A stretch of 64,000 bases of DNA, taken from contig NZ_CP095491.1 of the NCBI RefSeq assembly GCF_023028105.1, forward strand, positions 3,162,001 to 3,226,000. Direction: 5' to 3'. The notes below the pieces were generated by a model. That model was given only the letters and a program-made list of their open reading frames with translations. It did not search any database and was not told the origin of the DNA. A program made the translations under genes and the position numbers. Shown here piece after piece: positions 1-64,000 of this stretch. The stretch is from Halosolutus gelatinilyticus (GTDB lineage Archaea; Halobacteriota; Halobacteria; Halobacteriales; Natrialbaceae). Position 1 is the stretch's first letter. The number at the start of each line of letters is the position of its first letter.

Positions 1-85
1 CGACCGCGTCCTCGTGACGGATGAGTCGCTGCATCGGGTGGAGCATCCGATCGGGCTGGCGAAACGCGACGTCGAGGTACTTCAC
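1..85 (-). CDS. Bat-like HTH-10 transcriptional regulator, N-terminus only
   Basis: Reading leftwards from a GTG at 85, the frame is open to the window edge and gives VKYLDVAFRQPDRMLHPMQR. This is the typical opening of haloarchaeal bacterioopsin-activator-like (HTH-10) regulators, whose N-terminal domain senses a signal and whose C-terminal helix-turn-helix binds DNA; the latter lies outside the window. The gene diverges from the cytochrome P450 at 176, leaving about 90 bases for two promoters, so regulation of that neighbour is possible but unproven. The call rests on only 28 codons. Confidence 0.6.
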   Translation of the reverse strand, partial: MKYLDVAFRQPDRMLHPMQRLIRHEDAV

Positions 86-175
86 GCTCCACCGAGCGTT
101 CGGTTCGCTGGTACTTAAACGGGCTAGTGTATTCGACCGAAGCGCCATCGGCGATCGGTTCCTACCGCCGTTCGT

Positions 176-1576
176 ATGAGCAACACGGACGCCTCGGCGG
201 CGAAACGCCGATCGACGGAGACCGGCGATCGAGACGGGACGGACAGTTCCGACGGCGAGGCCCCGCCCGGGCCGGACGGCTGGCCCGTGATCGGGAACAC
301 GCTCCAGTTCGTCCGCGACCCGTTCGCGTTCTACGACGACCTGGCGAGCTACGGCGACGTCGTCCGGTACCGCCTCGCCGGCCAGACGTGGACGACGCTG
401 TTACACCCCGACCACGTCGAACGGGTGCTCGTCGAGGACGCCCACCGGTTCGAGCGCTACAACTTCGAGGAGTTCGGCCCCGAGTTCGCCCCCGAAGGGC
501 TGCTGATGACCCGCGGCGAACGGTGGCGGCGCCAGCGCGAGCTCATCCAGCCGGCGTTCACCCCGGCGAAGGTCGCCGCGTTCGCCGACGCGATCGTCGA
601 TCGTACGGTCGACGCGGTCGAGGACTGGACCGACGGCGAGACGATCGCGGCCAACCGCGAGTTCTCCGGTCTCACCCTCGAGATCCTCACGAAGACGCTG
701 TTCGACCTCGATCTCGACGACCGTCGCGACGCCGTCACGGCCGCCGCACGCGAACTCAACGAACGCGGCGACTCGCGTCGCCTCTCGGCGTTCCTCCCGA
801 TGTGGGTGCCGACGCCCGGAAACCTCCGGTACAAACGGCGAATGCGCAGGTTCGACGAGGCGGTGGAAACGCTGATCGCGGAGCGCCGCGCCGCTGGCGG
901 CGACGATCGAGACGACCTCCTGTCGACGCTGCTCGACGCTGAAGACGAGAACGGGGCCGCCCTCTCGGACGCCGAAGTTCGCGATCAACTCGTCACCTTC
1001 CTCTTCGCCGGCCACGAGACGTCCTCGCTGGCGCTCACCTACGCCGTCCTCCTGCTCGCCCGGCACGACGGCGCTCGCGCCCGCCTTGAGTCGGAAGTCG
1101 ATCGCGTCTGTCCCGATCGCGATCCGACGATAGCAGACCTCTCGAACCTGGAGTACGCGGGGAAAGTGGTCGACGAGGCGATGCGACTCTACCCGCCGGC
1201 GTTCGTCCAGTTCAGAGAGGCGATCGAGGACGTCACGATCGACGGCTACCGCATTCCGGAGGGTTCGAAGATTTCGCTGCCGCAGTTTCGCCTGCACGTC
1301 GACGATCGGTTCTACGACGATCCCGACGAATTCCGGCCCGAGCGCTGGACCGACGAGATGCGCGAGTCGCTGCCCGAGTACGCGTACTTCCCGTTCGGCG
1401 GCGGGCCCCGCCACTGCGTCGCGATGCGCTTCGCGCGGATGGAACTACAACTCGTGCTGGCGACGATCGCCCGGCGCGTCCGGTTCGACCTGGAGAGCGA
1501 TCCGGACCCCGAACTCAAAGTCGCGGCCACGCTGGCGCCCGTCGAGGACGTGCTGGTGACGGTTCGAGAGCGATAG
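176..1576 (+). CDS. cytochrome P450
   Basis: A 466-aa soluble haem monooxygenase of usual P450 length. Visible motifs are the I-helix oxygen-binding AGHET (residues 278-282), the K-helix ExxR as EAMR (334-337), a PERW-type motif (388-391) and the haem loop FGGGPRHC with the cysteine ligand at 414. The first 30 residues are a low-complexity acidic extension and there is no membrane anchor. The substrate cannot be read from sequence; haloarchaeal P450s are often placed near carotenoid or fatty-acid oxidation. No ferredoxin or reductase gene is adjacent, so electrons must come from a partner encoded elsewhere. Confidence 0.95.
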   Translation: MSNTDASAAKRRSTETGDRDGTDSSDGEAPPGPDGWPVIGNTLQFVRDPFAFYDDLASYGDVVRYRLAGQTWTTLLHPDHVERVLVEDAHRFERYNFEEFGPEFAPEGLLMTRGERWRRQRELIQPAFTPAKVAAFADAIVDRTVDAVEDWTDGETIAANREFSGLTLEILTKTLFDLDLDDRRDAVTAAARELNERGDSRRLSAFLPMWVPTPGNLRYKRRMRRFDEAVETLIAERRAAGGDDRDDLLSTLLDAEDENGAALSDAEVRDQLVTFLFAGHETSSLALTYAVLLLARHDGARARLESEVDRVCPDRDPTIADLSNLEYAGKVVDEAMRLYPPAFVQFREAIEDVTIDGYRIPEGSKISLPQFRLHVDDRFYDDPDEFRPERWTDEMRESLPEYAYFPFGGGPRHCVAMRFARMELQLVLATIARRVRFDLESDPDPELKVAATLAPVEDVLVTVRER

Positions 1577-1814
1577 CGATCGACCGCCGAGAGCACCGGC
1601 GCCCGCGCCGACGATCGCGAACCGCCGGTGACGGCGCTTCACGCGGTGAACGTCGTTCATCGAATGAGTATATCGCCGCTCGAGCCGTCGGTGCGGTCGA
1701 CCGAACGGCGCAGCATCGAGTTCTCGCGGGCGTCGGCCCGCGGCGACCGCAGGCTGGCGACGTCGATCGCCACGTCGGCGCGACCGGCTCGATGGGTCCG
1801 TTCCCCGAATCATC

Positions 1815-2522
1815 ATGGATTCCGATCACCGTTCCGACGGCCGGTACCGTAGACGACGACTCCTCGCACTGATGGCGCTTGCGGGGACGAGCGCACTTGC
1901 CGGGTGTACCAGCGACGCCGCCGAGAGCGACAAGGCAGACGACACCGACGGCGAATCCGCGGACGGAGCCGATCGAGACGCCGACGGCTCCGGCGACGCG
2001 GACGAAACCGACGGCGGGGACGGCGGTCCCTGCGACGGTCTCACCGGGGATTTCGTTGCGTTCGATCAGGGCGATCGATCGTTCCCGATTCTCTTTGACC
2101 ACCCGGACACGTTAGAGCAGTACAACGAGGAGTTGAACGAGGGCGGGAATATCGTCGGCGCGCAACTGGGACACGTGGCGTCGAAACGGCCGACGTCGTA
2201 TCCGGTGAACCTGCTCGTCCAACAGCACAAGTCGCCGATCACCGACGAGGAGGCCGCGACCAACTGGGTCACCTTCCACGGGCAGAACGAGCGGCTGGAC
2301 CGCTCGCTCGCGTACGAGGGCGAGCAGATAGCGCTCTATCAAAGCACCTATAGCGAGGAGACGGCTCGGCAGTGGCGATTCCTGCTCCCGGCCCACGACG
2401 GCGACGGCGTCCGCGGCGTCGTCGTCCAACACCACGACGATCGCAAGGAGGGCTGCATCGACGGCGTCGAAGCGATCGCCGTCGACGTGATCGAGTCGAT
2501 GCGTCCGAACCCGAAATACTGA
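1815..2522 (+). CDS. Tat-exported acidic lipoprotein, function unknown
   Basis: A 235-aa protein beginning with an arginine-rich stretch (RYRRRRLLALM), a hydrophobic core and the lipobox LAGC at about residues 28-31, so it is probably exported by Tat and lipid-anchored outside the membrane. Residues 32-75 form an Asp/Glu/Gly/Ser-rich linker typical of haloarchaeal lipoproteins. The globular part (about 76-235) contains no motif I recognise. It is probably monocistronic, since the next gene is convergent. Confidence 0.75.
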   Translation: MDSDHRSDGRYRRRRLLALMALAGTSALAGCTSDAAESDKADDTDGESADGADRDADGSGDADETDGGDGGPCDGLTGDFVAFDQGDRSFPILFDHPDTLEQYNEELNEGGNIVGAQLGHVASKRPTSYPVNLLVQQHKSPITDEEAATNWVTFHGQNERLDRSLAYEGEQIALYQSTYSEETARQWRFLLPAHDGDGVRGVVVQHHDDRKEGCIDGVEAIAVDVIESMRPNPKY

Positions 2523-2541
2523 ACGCAGGATCGGCCGCTGC

Positions 2542-2898
2542 TCAGAATCGATCGGTTCGACCCGCGGCCGACCACGGATCGATCGGCGAATCGCGCGGGA
2601 CGCGGACGGTTTTGTGTTGTTGGGCGCGGACGCGGCCGGCGAACGCCCACCGCTTGTCGTCCCACGTCTCCTCGTCCGACGCCGCCGCGGCGGCCGCCGC
2701 CAGCGCGTGGTCGTGGAGATGCGCGCCGACCGCCACGGCGATCGCCGCCGCCTCCTCGTCGTCCGCGGCGTCGGGGATGTCGATCGCGACGTCCGCGGGG
2801 AGCAGGCCCGCCTCGATCGCCTCGTCGGCGCCGGGTTCGTCCTCGCCCGCCGCGGGCCGGGCCGTGTCGGCCCCGTCTGCGTGGTTCTGGGATGCCAT
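2542..2898 (-). CDS. pccX: propionyl-CoA carboxylase small subunit (PccX-like)
   Basis: A 118-aa acidic, Ala-rich protein 9 bases downstream of pccB and surely in the same transcript. Its core (about residues 45-100) has the pattern of the small epsilon/PccX subunits of acyl-CoA carboxylases: an alanine-rich helix, [15 protein letters not shown] and a C-terminal basic segment. In Haloferax mediterranei a third small subunit, PccX, is required with PccA and PccB for active propionyl-CoA carboxylase; the same role is inferred here from position and pattern. Confidence 0.75.
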
Positions 2899-2907
2899 TG
2901 GAACTCG

Positions 2908-4458
2908 TTACAGCGGGATGTTGCCGTGTTTCTTGTCCGGGTTCTGCTCGCGTTTCGTTTCGAGCATCTCGAGGTCGTCGATCAGCCGCGGTCGCGTCTC
3001 GGTGGGGAGAATCACGTCGTCGAGGAAGCCCTTGTCCGTTGCAGTGTACGGGTTGGCGAATTCCTCGCGGTACTCCTCGATGAGTTCGTCGCGGAGTTCG
3101 TCCGGGTTGTCGGCTTCCTGGAGTTCCTTCCGGTAGAGGATGTTGACCGCACCCTGCGGGCCCATGACGGCGATCTCCGCGGTCGGCCAGGCGTAGTTGA
3201 CGTCCGCGCCGAGGTTCTTCGAGGCCATCACGCAGTAGGCGCCCCCGTAGGCCTTGCGGGTGATGACCGTCAGCAGCGGGACGCTCGCCTCGGAGTACGC
3301 GTAGAGAAGCTTCGCACCGTGGCGAATGATGCCGCGGTGTTCCTGATCGGTGCCGGGCATGTAGCCGGGGACGTCGACGAAGGTGACGATCGGGATGTTA
3401 AAGGAGTCACAGAAGCGGACGAACCGCGAGCCCTTCATCGAGGAGTCGACCGTGAGCGTCCCGGCGTTGACCCGGGGCTGGTTCGCGACGATTCCCACGG
3501 AGCGGCCGTCGAGACGCCCGAAGCCGACGACGAGTTCCTTCGCGTAGTTCTCCGCGACCTCGAAGAACGAGCCCTCGTCGACGACCGAGTCGATCACGTT
3601 GACCATGTCGTACGGCTTCTGGGGGCTCGACGGAACGATGGTTTCGAGGTCTTCGTCGCGCCGATCGGGGTCGTCCCACGGTTGGACTTGCGGCGGATCC
3701 TCGACGTTGTTCTGCGGGAGGTACGAGAGCAGGCGCTTGATGTCGTCGAGCGCCTGTTCCTCGCTGTCGCAGGCGAACTGGGCGACCCCGGTCTTGTCGG
3801 CGTGGGTCATCGCCCCGCCGAGTTCCTCGTGGGTGACCTCCTCGCCGGTGACGGTCTTGGTGACGCCGGGGCCGGTGATGTACATGTGGCTCGTGTCCTT
3901 CACCATGAAGATGAAGTCGGTGATCGACGGGGAGTAGACCGCCCCGCCGGCGCAGGGGCCCATGATCGAGGAGATCTGCGGGACGACGCCGCTTGCCTCC
4001 TGATTGCGCCGGAAGATCTCGGTGAAGCCGGCGAGGCTCTTGACGCCCTCCTGGATGCGCGCGCCCGCGGAGTCGTTGAGGCCGACGATCGGCGCGCCGA
4101 CCTCCATCGCCATGTCCATGACCTTGCAGATCTTCTCGGCGAAGACCTCCCCGAGCGAGCCGCCGAAGACGGTGAAGTCGTGTGCGAAGACGAAGACGGT
4201 TCGGCCGTTGACCTCGCCGTAGCCCGTGACGACGCCGTCGCCCGGGATCTTCTTCTCCTCCATCCCGAACTGGCTCGTCTGGTGGGTTCGGAGCTGATCG
4301 AACTCGGTGAAGGTGCCGTCGTCTATGAAGTAGTCGATCCGCTCGCGGGCGGTCATCTTCCCCTTGTCGTGTTGCCGTTCGATGCGATCCTCACCCCCGC
4401 CCTTTAGCGCTTCCTCCCGTAGCTCCTCTAACTCCGTGATGCGGTTCTCCATGGTCAT
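2908..4458 (-). CDS. pccB: propionyl-CoA carboxylase carboxyltransferase (beta) subunit
   Basis: Encodes 516 aa from ATG 4458 (MTMENRITELEEL); an in-frame ATG at 4452 is equally possible, and a GGAGG lies just upstream. It has the crotonase-like double domain of carboxyltransferases, including GDGVVTGYG, SGGARIQEG-type and GPCAGGAVYSPSITDF segments (N-terminal half) and RKAYGGAYCVM plus MGPQGAVN (C-terminal half). It moves CO2 from carboxybiotin to propionyl-CoA, giving methylmalonyl-CoA on the way to succinyl-CoA. The biotin carboxylase/BCCP subunit PccA is not in the window. The reaction drains propionyl-CoA from the methylaspartate cycle encoded near 55-62 kb and from amino-acid breakdown. 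Confidence 0.93.
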   Translation of the reverse strand: MTMENRITELEELREEALKGGGEDRIERQHDKGKMTARERIDYFIDDGTFTEFDQLRTHQTSQFGMEEKKIPGDGVVTGYGEVNGRTVFVFAHDFTVFGGSLGEVFAEKICKVMDMAMEVGAPIVGLNDSAGARIQEGVKSLAGFTEIFRRNQEASGVVPQISSIMGPCAGGAVYSPSITDFIFMVKDTSHMYITGPGVTKTVTGEEVTHEELGGAMTHADKTGVAQFACDSEEQALDDIKRLLSYLPQNNVEDPPQVQPWDDPDRRDEDLETIVPSSPQKPYDMVNVIDSVVDEGSFFEVAENYAKELVVGFGRLDGRSVGIVANQPRVNAGTLTVDSSMKGSRFVRFCDSFNIPIVTFVDVPGYMPGTDQEHRGIIRHGAKLLYAYSEASVPLLTVITRKAYGGAYCVMASKNLGADVNYAWPTAEIAVMGPQGAVNILYRKELQEADNPDELRDELIEEYREEFANPYTATDKGFLDDVILPTETRPRLIDDLEMLETKREQNPDKKHGNIPL

Positions 4459-4514
4459 GTTCGGGGCCCTCCGTGCCGAATCATCGGCCGAGACAACGGC
4501 GACGCGGACAAAAA

Positions 4515-4528
4515 ACGTTCTGCAACGT
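4515..4528. promoter_or_regulatory. short inverted repeat upstream of pccB
   Basis: ACGTT-CTGC-AACGT, a 5-bp perfect inverted repeat with a 4-base centre, lies 57 bases before the pccB start inside an A/T-rich patch (run of A at 4510-4515). It could be an operator near the pccB promoter, but it is short enough to occur by chance. Confidence 0.25.
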
Positions 4529-4714
4529 GACGATCGAGGGCGAGCGAACGCGGTGCAACTGCGGCTTCTGGGACGCCACGGGATAGATTTCGATCGAATC
4601 GCAACAGCCGGTTCGATCGGTTGATCCGCACGCTGAAAACGAGATGATACGAAAATAACACTGTAATCGTATCTGGTGGAGACACCATATAACGACCCTG
4701 CTATTTCACGCAAT

Positions 4715-4724
4715 TACTATATAG
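4715..4724 (+). promoter_or_regulatory. TATA box for the binding-protein gene at 4746
   Basis: TACTATATAG sits 22 bases before ATG 4746, the spacing expected if transcription starts at or just before the start codon (leaderless mRNA, common in haloarchaea). This supports 4746 rather than the out-of-frame ATG at 4741. Confidence 0.6.
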
Positions 4725-4745
4725 TCCGAGTTTCCTTGCTATGGT

Positions 4746-6062
4746 ATGGCGCGTCACGTCAAAAGACGAAGCGTTCTGAAGGGTGCCGGTGCAGCGGGAA
4801 TGATCAGCGTCGCGGGTTGTCTCGGCGGGGGTGACGACGGTAACGAAACCGGCGACGGCGGCGGCGGGAGCGAGATCGGCTTGCAAATCGAGACGAAGGT
4901 CGAGGACACCGAGACAAACTCCCAGAGTGGAGTTAGCGCGGCGAACTCGCTCGTCAATGCGGGCTTTCCGTCCATCTGCGGATCGGCGTCGTCCGGTGTG
5001 AACGTGCCGGTCTGTCAGGAAGTTCTCATTGACGGTAAGGTGGTGGGGTGCTCGCCGTCCAGTACCGCGCTGTCGGTCACGAATCTCGAAGACGACGATT
5101 ACATCTTCAGAACGGCCCCCTCGGACTTCCTGCAGGGCCAGGTGATGGCCCAAGTCGCGGCCGACGAACAAAGTGCCTCGACCGCGGCATCTCTCTACGT
5201 CAACAACGACTACGGCCAGCAGCTCTCCGAGCGGTTCACGGAGATCTTCGAGGGCGACGTCGGCGGAGAGATGCAGACGCAGGTCGCGTTCAACCAGGGC
5301 GAATCGTCGTACTCCTCGGTCGTCAACGAAGCGCTTTCGGGCGACCCGGACACGCTCGTCGTGATCGGCTATCCGGAAGACGGAATTCAGCTGTTCCGTG
5401 ACTTCTACGGCGTCGCCGATCAGAACCAGAGCGTCCTCGTTCCCGACGGTCTGCGCGATCCGGATATTCCCGGGCAGGTCGGCGCCGACATGAGTAACGT
5501 GCTCGGAACCGCGCCGGCCGCGGGCGGTCCGAATCAGGACGCCTTCGAGTCGCTGTTCGAAGACGCTTACGACAAGACGCCGGGCGTGTTCACTTCCCAG
5601 TCGTACGACTCGGTGGCCGTCCAGATCCTCGCCAACGCCGCGGCCGGCGAGAACGACGGTACGGCCATCCGCGATCAGATGCGTCGCGTGGCCAATCCCG
5701 AAGGGATGGAAGTCGGACCCGGCAACTTCGTCGAGGGCGTCGAGGCGGCGGCCGACGGCAAGGACGTCTTCTACAACGGAGCGTCCAGCGCGGTGAACTT
5801 CGACGAAAACGGCGATCCCGCGTCCGCGACGTACGCGCTGTGGGAGTTCGCCGACGGCAGTACCTCCGAAGTCACGACGCAGACCTTCGAGAGCGACAAT
5901 CCCGACGGCGCCGGCGAGATGGCCGACGAAGGGCCCGGCGGCTTCGATCGGACGATCAAAGTCGGCATCCTGCTCCCCGAAACCGGGGCGCTGGCGTCGA
6001 CCGGCGGGCCGATGATCCAGGCCGCCGAGCTGCCGGCCATGCAGGTCAACGGCGAGATTTAG
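4746..6062 (+). CDS. livK: branched-chain amino-acid type ABC transporter substrate-binding lipoprotein, circularly permuted
   Basis: 438 aa with a twin-arginine signal (R7-R8, RRSVLKG) and lipobox VAGC (Cys25), so Tat-exported and anchored outside the cell. The fold is type-1 periplasmic binding protein (LivK). The mature protein starts at about residue 42 with EIGLQIETKVEDTETNSQSG, which in ordinary LivK proteins is the SECOND beta-alpha unit. The usual first unit (IKVGILLPETGALASTGGPM...) sits at the extreme C-terminus, residues 404-438, ending ...MQVNGEI. Joining the end (NGEI) to the start (EIGLQIE) restores the normal order, so the domain is circularly permuted. A Gly/Asp/Glu-rich linker (about 375-399) precedes the moved unit. 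The gene converges on the livHMGF operon, whose permease and ATPases it presumably serves. All other core motifs of the family look intact. Confidence 0.88.
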   Translation: MARHVKRRSVLKGAGAAGMISVAGCLGGGDDGNETGDGGGGSEIGLQIETKVEDTETNSQSGVSAANSLVNAGFPSICGSASSGVNVPVCQEVLIDGKVVGCSPSSTALSVTNLEDDDYIFRTAPSDFLQGQVMAQVAADEQSASTAASLYVNNDYGQQLSERFTEIFEGDVGGEMQTQVAFNQGESSYSSVVNEALSGDPDTLVVIGYPEDGIQLFRDFYGVADQNQSVLVPDGLRDPDIPGQVGADMSNVLGTAPAAGGPNQDAFESLFEDAYDKTPGVFTSQSYDSVAVQILANAAAGENDGTAIRDQMRRVANPEGMEVGPGNFVEGVEAAADGKDVFYNGASSAVNFDENGDPASATYALWEFADGSTSEVTTQTFESDNPDGAGEMADEGPGGFDRTIKVGILLPETGALASTGGPMIQAAELPAMQVNGEI

Positions 6063-6086
6063 GCGATCGAACGAACACGTCGACGG

Positions 6087-6095
6087 TTTTTCTTT
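6087..6095 (+). terminator. T-rich terminator candidate
   Basis: A run TTTTTCTTT 25 bases after the livK stop, in the 136-base space between the convergent livK and livF. Archaeal transcription commonly stops at such T tracts; no hairpin is needed or seen. Confidence 0.4.
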
Positions 6096-6198
6096 GCGCC
6101 CGCTCGGAGTAGTCGCGTCGCCCTCGCGCTCGATCCCCGGCGACGGATCGAGACGATCGAAGAATCGACGATGGGATCGAAAAAGCGGTTTCGTCCGG

Positions 6199-7014
6199 CT
6201 ACCCGCCCAGGAAGTCCCGGCGAACCTGCGGATCGTTGAGCAGCGTCGTTCCGGCGTCCTCGTAGCGGTTCTTCCCGTCGACGAGGACGTACCCGCGATC
6301 GCACCGCCGAAGGGCCTCCTTGGCGTTCTGTTCGACCATCAGGACCGCCGTGCCCGTCTCGTTGATCCCGTCGATCCGATCGAACATATCGTCGACGAGG
6401 TCCGGCGCGAGCCCCGCGGAGGGCTCGTCCAGCAACAGTAGCTCGGGTTCGAGCATCAGCGCTCGTCCCATCGCGAGCATCTGCTGTTGGCCGCCGGAGA
6501 GGTTTCCGGCCTTCTGCGACTGGCGCTCCTCCAGGATCGGGAACCGCTCGAACACCGCCTCGAGGCGTTCCTGTGGCACCTCGTCGAGGATGTACGCGCC
6601 CATCTCCAGATTGTCCCGAACCGATAGCGTGGAGAAGACGTTGTCGTTCTGGGGAACGTAGCCCAGGCCGAGGTGGATGATATCCTCGGGGTTCTTTCCG
6701 GTGATAGCCTCGTCGTCGAAGGTGACGGTCCCGCCCATGTGCTCCGTCAACCCGAAGACGGATTTCATGAGGGTCGACTTTCCGGCCCCGTTCGGACCGA
6801 CGATCGTGACGTACTCCCCGGGGTCGACGTCGAGATAGACGTCGGTCAGGATCTGCAGATCGCCGTACCCCGCATCGAGGTCGCGCACCGCCAGCAGGCT
6901 ATCCTCGTGGAGTTCGACCTCGGACGCCGCGCTCGTCACTCCCGCGCCGTCGGTGCGCACGCCCCCGTCGGTTCCGTCGGCGCCCGCGTTCGCGTCGATC
7001 GGGTCGTCGCTCAT
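6199..7014 (-). CDS. livF: branched-chain amino-acid ABC transporter ATPase LivF
   Basis: 271 aa, with Walker A GPNGAGKST (73-81), signature LSGGQ (172-176) and Walker B LLLLDEP (193-199); the segment LGYVPQNDNVFSTLSVRDNL is characteristic of LivF. About 40 N-terminal residues are an acidic extension. It hydrolyses ATP at the cytoplasmic face of the Liv importer with LivG. Its start overlaps the end of livG by 4 bases, so the two are translationally coupled in the livHMGF operon. Confidence 0.94.
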   Translation of the reverse strand: MSDDPIDANAGADGTDGGVRTDGAGVTSAASEVELHEDSLLAVRDLDAGYGDLQILTDVYLDVDPGEYVTIVGPNGAGKSTLMKSVFGLTEHMGGTVTFDDEAITGKNPEDIIHLGLGYVPQNDNVFSTLSVRDNLEMGAYILDEVPQERLEAVFERFPILEERQSQKAGNLSGGQQQMLAMGRALMLEPELLLLDEPSAGLAPDLVDDMFDRIDGINETGTAVLMVEQNAKEALRRCDRGYVLVDGKNRYEDAGTTLLNDPQVRRDFLGG

Positions 7015-7883
7015 ACGTCACCTCCGAGATATGCCTCGATGACGGTTTCGTCGTTGCGAACCTCGTTCGGCGTCCCTTCGGTGAGAATACGACCCTGGTG
7101 CATTACGATGACCCGCTTACAGTTCTCCATGATGAGATCCATGTCGTGTTCGACGATGAGGAACGTGTAGCCTTCCTCGCGAAGTTCGTGAATGTGCTCG
7201 AGGAGCCGCTCTTCCAGTGAGGGATTGACCCCGGCGAACGGTTCGTCCAGCAACAGCATCTGCGGATCCGTCAACAGCGCGCGCGCGAGTTCAAGCAACT
7301 TCCGCTGTCCGCCCGAGAGGTTCCCGGCGTACTCGTTGGCCAGATGATCGATGTCGAAAAACTCGAGCGTCTCCCACACCCGATCGAGCAACGCCCGCTC
7401 TTGCTCTTTGACGCCGTCGCGAGCGTACGGAAGGACGGATCGCCAGAGCGCTTCCCCGCGCTGGTTCTTCGGCGCGACCATCATGTTCTCGAGAACGGTC
7501 ATCTCTTCGAGTTCCCGCGCGATCTGGAACGTACGCACCAGTCCCCGGTTTGCGATCTGATAGGGTTCCAAGCCGGTGATATCGGTTCCTTCGAATCGGA
7601 CGGTGCCGGCGGTCGGCTTGTGGACGCCGGTAATGCAGTTGAACGTCGTCGACTTGCCGGCGCCGTTGGGACCGATGAGCCCGGTCATGGTACCGCGTTC
7701 GATCTCGAAGGACGCCCCGTCGACGGCGGTGATGCCGCCGAACTCCTTACGGAGGTTCTCGACCTGTAACGGTACGTCGTGAGCGGCTGCAGGCTCGTCC
7801 TTGCCGGCGTTCTCCCCGGATCGGTCCGCTGGGGACGACGGACCCGGCGATGAAATCGGTTCGGAGGGATTGGATTCACTCAT
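7011..7883 (-). CDS. livG: branched-chain amino-acid ABC transporter ATPase LivG
   Basis: 290 aa: Walker A GPNGAGKST (71-79), signature LSGGQ (189-193), Walker B LLLDEP (210-215), and the LivG hallmarks RTFQIARELEEMTVLENMMV and VEHDMDLIMENC. Residues 1-36 are a disordered Pro/Ser/Asp-rich tail. It pairs with LivF as the second ATPase. The start overlaps livM by 8 bases and the stop overlaps livF by 4. Confidence 0.94.
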   Translation of the reverse strand: MSESNPSEPISSPGPSSPADRSGENAGKDEPAAAHDVPLQVENLRKEFGGITAVDGASFEIERGTMTGLIGPNGAGKSTTFNCITGVHKPTAGTVRFEGTDITGLEPYQIANRGLVRTFQIARELEEMTVLENMMVAPKNQRGEALWRSVLPYARDGVKEQERALLDRVWETLEFFDIDHLANEYAGNLSGGQRKLLELARALLTDPQMLLLDEPFAGVNPSLEERLLEHIHELREEGYTFLIVEHDMDLIMENCKRVIVMHQGRILTEGTPNEVRNDETVIEAYLGGDV

Positions 7884-9285
7884 CGAGATCGCCCCCGTCG
7901 GCGGCCAGGGTGCCGGACTGCTCGCGCCTCGGCCTCGTTAACGGGACGCTCGCAGCGATCTCTTTCCTGTGACCTAATATCCCCTCCGGCCGGTTGTGCA
8001 TGAGCCAGACGAGTACGAGTCCCATGATAACCAGCTGAAGCTGTCTGAGGCTGTCGAGCGTGTACAACAGTAACGGAACGACGTCCGGTAGCTCCGCGAT
8101 CGCAGGGCCGAAACTAGGCGGCGCGCTGGGATCGCCGAGAGCGCTTTCGACGATATTTTTGAAGTAGCGCGGACCCTGATACAGGAACGCCGCGAAGATA
8201 GCGCCGCCGAGGACGCTCCCCGTGTTCGAGCCGGATCCGCCGATGATGAGGGCGATCCAGATGTAGAAGGTGATGCGCGGTCGGAACGTGTTCGGCGTTA
8301 CCGACCCCTGGGTGCCGAACCAGAGGATGCCTACGAGCCCCATCAGGGCGCAACCGACCATGAACGACTTGATCTTGAACTGATTCGTGTTTTTCCCCAG
8401 GGCGTTCGTGACGTCTTCGTCCTCGCGGATCGCCTTGAGCACTCGACCGAACGGCGAGTTCCCCGTTCGAACCAGAAGCGCGTAGAACCCGCCCATCACG
8501 ACGAGCAACAGTCCGGCGTAGACGAAGTTATCCACGACGGCTTTCGGGTTCGTAGTGATGACGAGCCCGGCGGTTTCGACGATCGCGCCGAGGTACACGT
8601 CCTCCCAGAGTACGTGTTCCTGTCCCAGTAAGAGATCGAACGGCCAACTGAGCCCTTTGATGAACAGTTCGAGCGGATCGCCGTAGTCGAGGATGATCCC
8701 GTCGCCGCCGCCGAGGCCGATCCTGTAGCCGCCGACGTCGGAGCCGCTGAACGTATCCGAAAGCAGGGTGAAGCGAACGATCTCCGACAGCGCGATGGTG
8801 ACGATCGCGAGGTAGTCGGCGCGCAGGCGCAACGCGGGAAGGGCCGCGATCAGGCCCATGAGCGCCGCGGCGAGCATGCCGCCGATGATACCGATCCAGA
8901 GGGGAAGTCCCAGCCCACCGACCTCCGCGGCGCTGGTGCCGGAACCGTAGACCGGTTTCGAGAGGATCGCGGTCACGTAGACGCCGGTCGCCATGAACGC
9001 GACGATCCCGATGTTGAACAGTCCGGTGTACCCCCACTGGAGGTTCAACGCGAGCGCCGCCATTCCGAAGACGGCGATCCAGAACGTGAGTTGGCCGATC
9101 TGATTCACGAGCCCGCGGAGGGGAAATCCGATGATGAGGCCGCCGATCAAGTAGACCACGTAGATCCCCAGTAACAGCGCCAGTAGCATGGCCGCGTCGT
9201 AGCCAAACAATCTGGAGACGTTTTGAGCGGCGCTCTGGCCGTATCCGGATTCGTCCGCGTCGGAACCGGAATCCGCATCGGTCAT
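7876..9285 (-). CDS. livM: branched-chain amino-acid ABC transporter permease LivM
   Basis: Starts at ATG 9285 (MTDADSGSDADESG), which overlaps the livH stop as ATGA; the frame stays open upstream but that part is antisense-like over livH. 469 aa with eight or more hydrophobic segments and the LivM core GYTGLFNIGIVAFMATGVYV and RLRADYLAIVTIALSEIVRF. It is longer than bacterial LivM, with extra extracytoplasmic loops in the middle (about residues 190-260) and a polar C-terminal tail. It forms the membrane channel with LivH. Confidence 0.93.
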   Translation of the reverse strand: MTDADSGSDADESGYGQSAAQNVSRLFGYDAAMLLALLLGIYVVYLIGGLIIGFPLRGLVNQIGQLTFWIAVFGMAALALNLQWGYTGLFNIGIVAFMATGVYVTAILSKPVYGSGTSAAEVGGLGLPLWIGIIGGMLAAALMGLIAALPALRLRADYLAIVTIALSEIVRFTLLSDTFSGSDVGGYRIGLGGGDGIILDYGDPLELFIKGLSWPFDLLLGQEHVLWEDVYLGAIVETAGLVITTNPKAVVDNFVYAGLLLVVMGGFYALLVRTGNSPFGRVLKAIREDEDVTNALGKNTNQFKIKSFMVGCALMGLVGILWFGTQGSVTPNTFRPRITFYIWIALIIGGSGSNTGSVLGGAIFAAFLYQGPRYFKNIVESALGDPSAPPSFGPAIAELPDVVPLLLYTLDSLRQLQLVIMGLVLVWLMHNRPEGILGHRKEIAASVPLTRPRREQSGTLAADGGDLDE

Positions 9286-10400
9286 GCTGTCGCCCTCCCG
9301 GAGAAGATGCCCTGCGGACGAACCACCAGGACGAGGATCATCACGACGAAGGCTGCCGCGCGGGCAAACCCGGACGGGATCCAGATGACCGCGGTCGAAG
9401 CTGTCACTCCGATGACCAGGCCCCCGAGGATCGCGCCGTAGATGGACCCGATACCGCCCAGAATCACGGCCGCGAAGATGAGCAACAGCAACAGCCAGCC
9501 GTCGTTGAACGCGATCGTCCCCTTCCAGAGGACGAACATGTACCCCGCGACGCCGGTGAGTCCGCCGCCGATTATCCAGGTCGAACGGATGACCCGCTCG
9601 GTCGGGATGCCGGTGATTCGCGCGAGGGATTCGTCGTCGGACATCGCCCGCATCGCCTTGCCGAGTTTCGTCCGCTGGAGTAACAGGTGAACGCCGAGCA
9701 TTAACCCGCCTGCGACGACGATGAGTGCCAGGTCGTGGGCGGTGAACTGAACCGTTCCGTCGACGATCTCCGGACGGGTTTGCGGTATCGATCCGATCGC
9801 CGTCGTTCCGCGAGTGTCCGAGCCGAAGACGAACAGCAGGAGGTACCTGAGCGCGAAGGCGACGCCGATACTCGTGATGAGCAGCGGAATCCCGCCGGCG
9901 TCGCGGATCGGCTTGAACCCGTATCGATCGACCCCGAGCGCGAGGACGATCGCGACCCCCCCGGCGACGATCAGGCCCGCGATCACGGCCAGCGGCGTTT
10001 CCGCGACGTTGATTCCGAGCGCGCCGCCGAATACGGAACCGCCGGAGCCGACGAGAGCGAGCGAGATCATGTCGGCTTCGGAGCCGAAGCCGCCGGCGAC
10101 GATGTAGGTCGCCGCCCATCCCGAGAACGCGCCCGCGGTGATGTAGTCACCGTGGGCGAAATTGGCGAAATTCAATATGCTGTAGGTCATCGAGAGGCCG
10201 ACGCCGGCGAGGCCGATGACCAAGCCTCGCATGAGACCGTCCCAGGTGAGCGCAACCAATCGAGCGACGGTGAGATCGCCGGTCGCGAGCTGGCGAACCA
10301 TGTCGACCAGTAACAGGACGGCGACGAAGACGAGGACGAGTGCCAGCGGTTGTTCGACGGCTATTCGCCGCACTCGATCGGGCGCGGTTTCTACGCTCAT
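9282..10400 (-). CDS. livH: branched-chain amino-acid ABC transporter permease LivH
   Basis: 372 aa, first gene of the livHMGF operon. It is a multi-spanning permease with the LivH signature GLAGVGLSMTYSILNFANFAHGDYITAGAF and the C-terminal GGIGSIYGAILGGLVIG. The ATG at 10400 is preceded by GGAGG at 10407-10411, a good Shine-Dalgarno site. Partner of LivM in the membrane; substrate class (Leu/Ile/Val, or a related amide or urea) is inferred from family only. Confidence 0.94.
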   Translation of the reverse strand: MSVETAPDRVRRIAVEQPLALVLVFVAVLLLVDMVRQLATGDLTVARLVALTWDGLMRGLVIGLAGVGLSMTYSILNFANFAHGDYITAGAFSGWAATYIVAGGFGSEADMISLALVGSGGSVFGGALGINVAETPLAVIAGLIVAGGVAIVLALGVDRYGFKPIRDAGGIPLLITSIGVAFALRYLLLFVFGSDTRGTTAIGSIPQTRPEIVDGTVQFTAHDLALIVVAGGLMLGVHLLLQRTKLGKAMRAMSDDESLARITGIPTERVIRSTWIIGGGLTGVAGYMFVLWKGTIAFNDGWLLLLLIFAAVILGGIGSIYGAILGGLVIGVTASTAVIWIPSGFARAAAFVVMILVLVVRPQGIFSGRATA

Positions 10401-10882
10401 ACAGTTCCTCCGGCCGAATTCGGCGCTCCCCCACCTGTTCGAATAGTGATGTTATGCAGATCAGTCAACCATACGAAAATTGTACGTTCGTCCGTACAAC
10501 GGAACCAATCGAAAACGTTCTCGGCCCGGTTTCGCAGTCGTATAGTCATATGTCCCACCCCCAGTACGAGCACTGCTGCACGTCAACTGTGCACATATCT
10601 GCCTTGACTGTTACACTGCGGGTAGATATAATTCACGCAATTCAAACCGAGTTACACATATCGGGAATCATAGACGGACGAGAGCCGGGGCGAGAACGGC
10701 CGATACGGGAGTTTGTCGAGTGTCTGCAAACGGCGCAATCGTCCGCCTCGACGCGCCGGAGAAGGCGTCAGTACTGGACTCGCGATCGGCCCCCTCACAC
10801 ATCGGCAGGCGTACGACCGATGACCGCGAGAAGGAAGCGGCCGAGTGAGCTCGACCGCTCGTTAGAAGCCAGCAGATGCCGT
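10401..10882. promoter_or_regulatory. 482-base regulatory gap upstream of livHMGF
   Basis: No protein gene is supported here; it lies between the divergent-side start of livH and the end of the SDR gene. It is A/T-rich at 10440-10680 compared with its surroundings and holds the perfect palindrome at 10480-10499. The long forward open frame covering it and the SDR gene has antisense composition and is not credible. Confidence 0.5.
10480..10499. promoter_or_regulatory. perfect 7-bp inverted repeat, candidate operator of livHMGF
   Basis: TTGTACG-TTCGTC-CGTACAA: 7-bp arms with a 6-base centre, 80-99 bases upstream of the livH start in the A/T-rich part of the gap. Its dyad symmetry and GTAC-containing half sites suit a dimeric regulator. 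Function is inferred from position only. Confidence 0.4.
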
Positions 10883-11605
10883 TTACGCCTCCCCGTAGAC
10901 CGGCACGGCGGCCCCGCTGGTCACCGACGCGCCGTCGCTACAGAGAAACGCCATCACGTCGGCGATGTCGCCGGGATCGACCCACGACTCGTGATCCGCG
11001 TCGGGCATCATCTCGCGGTTCGCCGGCGTGTCGATCACGCTCGGCATGACGCAGTTCGCGCGGACGGCGCCCCGGTTCTCCTCGGCCAGCGTTTCGGTCA
11101 GCAGCCGGATGCCGGCCTTGGTGATCCGGTAGGGGCCGTCGCCCTCACCTCCCGAAAGCGACGATCGGGCGCTGACGCCCACGATCGAGCCCTCCGACTC
11201 CTGAAGGTGCGGGAGCGAGTGCTTCGAGGCCAGAAACGCCGTCTTCAGGTTGATGTCGACGAGCATGTCGAACTCCGATACCGGGGTCTCCTCGATCGGA
11301 TCGCCGCCGCGCCAGGTTCCGGCGATGTTCAGCAGGTGGTCGATGCGGCCGTGTTCGTCGACGATCGTCGAGACGAGGTCGGAGACGTCGTCCTCGTCGG
11401 TCAGATCCGCTTCGTAGAAGTGGATTCCCTCATCCCGGTCGAGCAGACTGTCCTCGTCGTCGGGTGCGACGACGTCGACGGCGCACACCGTCGCGCCGGC
11501 CTCCCGGAACCGATCGACGGTCGCGCTCCCGAGAGCCCCGCTCGCGCCGGTGACGATCGCGACCGTGCCGTCGAAGTCGACGTCGTACGTTCTGGTCGGT
11601 GCCAT
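10883..11605 (-). CDS. short-chain dehydrogenase/reductase (SDR)
   Basis: 240 aa from ATG 11605 (MAPTRTYDVDFDG); an upstream ATG at 11635 would add 10 residues with less typical sequence. NAD(P)-binding motif TGASGALG (Ala replaces the usual second Gly), NIAG, and the catalytic YxxxK as YRITK, with Ser in the preceding ARSSLSG. A cytosolic Rossmann-fold oxidoreductase, probably of the FabG-like type. The substrate is unknown; no pathway partner is adjacent. Confidence 0.88.
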   Translation of the reverse strand: MAPTRTYDVDFDGTVAIVTGASGALGSATVDRFREAGATVCAVDVVAPDDEDSLLDRDEGIHFYEADLTDEDDVSDLVSTIVDEHGRIDHLLNIAGTWRGGDPIEETPVSEFDMLVDINLKTAFLASKHSLPHLQESEGSIVGVSARSSLSGGEGDGPYRITKAGIRLLTETLAEENRGAVRANCVMPSVIDTPANREMMPDADHESWVDPGDIADVMAFLCSDGASVTSGAAVPVYGEA

Positions 11606-11689
11606 ACGAAAAAGTGCGTCGTCCGGTGGGATCAATTTCGGGGTCGGTTTCCCGCTTCGAAATCGGGCGTGGCCGAGCCGCGCCGCTCG

Positions 11690-12148
11690 TCAGGAGGGAA
11701 CCGGCGGCAGTGCAGCCTCGTCGAACCAGAACCGCTCGACGGCGCTGGCGATCGAGACGAACGCGTCGGGATCGGTCGGCTTGGTGAGGTAGGCGTTCGC
11801 GCACTTCGCATAGCTCTCCCGGACGTCCTCCGTCGCTTCGGAACTCGTCAGCACGATGATCGGAATCGTCGCTACCGCCGGCTCCCCCTGGATCGCTTCG
11901 AGGAACTCGAAGCCGTCCATGCGGGGGAGGTTCAGATCCAGCAAGACGAGATCGGGGACCGCAGTCGACGGATTCGCGTGCCGCTCGGTGAGGAACTCGA
12001 GCGCTTCGTCGCCGTCGGTCGCGACATGAATGGTGGTCTCGGTCGGAACGGCGGCGAAAGCTTCCTGAGTGAGCCGAACGTCGCCCGGATTGTCCTCGAC
12101 GAGGAGAACGTGGACCTCGTCGGCCGGAGCGGAAGCCTCGTCGGTCAT
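11690..12148 (-). CDS. single-domain response regulator (Rcp1-like)
   Basis: 152 aa from ATG 12148 (MTDEASAPAD). It is a receiver domain only: acidic pair E18-D19, phospho-acceptor D71 in LLDLNLPRMDG, T101 and K123 in LTKP. It has the insertion-containing pattern of Rcp1-type regulators that act with phytochrome-like or other histidine kinases. It lacks an output domain, so it works by protein-protein contact or as a phosphate relay. No kinase gene is adjacent. Confidence 0.9.
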   Translation of the reverse strand: MTDEASAPADEVHVLLVEDNPGDVRLTQEAFAAVPTETTIHVATDGDEALEFLTERHANPSTAVPDLVLLDLNLPRMDGFEFLEAIQGEPAVATIPIIVLTSSEATEDVRESYAKCANAYLTKPTDPDAFVSIASAVERFWFDEAALPPVPS

Positions 12149-12341
12149 GACGAAGCACTTCCTCGAGGACACCACACGGTAAAACGTCTCATCTGGGGTA
12201 CCGTCTGATAGTTACCGGAAGTGCTTAACGCTGCATCCTATCCACTTTGGAACGACGGTCGTTTACGATTCCCGCTGGTCGGTCGACGAACGTGAAATCG
12301 GACGAGGAACTAATGCCGCTCGCGACCGTTGCTAGCGGCGA

Positions 12342-13001
12342 ATGCGACTGATCGCGCACCGCGGATTCGCGTCGATGGCACCCGAGAACACGATCGCCGC
12401 TCTCACGTCCGCTGCCGGCCGGGCCGACGCCGTGGAGTTCGACGTCCGCCGCTGCGGATCGGGCGAACTGGTCGTCATTCACGACGAGACGATCGACCGC
12501 GTCACGGGCGGGATCGGCACCGTTGCCGACACCGGTCTCGACGAACTCCGGACGTACACGGTCCTCGAATCCGGCGAGCGGGTTCCCACGCTCGAAGAGG
12601 TCCTCTCGGCCCTGCCGCCGGCCGTCGAGATCAACCTCGAGATGAAAGAGCTAGGGATCGCCGCGGACATCCTGGACGCGATCGAGGACGTCGAGAACCG
12701 GGTCGTCACGACGTCCTTTCTCGCGCCCGAACTGCGGACGGTCCGTGAGATCGATCCGAGCCAGCCCACGGGCCTGCTGGCCAGTCGCCACCTCGACGCG
12801 CCCGTCACGACCGCGGTGGAACTCGACTGCGACGTGATCGGCGCGAACTACTGGCGCTGTCTCACCACGCGACTCGTCCCCCGGGCGAAGTCGCTCGGCC
12901 TCGAAGTTCACTCGTGGTCGATCGAACGGCCCCTCACCGCCAAACTGCTCGAGCTGCGCGGCGTCGACTACGTGTCGGCCGATCGGCCGATCTGCGTTTG
13001 A
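12342..13001 (+). CDS. ugpQ: glycerophosphodiester phosphodiesterase
   Basis: 219 aa with the GDPD hallmarks HRGFASMAPENT (His6-Arg7), VEFDV and VIHDE near the N-terminus, EINLEMK in the middle and EVHSWSIE near the end, forming the metal-binding TIM barrel. It hydrolyses glycerophosphodiesters to glycerol phosphate and an alcohol. The length matches compact archaeal and bacterial cytosolic forms and there is no signal peptide. The gene is alone, divergent from the response regulator. Confidence 0.93.
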   Translation: MRLIAHRGFASMAPENTIAALTSAAGRADAVEFDVRRCGSGELVVIHDETIDRVTGGIGTVADTGLDELRTYTVLESGERVPTLEEVLSALPPAVEINLEMKELGIAADILDAIEDVENRVVTTSFLAPELRTVREIDPSQPTGLLASRHLDAPVTTAVELDCDVIGANYWRCLTTRLVPRAKSLGLEVHSWSIERPLTAKLLELRGVDYVSADRPICV

Positions 13002-13019
13002 GTCGCCGGTCTGTTGTGA

Positions 13020-13500
13020 GTTGCGTTCCCGCGTTCCGAACGCTGTGTCCGATCGATTTCGGGTGTGGACTGATCACTTCGGGATATCTCTGCAGGGTGG
13101 CTCCTTCGCCTTTTCAACGGAAACTACCACGACGAAAGCCCTCGGCGGGTCCGCGGTCGCTCAGACAGATATCCTCACTTCGTTCGGATAGTGCTGCCTG
13201 AGCGACTCCACTCCGACGCGACCCCGCCTCGTCCTTTCAATCCACCAGGTCTGACACTGTTCCTGCCCTCCCCCGAGTCACGCGGCACGGCTCGTAGATG
13301 TGCGGAGCCGCGTTCCTGGCCACGGCACGCTGGCGAGGGATCCGAGCGATTGCGAGGATCCCTCGCCGATTCGTGAGGGACGAGTGAGCGAGTGTGCGAG
13401 CGAACGAGTCGGCTGGGGAGGGCGAGGCTCGGGCGGGACTGAAAGGGGCCGCGTCGCCTGAGGACGGCGGGCGCAGCCCTTGCGAGTGCGACGAGCGAGG
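13020..13500. repeat. non-coding stretch rich in inverted repeats (haloarchaeal extragenic repeat type)
   Basis: About 600 bases after the phosphodiesterase gene (13002-13613) hold no credible gene. An outer imperfect dyad pairs the GCCCTCCCC/CCTTTCAATCC side (about 13230-13280) with the GGACTGAAAGG/GGGGAGGGC side (about 13415-13450). An inner perfect hairpin is at 13332-13367. The CTGCAGGGTGGCTCCTTCGCC segment (about 13092) and CGAGTGAGCGAGTG-type runs resemble sequences I have seen scattered in haloarchaeal intergenic regions; that recollection is not verified here. Confidence 0.45.
13332..13367. repeat. perfect 12-bp hairpin
   Basis: GGCGAGGGATCC (13332-13343) and its exact reverse complement GGATCCCTCGCC (13356-13367) enclose a 12-base loop. 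This is the tip of the larger dyad-rich stretch. It could form RNA or cruciform structure; no function is known. Confidence 0.6.
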
Positions 13501-13613
13501 GATCTGCAAGATGCGCAGCGTCTCGTAGAGTAAGGACCGCAGCCGACCGCCGGGAGGCGAGAACCGCAGCGAACCCTCCGACTCGAGCGTCGCGGGAGCT
13601 TTCGAGGGGATCT

Positions 13614-13621
13614 CTTAGCCT
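13614..13621. repeat. left target-site duplication, 8 bp
   Basis: CTTAGCCT directly abuts the left inverted repeat. The identical 8 bases follow the right inverted repeat at 14501-14508, which is the footprint of a transposition event. Confidence 0.8.
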
Positions 13622-14500
13622 GGCTTTGTTGAAACCCTCAAACGGTGATAGATTTTAGCAGCCGTGTTGAATACACAGCGCGAATGTCGCATGAGATATG
13701 GCTCGATTTGCGAAGGCGGTGATCGCCCAATGCAGAACAACTAATTAGCGGTCGGATGCCTCGAAATACTCCTCTCGTGAAATCGTGTATCTGTGAACGT
13801 CGGCTACGGTATCTGCCTGTGGATGCCAATTCCGCAAAAGCCCCTCGTATTGGCCGTCATACCATTCAACGTACCTTTCGATTGCTCGTCGAGACTTCTC
13901 GTTCCCGCCAACGTGGGCGGCAACAACGAGTTCGAGGTCGAGTCGGTCAAACGCGACAGAGAGGATGGCATCGGCTCGTTCACCTGAATACCCGCGCCCC
14001 CAAGATCGCTTGTCGAGGATGATACCGAGGCTGGCAGACCGTTTCTCCCAGTCGGGGTACAGGCCCGTCGTTCCAGCGATGGCACCTGCCCCGTCTTCGC
14101 CTTCCTTTGGTCGTATCACGTATTTTGCTGCCTCCCCATCGTTCCACAGTTGTTCTGCTTCGTCCACGTAGTCGTACGTCTCTTTCACCGTGTCGTGAGG
14201 GTTCGAATCCCAGTATTCGAACATTTCCGCAGTTTCGTCGCCATTGCCGTAGAACTCATGGAGAACAAATACATCGACAGTGTCGTGTGAAATTCGTTCG
14301 AGATGGAGGCGTTCCGTCTCGATGCGTTCAGGAAACATAGTGTACTATTCGTAGCCGTCAGTAATCATTGTTGAGTACGCAGATCTACTGAGCGGATAGT
14401 TCACCTGTTTCGGCGTGAAACAAACAATGCTGTCGTACTGAACCCATCCTCTGTATTCAGCAGACTGTTTGTATCAATCACGAAGGGTTTCAACAGAGCC
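13622..14500. mobile_element. 879-bp transposase-less insertion unit carrying an acetyltransferase gene
   Basis: The ends are inverted repeats: GGCTTTGTTGAAACCCT at 13622-13638 and, on the other strand, GGCTCTGTTGAAACCCT at 14484-14500 (16 of 17 identical). Both sides are flanked by the same 8-bp duplication CTTAGCCT. A subterminal TGAATACA motif occurs about 42-47 bases in from both ends. The only gene inside is the GNAT at 13745-14338; there is no transposase. Base composition inside is clearly poorer in G+C than the neighbours. Such units fit a mobile insertion cassette moved in trans by an IS with matching ends. The 8-bp duplication suits IS1595 or IS6 relatives; family assignment is inference. 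Confidence 0.85.
13745..14338 (-). CDS. GNAT family N-acetyltransferase (RimJ/RimL type), passenger of the insertion unit
   Basis: 197 aa opening MFPERIETERLHLERI, typical of the RimJ/RimL branch. The acetyl-CoA pyrophosphate loop is seen as KRSWGRGYSGERADAI (about 108-123) and the following strand/helix as LDLELVVAAHVGGNEKSRRAIE. It is complete and apparently intact. The substrate is unknown; relatives acetylate protein N-termini, amino sugars or drugs. It lies alone within the inverted-repeat unit, its codon use is less G+C-biased than its neighbours, and it was probably acquired by transfer. Confidence 0.88.
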   Translation of the reverse strand: MFPERIETERLHLERISHDTVDVFVLHEFYGNGDETAEMFEYWDSNPHDTVKETYDYVDEAEQLWNDGEAAKYVIRPKEGEDGAGAIAGTTGLYPDWEKRSASLGIILDKRSWGRGYSGERADAILSVAFDRLDLELVVAAHVGGNEKSRRAIERYVEWYDGQYEGLLRNWHPQADTVADVHRYTISREEYFEASDR

Positions 14501-14508
14501 CTTAGCCT
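14484..14508. repeat. right inverted repeat and right target-site duplication
   Basis: AGGGTTTCAACAGAGCC (14484-14500) is the reverse complement of the left end with one mismatch. It is followed immediately by CTTAGCCT (14501-14508), identical to the left copy. Confidence 0.8.
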
Positions 14509-14594
14509 GTAAAGTGGTCGTCGTGGCAGACGGAGCAAAATACGCGGTGCAAGACTCACACCCGAAATCGATCGGGCGGGAGCGATACCGACGC

Positions 14595-14993
14595 TCAGTC
14601 TCCGACGATCGTCGCCGACACCTCCCGCGTTCGCGGGCCGTCGCACTCGACCAGCAGGATCGATTGCCAGGTCCCGAGCGTGAGGTCGCCGTCGACGATC
14701 GGGATCGTCACGTCCGGCCCGAGCAGCGTGGCCCGGAGGTGCGAGTCAGCGTTGCCGTCGAGTTCGTCGTGGGCGTAACCCTCGTCGGGAACGAGATCGC
14801 GGAGGAACGACTCGATATCGCCGCGCAGCCGGGGTTCGTTCTCCTGGACGACGAGGCCAGCAGTCGTATGCCGGACGAACGCCGTGCACGTCCCCGACCG
14901 GAGCTCCGCCGGAACGGCGTCGGCGATCCGATCGGTCACGTCGACGGTCGTCAGTCGATCGTCCGTTTCGACGGTGAACGTGTTGCGTGTCAC
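14595..14993 (-). CDS. UPF0047 / YjbQ family protein
   Basis: 132 aa with all family marks: AFVRHTTAGLVVQENEP, DGNADSHLRATLLG and the C-terminal LGTWQSILLVECDGPRTREV. The conserved His, Asn and Glu residues of the beta-barrel active site are present. E. coli YjbQ has weak thiamine-phosphate synthase activity, but the true role of the family is not settled. It shares direction with the GNAT gene 65 bases upstream at 15059, so a small operon is possible. Confidence 0.93.
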   Translation of the reverse strand: MTRNTFTVETDDRLTTVDVTDRIADAVPAELRSGTCTAFVRHTTAGLVVQENEPRLRGDIESFLRDLVPDEGYAHDELDGNADSHLRATLLGPDVTIPIVDGDLTLGTWQSILLVECDGPRTREVSATIVGD

Positions 14994-15058
14994 GTTCGGG
15001 CGATCGGGGCGAACGACGAAGTTCGTTACGTCGGCGCGGCGTCGGTCGGGACCGGACG

Positions 15059-15505
15059 CTACAGGGACTTTCGCATACAGGTGGCCGTCGATGGGCAGAG
15101 TTCGGCGAACTCCGTCGTCTCCCGAATCGCCTCGGGCGCGTCGTCGCGATCGATCTCCCGGTAGCTACGAGCGACGAAGAACTCCACGGCGGTCATCGTG
15201 AGCAGGTACAGCGCCTCGACCCCGTCGCCGCGAGCCTCGGCCTCCAGTGCGTCGCACAGCGCCGTCCCGTATCCGGTTCCCCGGACCGATCGCTCGACGA
15301 CGACCGATCGGAGCAGTCCGTCGCTCCCGTCGCGTTCGATCCCGCCGACACCGATCGGATCCTCGTCGGCGTACCCGACGTAGAAACACTCGGGCTTCGA
15401 TCGGACGTCCCGCGACGGGAGGTCGTTCTCCTCCAGCAGGGACTCGAGGTACGATAGCCCTCTCCCGTCGTCGGCTCGGGTCAGTGATATCGGCGCGTCG
15501 GCCAT
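15059..15505 (-). CDS. GNAT acetyltransferase, ArsN2-like
   Basis: 148 aa. The GNAT core is LRSVVVERSVRGTGYGTALCDALE (acetyl-CoA loop RGTGYG, about residues 75-80). The end, PEAIRETTEFAELCPSTATCM, is the pattern of the ArsN2/arsenic N-acetyltransferase-like branch. There are no ars genes nearby, so a role in arsenic handling is not supported by context. The start MADAPISLTRAD is well placed. Confidence 0.8.
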   Translation of the reverse strand: MADAPISLTRADDGRGLSYLESLLEENDLPSRDVRSKPECFYVGYADEDPIGVGGIERDGSDGLLRSVVVERSVRGTGYGTALCDALEAEARGDGVEALYLLTMTAVEFFVARSYREIDRDDAPEAIRETTEFAELCPSTATCMRKSL

Positions 15506-15586
15506 ACGAGCCCTATCAGGTAGCAGGGCTAATACGTTTTCCAGCGTCGCACCGAGCGTCGTTCGACTCCGACGACGAACCGACCC

Positions 15587-15859
15587 TCACGGTAGCCGAC
15601 CGCGCGCCCACGCGGCCCGCTCGCGAACGTTCGAGTCCGGATCGTCCTCCGCGAGCACGTTTAACCGATCGGCCGCCTCGCCCGCTCGGCCGTGTCCGAG
15701 CGCGACGCACGCGCTGGCCCGGACGTGCGCGCTGTCGTCGTCGAGTCGTGCGAGTACCGACGGCAGGTCGAACGCGGCGGGTCCGCGACTCCGCTCGGCG
15801 GCTCCGCCCCCGTCCCCGTCCCTCGTGTCCGCTGTATATCGAATCGGCGATAAAAGCAT
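15587..15859 (-). CDS. small HEAT-repeat protein
   Basis: 90 aa. Residues 30-88 contain two HEAT-like helical pairs (LPSVLARLDDDSAHVRASACVALG and a following repeat ending SNVRERAAWARGR). The N-terminal third is low complexity. It is probably a small protein-binding scaffold. It could be a fragment of a longer HEAT protein, but no extension is found. Confidence 0.6.
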   Translation of the reverse strand: MLLSPIRYTADTRDGDGGGAAERSRGPAAFDLPSVLARLDDDSAHVRASACVALGHGRAGEAADRLNVLAEDDPDSNVRERAAWARGRLP

Positions 15860-15913
15860 TTTGACAGTTTTCTGCGCGAATTTCAGGAAGAAACGGACGT
15901 TAGGCGAGCCGAT

Positions 15914-17944
15914 TCACGCGAGCCACTCGTCGGGCTTCGTGTCGTAGTCGACATCGTCAGCAGCGAGGTGCTCGACCTCCTCCCACGGGACGTCCTCCAG
16001 CGTGACCTCGTGGCCGTCGTACCGGATCAGTTTGCCGCGCTCTTCCGGTTCCGGTTCGCGGTTGCGGCGCTTTGCCACCTCGATGTCGTGATCGTCGACT
16101 TCCTTGACGATCGTCAGTAGGTTCACGGGTCGACCCCACAGTTCGAAGATGCGCTTGAGCGTCTCCTTCGCCTGCCCGATATCGAGCATGACGCCGTTGT
16201 ACTGGTGACCGAGCAGGAGTTCGTTGGCGTTGTTGTAGTTGCCGTCAAAGACGGCGATCGTCGGCTTGCCGAAGTTGGTGAATTTGAGCAGAAGCTTCTT
16301 CTTGACGTCCTCCGCGGCGTCGCTGGCCACGTGGAACTGGCCGGTCGCCTGGGAGTGTTCGTACGTGAAGTAGTTGTTCTCGGTGATGAACTCCTCCGTG
16401 AGGAACTCGTCCAAGAACGTGACGTCGTTGTGGCTCTCGCGCACGTCGAACATCCGGTTCCAGCCGGCGGCGTAGTCGACGTCCGCAAGGGCCTCCTCGA
16501 CCGACGTGTAGCGCGCGTCGTCGAACAGGTAGCGGCCGATCCGCTCGAGTTCGTTCTGGTTCACGCGACTGAGGAAGCCGCGGTGCTGCCGACGGACTAG
16601 CGAGTAGTGCCGCCGCGCGAGTCCCTCGTACGTGAGTACCTTCCAGGGATACTTCGCGGCGTCGATCTCGCCCTCTCGCGCTCGTTCCAGGGCCTCGCGA
16701 TCGACCCACTCCTCCGGCAGCTCCGCGAGGTCGTCGAGGGTATCCGGGTCGATCGTGTCGAGCGCGTCCGGCGGCTCCAGCGTCTCGAGGACGCCGTCGA
16801 AGTCGACGACGTCCGCCAGGTTCCGCCACGAGATCCCCTCGACGCGCAGCAGTCGCTCCAGTACCTCCCGGCGGTTCGTCGTGTTCTCGACGTACTCCCA
16901 GAGTTCGAAGCCGAGGCTGTAAGGGTTGAGACCGGGGGAGGCGAGCACCTTCGCCATGTGGTCGGCGTAGTTGAGGAATTCGTCGTCGCCGGCGAAGCGC
17001 TCGTTGGTCATCATCATCGACTCCCAGTAGGCGGCCCACCCCTCGTTCATCACCTTTGTCATCTTCTGGGCGGCGAAGTAGTACGCCTCCGCGCGCATCA
17101 TATCGAGGATGTCGCGCTGCCAGGGTTCCATCTCGACGGCGCGACCGGCCTCCTCGTCGTACTGCTTGCCGTACTCGCGGACGAACGCGAGGACGTCCTT
17201 CTGGGGCATCTCGGGGAAGTTCGCCGGCACCTCCTCGCCCTCGATCTTCTCCAGCCACTCGTCGTCGAACACCTCGCCTTTGATCTCCTCGGAGAGGCCG
17301 AGCTCGTCGAGTTTCGCCGCCAGGTCCTCGTCAATCTCCGCGTCGTCCGGCCCTTCGATGTCGAGGCGTCGGGTGAACACCGTGTGCTGGTCGATGTTAT
17401 CTTCCAGCGAGAGACAGTGGTCGATCCACTTCTCGACCTCGGCGCGATCGATGTCGGGGTCGGACATGTACTCGTCGATCGCGCGGGCGTGGCGCTCAAG
17501 CATCGCCGCGGCGTTGACCTGCGCCTCGTCGGCCTGCTTTCCCGTGAACAGACCGAACCACTCGTTGTTCGAGAAGAAATCCGAGTGGGCTTCGACGTGC
17601 GTGATCACGGCCTTCTGGTCGGCGATCGTGTTCGACTCCTGGAGGAAGGCGTGGGCCGGGTTGTCGTTGTTGACGATCTCGAAGGCCTTCCCGCCGCCGT
17701 ACTGGCCCTGTTTTTGCTGGCGATCGTACTGCATGCCCCACCGCCAGTGGGGGTACCGCGACTGGAACCCGCCGTAGGCGATGAGCTGGTTCATCTCGTC
17801 GTAGTCGACGATCCAGTACTTGACCGGGTACGGCTCGAGGCCGAGTTTCTGCGCGAGGTTTCTGGCCTCCGTGACCGGTTCCTCGAGGTCGGTGGCGATC
17901 GCCTGCTTGCGGAATCGGTCCGCGTTGGAGTTGCGTTTACTCAT
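15914..17944 (-). CDS. spoVR: SpoVR family protein
   Basis: 676 aa from ATG 17944 ([11 protein letters not shown]), overlapping the yeaH stop by 8 bases. The SpoVR core is clear: [41 protein letters not shown], and [10 protein letters not shown] with conserved His and Glu. The family is needed for spore cortex in Bacillus and belongs to the YeaG-YeaH-YcgB nutrient-stress module in enterobacteria; its biochemical activity is unknown. It is the last gene of the prkA-prkA-yeaH-spoVR operon. Confidence 0.95.
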
Positions 17945-19265
17945 CGGTCTCACCCTCCGTCGAGAGGATCTCGTAGATCGCGTCCGTCACGTCCTCCTTG
18001 CTGTTGACGTACGCCACGGCCACGTCGTCGGAGTCGGTTCCGAAGTGGCGCTCGAGTTCCTCGGCGTGGGTCGCGTTGATCGCGTTACCGCTGGGTTGAG
18101 TCTCGACGTACGCGTGGAGGTTGGCCGGGATCTCCTCCATCAGCGGGATGACGCGTTCTTCGGTGTCGTTCGAGGAGTTCTCCGAGTCGCCCGCCGCGAA
18201 GACGTACCGGTTCCAGTCGGCCCAGGGGTACTCCTCGAGCAGTTCGGCAGCGAGTTCGTAGGCGCTCGAAATCTTCGTCCCGCCGCCGCTTCGGATGCCA
18301 AAGAAGTCCTCGCGCTCGACTTTCCAGGCCTCGGCGTCGTGGGCGATGTAGACGAACTCGGCGTTGTCGTACTTGCCCGTGAGGTACCAGTCAAGCGGGG
18401 TAAACGTGCGCTCGACGAGTTCGCGTTTCTTCTCGCGCATCGAGCCGGAGACGTCGCGGATGTTGACGACGACGACGTTCTTCTCCTTCTCCTCGATGAT
18501 CTCGGGGTAGCGGTAGCGTTCGTCCTCCCTGCGGAAGGGGACGTGTCTGATCCCCTCGCGGCGGATCTTCTGCTGGACGGTCTGGCGATCGACGTTCTCC
18601 TCGATCTCGTCGACCGACGCCCACGTGCCCCGTTCGCTCGCGGGAATGTCGTCGTAGGCCTCCTCGATCCAGGCCATGGACACGGGGAGGTTCTCGCCGC
18701 GGGCCCACTCGAACACGTCGCGCGGGCCGAAGCCCTCGACCTTGCACACCTCGCGGACGAACTCCTCGTCGAAGTCCATCGCGAGCTTTCGCTTGAGCCC
18801 CTCCTTGAACATCCGCTCGAAGTCGAGGGTGCTGTCGGGTCCAGTCCGGGTGAGATCCGTGAAGGGGCCCTCCTTCTCCTCGATGACCTTCTTCCCCTTC
18901 GGATCGAGGTCCAGCCCGAGTTCCTCGTCGAGTTCTTGGGCGAATTCCTCCGGGTCCATCTCGTAGTACTCGTGCTCGCCGCCCTCCTCGCCGGCCTCGT
19001 CACCGTCGCCGTCGTCGTCGCCCGGCTGGGGTTGGGGCTGGCCGACCGGTTGCCCGACGTCCGGCGTTCCGCCGTCGCCCTGCCCGACGCCGCCCTGGTC
19101 GCGCTGGTCGTACTCGAACTCCGGCAGCGAGACGATCTTCACGGGAATGTTGATCTCCCCCGGCCGACTATGTCCGAGGTCGCCGTACTGGATGAAGTCC
19201 GCGAGGTCCTCGCGGCGCTCCTCGCCGACTTCGCGGAACCGTTCGAGGTCGTCTCTCAGTCCCAT
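17937..19265 (-). CDS. yeaH: YeaH/YhbH family (DUF444) VWA-like protein
   Basis: 442 aa from ATG 19265 ([16 protein letters not shown]), overlapping the upstream prkA by 10 bases. The open frame extends further upstream only as antisense-like sequence. A Gly/Gln/Asp/Glu-rich linker (about 60-100) is followed by DUF444. The MIDAS-like DVSGSM motif and a later [13 protein letters not shown] are the von Willebrand A-like metal site. Members act with PrkA kinases (E. coli YeaG-YeaH) in starvation responses. It is located between the kinases and spoVR with all junctions overlapping or touching. Confidence 0.93.
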
Positions 19266-21541
19266 CTGTAACACACCTGTCCCATAACGTGTCTGCTGGT
19301 TAGCTCGGCCGACGCCTCCGAGTAGTCGAAGAGGTCGACCATAGTCTCGATCGTATCCGCCTTGACGGACTCGGTCTGGGTGCCGCTCGGCGGGTCGTCC
19401 CACTGGCGCGGGTCGAAGTCCTCGAACGTGCGCTCGACGTCGTCCCAGTCGTGGCTCTCGAGGACGGTCTTGATGACCGGGATCGCCGTGAGGTCGACGT
19501 CCCGGACCGAGAAGTCCTCGTCGCGGTGTTCCCACGCGTGGCGGTTCAGCGACGTGATCACCTTCTCGCGGCGGAACTGTCGGACGCTCTCTCGCGGCAG
19601 GTTCGACTCGTAGTCGGACTCGGAGAACCGCCCGAGGTGCTCGACCTCGAACAGCTTCATCTTCAGCGGGTCGGGTTCGACGCGCTCGCCGCGATCGTTG
19701 TACAGCGGCTCCTCGGTCTCCCACGCGTAGACGTGCTCGACGTACTCCTCGACGGTTTCTTCGTCGACGCGCTTCTCGTGCATGATCGCCTCGATGACGT
19801 CGGACTCCTGCTGGTCGAAAATGTAGTTCTTCACGGGCACCACGCGGTTTTCGAACTCCGATCGCTCGGCCGACGAGAACACGGGCGCGTCGGCGAGGCC
19901 CTCGGCCATCGCGTTCAGGACATCCCGCGGCATGACGACGTCCTCGACCGGGAGGTCGGGGTGGTGTCGGTCCAGATCGCTCTGGAGTAATTCGGCTAGC
20001 GTGTCCCGAGTGTACGTCACCGGGATGCCGTGGTCGCCGTCGTGCCCGTCGTCGTCGAAGTCGAACTCGTCTTTCTCCCGGCGGGTGTCGCCCTCCTGGA
20101 GGTAGCCCTGATCGTAGATCAGCGCCTTGTCGACGAGGTCGAGTCCGTTTGGGAGGTCCTCCTCGTCGAGTCGGGTGGCGACGGCGTAGAGGGCGGCCGC
20201 CTCGATCGCGTGCGGCGCGAGTTCCTCGCGTCTCGTCTGCCCGTCCTGGCCTTTCACCGCCACGGTCACGGGCTCGCGGATGCGATCGGCGAGTTCGTCG
20301 TAGCTCTCGGCGGTCCAGACCTCGGTCTCGTTGGTCAGTTCGCGCCGGATGAGTTCGCACTCGAGCGAGAGGTTCGTCAGATAGCCGAACTGGTGTTTGT
20401 CGAGCCGGCGCTTGAGCGCTTTTAGCGGGTCCATGCCGTTTCGATCGGCGTGCTGGTTGAGCTGGGCCTCCAGGTCGGGGTTCGAGATGATCAGCATCTG
20501 GGTGTCGACGTCCATCCCGATCCCCTTGTCCAGCTTGACGGACTGCTCGTCGGGGACGTTCAACAGCTTCTGGAGCAGGTCGGCGTGCTGTGCGGCGTCC
20601 TCGACGATCGTGAGGACGCCGTTGCCCTGCGAGAGCACGCCGTCGTAGGAAAACGCCTGCGGGTTCTTGCGCCCGCGGGAGTCGAGTTCCTGGAGCATCC
20701 CGTGCATCCACGACCCCACGAGCCGCTCCTTGGGGCGGCCGTCGTCCTCGCTGTGAAGTACGCCGACGCCCTTCCCGACGTCGACGACGTAGTTCTTCAC
20801 GCGGAGGTGCTTGTCGTCGGCGATCGCCGAGAACAGTTCGTCCTCGCCCTCGCGGCGGTAGCGCTCCTCCAGGAAGTTATACGCCTCCCGCGAGAACGGG
20901 TCGAGTTCCGCGTCGACCCGAACCGGGACGTGATCGTCGAGTCGAGCGTTGAGATCGTCGAGGATCCGCTCGCGAACCTCGTCGGGGAACACCGACAGCG
21001 GGTGGGTCTGGACGGGGCTCTCGTACCAGTTCTGCTCGTCGGCGGCGGTGGGATCGCCGCCGTAGCTCAGCCCGCGCTCGCCGGCGTCGGCCGTCGTGAT
21101 GTTCCACTCGACGGTGTACCGACGGCCCGCCGGGGTCTTCGAGTACTCCCGGAGGCCGTTGACGAGACAGCGCTTGAGTTCGGATTTCCCGGTCGCGGTC
21201 GGCCCCTCGAACCAGACGATCTTCTCGTCTTTCGCCCGGCCCGCCGCGATCGATCGCAGGTCGTCGACGAACCCGTTCAACACCTCGGTGTTGCCGAGGA
21301 TCGCGTGCTCGCCGTCGTTGTGCGGATCGTCGAAGAAGCGGTAGCGCTCCTTCTCCTCGCCCTCCTCGACCACGGCGCGCGTACCGGCGGCTTCGATCGC
21401 TTCGAGCAGGTACTTCGAGGCGTGGGAGGCGATCGTGGGGTTCTCGAAGACCCGATCGACGTAGGTGGCGAGGGCCATCGGCTCCTCGTAGGTCTCCTCG
21501 AGCGTGCGATCGGCCTCGGTAACGTAATCGTCGCCGGCCAT
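19256..21541 (-). CDS. prkA: PrkA family serine protein kinase, second copy
   Basis: 761 aa from ATG 21541 ([16 protein letters not shown]), one base after the stop of the first copy. AAA+-like P-loop GPTATGKS (113-120), followed by a long PrkA C-terminal kinase-like region. It differs from the first copy in having extra segments, for example [25 protein letters not shown]. The two proteins align only in outline, which suggests an ancient duplication with specialisation, possibly a hetero-oligomer. PrkA/YeaG proteins are Ser/Thr kinases with an ATPase domain. Confidence 0.93.
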
Positions 21542-21542
21542 G

Positions 21543-23615
21543 TTATCCGTCCATCTCGGCTTTGGCGACCTCGGCGCCCGCAAACTCGAGAACTTCCTTT
21601 GCGCCCTCCTCGGAGTAGCCCTGCTCCATCAGGGCGTCGATCCAGGCGGAGCGTTCGTCGTCGTCGAACTCGTTGGCGCTCACGAGGGCCGAGAAGTTGA
21701 TGTTGTGCTTCTTGTCCTCCCAGAGTTTGCGCTCTAAGGCGCGGCGCAGGCGCTCGTTGTCCTGCGGGTTGAACGCCTCGCCCTCGCGGGCGCGCCGGGA
21801 AACCCAGTTCGACACCTCCTGGCGGAAGTCGTTTTTGCGGTCCTCGGGGACGTCGAGTTTCTCCTCGACCGAGCGAAGGAACGTCTCGTCGGGTTCCTGC
21901 TCGCGGCCCGTGAGTTCGTCCTCGATCGTGTCGTCGTCGATGTAGGCCATCACGTGGTCCATGTACTTCTCGCCCTGGCGCTGGATCTCGTCGATATCGT
22001 ACGCGAGGGCGTGGCGGACGTCCTCGATCGCCCGCTCGCGGTACTCCTCGCGGACGGTTTCGAGGTAGCGGTAGTACTGCTCGAAGTTCTCCTCCGGGAT
22101 GGAGCCGTGGTGTTCCAAGTTCTCTTCGAAGAAGTTGAACACCGTCAGCGGCGAGAGGAACCCGCGCTTTCGGTGCTTCGAGTCCATGATCGCCTCGGCG
22201 ATCTCGTCGCCGATAAAGCGCGGCGAGACGCCGACCATCCCCTCTCCGATCTCGGCCTTCGCGGCGGCCTCCTCCTTCAGCTTCTTGACGTCGATGTCGT
22301 CGCCCTCGTCGATCTCGCCGTTGTACGCCTTGGTCTTCGAGAGCAGGTCGACGGTTTCGGTGTCGGGCTCCTCGATGCGCGTGAGGACGCCGAACAGCCC
22401 GGCCATCTCCAGGGTGTGGGGCTCGACGTTGATGTCGGGGACGTCGGCGTTGTTCAGCATCTTCTCGTAGATGAGCGCCTCGTCCTCGTACGACAGCACG
22501 TACGGGAAGTCGATCCGCTTCGTGCGGTCGTTAAAGGCCTCCATCTTCTCGTCGCCCTTCTTGTCCTTGTACTCGGGCATGTTCGTCCGGCCGACGATCA
22601 CCTGGTCGATGTCGATCCGGGGGTTGTTCTTCGGCTTGATCGTCTGCTCCTGGGTGGCGTGCAGGAAGTCGTAGAGGAACTCGCGCTGGAGCTTCAACAG
22701 CTCCTCCCCGGAGAAGATGCCGCGGTTCGCGTTACAGAACGCCCCCGAGTAGTCGAACGCCCGGGGATCGGACTCGCCGTAGATGGCGATCTTCGAGTAG
22801 TTGACGTCGCCGGTGAGCTCGGTCTCGTCCTGGTTCTTCTTGTCCTTGGGCTCGAACGTCTCGAGGCCCTGGCGCTTGTTTTCGTCCGCGACGAAACGGA
22901 TGATCTCGACGTGGTTCTCGAGGACCTGCTGGAGGTCGTCGTCGTAGTATGCCAGCAGCCGATCCATGTAGAACTCGCTTTCCGGATCGAGCGACTGCTC
23001 GTTCTGGATCGTATACGGCGCGTCTAAGTTCTCGTTCAGGTCGTCGATCACCCGCTGGCGCTGCTCCAGGGGGAGGAGGACGAGCGGGTCCTGGTTCATC
23101 GGCGATCGAACCGTGTCGTCGGCCGGGTCCTGATCCTTGATGACGTCGCAGAGGTTGGTCCACTTGAACGTGTACATCCGTCCTTCTTCGCGGAGGGTGT
23201 AGTCCTCGAAGTAGCGACGGACCTGCTTGTCGAAGTGGGACTTCCCGGAGCCGACGGGGCCGAGCAGGAGCTTGATTCGCCGTTCCGGACCGAGCCTGCG
23301 GGCCCCCGACTTGACCTTGTTGACGAATTCGTGGATCGACTGGTGGATTACCTTCCCGTAGAAGGTGTTCTCGCCGTCGTTCAGCGGGTCTTCCGACGCG
23401 AGCTGGTACTCGACGACCCCTTCGGTCTCGTCGTAGGTGGTGCCGTAGTAATCGAACATGTCCGCGACGCGTTGGTGGGCGTTGCGGGAGATCTTCGGAT
23501 CCTCGTAGCACTCTTCTAAGTACCAGTCGAAGGACTTCGTCTCCCGCAGGTCCGCGGGCATCGATTCCTTGTAATCCGTACTGAGCTTCTCGAGCGTCTC
23601 GATGTCACCGGTCAT
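21543..23615 (-). CDS. prkA: PrkA family serine protein kinase, first copy
   Basis: 690 aa from ATG 23615 (MTGDIETLEKLSTDYKE); earlier in-frame starts give low-complexity Arg/Gly sequence. P-loop GPVGSGKS (119-126) in the motif KLLLGPVGSGKSHFDKQVRRYFEDY, then GIFSGEELLKLQREFLYDFLHATQEQ and DQVIVGRTN, all typical of PrkA/YeaG. First gene of the four-gene stress-type operon. It senses nucleotide state or phosphorylates partners; targets in archaea are unknown. Confidence 0.95.
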   Translation of the reverse strand: MTGDIETLEKLSTDYKESMPADLRETKSFDWYLEECYEDPKISRNAHQRVADMFDYYGTTYDETEGVVEYQLASEDPLNDGENTFYGKVIHQSIHEFVNKVKSGARRLGPERRIKLLLGPVGSGKSHFDKQVRRYFEDYTLREEGRMYTFKWTNLCDVIKDQDPADDTVRSPMNQDPLVLLPLEQRQRVIDDLNENLDAPYTIQNEQSLDPESEFYMDRLLAYYDDDLQQVLENHVEIIRFVADENKRQGLETFEPKDKKNQDETELTGDVNYSKIAIYGESDPRAFDYSGAFCNANRGIFSGEELLKLQREFLYDFLHATQEQTIKPKNNPRIDIDQVIVGRTNMPEYKDKKGDEKMEAFNDRTKRIDFPYVLSYEDEALIYEKMLNNADVPDINVEPHTLEMAGLFGVLTRIEEPDTETVDLLSKTKAYNGEIDEGDDIDVKKLKEEAAAKAEIGEGMVGVSPRFIGDEIAEAIMDSKHRKRGFLSPLTVFNFFEENLEHHGSIPEENFEQYYRYLETVREEYRERAIEDVRHALAYDIDEIQRQGEKYMDHVMAYIDDDTIEDELTGREQEPDETFLRSVEEKLDVPEDRKNDFRQEVSNWVSRRAREGEAFNPQDNERLRRALERKLWEDKKHNINFSALVSANEFDDDERSAWIDALMEQGYSEEGAKEVLEFAGAEVAKAEMDG

Positions 23616-24234
23616 GGTATCATTGCCAGTTGGGTGTTCCCCTGTCGTCGCTTCCCGTCCGTTGCGTCGAGTCGGCGGGAAGCGACCGCCGATCGAGCGT
23701 CTGCCCCGTCGCGTGGCCGGACCGCCGACCACCGCGAAGCCGCGTCACCCTGACGCGTATGCCACGTGCTCACTTGATTTGCTGGCGTGGCTCTCGGAGA
23801 GCGCGAATCGCCGCAGGCGGCGCGAAATTGTCGTGCCATGTGTGAGCTAGTACCACTATCGCCGTGTGACGTCCGGATAGCCGGAGTACGCGGCGGGCGC
23901 CGGGGACGGGCGCGGAGTGGATCGGTCCGGCGAACGGATACCGATAGTATTTAATGAGTGAGTAATACAGCTACTTAACCTTGGCCCCAAAAGATATTTA
24001 CCAGGACTTAATTCCGCACAATTATTGCCAGAACCATTCATTGGTAGTAGGTATCACGGACCATACTGGGGGCGAAACGGTATAAACGAACGGCTTGCGT
24101 CCGCCGGATTCGCTCGCGCGCGATCGAGCGACGATCGTCCGTCGATCGGGGCTCCTCGCCGAGCGGCGCGACGTCGTTGTGCCACCCGCGAGATGACGAC
24201 GGTGCTTTAGGCGCGACGGCCCTACCCGGGCGTA
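23616..24234. promoter_or_regulatory. 619-base divergent gap between prkA and the DUF5820 gene
   Basis: No credible gene. The part next to prkA is G+C-rich with a small CGCCG-CAGG-CGGCG dyad near 23811. The stretch 23940-24060 is strongly A/T-rich (ATTTAATGAG, AAAGATATTTACC, TTAATTCC), and a TTTAG element about 30 bases before 24235 could be the TATA box of the downstream gene. If the prkA promoter lies in the A/T-rich part, the operon has a leader of about 300 bases. Confidence 0.45.
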
Positions 24235-24648
24235 ATGACGGAGACGGATTTCGACGCCCTGCCGGAGTCGTGGACCGTCTGGAGCGACGAGGACGACGGC
24301 CGGGCGGTGCTCGCCTACCGGCCGGACGTCTTCGACGCGACTGAGTTCCCGCCGCCCTGTCTGCCGACGCTGTACGTGACTCACGGGAAGCGCACGCGCC
24401 GTCCCGGAACCAACCCCACGGATCGAACGATCGAAGACGATTGGTTCGTCACCTTCTACCTCGAACCCGAGGTCTCGCTCGACGAGCAGTTCCGATTTGC
24501 AAACCGGAGCGAAGCGATCGACCGCGCGATCAATCTGGCGCGGCGGTTCGACGACGGCGAGATCGACTATCGGGGCTTATACCAGGTGCCGAGGGAGCGC
24601 TACTTCGAGAAGCTCGATGAGTTGACCGGCAGAGACGACGACTCGTGA
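24235..24648 (+). CDS. DUF5820 family protein
   Basis: 137-aa acidic cytosolic protein of a family I recognise only from haloarchaea (opening with PESWTVWSDEDDGRAVLAYRPDVFD, and WFVTFYLEP in the middle). No catalytic motif or membrane segment is visible and the function is unknown. It stands alone. Confidence 0.8.
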   Translation: MTETDFDALPESWTVWSDEDDGRAVLAYRPDVFDATEFPPPCLPTLYVTHGKRTRRPGTNPTDRTIEDDWFVTFYLEPEVSLDEQFRFANRSEAIDRAINLARRFDDGEIDYRGLYQVPRERYFEKLDELTGRDDDS

Positions 24649-24904
24649 TCCGGCCATCCGGAGCCGAACGCACGAACGGCAGTATGGTATGTTCCTCCGC
24701 GCCCGCGAGCCGCGTCAACGCCGTAACGGCGGTCAGCGGCGTGGATTCCGTATCTCGAATCGGGAAACGTCCGATTTGACCGATTCGCCACGTACTGGCC
24801 CGAAGTGAGCGGGTCGCCGGCGAGTTCGAGGACCACTTTCCGGCGACGAAACTGCAAACTCACCATTAATAATTGCAACTCTCGTTCGCGTACGTTAGGA
24901 GAAT

Positions 24905-25885
24905 ATGCGCGAAACGACCGTGGATTCGGCTGATCGCAGCCCTGCCGAGGGACTCGGACGATGGTTCTTGCTGACGGGAAATAGACTGCTGGTCTCGCTC
25001 GTCATGCTGCTCGGGATCGGGGCGGTGTTTTTCGCGGTTGGGGTACTCGGTATCGCCACGGTAACCACGCCGACGCGGGTTATGTGGTACCTCAACGGCA
25101 CCGTCAACGGGTTGTTGACGCTCATCCCGATCTCGGTCGGGGTGAATCAAATCGTCCTCTCGCACGAATTCGGGTCGATACAGGACCTCTACGAACGCCG
25201 GCGCGACATCACGGAATTTCGAGAGCGCGTCGAAGAGCGAACTGACACCGCCGTAAGTTCACCCTACGCGACTCCCTTTTTCGGGACGCTTCTCTCGGCT
25301 ATCTCGGACACTGCCAGGTCCCTTCAGCGCGGACGGAACCGTCCAGCGGACGATCGAGCGACAGCCGACATCGAGTCGGTCGCCGGATCGATCGCCGACG
25401 AAGCGGATCAAGCGAATGACAAATTGGCGAGGTCCGATGCGAGCATGCTTCGGACGTTCACCGTCGTGCTCAGCTACGATAACTCGCATCAGTCCTACGA
25501 GATACGACGGCTCCAGAGGGAAGCCTCCGACCGGGACGACCAACCGACGGAAGAACTACAACGGATCCACGAGCTGTTCGTCGAAATCGACGCTGCGAGG
25601 CAATTTCTCAAAACGGTGGTCGTCGAACGGCAGCTGGCGCGCTTATCTCGATTACTCATCTACACCGGTATCCCCGCAGTGACGATCGCGGCGGTCGGGA
25701 TTTTCGTCTATCGAGATATCGCCGGGCTGTCGGTGCCACACGCGTTGCTCGTGGGTATCGCGGGAGCGATAATCGTCGCAACGCTCGTCCCGCTCGCGAT
25801 ACTGAGCGCGTACATTCTCCGTGTGGCGACGATCGCCCGTCAAACGGCGACGTACGGGCCGTTCATACCGGAATCGACCGACTAA
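24905..25885 (+). CDS. four-helix membrane protein, function unknown
   Basis: 326 aa. Hydrophobic segments at about residues 28-50 and 62-82, a cytoplasmic-type polar region (about 85-245) with coiled-coil-prone helices (SIQDLYERRRDITEFRERVEE), and two further segments at about 257-277 and 282-312. No known domain recognised. The symmetry of two hairpins around a large soluble middle resembles haloarchaeal conserved membrane proteins without function. It lies in the lower-G+C block. Confidence 0.75.
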   Translation: MRETTVDSADRSPAEGLGRWFLLTGNRLLVSLVMLLGIGAVFFAVGVLGIATVTTPTRVMWYLNGTVNGLLTLIPISVGVNQIVLSHEFGSIQDLYERRRDITEFRERVEERTDTAVSSPYATPFFGTLLSAISDTARSLQRGRNRPADDRATADIESVAGSIADEADQANDKLARSDASMLRTFTVVLSYDNSHQSYEIRRLQREASDRDDQPTEELQRIHELFVEIDAARQFLKTVVVERQLARLSRLLIYTGIPAVTIAAVGIFVYRDIAGLSVPHALLVGIAGAIIVATLVPLAILSAYILRVATIARQTATYGPFIPESTD

Positions 25886-26077
25886 CTCGATCCTGTTTCC
25901 GCGACAAGCGACAGGACATAGCGTTTCACGGCGCCAGAAGTTGAGACCGGTGCGCTCGCATACGCTTTTAATCCTGTTCAAGTATGTCCAAACATCTGTT
26001 ATTTAAATGAAAATGATCAGTGTTAGCCAGATCGGATATTCGGCATCACGAACCCCCATCGAACACAGTGTCGATGA

Positions 26078-26470
26078 CTACGCGGCTCCCTTCGCCGAAT
26101 CACGAACTGGCCGACTGCGGTTCACGATCGCGCCAACTGCACCGCCAACAATGCCGGGGATGACAAATACTAGCCCCGCGGTTGGGATAGCCCAGGCTCC
26201 GACCCCCGCGTACAGGGCGCTCGTCGTGAGTAGCGCCAGAACACCGCCGATGATACCAACGGTCCCACCAGCGTACGCACCCGCCCGCATCGAATCACCG
26301 CGGAGGTAGCCAGCCGCCATGCCGCCGAACAATCCGGCGAGTACGTACGCGGCGTTTTCGGGGAACAGCATCTCTCCAAACGCGCTTCCCTCACCAACAA
26401 ACGCCACGATGGCGCCGATGACGAGTCCAGTTCCAATCGCCTTCCAGTTCATGCTCCATTCTGATTTCAT
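26078..26470 (-). CDS. DUF5518 family membrane protein
   Basis: 130 aa from ATG 26470 (MKSEWSMNWKAI). Four glycine-rich hydrophobic segments (GTGLVIGAIVAFVGEG, YVLAGLFGGMAAGYL, GGTVGIIGGVLALLTTSALYAG, GLVFVIPGIVGGAVGAIV) match the haloarchaeal DUF5518 pattern. Function unknown. Confidence 0.75.
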   Translation of the reverse strand: MKSEWSMNWKAIGTGLVIGAIVAFVGEGSAFGEMLFPENAAYVLAGLFGGMAAGYLRGDSMRAGAYAGGTVGIIGGVLALLTTSALYAGVGAWAIPTAGLVFVIPGIVGGAVGAIVNRSRPVRDSAKGAA

Positions 26471-26796
26471 GGCGCATCCTGATGTTCGCGACACGGCCGA
26501 GTAAGAAAACGCGTTAACATGCTAATACGGTCATACCGGGCGTAGAACGAGGGAGTTACCGGGCTGTAGATTCTCGGCAGGACCAACACTACCCGTACCC
26601 GACGTGCTCCGAGGTCCTCGAATGCGTAGAGAGAAACGCATGCCGATTACGTCCCAACTGGAAATAGATCGTCGCTCTCTGCCGGACTGCCAGACGGATT
26701 CTGAAATGTCCATTTGCGGCAATTACACCGACTCTATCGAAGGATTTTGAAATCGAACCGAAACGAGAGCCACGCGTTGTTCGAATGAGTCGAAGA
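26471..26796. other. 326-base gap without a gene
   Basis: Nothing convincing apart from a short dyad ATGCGT-N8-ACGCAT at 26622-26641. The composition is like the surrounding lower-G+C block; short frames here have no start or homology I can support. Confidence 0.4.
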
Positions 26797-27444
26797 TCAC
26801 TCGCTGGGCAGCGATCCGTCGGCTCGCTGAACGAACTCTTTGACGATTCGTTCTTCGGCCCGATGGGCCATCGTACTCGCGGCCGCGGGTGAGACATCGA
26901 GTAGGGCGGCTAGCTCGGACAGCGTACATCGTCGTGGTGTGTCGTAGTAACCGTGTCGCACCGCTTCGGTTACAAACTGGTGTTGGCCATCGGTTAGGAG
27001 TCCTGCGGCACCCCCCGTTCCAGAGACCGAAAGGAGTTCACACGATCCTCCAACTGCTTCGATAGCTGTAACCGCGTCCGACAATTGGTTGTGTGGCATC
27101 TTTATTTCGACGGACATTACACCGTCCTGAACTCTGACCGAGGCTGGCGGAAGAATTCCCGACGCCACTGTTGCCGAATAGACGAGCGACTCAGTTACTA
27201 TATACTTGATAACGGCGAAGCCTTCGTCGGTGTGAATCACCTCATAGTCGATAATAGACGAAATCTCGTCCAGCGTTCCCTGTAGGTCGTCGAGATCGGT
27301 CGTCTCCACTTCGAACACACCGAGTAATCGTGAGCCCTCATCGTAGAGCGTCAGTAGATTCAACACGTCGGCCGGATGCTCGGTAGAGAGTTGGACGTAC
27401 CACTCGCTTGCGGGCGCCTCGATTTCCAGACGGACTTCGGCCAT
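26797..27444 (-). CDS. HTH-10 (Bat-like) transcriptional regulator
   Basis: 215 aa from ATG 27444 (MAEVRLEIEAPASEWY). An N-terminal sensory-type domain (1-145) is followed by a C-terminal HTH-10 helix-turn-helix: LTDGQHQFVTEAVRHGYYDTPRRCTLSELAALLDVSPAAASTMAHRAEERIVKEF, where the recognition helix is around DVSPAAASTMAHRAEE. The family is widespread in haloarchaea. It diverges from the quinone reductase gene with 96 bases between starts and may control it. Confidence 0.9.
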   Translation of the reverse strand: MAEVRLEIEAPASEWYVQLSTEHPADVLNLLTLYDEGSRLLGVFEVETTDLDDLQGTLDEISSIIDYEVIHTDEGFAVIKYIVTESLVYSATVASGILPPASVRVQDGVMSVEIKMPHNQLSDAVTAIEAVGGSCELLSVSGTGGAAGLLTDGQHQFVTEAVRHGYYDTPRRCTLSELAALLDVSPAAASTMAHRAEERIVKEFVQRADGSLPSE

Positions 27445-27540
27445 ACATGATCCCCGGCCCAACGAAATACCGCTATGCACATAAACGTGTTAAGATATTT
27501 AGACTCGGAGCCAGGCTTGAGGGGCGCCTATCGAAGAGTG

Positions 27541-28638
27541 ATGACTACGAACTCGCTCGAACGACCTCGAATCGACTCGATCAAACAGTCGCTCGGCCTG
27601 TCGAGGGCTGCAACTGGCTACACGGGGTCCGAGGAAACGGTCACGGTGACTGAGGTCGTCATGCCTCGAAAGGGGGGGCCGGATGTCCTTCAGTTACGAG
27701 AGCGGCAGATCGCACGCCCGGAACACGGTCAAGTCCTCGTCCGCGTCGAAGCAGCGGGCGTCTCGTTTGCCGAAGTCCAGATGCTACGCGGCCGCTACTT
27801 CGACCAGCCTTCGTTTCCGTTCGTTCCCGGCTACGACATCGTCGGCAACATCATCGACGTAGGGACAGGAGTCGACCATCTCTCGGTCGGCCAGCGAGTT
27901 GCTGCACTCACTGAAACCGGTGGATGGGTTGACCGCATCGTTCTCTCGGCCGACGACGTCGTTCCGGTATCTACAGACGTTGATCCGGCGGAAGCCGTCG
28001 CGCTTGTCACGAACGGCGTGACGGCGTGGCAAATGCTCCACCGCGTCGCGAAGGTTCGGCCCGGACAGACCGTCCTCGTTCACGGTGCGTCAGGTGGAGT
28101 TGGAACGGTACTCACACAACTCGCTCGGTTGCGTGACGTCCAGGTGCTCGGAACTGCGTCGGCCGCGAAACACGACACTGTCCGTGCCATGGGGGCGACG
28201 CCGATCGATTATCGTACTGAGAACGTTCCCTCCAGGGTCGCCGAACTCACTCCGGATGGCGTCGACGCCGTGTTCGACCATCTCGGTGGGACGGCCGTTG
28301 TCGATTCGTGGCGAATGCTGGGGCCCGGCGGGACGCTCGTCTCGTACGGAGTAGCCGCTGCTCTCGACGCGACCGGACATCGATTGAAGCCATTCGTCCC
28401 GCTCTTTGGTCGCATCGCGCTGTGGACCGTTTTGCCGAACGATCGGCGAGCGACGTTCTACTACGTCCAGCGCTGGCCGGATCGATTCGGCGAGGATCTC
28501 CAACAGGTGTTCGAGTTACTTGCAGGCGGCAGTCTGACAACTCACGTCGACCGCCGATTTCCCCTCGAAGATGCCAGTGAGGCCCTCGGGTTGTTGGACT
28601 CCGGTGAGGCGACCGGAAAAGTGGTCATCACTCCCTGA
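27541..28638 (+). CDS. NADPH:quinone reductase-like zinc-less alcohol dehydrogenase (MDR family)
   Basis: 365 aa from ATG 27541 (MTTNSLERPRID). GroES-like N-domain with VRVEAAGVSFAEVQMLRGRY (Val/Ser/Glu instead of zinc ligands, so no catalytic zinc), the nucleotide loop HGASGGVGTVLTQLA and the GVDAVFDHLGG motif of quinone oxidoreductases. A first 35-residue extension is unusual. It probably uses NADPH to reduce quinones or enones. Its promoter region is shared with the divergent HTH-10 gene. Confidence 0.9.
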   Translation: MTTNSLERPRIDSIKQSLGLSRAATGYTGSEETVTVTEVVMPRKGGPDVLQLRERQIARPEHGQVLVRVEAAGVSFAEVQMLRGRYFDQPSFPFVPGYDIVGNIIDVGTGVDHLSVGQRVAALTETGGWVDRIVLSADDVVPVSTDVDPAEAVALVTNGVTAWQMLHRVAKVRPGQTVLVHGASGGVGTVLTQLARLRDVQVLGTASAAKHDTVRAMGATPIDYRTENVPSRVAELTPDGVDAVFDHLGGTAVVDSWRMLGPGGTLVSYGVAAALDATGHRLKPFVPLFGRIALWTVLPNDRRATFYYVQRWPDRFGEDLQQVFELLAGGSLTTHVDRRFPLEDASEALGLLDSGEATGKVVITP

Positions 28639-28952
28639 ATTGACCAGATTTCGAATACCGTTTCGGTGGACCGGAACCTGCAACCGGACAACGACGAGTG
28701 GCTGCCGACCACGATGGTGTACAAGCGGAAGGAGAACGCTGAGAGAACAGACCACGAGTATGCAGCGTTTTATGACGAACGCTCAAGCTGGGGCAGTCAG
28801 AGCGTACAACTATCGCAACAGATATGCCGGCCTGAGAACCGACCTGAAGCGATCCCCGTTCACCACTTTGTACGGCGATCGGGACGAGGAGCCCTCGACC
28901 CGGTCGCCGTCCCGACGTGAGGCTTAACCGCTATCGGATCGAATCCGGGAGT
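28639..28952. other. 314-base gap; possible gene remnant
   Basis: A GTG-started frame at 28666-28920 (84 codons, with WLPTTMVYKRKENAERTDHEYAAFYDERSSWGSQ) looks protein-like for its first 45 residues and then loses character. It has no clear ribosome site and no family I know. I treat it as a remnant or chance frame. Confidence 0.3.
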
Positions 28953-29399
28953 ATGTCGACCGTTACGCTCATCGGCCCCCGGCTCGCCGAACCGGGGACC
29001 GAGTTCGTCTACCACGGCGAGGCGGACGCTTGCGCGGGTTGTCCGTACCGCAGCCAGTGTCTCAACCTCGAAGCCGGCAGGAAGTACCGCGTCACGGATG
29101 TGCGCGAGAACGCCCAGACCCTCGAGTGTGCGATGCACGACGGCGGCGTTCGAGCGGTCGAGGTCGAGCCCGTCCCCGTGATGGCAAACATCACTTCGAA
29201 GGGCGCGTTCGCCGGAAGCAAAACGACCCTCCCCGGCCCGTGTCCGTACGTCGAGTGCCCGAGTCACGAGTACTGCGAACCCGACGGCCTCGAGTTCGAT
29301 CGGGAGTACCGAATCCAGCGGAGCCACGGCGACCCGCCGCACGACGTCTGTCACCTCGATCGATCGCTCGAACTGGTCGAACTCGATCCCGACGACTAG
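28953..29399 (+). CDS. UPF0179 family protein
   Basis: 148 aa from ATG 28953 (MSTVTLIGPRLAEPGTEF). Archaeal UPF0179 with its cysteine sets CAGCPYRSQC (about 28-37), an isolated C near 58 and CPYVECPSHEYC (about 91-102), suggesting a metal or Fe-S site. Function is unknown in the family. Single gene, convergent with the MFS transporter. Confidence 0.92.
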   Translation: MSTVTLIGPRLAEPGTEFVYHGEADACAGCPYRSQCLNLEAGRKYRVTDVRENAQTLECAMHDGGVRAVEVEPVPVMANITSKGAFAGSKTTLPGPCPYVECPSHEYCEPDGLEFDREYRIQRSHGDPPHDVCHLDRSLELVELDPDD

Positions 29400-29423
29400 G
29401 AACGACCGCCGGACCGCCGGCAG

Positions 29424-30710
29424 TTACGCGTCTCGCACGGCGATCGCGATCAGTCCCGCCCCGCACAGGCCGGCGATTCCCGCGCCGACGAACGCGGGCG
29501 CGTAGGTCCCCGCGAGATCGAACGTGAGGCCAGCGAGCCACGGCGCGGTCAGTCCGGAGACGGCGAACGAGAGCGAGACGAGCCCGAAGACGGCGTTCGG
29601 GTTCCCCGCCCCGAAGAGGTCGACCGTCAGCGGCGAGAGCAACGCGCCGTTGCCGCCGTAGGCGATGCCGAAGGCGACGGCGAACGCGTACAGCCCGATC
29701 GCGGAGTCGACGATCGGGAGAGCGAGGGTGGTCGCGCCCATCACGGCCGAACACGCGACGAAGGTTTCGATCCGACCGAGCCGATCCGCCAGGCCGCCGA
29801 CGCCGATCCGGGCCGCGGCCGTCGTGATCCCAATCAGCGCGATGGCGACGGCGCCGGCTCCCTCGCCGAGGCCCGCCTCACCGGCGTAGGGGACGACGTG
29901 TACGAGAACGACGTACAGCGTCGCGTAGACGGTCACCCAGCCGGCGAACACGAGGAGAAAGAGCCGCGAGGTCGCCACGGCGGTCAGTTCCCGCCGATAG
30001 GCCGCCCAGTCCGGCGGATCGCGATCCGGCGGACCGGCGGGGAACTCGTTGCCGGGATCGACGCCCGCCGCGGCCGGATCGTCGGCGAACAGCGGCGCCA
30101 CGAGGACGATCGCGATCGCGGCGCCGACGACGAGGACGAGGATGGCGTCGCGCCAGCCGGCGGTTCCGACGAGCGCGCTCGCGGCGGGCGCCGTCGCGAC
30201 CATTCCGATCCCCAATCCGGCCGTCGCGATGCCGGTCGCGAGGCCGCGACGGCGCTCGAACCACCGCGGCACCGTCGCGTAGGAGACGACGTAGATCGCC
30301 CCGAGACCGATCGCGGTGACGACTCCGTAGGCGGCGAGCAGTTCGGCGTACGTCTCCGCCCGGCTAGTCCAGACGCCGCCGAGCGCGAGCGCGACCGCGC
30401 CGAACAGCAGGAGTCGCCGCACCCCGAATCGATCCGCGAGCACGCCCAGGGCGGCGGCGGCGAGGTAGATCACGACCGTCTGCAGGGAGAAGACGAACGA
30501 GACGCCCGATCGCGAGAGCGCGAGATCGCGTTGGATCGGTTCGAGAAAGACGCCGAACGCGTACGAGAGGCCGAAGACGACGAACGCGCCGACGAACCCG
30601 CCGGCGACGACGTGCCAGCCGCGATACACGTCCCGCCAGCCGCCCCCGATCACGTCACTAGGCCGAGAGGAGTCACTCGATCTCCGAACGGTCTCGCCGT
30701 CGGGGTCCAT
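29424..30710 (-). CDS. MFS transporter (OFA/monocarboxylate-like)
   Basis: 428 aa from ATG 30710 (MDPDGETVRRSS); a TTG at 30719 is possible. About 12 membrane segments. The loop 2-3 motif is LGVLADRFGVRRLL and the first helix reads YRGWHVVAGGFVGAFVVFGLSYAFGVFLEPIQ, as in the oxalate/formate and monocarboxylate branch. Substrate unknown; the divergent AtoE-like gene suggests carboxylate transport. Confidence 0.88.
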   Translation of the reverse strand: MDPDGETVRRSSDSSRPSDVIGGGWRDVYRGWHVVAGGFVGAFVVFGLSYAFGVFLEPIQRDLALSRSGVSFVFSLQTVVIYLAAAALGVLADRFGVRRLLLFGAVALALGGVWTSRAETYAELLAAYGVVTAIGLGAIYVVSYATVPRWFERRRGLATGIATAGLGIGMVATAPAASALVGTAGWRDAILVLVVGAAIAIVLVAPLFADDPAAAGVDPGNEFPAGPPDRDPPDWAAYRRELTAVATSRLFLLVFAGWVTVYATLYVVLVHVVPYAGEAGLGEGAGAVAIALIGITTAAARIGVGGLADRLGRIETFVACSAVMGATTLALPIVDSAIGLYAFAVAFGIAYGGNGALLSPLTVDLFGAGNPNAVFGLVSLSFAVSGLTAPWLAGLTFDLAGTYAPAFVGAGIAGLCGAGLIAIAVRDA

Positions 30711-30773
30711 ACGATCCAACTAACGAGACATTGTCACATAATTATTAGTATAAAGGTTGATGACATAGTTCCG

Positions 30774-32252
30774 ATGTCGTCGAGAGAAACAACACCGGCA
30801 CGCGGTAACGTCATCGAACGCGCGGGAGAACGGATCGCGAACGCGGTCGAGCGGTGGATGCCGAGTCCGTTCCTGTTCGCGGTCATCCTGTCTTACGTCG
30901 TCTTCGTGGTCGGAGTCGTCGTCGAGGGACAGGGGCCGGCGGACATGGTGTTTCACTGGTACGACGGGTTCTGGGCGTTCCTGACGTTCGCGATGCAGAT
31001 GGTGTTGATCATCATGACGGGGTTCGTGATCGCGTACCACCCCTGGGTCAACCGCGGCCTGCAGCGACTCGCGGCCGTCCCTACCAGTAGCGGACAGGCG
31101 GTGGTCCTCGTCGGCGTCGTCTCGATGGCCCTCGCGTGGGTCCACTGGGGATTCAGCCTCGTCGTGGGCGCCATCTTCGCTCGAGAGATGGGAAAGGCGG
31201 CCTACCGAAAGGGCATCGACGTCCACTATCCCCTGCTGTGCGTGGCGGGGTACATGGGCCTCGGACTCACCTGGCACTGGGGCCTGTCCGGGTCGGCGCC
31301 CCTGTTGCTCGCGACCCCGGAGAACGAGTTCATCGAACTCGGAATCGTCGACGCTCCCCTCGGCACGTCGGCGACGATCTTCAGCACGTACGCGCTCGCG
31401 CTCACCGCGCTGTCGATCGCCTTCGCCGCGATCGTCCTGTACCTGCTGACGCCCCCGGCGGAGCGATCGACGGGGATCAGCGAGTACATTCCCGAAGAGG
31501 AATTGTTCGCGACGGCAACGGACGGTGGCGCTGACGACGAGGTCGCCGACGGGACTGCCGCTGGAGACGGCGCGGTGGGGGAATCGACGCCGGAATCCGG
31601 CGCGAGCGGGGGCGGGACGCCCGTTCCGGCCGAGCGGATCGACAACAGCCTCCTCCTCGGCGGCCTCATCGCGCTGACCGGCGTCGCCGTGGTCGCCTAC
31701 CTGTTCGCGACCGAGGGGCTCGACGCCCTCAACCTGAACGTCCTGAACTTCGCGTTCCTGTTCGTCGGCCTGTTGATCTACACGCGGCCGGCCGTCTACC
31801 GCGAACGATTCGGCGAGGCCGCGGAGGCCGCCGCGGGGATCATCCTGCTGTTCCCGTTCTTCGCGGGCATCCAGGGGATGATGACCGGATCGGGCCTCGC
31901 GGAGACGATGGCCGAAGGGTTGCTCGCGGTCTCGTCGCCCGAGACGTTCCCCGTGATCGCCTGGCTCACCGCAGCGGTCGTCAACCTCTTCGTCCCCTCC
32001 GGCGGCGGCGAGTGGATCGTCCTCGGTCCGTCGGTCCTCGAGGCCGCCCAGGAAATGGGGGTTCCGATCGGGCAAGCGACGATGGCCTACGCCGTCGGGG
32101 ACGCACACACGAACCTGTTGAACCCCTTCTGGGCGCTCCCGCTGCTCGCGATCACCCGGATTCGAGCCCGCGAGATGTTCGGCTACGCGATCGCGATGCT
32201 GCTCGCTCTGATCCCGTTCCTGGCGATCGTGCTGTACGTCCTACCGTACTGA
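30774..32252 (+). CDS. short-chain fatty acid transporter family protein (AtoE-like, TIGR00366)
   Basis: 492 aa with about 11 membrane segments. Conserved pieces are VERWMPSPFLFAVILSYVVF, ALAWVHWGFSLVVGAIFAREM, GLTWHWGLSGSAPLL, LFVPSGGGEWIVLGPSVLEAA and DAHTNLLNPFWALPLL. An acidic Gly/Ser-rich loop (about 238-285) splits the protein. The family imports short-chain fatty acids such as acetoacetate or butyrate. The start is 63 bases from the divergent MFS start. Confidence 0.92.
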   Translation: MSSRETTPARGNVIERAGERIANAVERWMPSPFLFAVILSYVVFVVGVVVEGQGPADMVFHWYDGFWAFLTFAMQMVLIIMTGFVIAYHPWVNRGLQRLAAVPTSSGQAVVLVGVVSMALAWVHWGFSLVVGAIFAREMGKAAYRKGIDVHYPLLCVAGYMGLGLTWHWGLSGSAPLLLATPENEFIELGIVDAPLGTSATIFSTYALALTALSIAFAAIVLYLLTPPAERSTGISEYIPEEELFATATDGGADDEVADGTAAGDGAVGESTPESGASGGGTPVPAERIDNSLLLGGLIALTGVAVVAYLFATEGLDALNLNVLNFAFLFVGLLIYTRPAVYRERFGEAAEAAAGIILLFPFFAGIQGMMTGSGLAETMAEGLLAVSSPETFPVIAWLTAAVVNLFVPSGGGEWIVLGPSVLEAAQEMGVPIGQATMAYAVGDAHTNLLNPFWALPLLAITRIRAREMFGYAIAMLLALIPFLAIVLYVLPY

Positions 32253-32330
32253 CCGCATCGGTTCGATCGGTCCCTCGTCCCGAATTCGATCGCGGCCGAT
32301 CGGATCGCGACCAGCGCGGCCTCGGCGAGA

Positions 32331-32690
32331 CTACTGGGCTTCGACGCGATCGTCGTCGAGCCACTCGCCCGCCCAGCACTCGATCTCGTCGAAGACAGGT
32401 TCGAGCGACTCGCCCTTCTCGGTGAGGCTGTAGTAGGTGGCGATCGGCGAATCCTCCTCGATGCGCCGTTCGACGAACCCCATCTCGCCGAGGTCGTCGA
32501 GGACCCGCGAGAGGGTACGGGCGTTCGCGCCGGTCGATCGCTTGAGTTCGTTGAACCGGTGTTCGCCGTCGAGTAACGTGTGGAGGACGGTGAGCCGCCA
32601 CTGCGAGCCGATCTGCTCGAGGGACTCGATGATGGGACAGGCGGCGGCGTTCTGCTCGCGGGTCTCGGCGTCGGTCCGGGCTCGTGGCAT
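32331..32690 (-). CDS. HxlR family transcriptional regulator
   Basis: 119-aa winged helix protein: CPIIESLEQIGSQWRLTVLHTLLDGEHRFNELKRSTGANARTLSRVLDDLGEMGFVERR. The N-terminal Cys (about 18) is at the position used for redox or electrophile sensing in HxlR/YodB proteins. No target is obvious; the nearest candidates are the AtoE-like gene and the hydrolase at 32969. Confidence 0.92.
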   Translation of the reverse strand: MPRARTDAETREQNAAACPIIESLEQIGSQWRLTVLHTLLDGEHRFNELKRSTGANARTLSRVLDDLGEMGFVERRIEEDSPIATYYSLTEKGESLEPVFDEIECWAGEWLDDDRVEAQ

Positions 32691-32757
32691 GGCTGCCCGA
32701 TCGTTGGGCCTCCACCACTATAGGGGTTCGGCACCGAACCAGCTAACGGAAGGTTAG

Positions 32758-32901
32758 CGCCTTTCGGACGGAGATGCAACCGCGATTGGAATCCCGACGA
32801 CGATCGCTTGGGCCCTGCTCGGGCAGTACTGCCCGTTCGCCGCCGCGGCCTTCTTCGCGGTCAGAGCGATCGTCGAGCGGACCGATCCCGAGACGCCGTG
32901 A
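32758..32901 (+). pseudogene. remnant of a small membrane protein gene without start codon
   Basis: This frame reads RLSDGDATAIGIPTTIAWAL... and continues GQYCPFAAAAFFAVRAIVERTDPETP to a TGA at 32899. It looks like a real hydrophobic small protein. It has no ATG, GTG or TTG, and a TAG directly precedes it at 32755. Either the 5' end was lost or a non-standard start is used. No family recognised. Confidence 0.35.
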
Positions 32902-32968
32902 GGGACGGCGCCCCCGGAACACGTTATCGGCGTGACTGTTAAGACAGGCCGGCCGAAAGGGACCCGTT

Positions 32969-35461
32969 GTGCCATCCGACACGACGCGCCGCGGGCTGCT
33001 CGCCGGCGCGCTCGCGGCGGGCATCGGCGGCCTCACGCTCTCGTCGGCGCGGGAACTCCTCGACGCGTTCGCACCGCTGTCCGGCCGCGCCTGGAACGCG
33101 GCCGACCGATCGCTTCCCGAGTCGGTCGAGAGTCCATACGGCGAGGCCACCCTCCGGGTCGATTCGGACGGCGTTCCGCACGTCGCGGCGGACGACGAAC
33201 CGGCGGTCTACTTCGCCGTCGGCTACGCGCAGGCGTTCGATCGCCTCTTCCAGCTCGATCTGCAACGGCGCGTCATGCGCGGGCAGCTCTCGGCGGTCGT
33301 CGGCGAGGCGACCCTCGAAGACGACGAGTTCCACGTCCGGATGGACTTCGCGGGCGCCGCCGAGGCGACGTGGGACGTCGTCGCCGAGACGCCGGCGGGA
33401 CCGCTCGTCGAGGCCTACGCCGACGGCGTGAACGCCGCGATCGATCGCGAACCGCTGCCGCTGGAGTTCGAACTCCTCGAGTACGAGCCCCGGCCGTGGA
33501 CGCCGGTCGATTCGATGCTGATGGAGAAACAGATCTCGTGGAACCTGACCGGGAACTTCGGCGAGCTCCGACGGGCGCTGGTCGCCGATCGGCTCGGCGC
33601 GGACCTCGCCGACGAACTCTATCCCGACCGGCTGGATCACGAGACGCCGATCCTGCGGGACGCGGTCGAGGCCGATCGGCTCGACGACGGCGACGATGCC
33701 GACGGTTCCGATCGCAGCGACGGATCTGGCGCCAAGAGGTCCGAGAGCGGCGGCGACGGCAACGGCGATAACGTCACCTCGGGCGAACAGACCGCGATCG
33801 GCGTGGCCCTGACGAGCTACCTCTCCCGGTTCGAGTCACCGCCAGGCGTCGGCTCGAACAGCTGGGTCGTCTCGGGCGATCACACCGTCAGCGGGCGACC
33901 GATCCTCGCCTACGATCCGCACCTCTCGCTGATGACGCCGCCGGTGTGGTACGAACAGCACGTCGAGACGCCCGAGACGTCGGTCCGGGGGGCGACGTTC
34001 CCCGGCGTGCCGTTCGTCGTCGTCGGGGCGAACGAGCGCGGCACCTGGTCGTTCACCAACGTCGGCGCCGACGTGCTGGACTGCTACCGGTACGAGATCG
34101 ACGACGAGGGCGATCGGTACCGCTACCGCGGCGAGTGGCGCGAGTTCGAGACCGAGGAGCGCGAGGTCGTCGTCGCGGGCGGCGAGGATCGGACGCTCAC
34201 CCTCCGCAAGACGGTCCACGGTCCAGTGATCGAGCGCGAGGAGCGGACGGTCGGCGTCGCGTGGACCGGCCACACCGCGACCCGGACGACCGAGGCGATC
34301 TACGAGTTCGGGCGCAGCGACGGGCTCGCCGACCTGCTCGAATCGACCCGGACGTTCGACCTGCCGACGCAGAACCTCGTCTACGCCGACGCCGACGGGC
34401 GGACGCTCTACTACGCGACCGGCAAGCTGCCGATCCGACGGATCAACGGGGAGGTCGTCTCCGGAAACCGAATCTTCGACGGCTCCGCAGGCGAGGGCGA
34501 GTGGGAGGGCTTCGAGCCGTTCGGCGAGTCCTCATGGGACGGGTTCGTTCCCTTCGAGGAGAAGCCCCACGCGATCGATCCCGACGTGCTGGCGACGGCC
34601 AACCAGCGGGTCGCCGACGATCCGAGCCACTACGTCGGCGTCGCCTACGCGTCGCCGTACCGCGGCGCGCGCATCTACGAGCGCCTCGACGAGCGGGTCG
34701 AGCGCGGCGAGCCGACCGACCTCCACTTCCATCGGGACCTTCAGGCCGACACTCGAGACGGCCGAGCCGACCAGCTCGTGCCGGAGCTTCTCGCGGCGAT
34801 CGACGAGCGCGAGGGCCGCGACGACTCGGACGGTCGAGGCGTCTCGGACGCGGCCGCCGACGCCGCGGAAACGCTCGCCGACTGGGATCGCCGCATGGAC
34901 CGCGACTCGGCCGGGGCGCTCGCGTTCGCGCGCTGGATCGACCACTTCCGGCAGCGCGTCTTCGAACCGATCTTCGAGGACGCGGACCTCGATTCGTCCT
35001 ACCACCCCAACGACTGGGTGCTCGCGACGATCCCCGACGAGAGTCCCGTCTTCGAGGGCCGATCGCGGTCAGAACTCGCGATCGAGGCGCTCGAAGCGAC
35101 GGTCGAGGAGATCGACGAAGAAGGGTGGGAGGTCTACGGCGACTGGAACACGACCGGGGCCGTCGAACACCCCTTCGGCTCGGAGGCGCCCTTCCTGAAC
35201 TACCCGGAGCGCCCGGCCGACGGCTCTCCCGCGACCGTCATGAACTACCGCGTCGACGACGCGGTCGGCTCGAGTTGGCGGATGGTCGTCGAACCCGGCG
35301 GCGAGGCCACGGCGATCCTCCCCGGCGGCAACTCGGGTGACTACTTTTCGGCCCACTACGACGATCAGTTCCGGCGGTGGGTCGACAACGAACAGAAGTC
35401 CATGGCCCGGTCGATCGACGACGCGGAGACGACCGTCACCTTCGAGGAGGGATCGTCGTGA
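32969..35461 (+). CDS. penicillin acylase family Ntn-hydrolase, secreted
   Basis: 830 aa from GTG 32969. A twin-arginine motif (TRRGLLAGALAAG) suggests Tat export. N-terminal alpha-chain domain (50-230), then an acidic spacer (about 233-275), then the autoprocessing site GVGSNSWVVSG: Ser296 followed by Asn-Ser-Trp is the expected new N-terminal nucleophile of the beta chain. YDPHLSLMTPPVWYEQH and WSFTNVGADVLDCY follow as in the family. It hydrolyses amide bonds, perhaps of acyl-homoserine lactones or peptides; the substrate is unknown. Overlaps the next gene by 4 bases. Confidence 0.9.
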   Translation: MPSDTTRRGLLAGALAAGIGGLTLSSARELLDAFAPLSGRAWNAADRSLPESVESPYGEATLRVDSDGVPHVAADDEPAVYFAVGYAQAFDRLFQLDLQRRVMRGQLSAVVGEATLEDDEFHVRMDFAGAAEATWDVVAETPAGPLVEAYADGVNAAIDREPLPLEFELLEYEPRPWTPVDSMLMEKQISWNLTGNFGELRRALVADRLGADLADELYPDRLDHETPILRDAVEADRLDDGDDADGSDRSDGSGAKRSESGGDGNGDNVTSGEQTAIGVALTSYLSRFESPPGVGSNSWVVSGDHTVSGRPILAYDPHLSLMTPPVWYEQHVETPETSVRGATFPGVPFVVVGANERGTWSFTNVGADVLDCYRYEIDDEGDRYRYRGEWREFETEEREVVVAGGEDRTLTLRKTVHGPVIEREERTVGVAWTGHTATRTTEAIYEFGRSDGLADLLESTRTFDLPTQNLVYADADGRTLYYATGKLPIRRINGEVVSGNRIFDGSAGEGEWEGFEPFGESSWDGFVPFEEKPHAIDPDVLATANQRVADDPSHYVGVAYASPYRGARIYERLDERVERGEPTDLHFHRDLQADTRDGRADQLVPELLAAIDEREGRDDSDGRGVSDAAADAAETLADWDRRMDRDSAGALAFARWIDHFRQRVFEPIFEDADLDSSYHPNDWVLATIPDESPVFEGRSRSELAIEALEATVEEIDEEGWEVYGDWNTTGAVEHPFGSEAPFLNYPERPADGSPATVMNYRVDDAVGSSWRMVVEPGGEATAILPGGNSGDYFSAHYDDQFRRWVDNEQKSMARSIDDAETTVTFEEGSS

Positions 35462-35841
35462 GCGCGCACGACGGCGAACCCGAACGCGATCTGGACGAGG
35501 CGCCTCGAGCGGCGTCGGCGACCGCACTCGATCGCGTCAGGACCGATCGACGAACGCACCTCGTCGCACTCGTCGCAGCGGTCGCGATCGGGCTGGTCGC
35601 CGCGTGGTTCCACTGGCTCGGCCTCGTCCTCGGCGGCGGGGCCGTCGCGCTCGTCGCCCCGTCGTTCCGGCGAGGGATCGGCATCGCGATCGGGTTCGGC
35701 CTCCTCGTCCTCGTCGTCTTCGCCGTCTCGCTCGGCGGCGCGACCTGGCCCGCGATCGAGATGGCGCCAGTCGTCTATCTGGTCGTCGCCAGCGCGATCG
35801 GGCTGCCGATGCTCGGCTCGTTGGTCAGAGGGATCGTTTGA
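35458..35841 (+). CDS. small membrane protein coupled to the acylase gene
   Basis: 127 aa from GTG 35458, overlapping the acylase stop as GTGA. A charged N-terminal tail (1-35) and four closely spaced hydrophobic segments (about 36-120) indicate an integral membrane protein. No family recognised. The tight overlap indicates co-translation with the hydrolase. Confidence 0.7.
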   Translation: MSAHDGEPERDLDEAPRAASATALDRVRTDRRTHLVALVAAVAIGLVAAWFHWLGLVLGGGAVALVAPSFRRGIGIAIGFGLLVLVVFAVSLGGATWPAIEMAPVVYLVVASAIGLPMLGSLVRGIV

Positions 35842-35933
35842 GCCCCGATCACGGCGTCTTTAGTTTTGATCTGAATGACTATTCCAGGGGCACGTTTAGC
35901 GTGGCAACTTTCAGCAGCGCATCGGTTGAGAAC

Positions 35934-36005
35934 ACCACGAAAGCTCAGCCCCTTTCATCCCCCCTAGCCTGGCCGATCAGCCGATACGGGTGAGGCTTTC
36001 GTGGT
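35934..36005. repeat. 72-bp element with 11-bp inverted ends
   Basis: ACCACGAAAGC (35934-35944) and GCTTTCGTGGT (35995-36005) are exact reverse complements. The bases just inside (TCAGCCC and GGGTGAG) nearly continue the pairing. The loop holds CCTTTCATCC, CCTGGCCGATCAGCC and an A/C-poor tract. The whole unit lies in a 275-base gap and has the look of a small repeated extragenic palindrome. Confidence 0.5.
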
Positions 36006-36116
36006 GGTATCAGTTGTGACTATTCCGGAGTCAGCGTCTGAGTACACCGATCCTCGATCGCGTCGTCGATTTCCGGCCCGCGTACTGTTTTCCCGGATGC
36101 CGTCGTAGCCGCGGGC

Positions 36117-37091
36117 ATGGAGTATACAACGCTCGGTGACACCGGCATGGAAGTGAGTCGGCTCTGTCTCGGCTGCATGAGCTTCGGTTCGAGCGACTGG
36201 CGCGAGTGGGTCCTCGACGACGAGGAGAGCGCGGAGATCATCGATCGAGCGATCGACCTCGGGATCAACTTCTTCGACACGGCGAACATGTACTCGCGTG
36301 GCGAGTCCGAGCGCATCCTCGGCGAGGCCCTGGAGGGCTACCGCGAGGAGTCGGTCGTCGCGACGAAGGGGTACTTCCAGATGCGCGAGGACGATCCGAA
36401 CTCCGGCGGCCTCTCCCGGAAGGCGATTGAACAGGAACTCGCGGCCAGTCGAGAGCGACTCGGGATGGAGACGATCGACCTCTACCAGATCCACCGCTGG
36501 GACGACGACACGCCGATCGAGACGACCCTGCGGGCGCTCGACGATGCGGTTCGCCGCGGTCACGTCCGGTACCTCGGCGCCTCGTCGATGTGGGCCCACC
36601 AGTTCGCCGAGTCGCTGTACGCGAGCGACCGACTGGGGCTCGATCGGTTCGTCACGATGCAGAACCACTACAACCTCGTCTACCGCGAGGAGGAGCGGGA
36701 GATGCTGCCGCTGTGCGAGAAGGAGAACGTCGGCGTCCTTCCGTGGTCGCCGCTGGCCAGGGGCTACCTCGCGCGGCCCCACGAGGAGATCGACGCGACG
36801 AAACGCGGCGAGACGGAAGAGTACCTGTACGAGCACCCGTACCGCGAGGGCGGCGGGCGGGAGATCAACGAGCGGGTGGCGGAAATCGCCGCGGACGAGG
36901 GCGTCACCATGGCCCAGATCGCGCTCGCGTGGCTGTTGCACAAAGAGTGGGTCGACGCGCCGATCGTCGGCACGACGAGCGTCGCACACTTAGAGCAGGC
37001 CGTCGAGGCGATCGATATCTCGCTGTCGGCGTCGGACATCGCGTACCTCGAGGAGCCGTACGAACCGGTTCCGGTGTCGGGCCACTCCTGA
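36117..37091 (+). CDS. aldo/keto reductase
   Basis: 324 aa. The catalytic tetrad is visible: D54 and Y59 (FFDTANMYS), K84 (VVATKGYF) and H126 (YQIHRWD). Length and C-terminal end match the YajO/Tas-like group of NADPH-dependent reductases acting on carbonyl compounds. Cytosolic, single gene. Confidence 0.93.
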   Translation: MEYTTLGDTGMEVSRLCLGCMSFGSSDWREWVLDDEESAEIIDRAIDLGINFFDTANMYSRGESERILGEALEGYREESVVATKGYFQMREDDPNSGGLSRKAIEQELAASRERLGMETIDLYQIHRWDDDTPIETTLRALDDAVRRGHVRYLGASSMWAHQFAESLYASDRLGLDRFVTMQNHYNLVYREEEREMLPLCEKENVGVLPWSPLARGYLARPHEEIDATKRGETEEYLYEHPYREGGGREINERVAEIAADEGVTMAQIALAWLLHKEWVDAPIVGTTSVAHLEQAVEAIDISLSASDIAYLEEPYEPVPVSGHS

Positions 37092-37148
37092 TACCGTCGT
37101 GATCGGCACGGGACACTCTCGAAGCGGGTTCGAAGATTCTTCGAAAAT

Positions 37149-37694
37149 TCAGGGAATCTTCTCAACTACGGCGATCAGGTCCGCTTCCGTGCGCCACTCG
37201 TACAGCCGTTCCTCGGATTCGAGCAGATCGAAGACGCCGTCCTCCATCCAGCCGTAGGGGCGGTCCTCGTCCGGGTACTCCCGCTTGAGGACGTAGCTCT
37301 TGTCGAAGTACTCCTCGGTCCCGACGAGCAGCCCCTGTTCGACGAGGAAGCCGCTCGGCTCCTGCTCGGCGACGCCGACGACGTGCGTGACGAGGTCCGC
37401 AATCAGACAGAACTTCTGGATGCCGTTGTCCCAGCCGCCGCGGACGTCGGACATGCGGAACGCGTAGGCGCTTCGTCGGCGGTTGAGCCGATCGACGACG
37501 AGGTTCAGGCGGCGCATCTGCTCCCGATCGTAGTTTCCGAGGACGAAGTACGACCGGTCACGCTCGTAGATCGGCGTCAGTTCGCTCAGGGCGCGGAGGA
37601 GTTCCTCGTTGTCCGCGATCGAGAGGTCGTCCGCCGCGAGTCGATCCGTCGCGCTCGCGAGCACGTCTTCGGGAACCTGCGACTCGTCGGTCAT
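37149..37694 (-). CDS. conserved hypothetical protein
   Basis: 181-aa soluble acidic protein. No motif recognised. The stretch YFVLGNYDREQMRRLNLVVDRLNRRRSAYAFRMSDVRG suggests an alpha-helical region, followed by a mixed domain ending WRTEADLIAVVEKIP. Convergent with the aldo/keto reductase and divergent from the HTH gene at 37924. Confidence 0.6.
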   Translation of the reverse strand: MTDESQVPEDVLASATDRLAADDLSIADNEELLRALSELTPIYERDRSYFVLGNYDREQMRRLNLVVDRLNRRRSAYAFRMSDVRGGWDNGIQKFCLIADLVTHVVGVAEQEPSGFLVEQGLLVGTEEYFDKSYVLKREYPDEDRPYGWMEDGVFDLLESEERLYEWRTEADLIAVVEKIP

Positions 37695-37858
37695 GAGCGC
37701 CGTTTCACGCGGGTGCCTGATAGAATTTACCCACCCGTTTCCGATTCCGATTCTATCACCGGTTCCGATTCCACCGCCGACTCCGTTTCGAGTCGGTTTC
37801 GAATCTCCCGTACGCGCCCGTCGATCGGATCAGTTCCACGAGGCGGGAACGCACAGTC

Positions 37859-37895
37859 TGATTTACTGCAGAGTGATTTACTCCAGGGTAAACTA
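37859..37895. promoter_or_regulatory. repeated TGATTTACT motif, candidate operator
   Basis: TGATTTACT occurs at 37859-37867 and again at 37874-37882, and GGTAAACTA at 37887-37895 is close to the inverted form. The three lie 29-65 bases before the HTH gene start at 37924, a suitable place for autoregulation by its product. Confidence 0.4.
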
Positions 37896-37923
37896 CTTGG
37901 TGGCGGACGCCGTAGGTGGCGCC

Positions 37924-38334
37924 ATGAGCACCGACGTGGGAGCGGCCGGGGGAACGGAGACTCGCGAACTCCTCCATTTCGTCACGCAAGAGACGCGGTT
38001 CGCGATCGTCGCCAACATCCTGCAACACCCCGAGCAGTTACCGTCGATGTACGAACTCGAGCAGTTGAATCCGAGCGTCAGCGACGCGACCGTATACAAG
38101 CACGTCCAGAAACTGATCGACATCGGTATCGTCGAGGAAGCCGCGCTTCCGGACGACGACCGACGACAGGGCTACCCCTGGAAGTTCTACGGCCTCACCG
38201 ACGAGGGCCGTCAGTTCCTCGAAACGCACAATTTGCTCCGGGCGGAGGAGACCCTTCAGCGCATCTACGAGACGATTTCCGATAAATCCGAGAAGATGAT
38301 CAGATACGAGAACGCGCCCCGACCCGATCGCTGA
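37924..38334 (+). CDS. winged-helix transcriptional regulator (ArsR/MarR-like)
   Basis: 136 aa from ATG 37924 (MSTDVGAAGGTETREL). HTH: RFAIVANILQHPEQLPSMYELEQLNPSVSDATVYKHVQKLIDIGIVEEA, then a wing (DDRRQGYPWKFYGLTDEG) and a C-terminal dimerisation helix. Found in haloarchaea as a general DNA-binding protein. Upstream repeats suggest that it binds its own promoter. Confidence 0.85.
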   Translation: MSTDVGAAGGTETRELLHFVTQETRFAIVANILQHPEQLPSMYELEQLNPSVSDATVYKHVQKLIDIGIVEEAALPDDDRRQGYPWKFYGLTDEGRQFLETHNLLRAEETLQRIYETISDKSEKMIRYENAPRPDR

Positions 38335-38452
38335 CCGCCGACCACGCGGGGCCTGACGGGACGTCGGCGCGGGACCGTTGACTGCGACGCATCGATCGTC
38401 GGCGGGGTGGCCGCTCTCGGCCAGCCGTCGGATCGCCGCCGAATCGAGCCGA

Positions 38453-38992
38453 TTAGGAGAGACGCGCGGCGATGTCGGCTTCGGTGATGATACCGACGGT
38501 TTCGCCGGCTTCGGTGATCATGACGGCCTTGTAGTGTTCCAGCAAGTTGCTGATCTCGTCGAGGGTCGCGTCCTTCGAGACCGTCGGGAAACTCTCGCTC
38601 ATGTGGTCCCCGATGGGTTCGTCCCGGGCCTCCGAGTCGAGACGGACGAGATCGCTCTGGCTGATCGAGCCGACGGGGATCCCGTCCTGGATAACCGCCA
38701 GTTGCGAGTAGGCCTCGGCCTCCATCTTTTGTGCAGCCTCGCTGACCGGATCGTCGGGCGCGACGCTCACGACGGCTTCGTTCATCAGGTCCGCCGCGCG
38801 GATGACGTCGCTCTCGGCTTTTTCCAGGGCGTTGACGATGCGCCGCAGCGTCGACAGCCGCGGGTCGACGTCGCCGCCTTCGATTCGGGCGATCAGCGGC
38901 TGGGAGACGTCGGCTTTGTCGGCGAGTTTGCTCTGGGTCAGCCCGAGTTCCGTCCGGCGCTGGCGCAGGTCGGCAGGCGTGGGGAGTTCCAT
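38453..38992 (-). CDS. XRE-type HTH plus two CBS domains, transcriptional regulator
   Basis: 179 aa from ATG 38992 (MELPTPADLRQRRTEL). An Xre helix-turn-helix (LRQRRTELGLTQSKLADKADVSQPLIARIEGG) is fused to a CBS pair (about 65-179: DLMNEAVVSVAPDDPVSEAAQKM and HMSESFPTVSKDATLDEISNLL). CBS pairs bind adenine nucleotides, so the protein may link energy state to transcription. The target is unknown. Confidence 0.92.
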   Translation of the reverse strand: MELPTPADLRQRRTELGLTQSKLADKADVSQPLIARIEGGDVDPRLSTLRRIVNALEKAESDVIRAADLMNEAVVSVAPDDPVSEAAQKMEAEAYSQLAVIQDGIPVGSISQSDLVRLDSEARDEPIGDHMSESFPTVSKDATLDEISNLLEHYKAVMITEAGETVGIITEADIAARLS

Positions 38993-39048
38993 ACCAATCA
39001 ATAACTACGGGTTATAGAAAGCTGTTTGGGTGACACCCCGGCCGCCGA

Positions 39049-39402
39049 TCACTCGTCGTCGGAAACCTCGACGATTTCGACCACCGACAGCGGCACGTCC
39101 CGCAGCGCGCCGCCGACCTCGCTCTTGGCGATTCGGGAGGCGTGCTCCTCGCCGTCGGCGTTGAACACTTCCATCTCGAGGCCGAGACCGACGAGCGCCG
39201 TATCGGCGGCGATGAACGCGGAGTCGAACGGTTCGCCACAGGCCGGGCAACCGGTCGCTCCGACCTCGACCTCCACGTAGTCCATGTCCGCGCTATTGAG
39301 TCGTTTCCCGGCTTCGCTGACGGCAACGCCGATCGCGTCGTCGATCGCGTCGACGTCACGGACCAGCCATGCAGCTTCCATCGCGACGAGATAGTTTCCC
39401 AT
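39049..39402 (-). CDS. DUF555 (UPF0212) family protein
   Basis: 117 aa from ATG 39402 (MGNYLVAMEAAWLVRDV); upstream open sequence is Arg-rich and not protein-like. Contains GCPACGEPFD (a CxxC possible metal site), AFIAADTALVGLGLEM and the ending DVPLSVVEIVEVSDDE. Conserved in archaea without known function. Confidence 0.9.
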   Translation of the reverse strand: MGNYLVAMEAAWLVRDVDAIDDAIGVAVSEAGKRLNSADMDYVEVEVGATGCPACGEPFDSAFIAADTALVGLGLEMEVFNADGEEHASRIAKSEVGGALRDVPLSVVEIVEVSDDE

Positions 39403-39706
39403 ACGTCGTGGTCGTCCCGGGGGGTTTCCTGCTTTGCGGTTCCGTTTGCCGCACCCGGAGCGACGGGCGGGACGGCGCCGAGGCGCGCACGTGAGTCCGA
39501 TCATGCCCATAAGTTACGAGAATTGGCCGGGTGGATTCGGACCTGGATAGTCGAATTGCGAAATTACTCCGCCTCAAGTTGCCTCGATTTCAACCGGAGT
39601 TGAACCGCACGACTGCGCCGACCCAGTAGATAATTAACGACCATTATGGTTTTTGTAACTCAAGAAAGCTTATATACTACCCTCGTCTGAGCCACGGCTG
39701 AACGTG
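39403..39706. promoter_or_regulatory. 304-base divergent gap with a clear TATA box
   Basis: CTTATATACTAC at 39669-39680 is 27 bases before ATG 39707, the expected distance for a leaderless transcript of the small membrane protein gene. A/T-rich sequence runs from 39625. The rest, next to the DUF555 gene, shows nothing recognisable. Confidence 0.6.
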
Positions 39707-39886
39707 ATGAAATCCCGCGTGTACCGCGCGACCCTGTTTGCACTGTACCAGCTGTGCATTGTGATCGGGATCGTCGCAATGCCGCTCGCCATGATCACCC
39801 GCCAGGTCGGAGTCACGCTGCCGCTGCACCGCCTCCTCGAGAGCGTCGGAGAGGCCTACGAGGCCGCACAGTCACAGATGGAATAA
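39707..39886 (+). CDS. small single-span membrane protein
   Basis: 59 aa from ATG 39707 (MKSRVYRATLFALYQLCIVIGIVAM); a GTG one codon earlier is less likely given the TATA spacing. One hydrophobic segment (about 9-31) and an amphipathic tail. A small conserved haloarchaeal type, function unknown. The strong TATA box implies it is well transcribed. Confidence 0.7.
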   Translation: MKSRVYRATLFALYQLCIVIGIVAMPLAMITRQVGVTLPLHRLLESVGEAYEAAQSQME

Positions 39887-40048
39887 GCCGCCGATCGCAC
39901 GCTCGTTTTGTCGCCCTCGAACTGCCGAGCGGTCGCACCGTCGGTCGATCGCTCGCAACCGAGTCGCCGAGGTCTGTTCGTGCTTCGCACACGCACACAC
40001 GGGAGCAAAACAAGCAAAAAGCGGAAACGCCAGCGGTGACCGCCGGGG

Positions 40049-40057
40049 TTTTATATC
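40049..40057 (+). promoter_or_regulatory. TATA box of psmB
   Basis: TTTTATATC ends 24 bases before the psmB ATG at 40081, consistent with a leaderless mRNA. Confidence 0.6.
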
Positions 40058-40080
40058 GTGCCGGCCGTACCCTTCCGTCA

Positions 40081-40809
40081 ATGCGTACACCATACGACTC
40101 GGACTTCTCCCGGACGGTCGACCAGATGGCCGACGATCCGAACCCGTACGAGCCCGAGATCGGCTCGCTCCCCCAGAACGACCTCTCGCGTGCCGATCTC
40201 CAGAACGTCAACAAGACCGGAACGACGACGATCGGCATCACGACGGCCGACGGCGTCGTCATCGCGACGGACATGCGCGCCAGTCTCGGCGGCCGATTCG
40301 TCTCGAACAAGAACGTCCAGAAGGTCGAGCAGATTCACCCGACCGGCGCGTTGACCCTGGTCGGGAGCGTCGGCGGCGCCCAGTCGTTCATTTCGAGCCT
40401 GCGCGCGGAGGTCAACCTCTACGAGGCTCGGCGCGGCGAGAACATGAGCATCGAGGCCCTCGCGACCCTCGCCGGCAACTTCGCTCGCGGCGGTCCGTTC
40501 TTCGCCATTCACCCGATCCTGGGCGGCGTCGACGACGAGGGCAGTCACGTCTACAGCATCGATCCCGCCGGCGGCGTCATGGAGGACGACTACACCGTCA
40601 CCGGCTCGGGGATGCAACTCGCCTACGGTCACCTCGAACAGGCCTACGAGGAGGGGCTCTCGAACGAGGAAGCGAAAACGATCGCCGCTCGCGGCATCAA
40701 GTCCGCGGTCGAGCGCGACACCGGCTCCGGGAACGGCGTCTTCCTCTGTGAAATCACCGACGAGGGCGTCGAGATCCACGGCCACCACGACTTCGACGAA
40801 GTGCTCTAG
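40081..40809 (+). CDS. psmB: 20S proteasome beta subunit
   Basis: 242 aa. A 47-residue propeptide precedes the autocleavage site NKTG/TTTIGI, giving Thr48 as the N-terminal nucleophile. The catalytic Asp and Lys are seen in ATDMRASLG and FVSNKNVQK, and GSGMQLAYGHLEQ and GSGNGVFLCEI complete the fold. It forms the inner rings of the proteasome with an alpha subunit encoded elsewhere. Monocistronic with its own TATA box. Confidence 0.97.
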   Translation: MRTPYDSDFSRTVDQMADDPNPYEPEIGSLPQNDLSRADLQNVNKTGTTTIGITTADGVVIATDMRASLGGRFVSNKNVQKVEQIHPTGALTLVGSVGGAQSFISSLRAEVNLYEARRGENMSIEALATLAGNFARGGPFFAIHPILGGVDDEGSHVYSIDPAGGVMEDDYTVTGSGMQLAYGHLEQAYEEGLSNEEAKTIAARGIKSAVERDTGSGNGVFLCEITDEGVEIHGHHDFDEVL

Positions 40810-40952
40810 AACGGGCTCGAACGCGGTTCGACGGCTTTTCACGCACGGTTCGATCGACTCGAAAGCGGGCCGTAATCGACCACGCCCAGTTTCGATCGCA
40901 GGGCGGATCGATGCGGTGAACGAACCGCCGACGGGAAAGCGAGAAAGGAGAG

Positions 40953-42068
40953 TTATTTGATCCGGGCGCGCCGCTCTACCGGAACCTCGGGTTCCTCGAT
41001 CGCGACCGAGTGACCGAGATCGCTCGATCGGTAGATCGCGTCGATCACGCGCTGGACGGTCAGCGCCTCCTCGACCGTGTTGGTTTCGGCGCCCGTGCCG
41101 GCGACGACCGTTTCGAGGAACGCTTCGTCCTGCGTCCTGTGTCCGGTCAACGACGGATCGCCGCCGAGATCGACGTCCGCGTAGTGGTCACAGCCGGCGG
41201 TTCCGGCTTCGAGGATCGTCATGTTCGTATCGCCGATGTCGAAGCGCGCACCGGCCTCGGTGCCGCGGACGCGAAAGTCCATACTCTCGTCGCGGTTCGT
41301 AGCCCAGGCGGCTTCGAGCGAGATCGTCTGTCCGTCGGCACACCGGATGAACGCGCTGACCGAATCGTCGACCTCGTAGGTCTCCGCTTCGGCGTTCCAG
41401 TTGTCGCCGAATCCGTCGGGGTCGGCGTACTCCTCGCGCGTTCCAAACGTCGTCCGGGTGACGCCGGAGACCTCCGCGATCTCCGGGAAGTCGAGCGCGT
41501 AGAGGGCCAAATCGAGCGCGTGGACGCCGATGTCGAGCAAGGCGCCGCCGCCGGCCAGATCGGGATCGGTGAACCAGGAACCGGGACCGGGGACGCCGCG
41601 TCGTCGCACGTAGTTGGCTTCGACGTGCGTCAGATCGCCGAAGCGGCCGCGGGCGTGTTGTTCGTCGAACATGGCCATCGACGCGGCGTGGCGGTTATGG
41701 AAGCCGACCATGCAGACGGTGTCGCTTCTGGCTGCGGCCGCCGCGACGCGCTCTGCGCTTTCTAACGTGTGGGCGAGGGGCTTTTCGACCAGCACGTGAC
41801 AGCCGGCCTCGAGCGCGTCGACGGTGATCGGTTCGTGAAATCGGTTGGGCGTGGTGACGACGACCGCGTCGACGTCGTCGTCGACGACGAGCCCCTCGTG
41901 TGTCTCATACGTCCTCGCGGCGAACTCGTCGGCGAACCGATCCCGCTGATCGGGAACGAGGTCGGCACCCGCGACGACGCTCGCGCCGAGGTCCTCGAGA
42001 CTTCGTGCATGAAGATGACCCATTCCCCCGAGTCCGACGATCCCGATGCCGACTCCTGCCCTACTCAT
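40953..42068 (-). CDS. Gfo/Idh/MocA family oxidoreductase
   Basis: 371 aa from ATG 42068 (MSRAGVGIGIVGLGGMG). N-terminal Rossmann fold with GLGGMGHLHA and the EKPLAHT motif (the conserved Lys of the family), and a C-terminal substrate domain with GGGALLDIGVHALDLALYAL (catalytic Asp/His). NAD(P)-dependent oxidation of a sugar or cyclitol is likely. The divergent ThuA gene strengthens a sugar-related role. Confidence 0.93.
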   Translation of the reverse strand: MSRAGVGIGIVGLGGMGHLHARSLEDLGASVVAGADLVPDQRDRFADEFAARTYETHEGLVVDDDVDAVVVTTPNRFHEPITVDALEAGCHVLVEKPLAHTLESAERVAAAAARSDTVCMVGFHNRHAASMAMFDEQHARGRFGDLTHVEANYVRRRGVPGPGSWFTDPDLAGGGALLDIGVHALDLALYALDFPEIAEVSGVTRTTFGTREEYADPDGFGDNWNAEAETYEVDDSVSAFIRCADGQTISLEAAWATNRDESMDFRVRGTEAGARFDIGDTNMTILEAGTAGCDHYADVDLGGDPSLTGHRTQDEAFLETVVAGTGAETNTVEEALTVQRVIDAIYRSSDLGHSVAIEEPEVPVERRARIK

Positions 42069-42348
42069 TCGAAACACCTGATTTCGTTGAGGGTCGTGTA
42101 AGCGATCGGTGAGAAACGAGTCGTTTCGACGTCAGTTGCGTGCGATTCCAGGAGTCCATAGAGGTACACAGGTAGCGACCAAAATAAGGGTTGTGACTGA
42201 TTAATCTGTGCAATCGTTCTACCGTTCAGCGAGAATGATAGGATTTATCAGACAGTGACCGATTCTGACAGCAGTATCCAAACTTTTATCCGGTATTCGC
42301 GTCGAGAAACCGCCCGAGCTAAGATCGTCCGAGCGCGACAGTTCGGGT

Positions 42349-43047
42349 ATGGGAGCCGTCACGATCTGGAACGAGTTTCGACACGAGCGCGAAGACGACG
42401 ACGCCGCTGCCGTCTACCCCGACGGGATCCACGAGACGATCGCCGAGTTCTTGACCGATCGCGGCCGCGAGGTTCGAACTGCGACCCTGGACGAGCCGGA
42501 GCATGGACTCACCGAGGACGTGCTCGCGGAGACCGACGTCCTCTGTTGGTGGGGCCACGTCGCCCACGACGAAGTGAGCGACGAGGTCGTCGATCGAGTG
42601 TACGAGCGCGTGCTAGAGGGAATGGGACTGATCGTCCTCCACTCGGGCCATTATGCGAAGATCTTCAAGCGGCTCACGGGGACCTCCTGTAGCCTCCAGT
42701 GGCGCGAGGACGGCGCCACCGAGCGGCTGTGGGTCGTCGATCCCGGCCACCCGATCGCCGACGGCCTCGACGAGTCGATCGAACTCCCCGAGACCGAGAT
42801 GTACGGGGAGCCGTTCGACATCCCGGAACCCGATCGGCTGGTGTTCGTCAGCTGGTTCGAGGGCGGCGAGGTGTTCCGCAGCGGCTGTTGCTACCGGCGC
42901 GGGAAGGGCCGGGTCTTCTACTTCCGACCGGGCCACGAGACGTACCCGATCTACGAGAACGAGGCCGTCCAGCAAGTCATCGACAACGCCGTCGACTGGG
43001 CCAGCCCCGTCGAGGGCTCGCCGCGATCGTTCGGCCGGCGAGACTGA
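42349..43047 (+). CDS. ThuA domain protein (trehalose-utilisation type)
   Basis: 232 aa. Glutamine-amidotransferase-like fold of Thu[16 protein letters not shown] at the start, [34 protein letters not shown] and [18 protein letters not shown]. ThuA acts with a Gfo/Idh-type partner (ThuB) on trehalose or 3-keto sugars in rhizobia; here the partner is the divergent gene at 40953. The precise substrate is unknown. Confidence 0.93.
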
Positions 43048-43071
43048 CGCGGCGGGACGGACGCCGCGGCA

Positions 43072-44358
43072 TCAGCCGCTTCGCTGCGCGTCGACGAGTT
43101 CAACGGTGACGTCGAGGTCGACCCCGGCCGCGTCTTCCAGTCGATCGCGCACGCGATCGGCGAAATCGGGCGGCTCCCGTTCGCCGGGCGGCCGCTCGAC
43201 GACGACGGTTACGGACGGCTGAGCACCCGTGTAGACGTCGACGAGTTCGTACTCGACGTCGACCGCTCGGAACCGAAGCTCTCCGAACACGGAATCGTCG
43301 CTCATCATCTCGAGTTCGGTCTGGATATCGTGCTCGACGGCGGCGGTCTGGTAGGTCCCGTAGGTGACGCCCCCGAGGACGACCGAGAGGACGGCGATCG
43401 CGACGAGGAGCACGACGACTCGCGATCGCAGCCGCCCGTAGGCGTGATCGACCCGATCCGACCGGTGAGGTCTGTATCCCGAGACCCACAGCACGATCAG
43501 CGCGGTGAGGTTGACCGAGAGCAGGTTGACGAGGACGAGCGTACCCGCGGTGACGACGACTTCGGGGTGTCCCCAGGCGATGCCGAGTCCGACGGTGGCC
43601 GCCGGCGGGACGAGGGCGATCGCGATCGCCACGCCGACGAGCACCGAGCCGACGTCGCGGACGAGGCTGATGATCCCCGCCACACCGGAGCCGAGCGCGA
43701 GAAAGAGCGCGAGCGCGCTCGGCGTGATTCGCTCTCTGACCTGCGGAACGGTCGTGATGTCGAATCCGGGCGGGAGCAACACGGTCCCTCTGAGCAGCCA
43801 GCCGAGCGCCGCCGCGGTCGCGATCGCGGCGAGGAGCCCACCGAGTTGCAGGACGACGCCCCGACTCGCGAGATCCTCGTCGTCGACGACGACGCCGACG
43901 CTCGCCGCGAGCGCCGGCCCCATCAGCGGTGCAACGACCATCGCTCCGATGATCGTCGCTGCAGAATCGAGCAACAATCCGGCCGTCGCGATCGCCGTAC
44001 TCACCACGAGCAACAGGTAATACGTCGACGCCGCGGGTGCGAGCGCCGCGGCCCGCGACCGCAGTTCATCTCGCGAAATTCGGGTCCCGGCGGCGGGGCC
44101 CGAGGCGGTTCCCGATCGGTTCGAGATGATCGTCTCCGCGGTCGTGACGACAGTGTACGAATCCTCGTCGAGTCCGGCGGCGCGAAGCGCGGAGAGAAAC
44201 GGTTCGACGGTTTCCGGCGAGGTGGGGATCGAGACGAGCGCCTCGAACTCTCCGCCGCTCGTCTCCTCGGAGACGGCGTACTCGACGCCCGTCGTATCGG
44301 CGGTCTCGAGAACGAGATCGAGATCGCCGTGCGGAACGAACACCTGTACCAGGCGCAT
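43072..44358 (-). CDS. DUF389 / TIGR00341 family membrane protein
   Basis: 428 aa from ATG 44358 (MRLVQVFVPHGDLDLV). An N-terminal soluble regulatory part (1-110) is followed by the DUF389 membrane domain with six or more spans (IIGAMVVAPLMGPALAASVGVVV, ALVPPAATVGLGIAWG, LVNLLSVNLTALIVLW) and a C-terminal soluble tail (about 345-428). The transport function is unproven in the family. Confidence 0.9.
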   Translation of the reverse strand: MRLVQVFVPHGDLDLVLETADTTGVEYAVSEETSGGEFEALVSIPTSPETVEPFLSALRAAGLDEDSYTVVTTAETIISNRSGTASGPAAGTRISRDELRSRAAALAPAASTYYLLLVVSTAIATAGLLLDSAATIIGAMVVAPLMGPALAASVGVVVDDEDLASRGVVLQLGGLLAAIATAAALGWLLRGTVLLPPGFDITTVPQVRERITPSALALFLALGSGVAGIISLVRDVGSVLVGVAIAIALVPPAATVGLGIAWGHPEVVVTAGTLVLVNLLSVNLTALIVLWVSGYRPHRSDRVDHAYGRLRSRVVVLLVAIAVLSVVLGGVTYGTYQTAAVEHDIQTELEMMSDDSVFGELRFRAVDVEYELVDVYTGAQPSVTVVVERPPGEREPPDFADRVRDRLEDAAGVDLDVTVELVDAQRSG

Positions 44359-44514
44359 GACACCTCTACGACGGACGAGGAGATAGCCTGTCTGCACGCG
44401 CGCGCGACTGTCAGGTTCCCGCGTCTCTCCGACGTCCCGATCGAACGGACGATCGACGGATCGAACCGGCGGCCGGGGCCTCTTCGACGATCGGTCGCGG
44501 CCGCGTCCGACCGC

Positions 44515-45366
44515 TCAGAATTCCTGGCGGCCGTCGTCGGTGATGACGCTGTCGAGCAGCGAAACGGGCGTGGCGTCGTAGGCCGGGTTCTCGACGGCGA
44601 ACCCGTCCGCGGGTTCGGGCATGACTTCGCTGCCCGGTCGGAACTCGTTCTCGAAGACGAACCCCTCGGTGACGATCTTCGACGACGCGCCGACGACGGT
44701 GACGGGCACGTCGAGGTGGGCCGCAGTCGTCGCGATCGGGAAGGTTCCGACCCGGTTGTACAGCGTGTCGTCGACGATGCAGTCCATCCCGACGACGACC
44801 TGATCGCACTTCGGCAGGTAGAGTCCGTTCGCGCTGTCGATGATCAGGGTCGGGTCGATCCCGTCGAGTTCGGCGAGCGTCCGGGCCGTCTTGCGCCCGA
44901 TGTATCGCGGCCGGGCCTCCGTGATGTAGACGTCGAACGACTTGCCGGCCTCGACCGCCCGTTCGAGGGCTTCGATCACCGTCGAGGAGTAGTCGTGAGT
45001 CAGCAGCGTCGCGCCGTCTTCGAGGTGGGCCACGGCGTTCTCCGCCGCTCGTCGCTTGCCCGACTCGACCTGCGCGACGACGTCGGCGATCGCCTCCGTC
45101 GTGTACCCCTTGGCTTCCTCGACGCTGTCGGCTCCCGTGGCCGTCACCTGGTCGACGACCGCGCGAACGGCGTTCTGCAGCGAGGCGTGCGAAGGATTCG
45201 CCCGACGGAGCGCTCGCCCGTTCCGTTCGAGCGCCCGCTCGTACTCCTCGACGGTGGCGAACTCGCGGTCGATCAGTTCCTCGAGGGCGCGGGTCGCGTT
45301 TACGGCGACTACCGAGGAGCTGTGGGTCTTCATCTCCTGGATTTCCTCGACCGTCTCGTCGATCAT
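44515..45366 (-). CDS. eIF-2B alpha/beta/delta-like protein (R15P-isomerase family, catalytic Cys missing)
   Basis: 283 aa from ATG 45366 (MIDETVEEIQEMKTHSSS). The family includes ribose-1,5-bisphosphate isomerase, MtnA and eIF2B subunits. Here the loop is LLTHDYSSTVIEAL: Asp stands where the isomerases have the catalytic Cys of THC. FDVYITEARPRYIGRKTA resembles eIF2B-alpha. The second site is kept as GMDCIVDDTLYNRVGT. Isomerase activity is therefore doubtful, and a regulatory or sugar-phosphate-binding role fits better. Confidence 0.8.
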   Translation of the reverse strand: MIDETVEEIQEMKTHSSSVVAVNATRALEELIDREFATVEEYERALERNGRALRRANPSHASLQNAVRAVVDQVTATGADSVEEAKGYTTEAIADVVAQVESGKRRAAENAVAHLEDGATLLTHDYSSTVIEALERAVEAGKSFDVYITEARPRYIGRKTARTLAELDGIDPTLIIDSANGLYLPKCDQVVVGMDCIVDDTLYNRVGTFPIATTAAHLDVPVTVVGASSKIVTEGFVFENEFRPGSEVMPEPADGFAVENPAYDATPVSLLDSVITDDGRQEF

Positions 45367-45519
45367 ACCTGCACGAATTCCCGTCAGCGGCAAAGGTGTT
45401 CCGGGTACCGTCACCGGAAACGATCGGATCTCTGTCCCGAACGGACCGGGAACGAGGACGACGGACGCTCACGACAGTTCCCGAGCGCCGCCGCCGATCG
45501 GAACGCGGGGTGTACAGCG

Positions 45520-45723
45520 TTACTGCTGCTCCCACCGGCTCGGGGCCATCCCGAGACCGAGCACGATCGGTCGGTACGAAAACGCCACCACGAAGACGAT
45601 GGCGAGTTCGAGCCAGAAGCTCGGCGATTCGATCACCGCGTTCAACGCCATCAGCGCGAGAAACAGGATCATCAGCATCACGACGTAGTGGACGGCGACT
45701 TCCCCGAGACCCTCCGTGTCCAT
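45520..45723 (-). CDS. two-span small membrane protein
   Basis: 67 aa with hydrophobic segments at about 10-30 and 36-56 and a short basic end (APSRWEQQ). No family known to me. It stands alone between the eIF2B-like gene and the DUF5783 gene. Confidence 0.6.
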   Translation of the reverse strand: MDTEGLGEVAVHYVVMLMILFLALMALNAVIESPSFWLELAIVFVVAFSYRPIVLGLGMAPSRWEQQ

Positions 45724-45859
45724 GCCCGGTCTACGACGAGTACATGCAAAACGCTAGTCCCTTCGAATCAGGTACGCGTCGCGGACGTCCGATCGTCGGT
45801 TTGGATCACCCGATCGGTACTCGCGGATCACTCGATCGTCGCACCCCGTGCCCCGATCG

Positions 45860-46177
45860 TCACTCCTTGAACTCGAAGCCCCGACACAACTCGGCCTCGA
45901 TCCGATCGACGAGCTCCTCGAGGACGACCTCGAACTGGTCGTGCTCGGCGACGTTCGGAACGCGATCGGCAGGGTTGTCCGGAAGGTCGACTCGGAACTC
46001 GCCGTTTCCCTCGTAAACGGGTTCGCTCTCGCTCAGTATCTGCCGATCGATCGCGCGGAGGACCTCTGAGTCGTACCGGCCGTGTAACTGCTGGTAGGCG
46101 TTCGAGTACGCCTCCTGGAGTTCCTCGAAGTAGTGGACGTACTTCTCCTCGAACTTCGCCGGGTCGAATTCGGTCAT
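45860..46177 (-). CDS. DUF5783 family protein
   Basis: 105-aa acidic soluble protein; opening DPAKFEEKYVHYFEELQEAYSNAYQQLHGRYDSEVLRAIDRQIL and a later PADRVPNVAEHDQFEVVLEELVDRIEAEL are the haloarchaeal DUF5783 pattern. Function unknown. Confidence 0.8.
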   Translation of the reverse strand: MTEFDPAKFEEKYVHYFEELQEAYSNAYQQLHGRYDSEVLRAIDRQILSESEPVYEGNGEFRVDLPDNPADRVPNVAEHDQFEVVLEELVDRIEAELCRGFEFKE

Positions 46178-46294
46178 ATCCGCCCGTTCGGGTGGAGACG
46201 GATAACGCTGGTGGGAGCGGGATTCGGGTGCCGATCGCCGACTCCCTCCGGTGAAGTCCGCAGGCTTACGTCCGTGACGGACCTAGTCCCGCCG

Positions 46295-46618
46295 ATGACC
46301 GTCACCGTCCGATACGCCTGTCCGCACTGCGGCGCCGTCACCGGCGTCGAGCGCGCGCCCGATCTCGCGGACCGATCGGTCACCACGGTTCGCCAGCCGG
46401 GATGGGAGTACGCCCACCCGGACGACGAGAACCTCGAATCGGCCGACGGGATCGCGTTCGTCTGCGGCGAGGACGGCCCCGTCACCGATCCGGAGGGCGA
46501 ACCGATCGACGGCTGCGGGCGGCCCTTCTACCTTAACTTCGTCCGGTACGAACGCGGCGTCGAACTCGATCCCGATCCGCCGACTTACGGCGGGCCGCGG
46601 TTCGATTTTAACGCGTAG
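46295..46618 (+). CDS. zinc-ribbon-like conserved hypothetical protein
   Basis: 107 aa from ATG 46295 (MTVTVRYACPHCGAVT). An N-terminal CPHC plus two later cysteines (FVCGED and GCGRPF) could bind a metal. The frame upstream of 46295 is open but unlike protein. Function unknown. Confidence 0.65.
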   Translation: MTVTVRYACPHCGAVTGVERAPDLADRSVTTVRQPGWEYAHPDDENLESADGIAFVCGEDGPVTDPEGEPIDGCGRPFYLNFVRYERGVELDPDPPTYGGPRFDFNA

Positions 46619-46712
46619 TCATCGATCGTCCGGACCGCCTACCGGGTCACCGAGCGCTGGCACCGTCCGTAGTGAACACAATCCTTTTCGACCGCGGACC
46701 GCTGCTACCTGT

Positions 46713-47789
46713 ATGGACGAATCCGCTGTTCGCGACCGCCTCCGGACGGTCGAAGATCCGGAACTCGGCGACGACATCGTCTCGCTCGGGCTCGTCAACG
46801 AGATCGCTATCGACGGCGATCGAGTCGATATCGATCTCGCGCTCGGCGCGCCGTACTCCCCGACGGAGACGGCCCTCGCCGGCGAGGTTCGCGGGGCGCT
46901 CTCCGAGGAGGGCCTCGAGGTCGATCTCTCCGCGAGCATCCCCGATCGCGACGACCTCGCCGCCGAGGAACAGGTCCTGCCGAACGTCAAGAACGTGATC
47001 GCCGTCGCCTCCGGGAAAGGGGGCGTCGGCAAGTCGACCGTGGCGGTCAACCTCGCCGCCGGCCTCTCGCAACTCGGGGCCCGCGTGGGGCTGTTCGACG
47101 CCGACGTTTACGGGCCGAACGTCCCCCGAATGGTCGACGCCGACGAGCCGCCGATGGCCACCGAGGACGAAACCCTCGTCCCGCCCGAGAAGTACGGCGT
47201 GAAGCTGATGAGCATGGCATTCCTCACCGGCAAGGACGATCCCGTCATCTGGCGCGGCCCGATGGTCCACAAGGTCATCACGCAGCTAACGGAGGACGTC
47301 GAGTGGGGCCACCTCGACTACCTCGTCGTCGACCTGCCGCCGGGGACCGGCGACACCCAGCTGACGATGCTCCAGACCATGCCCGTCACCGGCGCGGTCA
47401 TCGTCACGACGCCCCAGGCCGTGGCGCTCGACGACGCCCGCAAGGGCCTCGAGATGTTCGCCAAGCACGACACCGTCGTGCTCGGCATCGCCGAGAACAT
47501 GTCGACGTTCGCCTGCCCCGACTGCGGCGGCGAACACGACATCTTCGGCTCCGGCGGCGGCGAGGCGTTCGCCGACGAACACGAGTTGCCGTTCCTCGGG
47601 TCGATCCCGCTCGATCCGTCCGTTCGCGAGGGCGGCGACGGCGGCAAGCCGACCGTCCTCGCCGACGGGGATGGGACCGCAGACGCCTTCCGGACGATCG
47701 TCGAGAACGTCGCCAACAACACCGGGATCGTCCACCGGCGCAGCATCTCTCAAACGCAGCGCAACCGGGCCCCCTCCGCCGATCGATGA
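46713..47789 (+). CDS. mrp: Mrp/NBP35 family Fe-S carrier ATPase
   Basis: 358 aa. An N-terminal DUF59/MIP18 domain (1-85: VEDPELGDDIVSLGLV) is fused to the Mrp ATPase: deviant Walker A GKGGVGKST (101-109), DADVYGPNVPRM, DLPPGTGDTQLT and the cluster-binding CPDC (Cys268, Cys271). It carries or inserts Fe-S clusters. The stop overlaps the next start (ATGA). Confidence 0.96.
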   Translation: MDESAVRDRLRTVEDPELGDDIVSLGLVNEIAIDGDRVDIDLALGAPYSPTETALAGEVRGALSEEGLEVDLSASIPDRDDLAAEEQVLPNVKNVIAVASGKGGVGKSTVAVNLAAGLSQLGARVGLFDADVYGPNVPRMVDADEPPMATEDETLVPPEKYGVKLMSMAFLTGKDDPVIWRGPMVHKVITQLTEDVEWGHLDYLVVDLPPGTGDTQLTMLQTMPVTGAVIVTTPQAVALDDARKGLEMFAKHDTVVLGIAENMSTFACPDCGGEHDIFGSGGGEAFADEHELPFLGSIPLDPSVREGGDGGKPTVLADGDGTADAFRTIVENVANNTGIVHRRSISQTQRNRAPSADR

Positions 47790-48028
47790 CCGCCGCAGAC
47801 GAGACCGAGGCGGACGATCGGTTCGAACCGGACCCGGAACGCGTCGCCACCCTCCGCGAAATCGCCGACGAGATTCGGGGCGAGACCAGCGAGAGCAAAC
47901 AACTGGCGAACGTTCTGTACCGGACGAGCGACCTCTACGACGAGGACGAGGAGACGACGCCCGAAGAGATCGTTCGAAACGTGAAGTTCATCCTCGAGGT
48001 CGTCGAACGCGGCGGGCTCGATCGCTGA
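47786..48028 (+). CDS. small conserved protein co-translated with mrp
   Basis: 80 aa from ATG 47786, overlapping the mrp stop by 4 bases. Highly acidic and helical (ERVATLREIADEIRGETSESKQLANVLYRTSDLYDEDE). No family recognised; the overlap suggests it works with Mrp. Confidence 0.7.
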   Translation: MTAADETEADDRFEPDPERVATLREIADEIRGETSESKQLANVLYRTSDLYDEDEETTPEEIVRNVKFILEVVERGGLDR

Positions 48029-48441
48029 CCGATCGAACCGCGCTCGAGTCGTCGACCGACGCCGAACGCCGTCGATCGTTCGAGTGTCCGTACTGCGTCG
48101 AAAGCGGCCGAATCCAACGCGGAGAACCGACCCGATAGCACGGCCGATCGGCGGAGCGCAGTCCATGCGTCCCCGCGGTTCGTGGTCTGGTAGCGGCGTC
48201 TCCGATCCGTGTCGATTCCGGTACTGACTGTCTGCTCATGTGCATTCGCGATCGGTCACGTGTCCCTGCACTATCCGATGAACGTATTCCCACACCTCGC
48301 ACGTCGGTGGCTGCATTTCCATACCATCTGATGGTTCTTGTACCCATGCAAGGGTATTACTTATCCGAGTGTGGCCGCTCCGTCCGGATACGAACCAGCG
48401 ACGAGGCGCCCGACGGCCCGTCACTGAATCCGGTGATTTCC
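48029..48441. promoter_or_regulatory. 413-base gap with the promoter of the coiled-coil/HhH gene
   Basis: No credible gene. A 5-bp dyad TACCC-ATGCAA-GGGTA (48341-48356) runs into GGGTATTACTTATCC (48352-48366), a probable TATA region, so the gene at 48442 has a leader of about 50 bases with GGTGAT 8 bases before the ATG as ribosome site. Confidence 0.45.
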
Positions 48442-49458
48442 ATGACTAACGTAACGACACCGATCGAAGCCACGTTCGAACTGCAGCGCCAGTCGATCAA
48501 GCAAAGCCAGCAACTGTTCGAGAGCGGACTCGAAATGCAGGAAAACGCCGCCGAAACGCTCCTCCGCAACGGAATCGCGGCGCAGCGAAGCGCTCAGAGC
48601 CAGGGAACCGAACTCGTCCGCCAGCTCTTCGACGCCCAACTCGAGGCGTTCGAGGCGGCGATGGACGAGAACGGGTACGACGTCCGATCGACGATCGACC
48701 AGCAGTTCGAGGAGAACGCAACGCAGACCCAGGAACTGCTGAACGAGGGGTTCGAGCAGAGCGCCGACCTGTTCCAGCACCTGCTGCACGCGCAGTTCGA
48801 CGCGATCGAATCGGTCCTCGACGCGGACGGGTACGACGTCCGGTCGGCCATCGACGAGGGGTTCGACGAGTTCGAACGGACGCAGGACGAAGCCTGGGAC
48901 GAATTCGAGTCGGAGTTCCTCGATGCGTTCGACGACCTGACCGAGCAGCAGCAGACGGTGGTCGCCGAGTCAATCGAGTCGGTGATCGAGGCGCAACAGG
49001 AGACCGAACAGCAGGCGGTCGAGGGCGTTCGGCTCGCCGAGGAGGCGACCGAGAACGTCCAGCAACAGACCGAGCAGGCCACCGAGGCCATCCAGCAGCA
49101 ATCCGAGCGGGTCACCGAGACCGTCAGGACGGCCCAGCAGCAAACCGGAGACGTCGCCGAAACGACTCGGGAGAGCACCCAGGATCTGGTCGGCGAAGCC
49201 GCCGAGGCGACCGCAGACGCGAGGCCGGAAACGAACGACGCGATCGAAACCGCGGCCGAAGGCGGGATTGAAGTTGCCGACGAGGGCCTGCAATCGATCG
49301 ACGGCGTCGGCCGGACCTACGCCGATCGCCTCGCCGAAGCGGGCATCGAGACGATCGGCGACCTCGCCGACGCGCAAGCGAGCGCCGTCGCCGAAGCCGC
49401 CGATATCTCGGAAGCGAACGCCGCCCAATGGATCGACGCGGCGCGCTCCCAAGAATAA
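48442..49458 (+). CDS. coiled-coil protein with internal repeat and C-terminal helix-hairpin-helix domain
   Basis: 338 aa from ATG 48442. Phasin-like amphipathic helices at the N-terminus (ELQRQSIKQSQQLFESGLEMQENAAETLL). An internal repeat has copy 1 at about 62-97 and copy 2 at about 114-148, both carrying a GYDVRS-[TA]-ID core. Then a Gln/Glu/Thr-rich coiled coil (160-275) and a HhH unit (about 283-335: LQSIDGVGRTYADRLAEAGIETIGDLAD). It may coat a surface or bind DNA; relation to polyhydroxyalkanoate phasins is only a guess. Confidence 0.75.
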   Translation: MTNVTTPIEATFELQRQSIKQSQQLFESGLEMQENAAETLLRNGIAAQRSAQSQGTELVRQLFDAQLEAFEAAMDENGYDVRSTIDQQFEENATQTQELLNEGFEQSADLFQHLLHAQFDAIESVLDADGYDVRSAIDEGFDEFERTQDEAWDEFESEFLDAFDDLTEQQQTVVAESIESVIEAQQETEQQAVEGVRLAEEATENVQQQTEQATEAIQQQSERVTETVRTAQQQTGDVAETTRESTQDLVGEAAEATADARPETNDAIETAAEGGIEVADEGLQSIDGVGRTYADRLAEAGIETIGDLADAQASAVAEAADISEANAAQWIDAARSQE

Positions 49459-49573
49459 TCGCAGCACCCGTTCGATTTTCGAACCTCGTCTCGTCGACCG
49501 CAGTATTTTGGCGCTCGCGTGAACGTTGCCCGTCAGGCGCGTTGCTTTTAGTTTTCTACCGCCAGGATCGAAT

Positions 49574-50221
49574 GTGGACGCGAATCAGCGATCCCGAGCG
49601 AACCCCTTCGGCATGGACGAGGAGTGTCGGAACTGTCCGGCGCTCTGCGAGACGCGCACCAACGTCGTTCACGGCTACGGCGACGTCGGCGCTGACTTCC
49701 TGTTCGTCGGCGAGCGACCGACCGCGACCGCGGACGAGCTGGGGGCCCCGTTTGCGGCTCCCGGCGGTGCCGACGACGCGGCCGGAACCTCCCTTCGTCG
49801 GATGCTCGAACGGGTGGGCCTCTGCGACGCGACATCGCCCCCGGAGCGGCCGCGCGTCGAGAACGTCTACCTGACGAACCTCACCCGCTGTCGCGATCCC
49901 GATCGGCGACCCACCGACGAGGAGGTGGACACCTGCGAGCCCTACCTCAACGCGGAGATCCGGATGATCAACCCGGAGATCCTCGTCCCCGTTGGCGAGC
50001 GCGCCCTCGAGGAGCTCGGCGAGGAGTACACGACGACACCGGCGGAGAAGCTCTCGCTGCCGGAGACGCATGCGACCACGATCCGCGGCCGCGGCTTCGA
50101 GCTCGTCCCGATGATCGAGCCCCGCGAGCAGACCGACGACCAGACCCAGGCGTGGCTCGAGCACTTCGTCGAGCTGATGGCGTCGGACTACCGGCAGACG
50201 AAGGGGCGCCAGGAGCGCTAG
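49574..50221 (+). CDS. uracil-DNA glycosylase family protein (Fe-S type)
   Basis: 215 aa from GTG 49574 (VDANQRSRANPFGMDEEC); ATG 49613 is the alternative. Cys18, Cys21 (CRNC), and later LTRC and DTCEPYL provide four cysteines for a 4Fe-4S cluster as in family 4/5 enzymes. The catalytic loop is GERPTATADELGAPFAAPGG, and the region ending VPVGERAL is like type-4 UDG. It removes uracil or damaged bases from DNA. The active-site motif is divergent, so activity is not assured. Confidence 0.85.
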   Translation: MDANQRSRANPFGMDEECRNCPALCETRTNVVHGYGDVGADFLFVGERPTATADELGAPFAAPGGADDAAGTSLRRMLERVGLCDATSPPERPRVENVYLTNLTRCRDPDRRPTDEEVDTCEPYLNAEIRMINPEILVPVGERALEELGEEYTTTPAEKLSLPETHATTIRGRGFELVPMIEPREQTDDQTQAWLEHFVELMASDYRQTKGRQER

Positions 50222-50255
50222 AACCGAGTTCGGTCGGCGGGCGAAGGCGGACCGT

Positions 50256-50474
50256 CTACCAGTAGGGATTCTCGCGCCATCGCTTCGATCGAGCGCCGAG
50301 CAGCACCAGCGTCCCGACGGCGATCGCGGCGACGACGAGCGATCCGATCGTCGGCGCGAACCATGCGCCGGGAGAACCGAGCAGGTAGCCGTCGACGAAC
50401 CCCCAGACGCCGACGATCCCCAGCAGGACGGCCGTGAGGGTCGCGAGCAACCCGGTACTCGTTCGAATATCCAT
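50256..50474 (-). CDS. two-span small membrane protein
   Basis: 72 aa from ATG 50474 (MDIRTSTGLLATL). Two hydrophobic segments (about 8-30 and 38-60) and a basic C-terminus (RSKRWRENPYW). Function unknown. Convergent with the glycosylase gene. Confidence 0.6.
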   Translation of the reverse strand: MDIRTSTGLLATLTAVLLGIVGVWGFVDGYLLGSPGAWFAPTIGSLVVAAIAVGTLVLLGARSKRWRENPYW

Positions 50475-50580
50475 ACGGGACCGCACACGCTCGGGCCTCA
50501 TAAGTCGTCGGGGGATGGCACGTCCCGTGCGGACCGGGCGGAAGCGCCGCGTTCAAGGCCGGCCGGGCCGGAGTGAGCGT

Positions 50581-51321
50581 ATGATCATCGTGGTCCCGGT
50601 CGATCCGCCCCGGGACGGGCTGGTGCTGTCGTCGCTCGTCGATCGGACGCCGGTCTCGGAGTCGGAGGCGGTCGCGCTCTACGAGGCCGCAGCGACCGAC
50701 GTGCTTCGGGCCGCCGCGTCGAGCGGCGGCGACTTGCTGGTCAACTACCGTGACGCGGAGGCCCTTCCCGACGACCACGCGAACGGCGATCCCGAGGCCG
50801 AGATCCGAGCGCTCGCGGCCGACGCCCTTCCGGACGTCGAAAACGTCCGATTCGAACGCCAGGTCGGGTCGACCCGCGCCGCCAGGGTCGGAAACACCGT
50901 CACCCACTTGCTCGAACGCGAGGACGCTCAGAGCGTCGGCGTCCTCGAACCGACGGCGCCGCTGGTGGCCCGGATGGAACTCGACGGCGCGGCGATGACC
51001 CTGCGCCGCCACGACGTCGTGCTCGGGCCGTCGACCGCCGGCGGGGTCTACTTCGCCGGCTTCGCCGAGACGATCGACTTCACCGACGCGTACGACGCGC
51101 CCGCGTTGTCGACGCTTTCGGCCCGAGCGGAGGAGGCCGATCGAAGCCTCGGATTCGCGCCGACGCTCCCGACGATCGAGACCGAAGCGGGGCTGTGCGC
51201 GACGATCGCGGGGCTCGACGCCCGATCGACGACCGACCGACCAGGAGGAGAGACGACGGCTGCGATCGTCGAGGAACTGGGGCTGGTCGTCGGGCCGGAC
51301 CGGGATCTCGATCGGGGGTAG
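50581..51321 (+). CDS. DUF2064-like nucleotide-sugar/GT-A-like protein
   Basis: 246 aa. It opens MIIVVPVDPPRDGLVLSSL. The middle AARVGNTVTHLLEREDAQSVGVLEPTAP followed by RRHDVVLGPSTAGGVYFAGF has the layout of DUF2064 (GT-A fold) proteins, where DVVLGPAxDGGYYL is typical. The DxD-like metal motif is not evident, so it may have lost transferase activity. Confidence 0.65.
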   Translation: MIIVVPVDPPRDGLVLSSLVDRTPVSESEAVALYEAAATDVLRAAASSGGDLLVNYRDAEALPDDHANGDPEAEIRALAADALPDVENVRFERQVGSTRAARVGNTVTHLLEREDAQSVGVLEPTAPLVARMELDGAAMTLRRHDVVLGPSTAGGVYFAGFAETIDFTDAYDAPALSTLSARAEEADRSLGFAPTLPTIETEAGLCATIAGLDARSTTDRPGGETTAAIVEELGLVVGPDRDLDRG

Positions 51322-51362
51322 ACCGATAACCATTTTTGGGCGCGAGGAAAAGGGGGTGGTGA

Positions 51363-51446
51363 GGTGGGGTAGCGAAGCGGCCTAACGCGCCTGCCTTGAG
51401 AGCAGGTGGCTGTCAAGCCTCATGGGTTCGAATCCCATCCCCACCG
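51363..51446 (+). tRNA. tRNA-Ser(UGA)
   Basis: 84 bases. Acceptor GGTGGGG (51363-51369) pairs with CCCCACC (51439-51445), discriminator G at 51446. The anticodon stem CCTGC/GCAGG encloses the loop CTTGAGA with anticodon TGA. A long variable arm (TGGCTGTCAAGCCTC) marks class II, and the T arm is TGGG-TTCGAATC-CCA. CCA is not encoded. Its last 21 bases are repeated at 51623-51643. Confidence 0.93.
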
Positions 51447-51643
51447 CCTTCTCGCGAGCACACCACGACGAGCGCAGTCGTTCGAGACGGCGAAGCCGTC
51501 TCGTGATGACGAAAGACGCGGAGCGTCTTTCGAACCACGAGGAGTATCGCGAGTGTGAAGGCGTCAAGACGGGGTTTCAATTAGACCAGTCGCGCGCAGC
51601 GAAGCGAGCACGTCTGGGCGTAGTTCGAATCCCATCCCCACCG
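51426..51643. repeat. direct duplication of the tRNA-Ser 3' end (att-like pair)
   Basis: A 21-bp sequence ending in CCCATCCCCACCG occurs at 51426-51446 (inside the tRNA) and 51623-51643. The 176 bases between encode nothing I can support. They contain two perfect hairpins with 3-base loops: CGAGACGGC-GAA-GCCGTCTCG (51483-51503) and GAAAGACGC-GGA-GCGTCTTTC (51511-51531). This is how integration at a tRNA gene, or its scar after deletion, looks. Confidence 0.7.
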
Positions 51644-51708
51644 TTTTTCCGCGACCTATTGGAGCGATTTCGTGAGCGACAGCGATCGAACCATCGTCTG
51701 CCTCCCGC

Positions 51709-52266
51709 TCACTCACCTCCATCATCCGATCGATCGCCGTCCTCGGGCACCGTGTAGTCGGGGATCCACGGCGGCATCGATCGGTCCTTCGACCACTGGA
51801 ACAGGTGGCGCTTTTCGTTCGCGTAGTAGTAGCGGTAGGCGTCGACGACGTCGTCGGCCGTCCACCGTCCCGTGACCTGGGGCGGGTCTTCGGATCGATC
51901 GGTCGGCCATTCGAGGTCCCGAACCGCGTCGGCGTCCAGCGATCGAACGGTGGCCCAGCAGCCGTGTCGATCGTCTGACTCGTGGTCCCACCGGTACCGC
52001 CACTCCTCGTGGGCCGCCCGCGTGTACGCTTCGAGCAGCCGCCAGTTATCGTACGACCGCGCCGCCCATCGGGTGAGCGGGTGGTCGGGGTGCGTGAAGT
52101 ACAGGTCCCGGCCCTCGGCCTCGGGCGGCGATTCCGGGTAGCCGTTCAATTGGATCGCGGTCGTGAGCACCATCGAGCACTCGAAGACGCTGCTCGTGAC
52201 GTGTCGATCGACGAGCCACCTCGCGGTCCTCTCGAGGTCCCGATCGAGCCAGAATGCGTTGACCAT
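51709..52266 (-). CDS. phage-associated family protein, function unknown
   Basis: 185 aa from ATG 52266 (MVNAFWLDRDLERTARWL). The layout (opening FWLDRDLERTARWLVDRHVTSSVFECSMVL, then THPDHPLTRWAARSYDNWRLLEAYTRAAHEEWRYRW and a closing AYRYYYANEKRHLFQWSKDRSMPPWI) resembles a family I know from tailed phages, which opens with a FYLDxDP/HVDKHVV pattern. The conserved His residues may bind metal. It sits 65 bases beyond the duplicated tRNA end, so it may be cargo of an old integration. Confidence 0.65.
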   Translation of the reverse strand: MVNAFWLDRDLERTARWLVDRHVTSSVFECSMVLTTAIQLNGYPESPPEAEGRDLYFTHPDHPLTRWAARSYDNWRLLEAYTRAAHEEWRYRWDHESDDRHGCWATVRSLDADAVRDLEWPTDRSEDPPQVTGRWTADDVVDAYRYYYANEKRHLFQWSKDRSMPPWIPDYTVPEDGDRSDDGGE

Positions 52267-52352
52267 CCCCGTTCGAGGCGACGTCGCGGAAGAGGGTAGG
52301 TGCCTCGCCTGCAGCGAGGCCAAGGCGGTGACGATCGAATGTGGTGAGAGGG

Positions 52353-53195
52353 ATGCACGCGACGATCGCAGCGACGAGGGAACCGATGGGCGGATTGCTA
52401 TCCGTCGCTCCCACGAGCGGGGTCGTCGACGTTCTCGCCCCGCTGTTCGCGATCGGTCTCGCGCTCGTTCACGTCTTCGCGGGCCGACTTCGATTCCTCA
52501 ACGCGATCCCGCGAAGCCGATGGCTCTCGTTCGCCGGCGGCGTCTCAGTCGCGTACGTCTTCGTCCACATCCTCCCCCAGGTCGGGGCCGCCGCGGAGAC
52601 GATCGACGAGAGCGGGACGATCCTCGCTGCGATCGACTACCACATCTACCTCGTCACGCTCGCGGGGTTCATCGCCTTCTACGGGCTCGAACGGTTCGCC
52701 GAGGTCGGGTTCGAGTCCCCCGTCGATCTCGCGGATTCGACCTCGAACGCCGAGTCGAACCACCCACGGCGAGCGGACGATCGTGACTCGTCGGACGGAG
52801 TCTTCTGGCTGCACACGGGGTCGTTCGCCGCGTACAACGCGCTGATCGGCTACCTCCTCGTCCACCCCGAGACGCCGGGTGCGGTGAACCTGGCGTTCTT
52901 TTTCGTCGCGATGGCGATGCACTTCGTCGTGAACGACGTCGGCCTCCGCGATCACCACGGGCGGTTCTACCGCGGATACGGCCGCTGGGTGCTCGCCGTG
53001 GCGGTAGTTCTCGGCCTCCTCGTCGGCTACGCGACGACCGTCGGCGAGTTCACGCTCGCGGTCCTGTTCGCGTTCCTCTCCGGGGGCGTCGTTCTCAACG
53101 TGATCAAGGAGGAACTCCCATCCGAGCGCCGCAGCAGGTTCTGGTCGTTCACCGCCGGGGCGGCGGGGTACTCGCTCCTGTTGCTCACCATCTAG
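52353..53195 (+). CDS. ZIP-like integral membrane protein
   Basis: 280 aa from ATG 52353; ATG 52386 is possible. About eight hydrophobic segments. FAGGVSVAYVFVHILPQV and later FFFVAMAMHFVVNDVGLRDHHGR place His, Asn and Asp residues as in ZIP metal transporters, but the typical HExxH is absent. An acidic loop (about 120-148) is cytoplasmic-type. Transport of divalent cations is plausible, not proven. Confidence 0.6.
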   Translation: MHATIAATREPMGGLLSVAPTSGVVDVLAPLFAIGLALVHVFAGRLRFLNAIPRSRWLSFAGGVSVAYVFVHILPQVGAAAETIDESGTILAAIDYHIYLVTLAGFIAFYGLERFAEVGFESPVDLADSTSNAESNHPRRADDRDSSDGVFWLHTGSFAAYNALIGYLLVHPETPGAVNLAFFFVAMAMHFVVNDVGLRDHHGRFYRGYGRWVLAVAVVLGLLVGYATTVGEFTLAVLFAFLSGGVVLNVIKEELPSERRSRFWSFTAGAAGYSLLLLTI

Positions 53196-53355
53196 GCCTC
53201 GTTGCACCTGTCTCCGGTGCGCCTATCCCGTCGGGGGTACGATACTCGAGTATGATCACTGCCGCCGCCACGAACGCAATCGGCGACCGATCGCGGACGC
53301 TTGAGACCGACGAGCAGACGGCGTCGAGACGGACGCGGGTTCCGGCGAGGGGGAG

Positions 53356-54726
53356 ATGGTAGACGTCGCGCTCTCCGCGGCGCGGCTGGCCGGCGCGTTC
53401 TTTCTCGTCTTCCTGAACGGATTCTTCGTCGCCGCCGAGTTCTCGTACGTCCGGATCCGATCGACGGCCGTCGAAACGCTCGTCGAGGAGGGGCAGGCGG
53501 GATCGGAACTCCTGCAGGAGGCCGTCGAAAACCTCGACGACTACCTTGCCGTCACCCAGCTGGGGATTACGATCGCCTCGCTGGGACTCGGCTGGCTCGG
53601 CGAACCCGCCGTCGCGGCGTTGCTCGAACCGGTTCTCGCCCCCGTCCTGCCCGAGGGCACTCTCCACCTCGTTTCGTTCGCCATTGGCTTCGGCTTCATC
53701 ACGTTCCTGCACGTCGTCTTCGGCGAACTCGCGCCGAAGACGATATCCATCGCCGAGGCCGAGCGTGTCGCCCTGCTGGTCTCCCCTCCGATGAAGGTCT
53801 TCTACTACCTGTTCGTCCCCGGAATCATCGTCTTCAACGGGACGGCGAACTTCTTCACGCGCCTGATCGGCATCCCGCCCGCTTCGGAAACCGATGAAAC
53901 GCTCTCCGAGGAGGAGATTCTGACCGTGTTGTCGCGCTCCGGGCACGAGGGAGAGATCGATAAGGGCGAAGTGGAGATGATCGAGCACGTCTTCGAACTC
54001 GACGACACGGCCGTCCGGGAAGTCATGGTCCCCCGACCGGACGTCGTTTCCGTCCCCGCCGATCTCCCTCTCTCGGAACTTCGATCGCTGGTCCTCGACG
54101 CGGGTCACACCCGGTATCCGGTTCTCGACGCCAACGACGGCGACCAGATGGTCGGTTACGTCGACGTCAAGGATCTGTTGCGGGCGATCGACGCCGACGA
54201 CGGCGACGGGCAGTGGGACCACGCGACGGTCGGGGACATCGCACGAGACGTGCCGGTCGTCCCCGAGACCGCCACGATCGGCGACCTCCTGCGACAGTTC
54301 CAGCGCGAGCAGCGCCAGCTCGCCGGGGTGATCGACGAGTGGGGCGTCTTCGAGGGGATCGCGACCGTCGAAGACGTCGTCGAAGCGGTCGTCGGCGACC
54401 TCCGCGACGAGTTCGACGTCGACGGCCGCGAACCCTCGATCGATCGCCGCGAGGACGGTGCGTACCTCGTCGACGGGGCCATTCCCCTCTCCGAGGTCAA
54501 CGAGCGCCTGGACGCCGATTTCGAAGCGGACGAGTTCGGAACGATCGGCGGCCTCGTCCTCGATCGACTGGGGCGCGCGCCGGAGGCTGGCGACCGAGTC
54601 GAGGTCGACGGTTACGCGCTCACGGTCGATCGCGTCGACGGCGCTCGCGTCTCCTCGATCGTGATTCAGGAGGGACAGCGGCGGGGAGAGTCAGTCGAGT
54701 ATGACGAGTCCGATCAGTCCAACTGA
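53356..54726 (+). CDS. CNNM/CorC (hemolysin C-like) transporter protein
   Basis: 456 aa. DUF21 membrane domain (1-190: FLNGFFVAAEFSYVRIR, VTQLGITIASLGLGWLGEP, VVFGELAPKTISI), a CBS pair (about 215-350: VREVMVPRPDVVSVPADLPLSELR, GYVDVKDLL) and a C-terminal CorC_HlyC domain (about 370-445). Members export Mg2+ or other cations. GTP- or ATP-responsive control through CBS is known in the family. Confidence 0.95.
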   Translation: MVDVALSAARLAGAFFLVFLNGFFVAAEFSYVRIRSTAVETLVEEGQAGSELLQEAVENLDDYLAVTQLGITIASLGLGWLGEPAVAALLEPVLAPVLPEGTLHLVSFAIGFGFITFLHVVFGELAPKTISIAEAERVALLVSPPMKVFYYLFVPGIIVFNGTANFFTRLIGIPPASETDETLSEEEILTVLSRSGHEGEIDKGEVEMIEHVFELDDTAVREVMVPRPDVVSVPADLPLSELRSLVLDAGHTRYPVLDANDGDQMVGYVDVKDLLRAIDADDGDGQWDHATVGDIARDVPVVPETATIGDLLRQFQREQRQLAGVIDEWGVFEGIATVEDVVEAVVGDLRDEFDVDGREPSIDRREDGAYLVDGAIPLSEVNERLDADFEADEFGTIGGLVLDRLGRAPEAGDRVEVDGYALTVDRVDGARVSSIVIQEGQRRGESVEYDESDQSN

Positions 54727-54803
54727 CCGACGCTGTCCGACACCGGCCGCGGGCGGTCACTCGCCCCATAGCTTCTTTTTTCGTGCCGGCCAGACACACT
54801 AGC

Positions 54804-55313
54804 GTGGTAGATACTGACTTGCGGGAAGAACAAGAACCGTTGAAAAAGGAGTACGAGAAGAACCCCGAAGCGGCCCAGATCACGCTCACCGCGACCGGCG
54901 ACGAGCAGGACGAGGACGCCCGAGCGTGTAGCGTCGACATCGGTCGCGCGATCTACGAGGCGGAGTTGCACGAAGGGGCCGGCGGCCCCGGATCGGGCGC
55001 TTGTTCCGGCGACCTCCTGCTGGGGGCGCTCGCCGCGTGCGCACAACTCACCGCCCAGGCCGTGATCGAGAACTTCGGCGTCGACGCCGACGTGAGCGTC
55101 GAGGCCGGCGGCGACCTCGACCTCCGCGGCACCATGGGCGTCGACGAGGACGTCCCGGTCGGCTTCGAGGACATCCGCCTCGACGTCTCTGTCGAGGGCG
55201 ACCTCAAGGAAGACACGAAAGCGGCGGTCGAGAAGTACACCGAACGCTACTGCGTGGTGTACCAGACGCTGGAGAATCCGCCGAGCATCGAGACGTCCTG
55301 GTCGTTCGAGTAA
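54804..55313 (+). CDS. OsmC family protein
   Basis: 169 aa from GTG 54804; an in-frame GTG at 54783 is the alternative. The two thiol residues are in GSGACSGDLLLGALAACAQLTAQAV, as in OsmC/Ohr peroxidases, although spacing is closer to the archaeal OsmC-like branch, whose substrate is unclear. Cytosolic; single gene. Confidence 0.88.
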   Translation: MVDTDLREEQEPLKKEYEKNPEAAQITLTATGDEQDEDARACSVDIGRAIYEAELHEGAGGPGSGACSGDLLLGALAACAQLTAQAVIENFGVDADVSVEAGGDLDLRGTMGVDEDVPVGFEDIRLDVSVEGDLKEDTKAAVEKYTERYCVVYQTLENPPSIETSWSFE

Positions 55314-55355
55314 CGGCGGCGCGCTACCCGGAAACCGGCGGAAAAACGGCGGCCG

Positions 55356-56399
55356 CTACTTGTAGGACAGTTCGAGATCGAGCGCCCGATCGAGCAGGTC
55401 CGCGTCGTAGTAGTCTGCGGTCTGCTCCGGCCGCGTCTCGTCGATCGCCCGGACCTGCAGGATCGTGTTCCGGAAGACCTTGAACGTGGCCTCGTCGACC
55501 ATCTGGCCGTCGAGGGTGACGGCGCCGGTGCCCTCGGCCTTGGCCGCGTTGAACCGCTCGATCTTGCTCACGTCGCGTTCCAGCTCCGCTGGCGTGGGCA
55601 TGTGGATCGTGTTGGCCTGGATCGTCTGCTTCGGGTACAGCGACCAGGAGCCGTCGAGCCCGAGGTGGGCCTCGTGTTCGACCTGGTCCGCGTAGGCGTC
55701 CGCGTTGTAGTAGGTCAGGCCGGCGCGCTCTTTGAACAGGTCGTCGAACGGCCCGCCGATCGAGAGTAACCCGGCGGCGCTGGCCTCGTTCGAGAGCTCC
55801 TCTAAGAGGGCGTCCCAGCGCGGGCGACCGTCGCCGAGGTCGCGGGCGCCGAGTTCGGCGGCGTAGTCGACGGGGCCGAACACGAGTGCGGTGAGCCGAG
55901 ACTGCTCGCCGAACCTCGAGATTTCTCGGAGGTCCGATCGTGCCCGGCCGGTCTCGACGATGATCGAGAGGCCGATCGAGCCGTCGGGATGCCCGTGTTC
56001 GGCCTCGGCTTCGGCGACGACCTCGGCGGCGCGTCGCACGTCCTCGACGCGGCCGACCTTCGGGACGACGACGCCCTCGATCTCGTCGCCGATCTCCGCG
56101 ACGAGGCGATCGGTCTGCTCGCGGCCCCGATCGCGGAACGATGCGTCCTCGTAGCTCCACTCGACGCGAGGCCAGATCTCCCCCGGGAACTCGTGTTCGG
56201 GGACGAGGTCGATCGTGTTCTCTAAGCCCTCGTCCTTCATGTTCGGCGCCGTGCCGTCTTCCATGTCGGGGACGAGCCAGTCGGGCGCCTGGAAGCCCTC
56301 GGCCTCGAGGCCGGAACGGAGGTACTTCGCCGAGTCGTCTTTCGGAACGGCGGCCGGTGCGGTCTGGAAGGTTCGACAGAGTCGGATGTCGTCGGTCAT
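55356..56399 (-). CDS. beta-methylmalyl-CoA lyase (CitE-like CoA-ester lyase)
   Basis: 347 aa from ATG 56399 (MTDDIRLCRTFQTAPAAV). HpcH/HpaI-CitE TIM barrel with DWLVPDMEDGTAPNMKDE, GVVVPKVGRVEDV, SIIVETGRA (metal-binding Glu) and FGPVDYAAELG (metal-binding Asp). It cleaves beta-methylmalyl-CoA to glyoxylate and propionyl-CoA in the methylaspartate cycle. It is the last gene of the cluster, 97 bases after the hydratase. Confidence 0.92.
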   Translation of the reverse strand: MTDDIRLCRTFQTAPAAVPKDDSAKYLRSGLEAEGFQAPDWLVPDMEDGTAPNMKDEGLENTIDLVPEHEFPGEIWPRVEWSYEDASFRDRGREQTDRLVAEIGDEIEGVVVPKVGRVEDVRRAAEVVAEAEAEHGHPDGSIGLSIIVETGRARSDLREISRFGEQSRLTALVFGPVDYAAELGARDLGDGRPRWDALLEELSNEASAAGLLSIGGPFDDLFKERAGLTYYNADAYADQVEHEAHLGLDGSWSLYPKQTIQANTIHMPTPAELERDVSKIERFNAAKAEGTGAVTLDGQMVDEATFKVFRNTILQVRAIDETRPEQTADYYDADLLDRALDLELSYK

Positions 56400-56496
56400 G
56401 TGTTCGTGGTTGCGTTGGCCGGATTCGTTGGGATCGCTGATGTCTGCGGTCGGTCGTGGTGGTCGATCGTCTCGGTTCGGACGGCGCCCGATCGGT

Positions 56497-57660
56497 TCAA
56501 TTCGGCCGCTTCTGAATCTCCGCCGTTCGCGTCCCCGAGTAGACGGGATCGTCGTCTTGGTTGAACGCGATGTGTTCGAACCGGACCGTCCCCGCCTCGT
56601 CGGTCGAGACGTCGTTCTCGGACGACATCCGAGTGCCAGTCGAGGTGTCCTCGACGCTGTCCGCGGCGGAGAGGACGCGCGTGAACGCGTAGACGGTGTC
56701 GCCGGGCGTGACGAAGGTGTGGAACTTCTCATCGTCGAAGCCCACCTCGCGCCAGGTCCGTTCGTCCGATCGGGCGTGGCCGAGCGCCGTCGATCGGGTG
56801 ACGTCGCCGTAGGTGACGATGTCGCCCGACGGTGAGTCGGCCATCACGTCGACGTTGTGGTGCTGCTTGGCGGTGTTGAGCGTCGCGAGCGGCAACGAGG
56901 CGACGGTGACGTTGTCCTGCGTGCGGCCGCGCTCGTGGCGGTAAGCGACGGCGGCGTCGCGACCCTCGGCCGCATCGAGCGCGTCGACGAAGTCCTCGAA
57001 GTAGCCGCCCTCCGGCGTGACGAATTCCGCGGGGAGGTCGGGACCGTCGTCGCCGTCTTCTTCGGCGGCTGTGGCACCACCGTCGGAGCTGCGCTCCGAC
57101 GAGGATCGCGCGCCGTCGGTACCCCCACTGCCTCCGTCGGTCGCCATCGGCTCGCGCCGCGGGATCATGTTCGTCCGTTCGTAAGTGCAAAGCACCTCGC
57201 CCGTTTCGGCGTCTTTCCCTCGTGTTCGCCAGGAGACGATGCCGTACTCCGGGCGGGAACTCGAGGTCGCTGTGCTGACCACTTCGCTCTCGACGCGGAG
57301 TTCGGTGCCCGCGTAGACGGGCGCGCCGGGGAACCGAACGTCGGTGCGGCCGAGGAAGTAGCCGCCCTTCTCGCTCAGATCCTCCACGGTGATGCCGAGC
57401 GTGGCCGCGGTGAGGTAGTCCGGGTGGATCGGCGGTTCGTCGAACCCGCGCGCGTTCGCGGCGTCGGTCCGCCAGTAGGCGGAGTCGTGGTTGAGCGTCT
57501 GACTCATCCACGCCTCGTTGCCCCACCTCGTGATGGTGAAACCGGGATCGTGTTCGATGACGTCCCCCTCTTCGAAGTTCTCGAAGTAGTTCCCCTTCTC
57601 CTTGGTCTCGACCTGTTCGATCGCCTTTGCGAATGTGTCTGGATCGGTCCAATCAGTCAT
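56497..57660 (-). CDS. mch: mesaconyl-CoA hydratase (MaoC double hot-dog)
   Basis: 387 aa. N-terminal hot-dog domain (about 20-170) and a second domain (about 225-380), joined by an Asp/Ser/Gly-rich linker (about 173-210) that is longer than usual. Hydrates mesaconyl-C1-CoA (2-methylfumaryl-CoA) to beta-methylmalyl-CoA. The start overlaps the ammonia-lyase stop by 8 bases. Confidence 0.93.
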   Translation of the reverse strand: MTDWTDPDTFAKAIEQVETKEKGNYFENFEEGDVIEHDPGFTITRWGNEAWMSQTLNHDSAYWRTDAANARGFDEPPIHPDYLTAATLGITVEDLSEKGGYFLGRTDVRFPGAPVYAGTELRVESEVVSTATSSSRPEYGIVSWRTRGKDAETGEVLCTYERTNMIPRREPMATDGGSGGTDGARSSSERSSDGGATAAEEDGDDGPDLPAEFVTPEGGYFEDFVDALDAAEGRDAAVAYRHERGRTQDNVTVASLPLATLNTAKQHHNVDVMADSPSGDIVTYGDVTRSTALGHARSDERTWREVGFDDEKFHTFVTPGDTVYAFTRVLSAADSVEDTSTGTRMSSENDVSTDEAGTVRFEHIAFNQDDDPVYSGTRTAEIQKRPN

Positions 57661-58930
57661 CTGCGGTGATCTCGTCTGTCTCAGTCGTCGTACAGTCTCG
57701 CTTCCGGCGGGCGATCGTCCGCCGCATCTCGTTCTCGACGATCATGTACCCTTCGTCGAAGCCCATGCCGGGCTTCGCGAGCACCTGCGCGGCGTTCGTC
57801 GCGAGCGCGACGTGCGCGCAGGCGCGTGCGGAGGTTTCGGTCTCGTTGCAGGTGCCGCCCAGATACGCTTGGGTCTCGGTTCCCTCGCAGTAGCGGACCG
57901 CCTGCCCGCTGCGATGGATGCCGCCCAGATCGGGCGTCTTGACCTGCACGAAATCGGCTGCCTCGGCGTCGACGAACGCCCGCACGTCCTCGACGGTGTT
58001 ACACCACTCGTCGGCGACGATGTCGACGTCGACGCCCGCCGATCGGAGCCCCTCGCGGAGTTCGACCATCGCCGCGATCTGGTCCTCGCGGCCGCCGGCG
58101 TCCATCGGCCCCTCGATCTGGATCGGGTACGGCGCGGCGGCCACCTCGATCGCGGCGAAGTAGTCGATCACCTCGTCGCGATCGTAGGGTGCGCCGAAGA
58201 GCTCGCCGATCATCCCGTACACGTCGACGTGAAACCGCGGCTCGTAGCCGTCGGGGCCGAGTTCCTGCGATCGGTCGACCAGCCACTCCACGTACTCGAT
58301 GAGGGTCTCGCCGTCCCTGCCGATCTTCTCGACGCTATTGATCAGCGCGTGCGGGAGGACGGGGACGCCCTTGACGAACATCTTCTCTGCGTTCGTGTAC
58401 CGATCGTCGCCGGACTGACCGAAGACCGGCACCGGCTCAGTCGCGGGTTCGGCGCCGAGTGCGTCGGCCAGCACGTCCGTTTTCGTCGTCCGCCGGGCCT
58501 CCGCGGCAGCGGTCAGCAGCGCCTGCGAGACGCCGTACCGGATCGCCGTGTGGAGCCGATCGCCCTCCACCTGCAACTCCTCGAGCAGTTCGGCGTTGTC
58601 GAGGAAGTCGGTCGCGTCGCGGCCGACGAGCGCCTCGGCGACGGGGCCCTCGACGACGGGCGCGTACTCCGCGGCCGTGAACAGCGGATCGCGCCCGCCG
58701 GCCCCGGAGTACTGGACCGCGGCGCAGTCGCCGCGGTGGACGGTCCTGTCCGCGAGTTCGACATCGACGACGATCGTCTCGCCCGCCTGGCGGATCTCGT
58801 CGAAGCCGTCGGTGACGGGCTCGCCGTCGTAGGTGAATCCGTCCTGCCGTGCACCGTCCTTGATCGCGCGCTGGTCGTCGAAGAAGAACCCCGAATACCC
58901 GGGGGTCGCGTGGATTGCTTCGATTTGCAT
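57653..58930 (-). CDS. mal: methylaspartate ammonia-lyase
   Basis: 425 aa, enolase superfamily. Visible marks: PVFGQSGDDRYTNAEKMFVKG, HVDVYGMIGELF, PYPIQIEGPMDAG, IVADEWCNT and the catalytic-lysine region FVQVKTPDLGG. Removes ammonia from 3-methylaspartate to give mesaconate. ATG 58930 shares one base with the mutase E stop. Confidence 0.95.
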   Translation of the reverse strand: MQIEAIHATPGYSGFFFDDQRAIKDGARQDGFTYDGEPVTDGFDEIRQAGETIVVDVELADRTVHRGDCAAVQYSGAGGRDPLFTAAEYAPVVEGPVAEALVGRDATDFLDNAELLEELQVEGDRLHTAIRYGVSQALLTAAAEARRTTKTDVLADALGAEPATEPVPVFGQSGDDRYTNAEKMFVKGVPVLPHALINSVEKIGRDGETLIEYVEWLVDRSQELGPDGYEPRFHVDVYGMIGELFGAPYDRDEVIDYFAAIEVAAAPYPIQIEGPMDAGGREDQIAAMVELREGLRSAGVDVDIVADEWCNTVEDVRAFVDAEAADFVQVKTPDLGGIHRSGQAVRYCEGTETQAYLGGTCNETETSARACAHVALATNAAQVLAKPGMGFDEGYMIVENEMRRTIARRKRDCTTTETDEITADD

Positions 58931-60363
58931 CAGACATCACCCTGGGGTCGACCGATGAGTTTTCCGTCGCTGATCGCATCGACGTCGTCGGCCACCATGC
59001 GAAACGACTGGTCGCGACCCTCCGTGGCCGCCCGCTGGGAGAGTCGCGCCTTGTGGATCTCCTTGATCTCGTCGTCCATCGCGAGGTCTGCCCACTCGTA
59101 GATGCGGACCCGACCGTCGTCGTCGCGAGCCGGCAGAACGTCGCCTCGCGCGCTGTCGCTCGGCGCGAACGGGACGTCGAGCGCGCCGGAGTCGAACGCC
59201 TTGATCGTCCCCTGAACCACGTCGCCGTCGCCGTGCTCGAAGATGGTACCCATCAGGCAGCGCGTCTCGCGCTCGATGAGACCCTGTTCCTCCCCGACGC
59301 CGTCGATGTCGATCTCCTGTTCGATCGCCATGTCGATAACTTGTCGGGTCGTGCGCAGGCCGGCGGCGTTGGCCTCCTTGGTCGGAACTCCCTGGAACTC
59401 CTGGGGCGACTTGGTGATGACTTTGTCCGGCTTCGCGATCGCAGCGGTCATCCCGCCGAGACCGATCACGCCGTTGGCGCGGGCCTCGTCGGGCGGGAAG
59501 CCGCCCATCCACTCGTGGAAGACGGTCGTGACGACGACCTCGTCGGGGAGGTGCTCCTCGCCGAGCGACCGCAGCGCCCGGAGGGCGGCGACGTCCTGGA
59601 CGACGTTACCGACCTGGCCGTAGCCGAGCGTGATGGAGCGGACGCCCTGGGTCGCCGCGAGTTGCCCCTCGACGATCATGATCGCGATCGCGATCGACGG
59701 CGGGACGAGCGTCCCGGTCAGTGGGCCGAACGGCTCGCGGTTGATCCGCACGCCGCGTTCGGTGTACGCGCCCGCGAGCCGGTCGACGAACTGCCACTTC
59801 TCGATCGTCTCCTCGAGCCCGTGGCGTTTCGTGTACGGGATGTTGTACGAGATCGGTCCGCCCTCGAAGCTCTGGAAGCCGCCGGCGAAGGTGGTCGCTG
59901 CGAGCAGCCGCGCGTCGGGGGTGCCGTGGCGGACCTCGATCGGGGCGTCGATCGAGTCGATCAGTTCGCGACAGCCCTCGACGCCGTGGTTGACGGCGGG
60001 GAACCCGTTGAGGGTATCCTCATCGGTTTCGCGGGCTTTCTCGAGTCCCTCCTGGGCCTTCTCGTACTCGTTGTCGCGCGTGTACGAGTCGATCGTCGTG
60101 GGTAGCAGGTCGGCCTGCCCCTCCCGGTGGAGGTACTCGAGGAGTTCGATCTGGTCGTCGAGCCGGGGCACCCCGGCTCGGGGCTGTAAGAGCGGCTTGG
60201 TCGCCGACTCGAGAACGTCCGCGAACCGCTTGGCGTCGGGCAGCGACTCGTGGTACGCGATCGCGTCCTCGAAGTCGACGTCCGCCCCCGTGGACCAGTC
60301 GGACCGGATCTCCTCGTCGATACGCCGTAGCTCGTCGGCGGGTATGCGTTCGTCTCGTATCAT
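58930..60363 (-). CDS. glmE: methylaspartate mutase E (epsilon) subunit
   Basis: 477 aa, the large TIM-barrel subunit of coenzyme-B12-dependent glutamate mutase. VPRLDDQIELLEYLHREGQADLLPTTIDSYTRDNEYEKA, GFPAVNHGVEGCRELID and VRHGTPDARLLAATTFAGGFQSFEGG are family marks. With GlmS it rearranges glutamate to threo-3-methylaspartate. Its ATG follows the glmS stop without any gap. Confidence 0.95.
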   Translation of the reverse strand: MIRDERIPADELRRIDEEIRSDWSTGADVDFEDAIAYHESLPDAKRFADVLESATKPLLQPRAGVPRLDDQIELLEYLHREGQADLLPTTIDSYTRDNEYEKAQEGLEKARETDEDTLNGFPAVNHGVEGCRELIDSIDAPIEVRHGTPDARLLAATTFAGGFQSFEGGPISYNIPYTKRHGLEETIEKWQFVDRLAGAYTERGVRINREPFGPLTGTLVPPSIAIAIMIVEGQLAATQGVRSITLGYGQVGNVVQDVAALRALRSLGEEHLPDEVVVTTVFHEWMGGFPPDEARANGVIGLGGMTAAIAKPDKVITKSPQEFQGVPTKEANAAGLRTTRQVIDMAIEQEIDIDGVGEEQGLIERETRCLMGTIFEHGDGDVVQGTIKAFDSGALDVPFAPSDSARGDVLPARDDDGRVRIYEWADLAMDDEIKEIHKARLSQRAATEGRDQSFRMVADDVDAISDGKLIGRPQGDV

Positions 60364-60804
60364 TTAGGAGTTGACGGTGACGCGCTTCGACTCCGTCGGA
60401 GTGATCTGGAGATCCTGTTTGAGGGCCGCGATCGCGTCCTCCGGATCGGTCTCGGAGTCGAAGACGCGATCGAACCCGAGTTCGCGGAAGGTCTCGCGGG
60501 TCCGCTCGAAGTCGTCCTGTCCGACGGCGAGGTTGCCGCCGATGTAGGTGACAGCGTCCACGTCGTGCTCCTCGAGAACCTCGTGGAAGCCCCGGCAGTC
60601 CTGCTCGGCGTGGCCGTAGAGCGAGGAGACCAGTACGGCGCCCGCGTCGTGTGCTACCGCTGCCTCGGCGAACTCCTCTTGGGAGGTCTGGACGCCGAGG
60701 TTGACGACGTCGAAGCCAGCTGCACTGAAGGCCTGCTCTAATATCGTGATGCCAACGACGTGAGCGTCGGAACCGATCACGCCGAGGACGACCGTTTGGG
60801 ACAT
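60364..60804 (-). CDS. glmS: methylaspartate mutase S (sigma) subunit, B12-binding
   Basis: 146 aa from ATG 60804 (MSQTVVLGVIGSDAHVVG); the TATA box at 60831-60838 supports this start over ATG 60813. The B12 motif is D13-x-H15-xx-G18, then SSLYGH and a GG in TYIGGNL. It is the cobalamin subunit of glutamate mutase and the first gene of the operon. Confidence 0.95.
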   Translation of the reverse strand: MSQTVVLGVIGSDAHVVGITILEQAFSAAGFDVVNLGVQTSQEEFAEAAVAHDAGAVLVSSLYGHAEQDCRGFHEVLEEHDVDAVTYIGGNLAVGQDDFERTRETFRELGFDRVFDSETDPEDAIAALKQDLQITPTESKRVTVNS

Positions 60805-60830
60805 CGTATCCAACCGATTGAGAGACGCGA

Positions 60831-60925
60831 CTATAAACTTAATGATCTTCCATGATAATATTCTTTAAGGACGTTTTCAGCCCTCGTATGGGACACAATC
60901 ACAAATCTTCATGATCTATAGTAAA
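60831..60925. promoter_or_regulatory. divergent promoter of the methylaspartate cycle with a shared motif
   Basis: TATA boxes: CTATAAAC at 60831-60838 (reads leftwards to glmS) and TCTATAGTAAA near 60915-60925 (reads rightwards to the CoA-transferase), each about 27-30 bases from its start codon. ATCTTCCATGAT (60845-60856) and ATCTTCATGAT (60905-60915) lie just upstream of the two boxes and could be one regulator's sites. Confidence 0.55.
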
Positions 60926-60945
60926 GGTTTTGGGGCTGGTTCGGA

Positions 60946-62136
60946 ATGAACGCCTACATGGGAGCACTGTCGAACCTACGCGTCCTCGACCTGACCCAGG
61001 TTCTCGCCGGTCCGTACTGTACGATGTTGCTCGCGGACATGGGCGCGGATGTTGTGAAGATCGAACGCCCCGGCGGCGACCTCATTCGATCGAACCCGCC
61101 GTTCGTCGACGATCCGGAATACGAGGCCTACGGCGGCTACTTCCAGAGCGTCAACCGCGGCAAGCGAAGCATCGAACTGAACTTCGGCGATGAGGCCGAT
61201 CGCGAGGACTTCCTCTCGCTCGTCGAGGAGGCCGACGTCGTCGTCGAGAACTACCGATCGGGGACGATGGAGAAGTACGATCTCGGCTACGAGACGCTCA
61301 GGAAGTACAATCCGGAGCTCATCTACTCCTCGATCCGCGGCTTCGGCGATCCGCGTACGGGCGAGACGCACAGGCAGGGCCAGCCCTCGTTCGATCTTAT
61401 CGCGCAGGCGCTCGGCGGCGTGATGGAGATCACGGGCCACGAGGACGGCCCCCCGACGAAGGTCGGTCCCGGAATCGGCGATCTCTTCACGGCGACGCTG
61501 AACTGCATCGGGATCCTCGCGGCGGTCAACCACCGCGAGCAAACCGGCGAGGGTCAGTACGTCGACACCGCGATGTACGACGCGATGATCAGCATGACCG
61601 AGCGGGCGATCTACCAGCAATCCTACACGGGCGAGCCGCCGTCCCGACGCGGCAACTCCCACCCGACGCTGTTCCCCTACGATGCCTTCGAGACGGCGGA
61701 CGGGCACGCGGTTATCGCCGCGTTCGGCGACAACCACTGGCGGGCGGTCTGCGAGGCGATGGATCGGCCGGATCTCGCGGCCGACTACCCCGACCCGGCC
61801 TCGCGGCTCGAGAACCGCGACGAACTGCGCGAGGAGATCGCCGCGTGGGCGGCCGACCTCGGGAACGAGGAGCTGATCGACGCGCTCGAGGGACGCGTCC
61901 CGGTCGCTCCAGTCCAGAACACGGAAGACATCTTCGAGGATCCGCACGTGCACGCACGAGAGATGCTCGTTCCGGTCGAACAGCCCGGCGCCGACGCCGA
62001 GGTCGAGATCTCGGGCTCGCCGATCAAGATGACGGCGACGAACCCGAGACCGCGCGGTCGGGCGCCGCTACTGAACGAACACCGCGAGGAGATACTGGGC
62101 GAGACGGCGGACGCGGAGCCGACGGCCGACGACTGA
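60946..62136 (+). CDS. mct: succinyl-CoA:mesaconate CoA-transferase (CaiB/BaiF family)
   Basis: 396 aa from ATG 60946 (leaderless by TATA spacing); ATG 60958 (MGALSNLRVLDL) is the alternative. Family III CoA-transferase: LDLTQVLAGPYCTMLLADMGADVVKIERPGGD at the N-terminus, catalytic Asp150 in PSFDLIAQALGG. Haloarchaeal homologues beside the mutase genes activate mesaconate with succinyl-CoA. Divergent from glmS with a shared promoter. Confidence 0.9.
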   Translation: MNAYMGALSNLRVLDLTQVLAGPYCTMLLADMGADVVKIERPGGDLIRSNPPFVDDPEYEAYGGYFQSVNRGKRSIELNFGDEADREDFLSLVEEADVVVENYRSGTMEKYDLGYETLRKYNPELIYSSIRGFGDPRTGETHRQGQPSFDLIAQALGGVMEITGHEDGPPTKVGPGIGDLFTATLNCIGILAAVNHREQTGEGQYVDTAMYDAMISMTERAIYQQSYTGEPPSRRGNSHPTLFPYDAFETADGHAVIAAFGDNHWRAVCEAMDRPDLAADYPDPASRLENRDELREEIAAWAADLGNEELIDALEGRVPVAPVQNTEDIFEDPHVHAREMLVPVEQPGADAEVEISGSPIKMTATNPRPRGRAPLLNEHREEILGETADAEPTADD

Positions 62137-62218
62137 CGGACGGCTCTCGCCGGAAGCGAGGTCGGTCGGTCCGCGGGCAAGAGTAACCCTTTTGCGCCCC
62201 CCACACACACGTCCGGGT

Positions 62219-62545
62219 ATGAGCGCGGACTGGCCACACGATCCCGACGGGGAGGAGGGAAGCGAAGGGATGCGCAAGTACGACATGGCGATCATCGCCA
62301 AGAAGATCGACGAGGAGGAGGACTTCACCCTCTCCCGCGACGAGTTCGTCGAGGAGTACGGCGACGATCCGATCCGGATCAACTACCGGACGGTCGTTCC
62401 GCTCCGGGAGATCTTCGAGTACGTCGAACCCGAGGAGTTCGAGACGATGGTCGACATGCACAAGGCCGTCGGGAACGCGATGCGCGCCGGCGGCTTCTGG
62501 GAGTACCACCCGGAAGGGTCGGATCCGGAGAAGAAACCCGCGTAA
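62219..62545 (+). CDS. DUF5785 family protein
   Basis: 108 aa from ATG 62219 (MSADWPHDPDGEEGSEGM). Compact acidic haloarchaeal protein (YDMAIIAKKIDEEEDFTLSRDEFVEEYGDDPIRINY, later FWEYHPEG). Function unknown. Confidence 0.8.
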   Translation: MSADWPHDPDGEEGSEGMRKYDMAIIAKKIDEEEDFTLSRDEFVEEYGDDPIRINYRTVVPLREIFEYVEPEEFETMVDMHKAVGNAMRAGGFWEYHPEGSDPEKKPA

Positions 62546-62681
62546 CCCGGGCGATTCCGTATTCAGTTGTGCGATCGCCCGCCCAGCGCACGATCGCGTC
62601 GATCTGTGGCCTCGTCGCGGCCGCATCACGAATCTGGATTACGTATCACTTATACGAGGCCGTTCGAAATTTTCGGGCACC

Positions 62682-63443
62682 GTGACCAACACGCAGGTAA
62701 CGCTCGTTCAGATCGACAACTACGGGCCGTGGACGGTGACGCCGGAGCCGCGCCGTGAAGCCGACCTCCAGACCCTCCAGTCTCGGCTCTACGCCGACAT
62801 CTCCCAGTTCGTCGGGAATCGCTACGGGTACGTGTTCTTCACCCGCTTCGACAATATGATCGCCGTCACGAACGGCCTCTCGCTTTCGGACCACGAACTC
62901 CTCCAGGAGTCCGTGGGGAACCGGTATCCCGTGACGCTCAGCCTCGGCGTCGCGACCGGAACGACGCCGGTGCAGGCGCTCGCCGACGCCACCTCGTTGA
63001 TTCAGAACGCCGGCAGCGCGCAGGACAAGAACCGCCGGGAGTGTCTCGAAGGTCGCGTCGTCGAAGACGAGTACCGGACCGACGGGGACGTCCAGATCGC
63101 CCACTTCGACGTGATCAACGCCACGGGCCAGTACACGGACGAACTCAACGCCTTCGACACGTTCATCGAGATCGAACAGGGGTACGCGGAACTGATGCGA
63201 CACATGCGCTACGCCCACGACAGCCTCTCGTTTTTCGTCGGCGGAGACAACGTCATCGTCGTCTGTCCCGACCTCGAGGCCGCCGACTACGAGGACGCGA
63301 TCTACCACGTCCAAGCGACAGTCGACGTCGAACTCCAGGTCGGCGTCGGCCGCGGGGCCACCGCACACGAGGCCGGAATGGGTGCGAAACACGCCCTCGA
63401 AACCTGTCGAGCCGACGGAACGAGGGTCGAACTCGACTGGTAA
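62682..63443 (+). CDS. gch3: GTP cyclohydrolase III
   Basis: 253 aa from GTG 62682 (VTNTQVTLVQIDNYGPWT). ArfA/GCH III marks: QIDNYGPWTVTPEPRREADLQTLQSRLYADISQFVG, FTRFDNMIAVTNG and GGDNVIVVCPD (metal-binding Asp). Opens GTP to 2-amino-5-formylamino-6-ribosylamino-4(3H)-pyrimidinone phosphate, the first step of archaeal riboflavin/F420 synthesis. Single gene. Confidence 0.95.
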   Translation: MTNTQVTLVQIDNYGPWTVTPEPRREADLQTLQSRLYADISQFVGNRYGYVFFTRFDNMIAVTNGLSLSDHELLQESVGNRYPVTLSLGVATGTTPVQALADATSLIQNAGSAQDKNRRECLEGRVVEDEYRTDGDVQIAHFDVINATGQYTDELNAFDTFIEIEQGYAELMRHMRYAHDSLSFFVGGDNVIVVCPDLEAADYEDAIYHVQATVDVELQVGVGRGATAHEAGMGAKHALETCRADGTRVELDW

Positions 63444-63541
63444 TCTGTCGGCTCTCTCGGGCGCAAAAACCGCCGGACGACGCCGGAATGTCGAACTTCA
63501 CTGCGTATTCTCTTAAACGTGCCGGAGGTAGCTTTTAGCCG

Positions 63542-64000
63542 ATGTGTGCGTATTGTTCGCACATGGGATCGGAACTGTCGGTCAGAGAAGTCCTGACGAC
63601 CGAATTCGTCGGGGCCAGCGAGTCGGATAGCGTCCTCGGCGCCGTCCGGCTGATGCGGGAAGAGCAAACCAGTAGCGTCGTCGTGCTCCGCGGATCGGAA
63701 CCGATCGGCGTCATGACCGAGTGGGACGTCCTCGGACTCGTCGCCGACGAAGGCGATCCGGCCGAAACGCCGGTCGCGGAGGTCATGACCTCGCCGGTCG
63801 TCTCGGTCTCCCCCGATCGCTCCCTCGCCGACGTCGCCACCACGATGGCCCGCGAAAACGTGCGAAACATCGTCGTCGAGGACGAGGACGAACTGCTCGG
63901 CGTCGTCACCCAGCGGGACGTCATCACCGCGGCGGGCTCGCTCCAGGCGACACCGTCGCCTGCGCAGGGGATCGATCGCTCGATCGAAGACGAACGGCCC
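63542..64000 (+). CDS. CBS-domain protein, C-terminus outside the window
   Basis: 153 codons are visible from ATG 63542. N-terminal MCAYCSHMGSE has two cysteines that may pair with a later zinc ribbon. Two CBS domains follow: EVLTTEFVGASESDSVLGAVRLM...GVMTEWDVLGLV and EVMTSPVVSVSPDRSLADVATTM...GVVTQRDVITAAG. Probably senses adenine nucleotides. The frame is open at 64000. Confidence 0.85.
   Translation, partial: MCAYCSHMGSELSVREVLTTEFVGASESDSVLGAVRLMREEQTSSVVVLRGSEPIGVMTEWDVLGLVADEGDPAETPVAEVMTSPVVSVSPDRSLADVATTMARENVRNIVVEDEDELLGVVTQRDVITAAGSLQATPSPAQGIDRSIEDERP

Follow-up and report, generated by a model that had tools for sequence, protein, structure and literature searches.

The binding protein encoded at positions 4746-6062 on the plus strand (438 amino acids) is, with a probability of roughly 0.86, a second-generation circular permutant of the LivK family, acting as a Tat-exported, lipid-anchored binding protein of the adjacent LivFGMH-type importer. 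Unless another locus is named, nucleotide positions refer to the window, i.e. the complete analysed stretch of 64,000 nucleotides. The segments of the protein were delimited by comparison with conventional relatives, in which LivK proteins have the order A-B-C. The window protein has the order signal-B-C-linker-A (designated CP-B), while another permuted form has the order signal-C-linker-A-B (CP-A).

The gene is preceded by a TATA-like element TACTATATAG about 26 nt 5′ of the start codon (4715-4724, plus strand), a probable leaderless haloarchaeal promoter. The DNA block immediately 5′ of the ATG, including this element, is nearly identical in the window and in the single contig of G001, a distinct genome from the same genus, while the sequences further upstream have diverged. 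A scan for sigma-70 promoters and terminators gave no result, the models being ill-suited to archaea. The first 24 codons (4746-4817, plus strand) were read as a Tat-type signal peptide MARHVKRRSVLKGAGAAGMISVAG, to which Pfam TAT_signal matches weakly at residues 5-18 with a score under its curated cut-off. It is followed by the lipobox Cys25 and a Gly/Asp-rich tether of residues 26-44 (4818-4877, plus strand); residues 1-39 have mostly pLDDT values below 50. The N-terminal signal peptide and lipobox pointed out in the earlier note are borne out by the twin-arginine motif KRRSVLK and the lipobox VAGC, and by these motifs the protein qualifies as a haloarchaeal Tat lipoprotein with predicted lipidation. 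After the tether, the domain begins with segment B (residues 45-198; 4878-5339), which is homologous to the stretch following the first unit in conventional relatives and runs from the conventional beta2 onward. Segment C (residues 199-380; 5340-5885) corresponds in the homology map to the conventional C-terminal half. A linker FESDNPDGAGEMADEGPGGF (residues 381-400; 5886-5945), defined by junction comparison and modelled with a block-mean pLDDT of about 87-94, connects the conventional C-terminus to segment A (residues 401-438; 5946-6059), the conventional first beta-alpha unit by homology and by its predicted strand and helix, with the stop codon right after it; all these segments lie on the plus strand. 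Segment A shares 55% identity with the N-terminal unit of the conventional paralogue of the same genome and 46-88% with the internal A of CP-A relatives.

The permuted order was evident from the comparison with Pfam Peripla_BP_6, which scored 101.3 bits (cut-off 31.7; E 1.2e-28) and matched in two stretches. In the best one, residues 40-320 cover profile positions 36-315; the first ~35 profile positions are therefore absent N-terminally. Because the profile match splits in two, ordinary profiles annotate these permuted haloarchaeal binding proteins only in part. The same order followed from the own conventional paralogue: its N-terminal part (C1:967374-967511) is matched by residues 393-438 (E 1.2e-6), and the immediately following stretch (C1:967506-968513) by residues 43-376. 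In the conventional order, beta1-alpha1 stands at the mature N-terminus; here it comprises residues 402-434 of 438. The paralogue map thereby confirms the earlier note, according to which the mature protein starts with the normal second unit and ends with the first. Also its statement that both ends fit as one continuous family sequence held, as MQVNGEI plus IGLQIETKVEDTET continues like VEQVQGEIDLEIDYEVADTAT in the own paralogue. The DNA motif GCGAGAT shared by both ends, to which meaning had been attached, was dismissed as a scar: the window contains 21 copies of this 7-mer where 23.2 are expected by chance, and within the gene there is a third copy at 5914. A second partial domain at the C-terminus in addition to a complete first unit at the N-terminus was rejected likewise, since residues 26-44 are merely the Gly/Asp-rich tether and leave the N-terminus without a second first unit.

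The segment order of G001 is identical, with 90% identity over residues 1-438, which excludes a misassembly at 6000-6062. The NG86 dN/dS ratios between the window and G001 were 0.17 overall, 0.11 for B, 0.23 for C, and 0.11 for A (401-438), the 20-residue linker being too short for a useful estimate, and A had the lowest NG86 dN among the segments. Purifying selection thus acts on the window gene, unit A included. Nothing in support of an assembly artefact or a pseudogene at 6000-6062 was found, and with the same order in G001, an intact reading frame and selection acting also on unit A, the chance of either is negligible.

AlphaFold2 modelled the window protein with a pLDDT of 89.9 and a pTM of 0.86 from an alignment of 97 rows, in which permuted and conventional relatives had been entered as fragments in the permuted order, an arrangement that favours the permuted model. 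Poorly modelled regions were the signal and the tether only. Residues 44-383 of the model superimposed on residues 55-368 of Thermotoga maritima LivK (3td9) with Z 31.0 and an rmsd of 3.1 over 308 aligned residues; in this alignment, the first unit of the 3td9 chain has no partner at the start and A is surplus at the end. A type I two-lobed fold is accordingly what the model predicts for the window protein. The structure prediction proposed in the earlier note gave a strand at 402-410 and a helix at 417-434 for A, both with high confidence, and from the model confidence and the fold, A would pack in the conventional place of the N-terminal lobe. As this placement comes from prediction, the C-terminal unit might instead be an extra non-functional tail or act in trans by domain swapping; we regard this as very unlikely in view of the confident strand and helix, the overall pTM, the low dN of A, and an N-terminal lobe that would miss its first strand without A. 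A CP-A protein (L019) was modelled equally well (pLDDT 89.2, pTM 0.86), and its residues 237-430 aligned to residues 1-193 of 3ipc (Z 13.6), so that the C-terminal half of CP-A is the conventional N-terminal half. Segment order, the independent genome, selection, and structure prediction thus support the proposal, made from the window, that a LivK-type protein has been circularly permuted in nature.

The first set of ORFs, sorted by segment order, contained 39 conventional A-B-C forms (30 haloarchaeal and 9 bacterial), 68 CP-A, and 4 CP-B. In the 68 CP-A ORFs, the part corresponding to window residues 199-435 comes first and that corresponding to 42-198 second. Over B and C, identity to the window protein reaches 70-74% in the nearest CP-A proteins, whereas the best of the conventional haloarchaeal forms compared has 57%. 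Relatives with the same order, for which the earlier note had suggested a search, were found in G001 and a few uncultivated haloarchaea (L040, L041, L160, L161, L162, and L163, the protein of L160 being 98% identical to that of L041 and perhaps coming from the genome of L040), and CP-B was restricted to these and the window. The C-linker-A fusion, which marks any permuted form, was present in at least 114 of 391 genomes sampled from the class and in 30 of 86 genera; a divergent group at ~50% identity falls under the threshold of this count, so the true number exceeds 114. Nearly all permuted forms whose order could be assigned were CP-A. In a sampling for the C-A fusion that covered 295 genomes of the archaeal phylum, permuted forms were confined to the taxonomic order of the window species. 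Many CP-A proteins (e.g. L051, L057, L047, and L056) carry, between lipobox and domain, long Gly/Asp/Ser/Asn repeat tethers that vary in length, such as DSGGDSGG, DGGDGG, and NGNGGNGNG. Divergent CP-A proteins with different, longer linkers were seen in L165 (3170-4765), which makes up one group, and in L166 (3892-5379), L167 (3972-5483), L168 (3774-5249), and L169 (3736-5379), which make up another. With these other linkers and no settled deep position for the two groups, the step from the conventional form to CP-A may have occurred more than once.

Comparison of the junctions indicated how the two permuted forms are related. CP-A proteins start after a Gly-rich tether with GPDxLxVIGYPE and terminate a few residues past SSYSSVVNEAMS. 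At this old cut site, CP-B proteins are closed: the B/C seam of the window protein (NEALS/GDPDT; 5337-5351, plus strand) reads NEALSGDPDTLVVIGYPE, that of L040 QSALSGDPDGLFVVGYPE, and that of L162 QEALADGPDVVNVIGYPE, all with the length of the conventional ESALADDPDMMIVIGYPA. The linker from C to A is common to both permuted forms, as illustrated by FEGENPDGAGPSADESPGGFG in a CP-A example. Every new C-terminus of CP-B falls within the alpha1-beta2 loop, but the residues differ: MQVNGEI, LEVNEADLDIS, KMWNDQM, or KMWSNR directly before the stop. The old site at conventional length together with new ends in the alpha1-beta2 loop suggests that in a second step the chain was sealed at the old cut and opened at a new one.

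In a B+C tree of 107 rows, the permuted proteins of the main group (CP-A and CP-B) formed one branch (support 100/99), with CP-B inside CP-A at two places. After adding L161-L163, a tree of 72 rows had CP-B at three places, each forced by well supported branches: the window protein and G001 beside CP-A of Halorubellus (G008) and Halalkalirubrum, L040/L041/L161 beside L097, and L162/L163 beside Haloglomus-type CP-A. A single CP-B clade was rejected by the AU test (dlnL 108, p 2e-8), while constraining the two non-window CP-B groups together gave p 0.017, i.e. moderate separation only. The number of changes required was 3 with CP-A as the ancestral form and 18 with CP-B as ancestor and changes from CP-B to CP-A only. 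Since the nearest relatives carry the other permutation and enclose the window form in the tree, the single-step origin from a conventional gene, by tandem duplication and loss of the outer parts, given in the earlier note does not fit; duplication itself is retained as the putative mechanism. The nesting of CP-B in CP-A and the rejection of one CP-B origin point to a likely path from conventional A-B-C via CP-A to CP-B. Judged from these trees, at least two CP-B origins appear firm and a third is probable.

Trees calculated from B alone and from C+A alone placed the CP-B groups alike, which is evidence against mosaic genes, and a mosaic origin of CP-B was rejected on this basis. The concordance bears also on the idea that CP-B arose once, spread by gene transfer, and then recombined with local CP-A genes. 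Gene transfer and recombination are frequent in haloarchaea, and the same new cut in all CP-B proteins would be explained; however, with B and C+A giving the same separate positions, transfer would need replacement of nearly the whole gene by CP-A sequence with the order left unchanged. Together with the AU test against a single origin and the CP-B ends that differ already (NGEI, NEADLDIS, and NDQM or SNR before the stop), this makes such a history quite improbable. Slightly better, yet still unlikely, is the assumption that CP-A and CP-B were each trimmed directly from a long-lived double-length gene A-B-C-linker-A-B-C, with CP-B never passing through CP-A. It accounts for the shared linker and for the seamless B/C join in CP-B without any re-closing, but it conflicts with the strongly supported nesting of CP-B in CP-A at two to three places and with the single cut site common to all main-group CP-A proteins, and no double-length gene was among the ORFs fetched.

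The preferred history, conventional to CP-A to CP-B, would have proceeded as follows. In a first step within haloarchaea, the C-terminus of a conventional LivK protein would have been joined to its first unit via a linker of ~20 residues, and the chain opened in a helix-strand loop of the C-terminal lobe at residue 198/199, giving CP-A (C-linker-A-B). In a second step, in the ancestor of the window species and its sister and separately elsewhere, the 198/199 cut would have been sealed again at the length seen in conventional proteins, with a new opening made in the alpha1-beta2 loop, giving CP-B (B-C-linker-A). Unit A would return to the position in the N-terminal lobe that it has in conventional proteins, so that the two lobes would still close on the solute like a "Venus flytrap", while the lipid tether would join the N-terminal lobe at beta2 instead of beta1 and the linker would add an interlobe crossing. 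Tandem gene duplication followed by trimming is the putative molecular route. Tandem pairs of CP-A genes adjoining livF/livG were observed in three Haladaptatus-type genomes, L090 (4001-5194 and 5441-6652), L171 (3880-5205 and 5313-6692), and L172 (3799-5205 and 5317-6630). Such pairs indicate that the required duplication does happen, and as the two copies form separate clades, the pair predates these species. Beside the CP-B genes checked, no remnants of B, C, or A were detected, the matches in L163 being the gene itself. We consider it rather probable that permutation in this family was serial and convergent, from the conventional form to CP-A (possibly more than once) and then to CP-B three times independently, each time with the old cut closed seamlessly and the same new loop opened, all three orders occurring at one chromosomal locus in related genera. 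It is surprising, and counts against this explanation, that three events should all have arrived at one new cut and at a seam as long as the conventional one.

The window gene is convergent with livF-livG-livM-livH, all on the minus strand. The LivF-type ATPase (6199-7014) is a neighbour in nearly all haloarchaeal loci examined, the LivG-type ATPase (7011-7883) and the LivH-type permease (9282-10400) are conserved neighbours, and the LivM-type permease (7876-9285, start approximate) is partly conserved. The flanks consist of pccB, an SDR gene, a response regulator gene, and a GDPD gene, and a cytochrome P450-like ORF (176-1576) was noted near the liv locus. G001 has the same neighbourhood with CP-B. 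In G002, likewise a congeneric genome, the same flanks enclose a conventional LivK, and LivH is more distant (57% identity compared to 88% in G001); region 5915-15257 of the G002 locus (L156), set beside 2908-13001 of the window, looks as if the entire liv cassette had been swapped in place between shared flanks. Natrialba (L093) and G282 (L170) have the order pccB, CP-A, livFGH, and CP-A genes of other families are also convergent with livF and livG. The genetic link to LivFGMH importer genes is thus present in the window and its relatives, and because conventional, CP-A, and CP-B forms were all found at the pccB-livK-livFGMH locus, all three would serve the same kind of importer. Most likely, the window protein is a two-lobed binding protein of the usual kind that delivers its ligand to LivFGMH, with a putative role in transport. 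By gene order, the neighbouring pccB hints at branched-chain amino acids or related propionyl-yielding compounds as putative substrate.

Where natural circular permutations are known, they are usually one-off events of great age. The present gene family includes three chain orders and many sequenced members; the direction of change is clear, and the second step was taken repeatedly. It can be regarded as a natural experiment on how a protein survives rearrangement, with one old cut and a second cut made separately in several lineages. If true, serial convergent permutation would suggest that one molecular route is favoured or that selection acts on the attachment site of the tether. As close relatives are available for the three orders, they can be used to test by which route permutation proceeds, what it costs in folding, and what role the position of the lipid anchor plays.

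Compared to conventional LivK/LivJ proteins (Peripla_BP_6; e.g. T. maritima TM1135, PDB 3td9), the window protein shares the family, the fold over residues 44-383 (Z 31), and the LivFGMH neighbourhood, but differs in the rotated order of its units and in the tether placed before beta2 instead of beta1. In the open-access literature, to which the search extended (subscription journals being outside its scope), no description of a permutation in the LivK family or in haloarchaeal binding proteins was found. A naturally permuted type I binding protein, TpMglB-2 (Tp0684) of Treponema pallidum, has been described, for which the class "Type Ic / Cluster Bc" was proposed and which still binds its ligand and closes on it (PMC4990184). 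TpMglB-2 and the window protein are both permuted, two-lobed, lipid-anchored binding proteins of ABC importers, with strands of the N-lobe at the C-terminus and an additional interlobe crossover (PMC4990184). TpMglB-2 belongs to a sugar-binding family, whereas the window protein is of the LivK family; the moved part comprises the first three N-lobe strands in TpMglB-2 and the first strand and helix only in the window protein, and its sequence similarity to conventional forms is poor in the former and plain in the latter (PMC4990184). The available text describes no second permutation atop the first for TpMglB-2, in contrast to the path proposed for the family of the window protein (PMC4990184). 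With its different cut, the permutation in the window is independent of TpMglB-2 as described there. Permuted half proteins of type I binding proteins from a study on fold evolution were reportedly made for the study, whereas here whole natural genes occur in three orders. Permuted type I binding proteins as such were therefore known; what is new is that they occur in the LivK family and are cut at these two sites, and most of all that a second permutation took place repeatedly.

Follow-up and report, generated by a model that had tools for sequence, protein, structure and literature searches.

A transposase-less unit carrying an acetyltransferase gene in Halosolutus gelatinilyticus belongs to a haloarchaeal family of units that seem to be moved by IS5-type transposases

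The unit, its passenger gene and its surroundings

The window analyzed here, 64 kb of the Halosolutus gelatinilyticus genome, contains a transposase-less unit of 879 bp (13622-14500, no strand assigned) that is bounded by inverted ends and an exact 8-bp duplication. Its left 17-bp terminal inverted repeat, GGCTTTGTTGAAACCCT (13622-13638, plus strand), matches the right one (14484-14500, minus strand) at 16 of 17 positions; the reverse complement of the latter, GGCTCTGTTGAAACCCT, is the exact family motif. Identical copies of the target site duplication, CTTAGCCT, adjoin the unit on the left (13614-13621) and on the right (14501-14508), both given on the plus strand, and this 8-bp sequence is absent from the rest of the window (0.15 occurrences expected). 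Likewise, the end motif is found in the window at the two focal sites only, even when three mismatches are allowed. Subterminal motifs lie inside the ends, GTGTTGAATACACAGCGCGAATGT on the left (13664-13687, plus strand) and TGCTGAATACAGAGGAT on the right (14446-14462, minus strand), and they fit a consensus that is kept in the left and right ends, respectively, of 15 aligned units.

The sole substantial gene of the unit, and its sole open reading frame with a protein family match, encodes a 197-aa GNAT acetyltransferase (13745-14338, minus strand; Pfam Acetyltransf_3, E = 8.8e-16). A tblastn search of the unit with IS5 transposase returned nothing, and no transposase remnant was found inside. 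The first-pass annotation had described the unit in these terms, with near-perfect inverted ends, an exact duplication, matching subterminal motifs and an intact acetyltransferase as its only product, and each element of that description holds. The G+C content is 52% for the unit vs 65% for the window. A sigma-70 promoter scan found nothing, and such a scan is not applicable to archaea.

Elsewhere in the host genome, partial matches to the unit are limited to ends and GNAT-like genes, and no second intact 879-bp GNAT unit was found there or in 125 genomes of the same family. In many relatives the genes flanking the unit lie close together and no GNAT separates them, so the GNAT gene is a newcomer at this locus. 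No exact empty site is readable in two same-genus genomes, because different DNA fills the interval there; empty sites, which the first-pass annotation had proposed to look for, were recovered for other units of the family (see below).

Several features of the neighborhood are recorded for completeness. About 600 bp to the left of the unit (13002-13613) are missing from the two same-genus genomes, which carry another stretch between the same two flanking genes, and the interval seems to be a site of frequent local change. Just downstream lies a second, unrelated GNAT gene (Acetyltransf_1; 15059-15505), the DNA of which is syntenic in same-genus genomes and falls outside the focal unit.

Relatives of the passenger gene are present in 24 of the 125 family genomes, the host included, and in neither of the two same-genus genomes. 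Most of them are without the ends, several other copies lie near end remnants, and Natrononativus harbors a 916-bp GNAT unit with worn ends, a 7/8 duplication and an in-frame stop in the gene. The first-pass annotation had named orthologous loci with the gene but not the repeats as grounds for refutation. Taken literally, this applies, since copies without the ends do exist, one of them 97% identical, but they show only that the GNAT gene is a captured passenger, and the cassette reading is still supported. A 650-bp block comprising the gene with 45 bp of upstream and 12 bp of downstream sequence (13733-14383, minus strand, as limited by homology) is common to two other genomes at 97% and 94% identity (loci L149 and L150, about 1456-2106). 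Its limits are the same in three unrelated surroundings and both other copies are without ends, as if the gene had moved on its own as a cassette. The dN/dS of the focal gene is 0.25 and 0.23 vs these two copies and about 0.1 vs more distant ones. Judged from such sequence comparisons, GNAT is an accessory gene under purifying selection.

End modules and their IS5-family partners

The end module of the family consists of the 17-bp terminal repeat GGCYYTGTTGAAAYCCT and a subterminal GTGCTGAATACAGAG motif. Within the focal subfamily, both ends comprise the 17-bp repeat, usually a TGATA, and the GTGCTGAATACAGAG motif, the spacing of which is about 5 bp shorter in most right ends. The signature used for the species-wide scan (see below) was the 17-bp repeat plus subterminal GTGCTGAATA. 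The left subterminal motif GTGTTGAATACACAGCGCGAATGT is a probable, still putative, transposase-binding site.

A chance origin of the focal repeats is excluded. With up to three mismatches, the end motif occurs 30 times in the host genome and the reversed motif never; it was found in 49 of the 61 genomes searched, where a reversed control pattern gave 0 matches, a favorable outcome for the search of haloarchaeal genomes that the first-pass annotation had proposed. When the flanks of 54 catalogued elements, preselected for duplications with at most two mismatches, were mispaired, 0 exact 8-bp matches appeared in 2,862 combinations, compared with 41 of 54 for the true pairs. Adjacent convergent end pairs chosen on their ends alone showed an exact duplication in 37 of 62 cases and one or two mismatches in 10 more.

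Full-length elements with the same ends, which the first-pass annotation had proposed to look for, were found and encode an IS5-family transposase. In these autonomous relatives the transposase gene starts about 52-57 bp inside one end and specifies a protein of 273 to 283 aa, which exceeds the NCBIfam threshold for IS5 (NF033579) and is related to proteins named ISHla2 and ISHxa2. The closest match to the focal ends is a transposase-bearing element of 1942 bp (L141) with the exact duplication AAAATTCG, the transposase-distal end of which is 78% identical to the left 110 bp of the focal unit. The 8-bp duplication is likewise seen in the transposase-bearing relatives L080, L111, L141 and L318. 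Its length and the ends beginning GGC/GC fit the ISH1 subgroup of the IS5 family, to which the partner may belong.

Some IS5 elements carry passengers in addition to the transposase: RDD and DUF6498 proteins in L086, a PHO4-family transporter in L129, and a multicopper oxidase in L318. The last is a 3152-bp element on a Natrinema sp. DC36 plasmid (L318 3445-6596), with a full-length IS5 transposase gene and the exact duplication AATCGTTC. The elements found therefore form a continuum, which starts with autonomous ISs and passes through ISs that carry a passenger and passenger units that lack a transposase to MITEs. Each matching transposase copy that was found in the host is interrupted or fragmentary, so the focal unit may by now have no means of moving, or a helper may have been present for a time and then lost. 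The same situation was described for a Haloquadratum MITE (PMC3119063).

A family of units in the host and across haloarchaea

The host genome contains at least five further units with the same ends, found by pairing ends and then checking for 8-bp duplications, and four of them have exact ones. They comprise a 777-bp unit encoding a 149-aa unknown protein (duplication AAAAATCG), a 125-bp MITE with no gene (AAGTATTC), a 1331-bp unit with an ArsO-like flavoprotein (GCACCGAT), a 2076-bp unit with LtrA (GATCGATT), and a 3194-bp unit with an ABC transporter ATPase and a membrane protein (flanks CGTTGTCA/CGTCGTCA); none of these five encodes a transposase. The MITE splits a degenerate IS5 sequence that is present twice (L045 2542-3413 and 4747-5030; host genome C1, about 1,895,141-1,897,630), and the uninterrupted copy, with a single AAGTATTC, serves as a paralogous empty site. 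Both copies lie near genes for membrane proteins that we take to be PAP2-like.

Other units also bear marks of movement. From end to end, the copies of a 1350-bp hydrolase unit share 97.6% identity between Halorubellus salinus and Halogranum amylolyticum, which NCBI places in two different families; the flanks are unrelated between the two genomes, and both duplications are exact (AGGCATCC and ATTTATCA, respectively). Computational removal of a 605-bp unit and joining of its flanks restored a Dam-like methylase frame, and the same operation on a 341-bp unit restored an Mrr-like frame, both names being our reading of motifs.

The fetched regions yielded 54 units with a duplication at two mismatches or fewer, 41 of them exact. 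When a single genome from each of 84,980 species was scanned for the signature, 107 stretches were returned, 80 of which became loci, and these added 28 units, 0 with a transposase. After one duplicate was dropped, the catalogue held 81 units, 12 with a transposase or remnant and 69 without, under filters that favor well-preserved units. Among the transposase-less units, 44 of 69 have an open reading frame of at least 100 aa, and about 20 protein families are represented. Named passengers include GNAT, LtrA, alpha/beta hydrolase, MMPL, Bat/HTH_10 regulators, a saccharopine-dehydrogenase-like protein, Rce1, RDD, DUF2270, DUF6653, HNH, glyoxalase, Usp, cupin and BrkB, as well as a bile-acid-symporter-like protein, a formate/nitrite transporter and an ABC transporter. 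The end family is widespread in haloarchaea, around many different passengers.

All loci of the signature scan come from haloarchaeal or unnamed archaeal records except two (L228 and L255), which are short contigs of Bacteroidales and Elusimicrobia metagenome bins with the end signature. These are probably mis-binned haloarchaeal DNA; transfer is the other reading. A viral-class contig (IMG/VR 2554235474_000003) carries a 916-bp family unit with an HNH endonuclease gene and the exact duplication TGGTACTC (L206 9928-10843), and a second HNH unit is present in Natrinema ejinorense (L239 7013-7895). Finally, Halorubrum halophilum harbors nested passenger units (L256 436-1803 and 532-1190), each with its own exact 8-bp duplication.

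Interpretation and relation to known systems

We propose that the focal unit is a mobile insertion cassette, with end modules around a passenger, most likely moved in trans by an IS5-family transposase, and we put the probability of this reading at about 0.87. Weighing against it are the broken transposase copies of the host, the failure to find a second GNAT unit with intact ends or an exact empty site, and the many GNAT relatives that lack ends. More broadly, IS5-type insertion sequences, which are common, seem to supply the transposase that moves this family of gene-carrying units. The unit combines 17-bp ends that are the same as those of IS5-type elements with a transposase, no transposase inside, a passenger unrelated to transposition (GNAT, Acetyltransf_3), and an 8-bp duplication, the length made by the cognate IS. 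The first-pass annotation had offered a mobile insertion cassette as an idea, the structural side of which is upheld by the recurring ends and by the autonomous IS5 elements that carry them; it under-called the scale, because the unit is one of a large family. Mobilization in trans is what the architecture suggests. The source of the IS5-family DDE transposase (ISHla2/ISHxa2 type) would be a full-length element bounded by the same ends, and the enzyme would bind both ends of the unit, probably at the subterminal motif. It would then join the unit to target DNA at a cut staggered by 8 bp, and the 8-bp duplication would result from this, the details of strand transfer being presumed.

Other assignments were considered and rejected. 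The unit is not an autonomous IS5 element, as it has no IS5-family DDE transposase and its relatives do; it is not a MITE, at 879 bp with an intact 197-aa gene under purifying selection; it is not a transporter IS (tIS), with no transposase beside the passenger; and it is not an IS6-family derivative, since the IS6-type copies in the host genome have other ends. Terminal repeats with duplications argue for DDE transposition over an integron gene cassette.

Alternatively, the unit could be a degenerate transporter IS, that is, an IS5 element with transposase and GNAT that lost the transposase by internal deletion and is now a relic, not moved as it stands. IS5 elements with both a transposase and a passenger do exist (L086, L129, L318), and the transposases of the host are broken. 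However, exact duplications flank the transposase-less units themselves, the 1350-bp unit moved as a unit lacking a transposase gene, and no transposase remnant was found in the focal unit. In addition, both ends of focal-type units differ from the transposase-proximal end of the IS, and the right end of the focal subfamily is a separate end type common to many passenger units; the units are therefore not simple internal deletions of the IS. We consider this alternative improbable. Derivation from an IS6-family element is much less probable again. In its favor, 8-bp duplications and ends that start with GGC are also found in haloarchaeal IS6 elements, and an IS6-like transposase adjoins one end-like sequence in the host genome, but the host IS6-type ends are different (GGCACTGTCTAGA and GGTCGTGTTTAGT) and elements with focal-type ends encode an IS5 transposase; IS6 was rejected as the partner for its differing ends. 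The view that there is no mobile unit, only an ordinary gene that happens to be framed by inverted and direct repeats, can appeal to the many genomes with GNAT orthologues without ends, yet it has next to no probability in the face of the mispairing result, the flanking genes that are neighbors without GNAT in many relatives, and the same architecture with exact duplications in dozens of units.

Going beyond the mobile insertion cassette, the end pairs may constitute a general gene-capture platform in haloarchaea, in which standard modules exchange gene-sized passengers as a transposon counterpart of integron cassettes. This is hinted at because in many unit pairs both end modules are alike at 75-95% identity with nothing common in between, so that unrelated passengers sit between similar modules, and because the 650-bp GNAT block keeps its limits in three contexts. 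We regard the platform as speculative and rather unlikely.

Haloarchaea are known for heavy gene exchange, and the vehicle of single accessory genes is often unclear. That role could be filled in part by a widespread family of transposase-less units, whose cargo ranges over transporters, regulators, oxidoreductases and stress proteins and which escape annotation that searches only for transposases. With a simple end signature (17-bp repeat plus subterminal GTGCTGAATA), members can be retrieved directly, so that the question is open to testing.

In the literature, mobile insertion cassettes are known from Bacillus and MITEs from haloarchaea. Searchable sources, which cover few subscription papers, yielded no description of IS5-linked cargo units in haloarchaea and no paper naming ISHla2 or ISHxa2. 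Mobile insertion cassettes as such are already known (MIC231); an IS5-linked haloarchaeal family of such breadth is apparently undescribed.

Haloarchaeal MITEs resemble the focal unit in their common ends, non-autonomy and 8-bp duplication, and the family itself includes 125-bp MITEs, but they have no passenger gene, whereas the focal unit has an intact one. The haloarchaeal IS5-like elements ISHla2 and ISHxa2 share the terminal repeat, and their transposases are related to that of the partners; ISHxa2 is the transposase of a 2490-bp element with an exact duplication and two passengers. Unlike the focal unit, they encode a transposase. ISH2 of Halobacterium (520-531 bp), which is moved by the ISH8 transposase, is also haloarchaeal, transposase-less and carries an open reading frame (PMC3119063, PMC10264941). 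It differs in being ISH8-related, with a 10-bp duplication and one fixed open reading frame, whereas the focal family surrounds many passengers with one end family. Finally, MIC231 of Bacillus cereus (IS231, IS4 family; cited in PMC2266710 and PMC6542083) has IS ends around passenger DNA and no transposase, and is expected to move in trans, as we expect of the focal unit; IS, passenger-bearing IS and cassette are related there in the same modular way as in the focal family. As of 2008, no other IS family had been found to show this modularity (PMC2266710). MIC231 belongs to the IS4 family and to bacteria, while the focal family is IS5-linked and archaeal, with an 8-bp duplication and many more passenger types.
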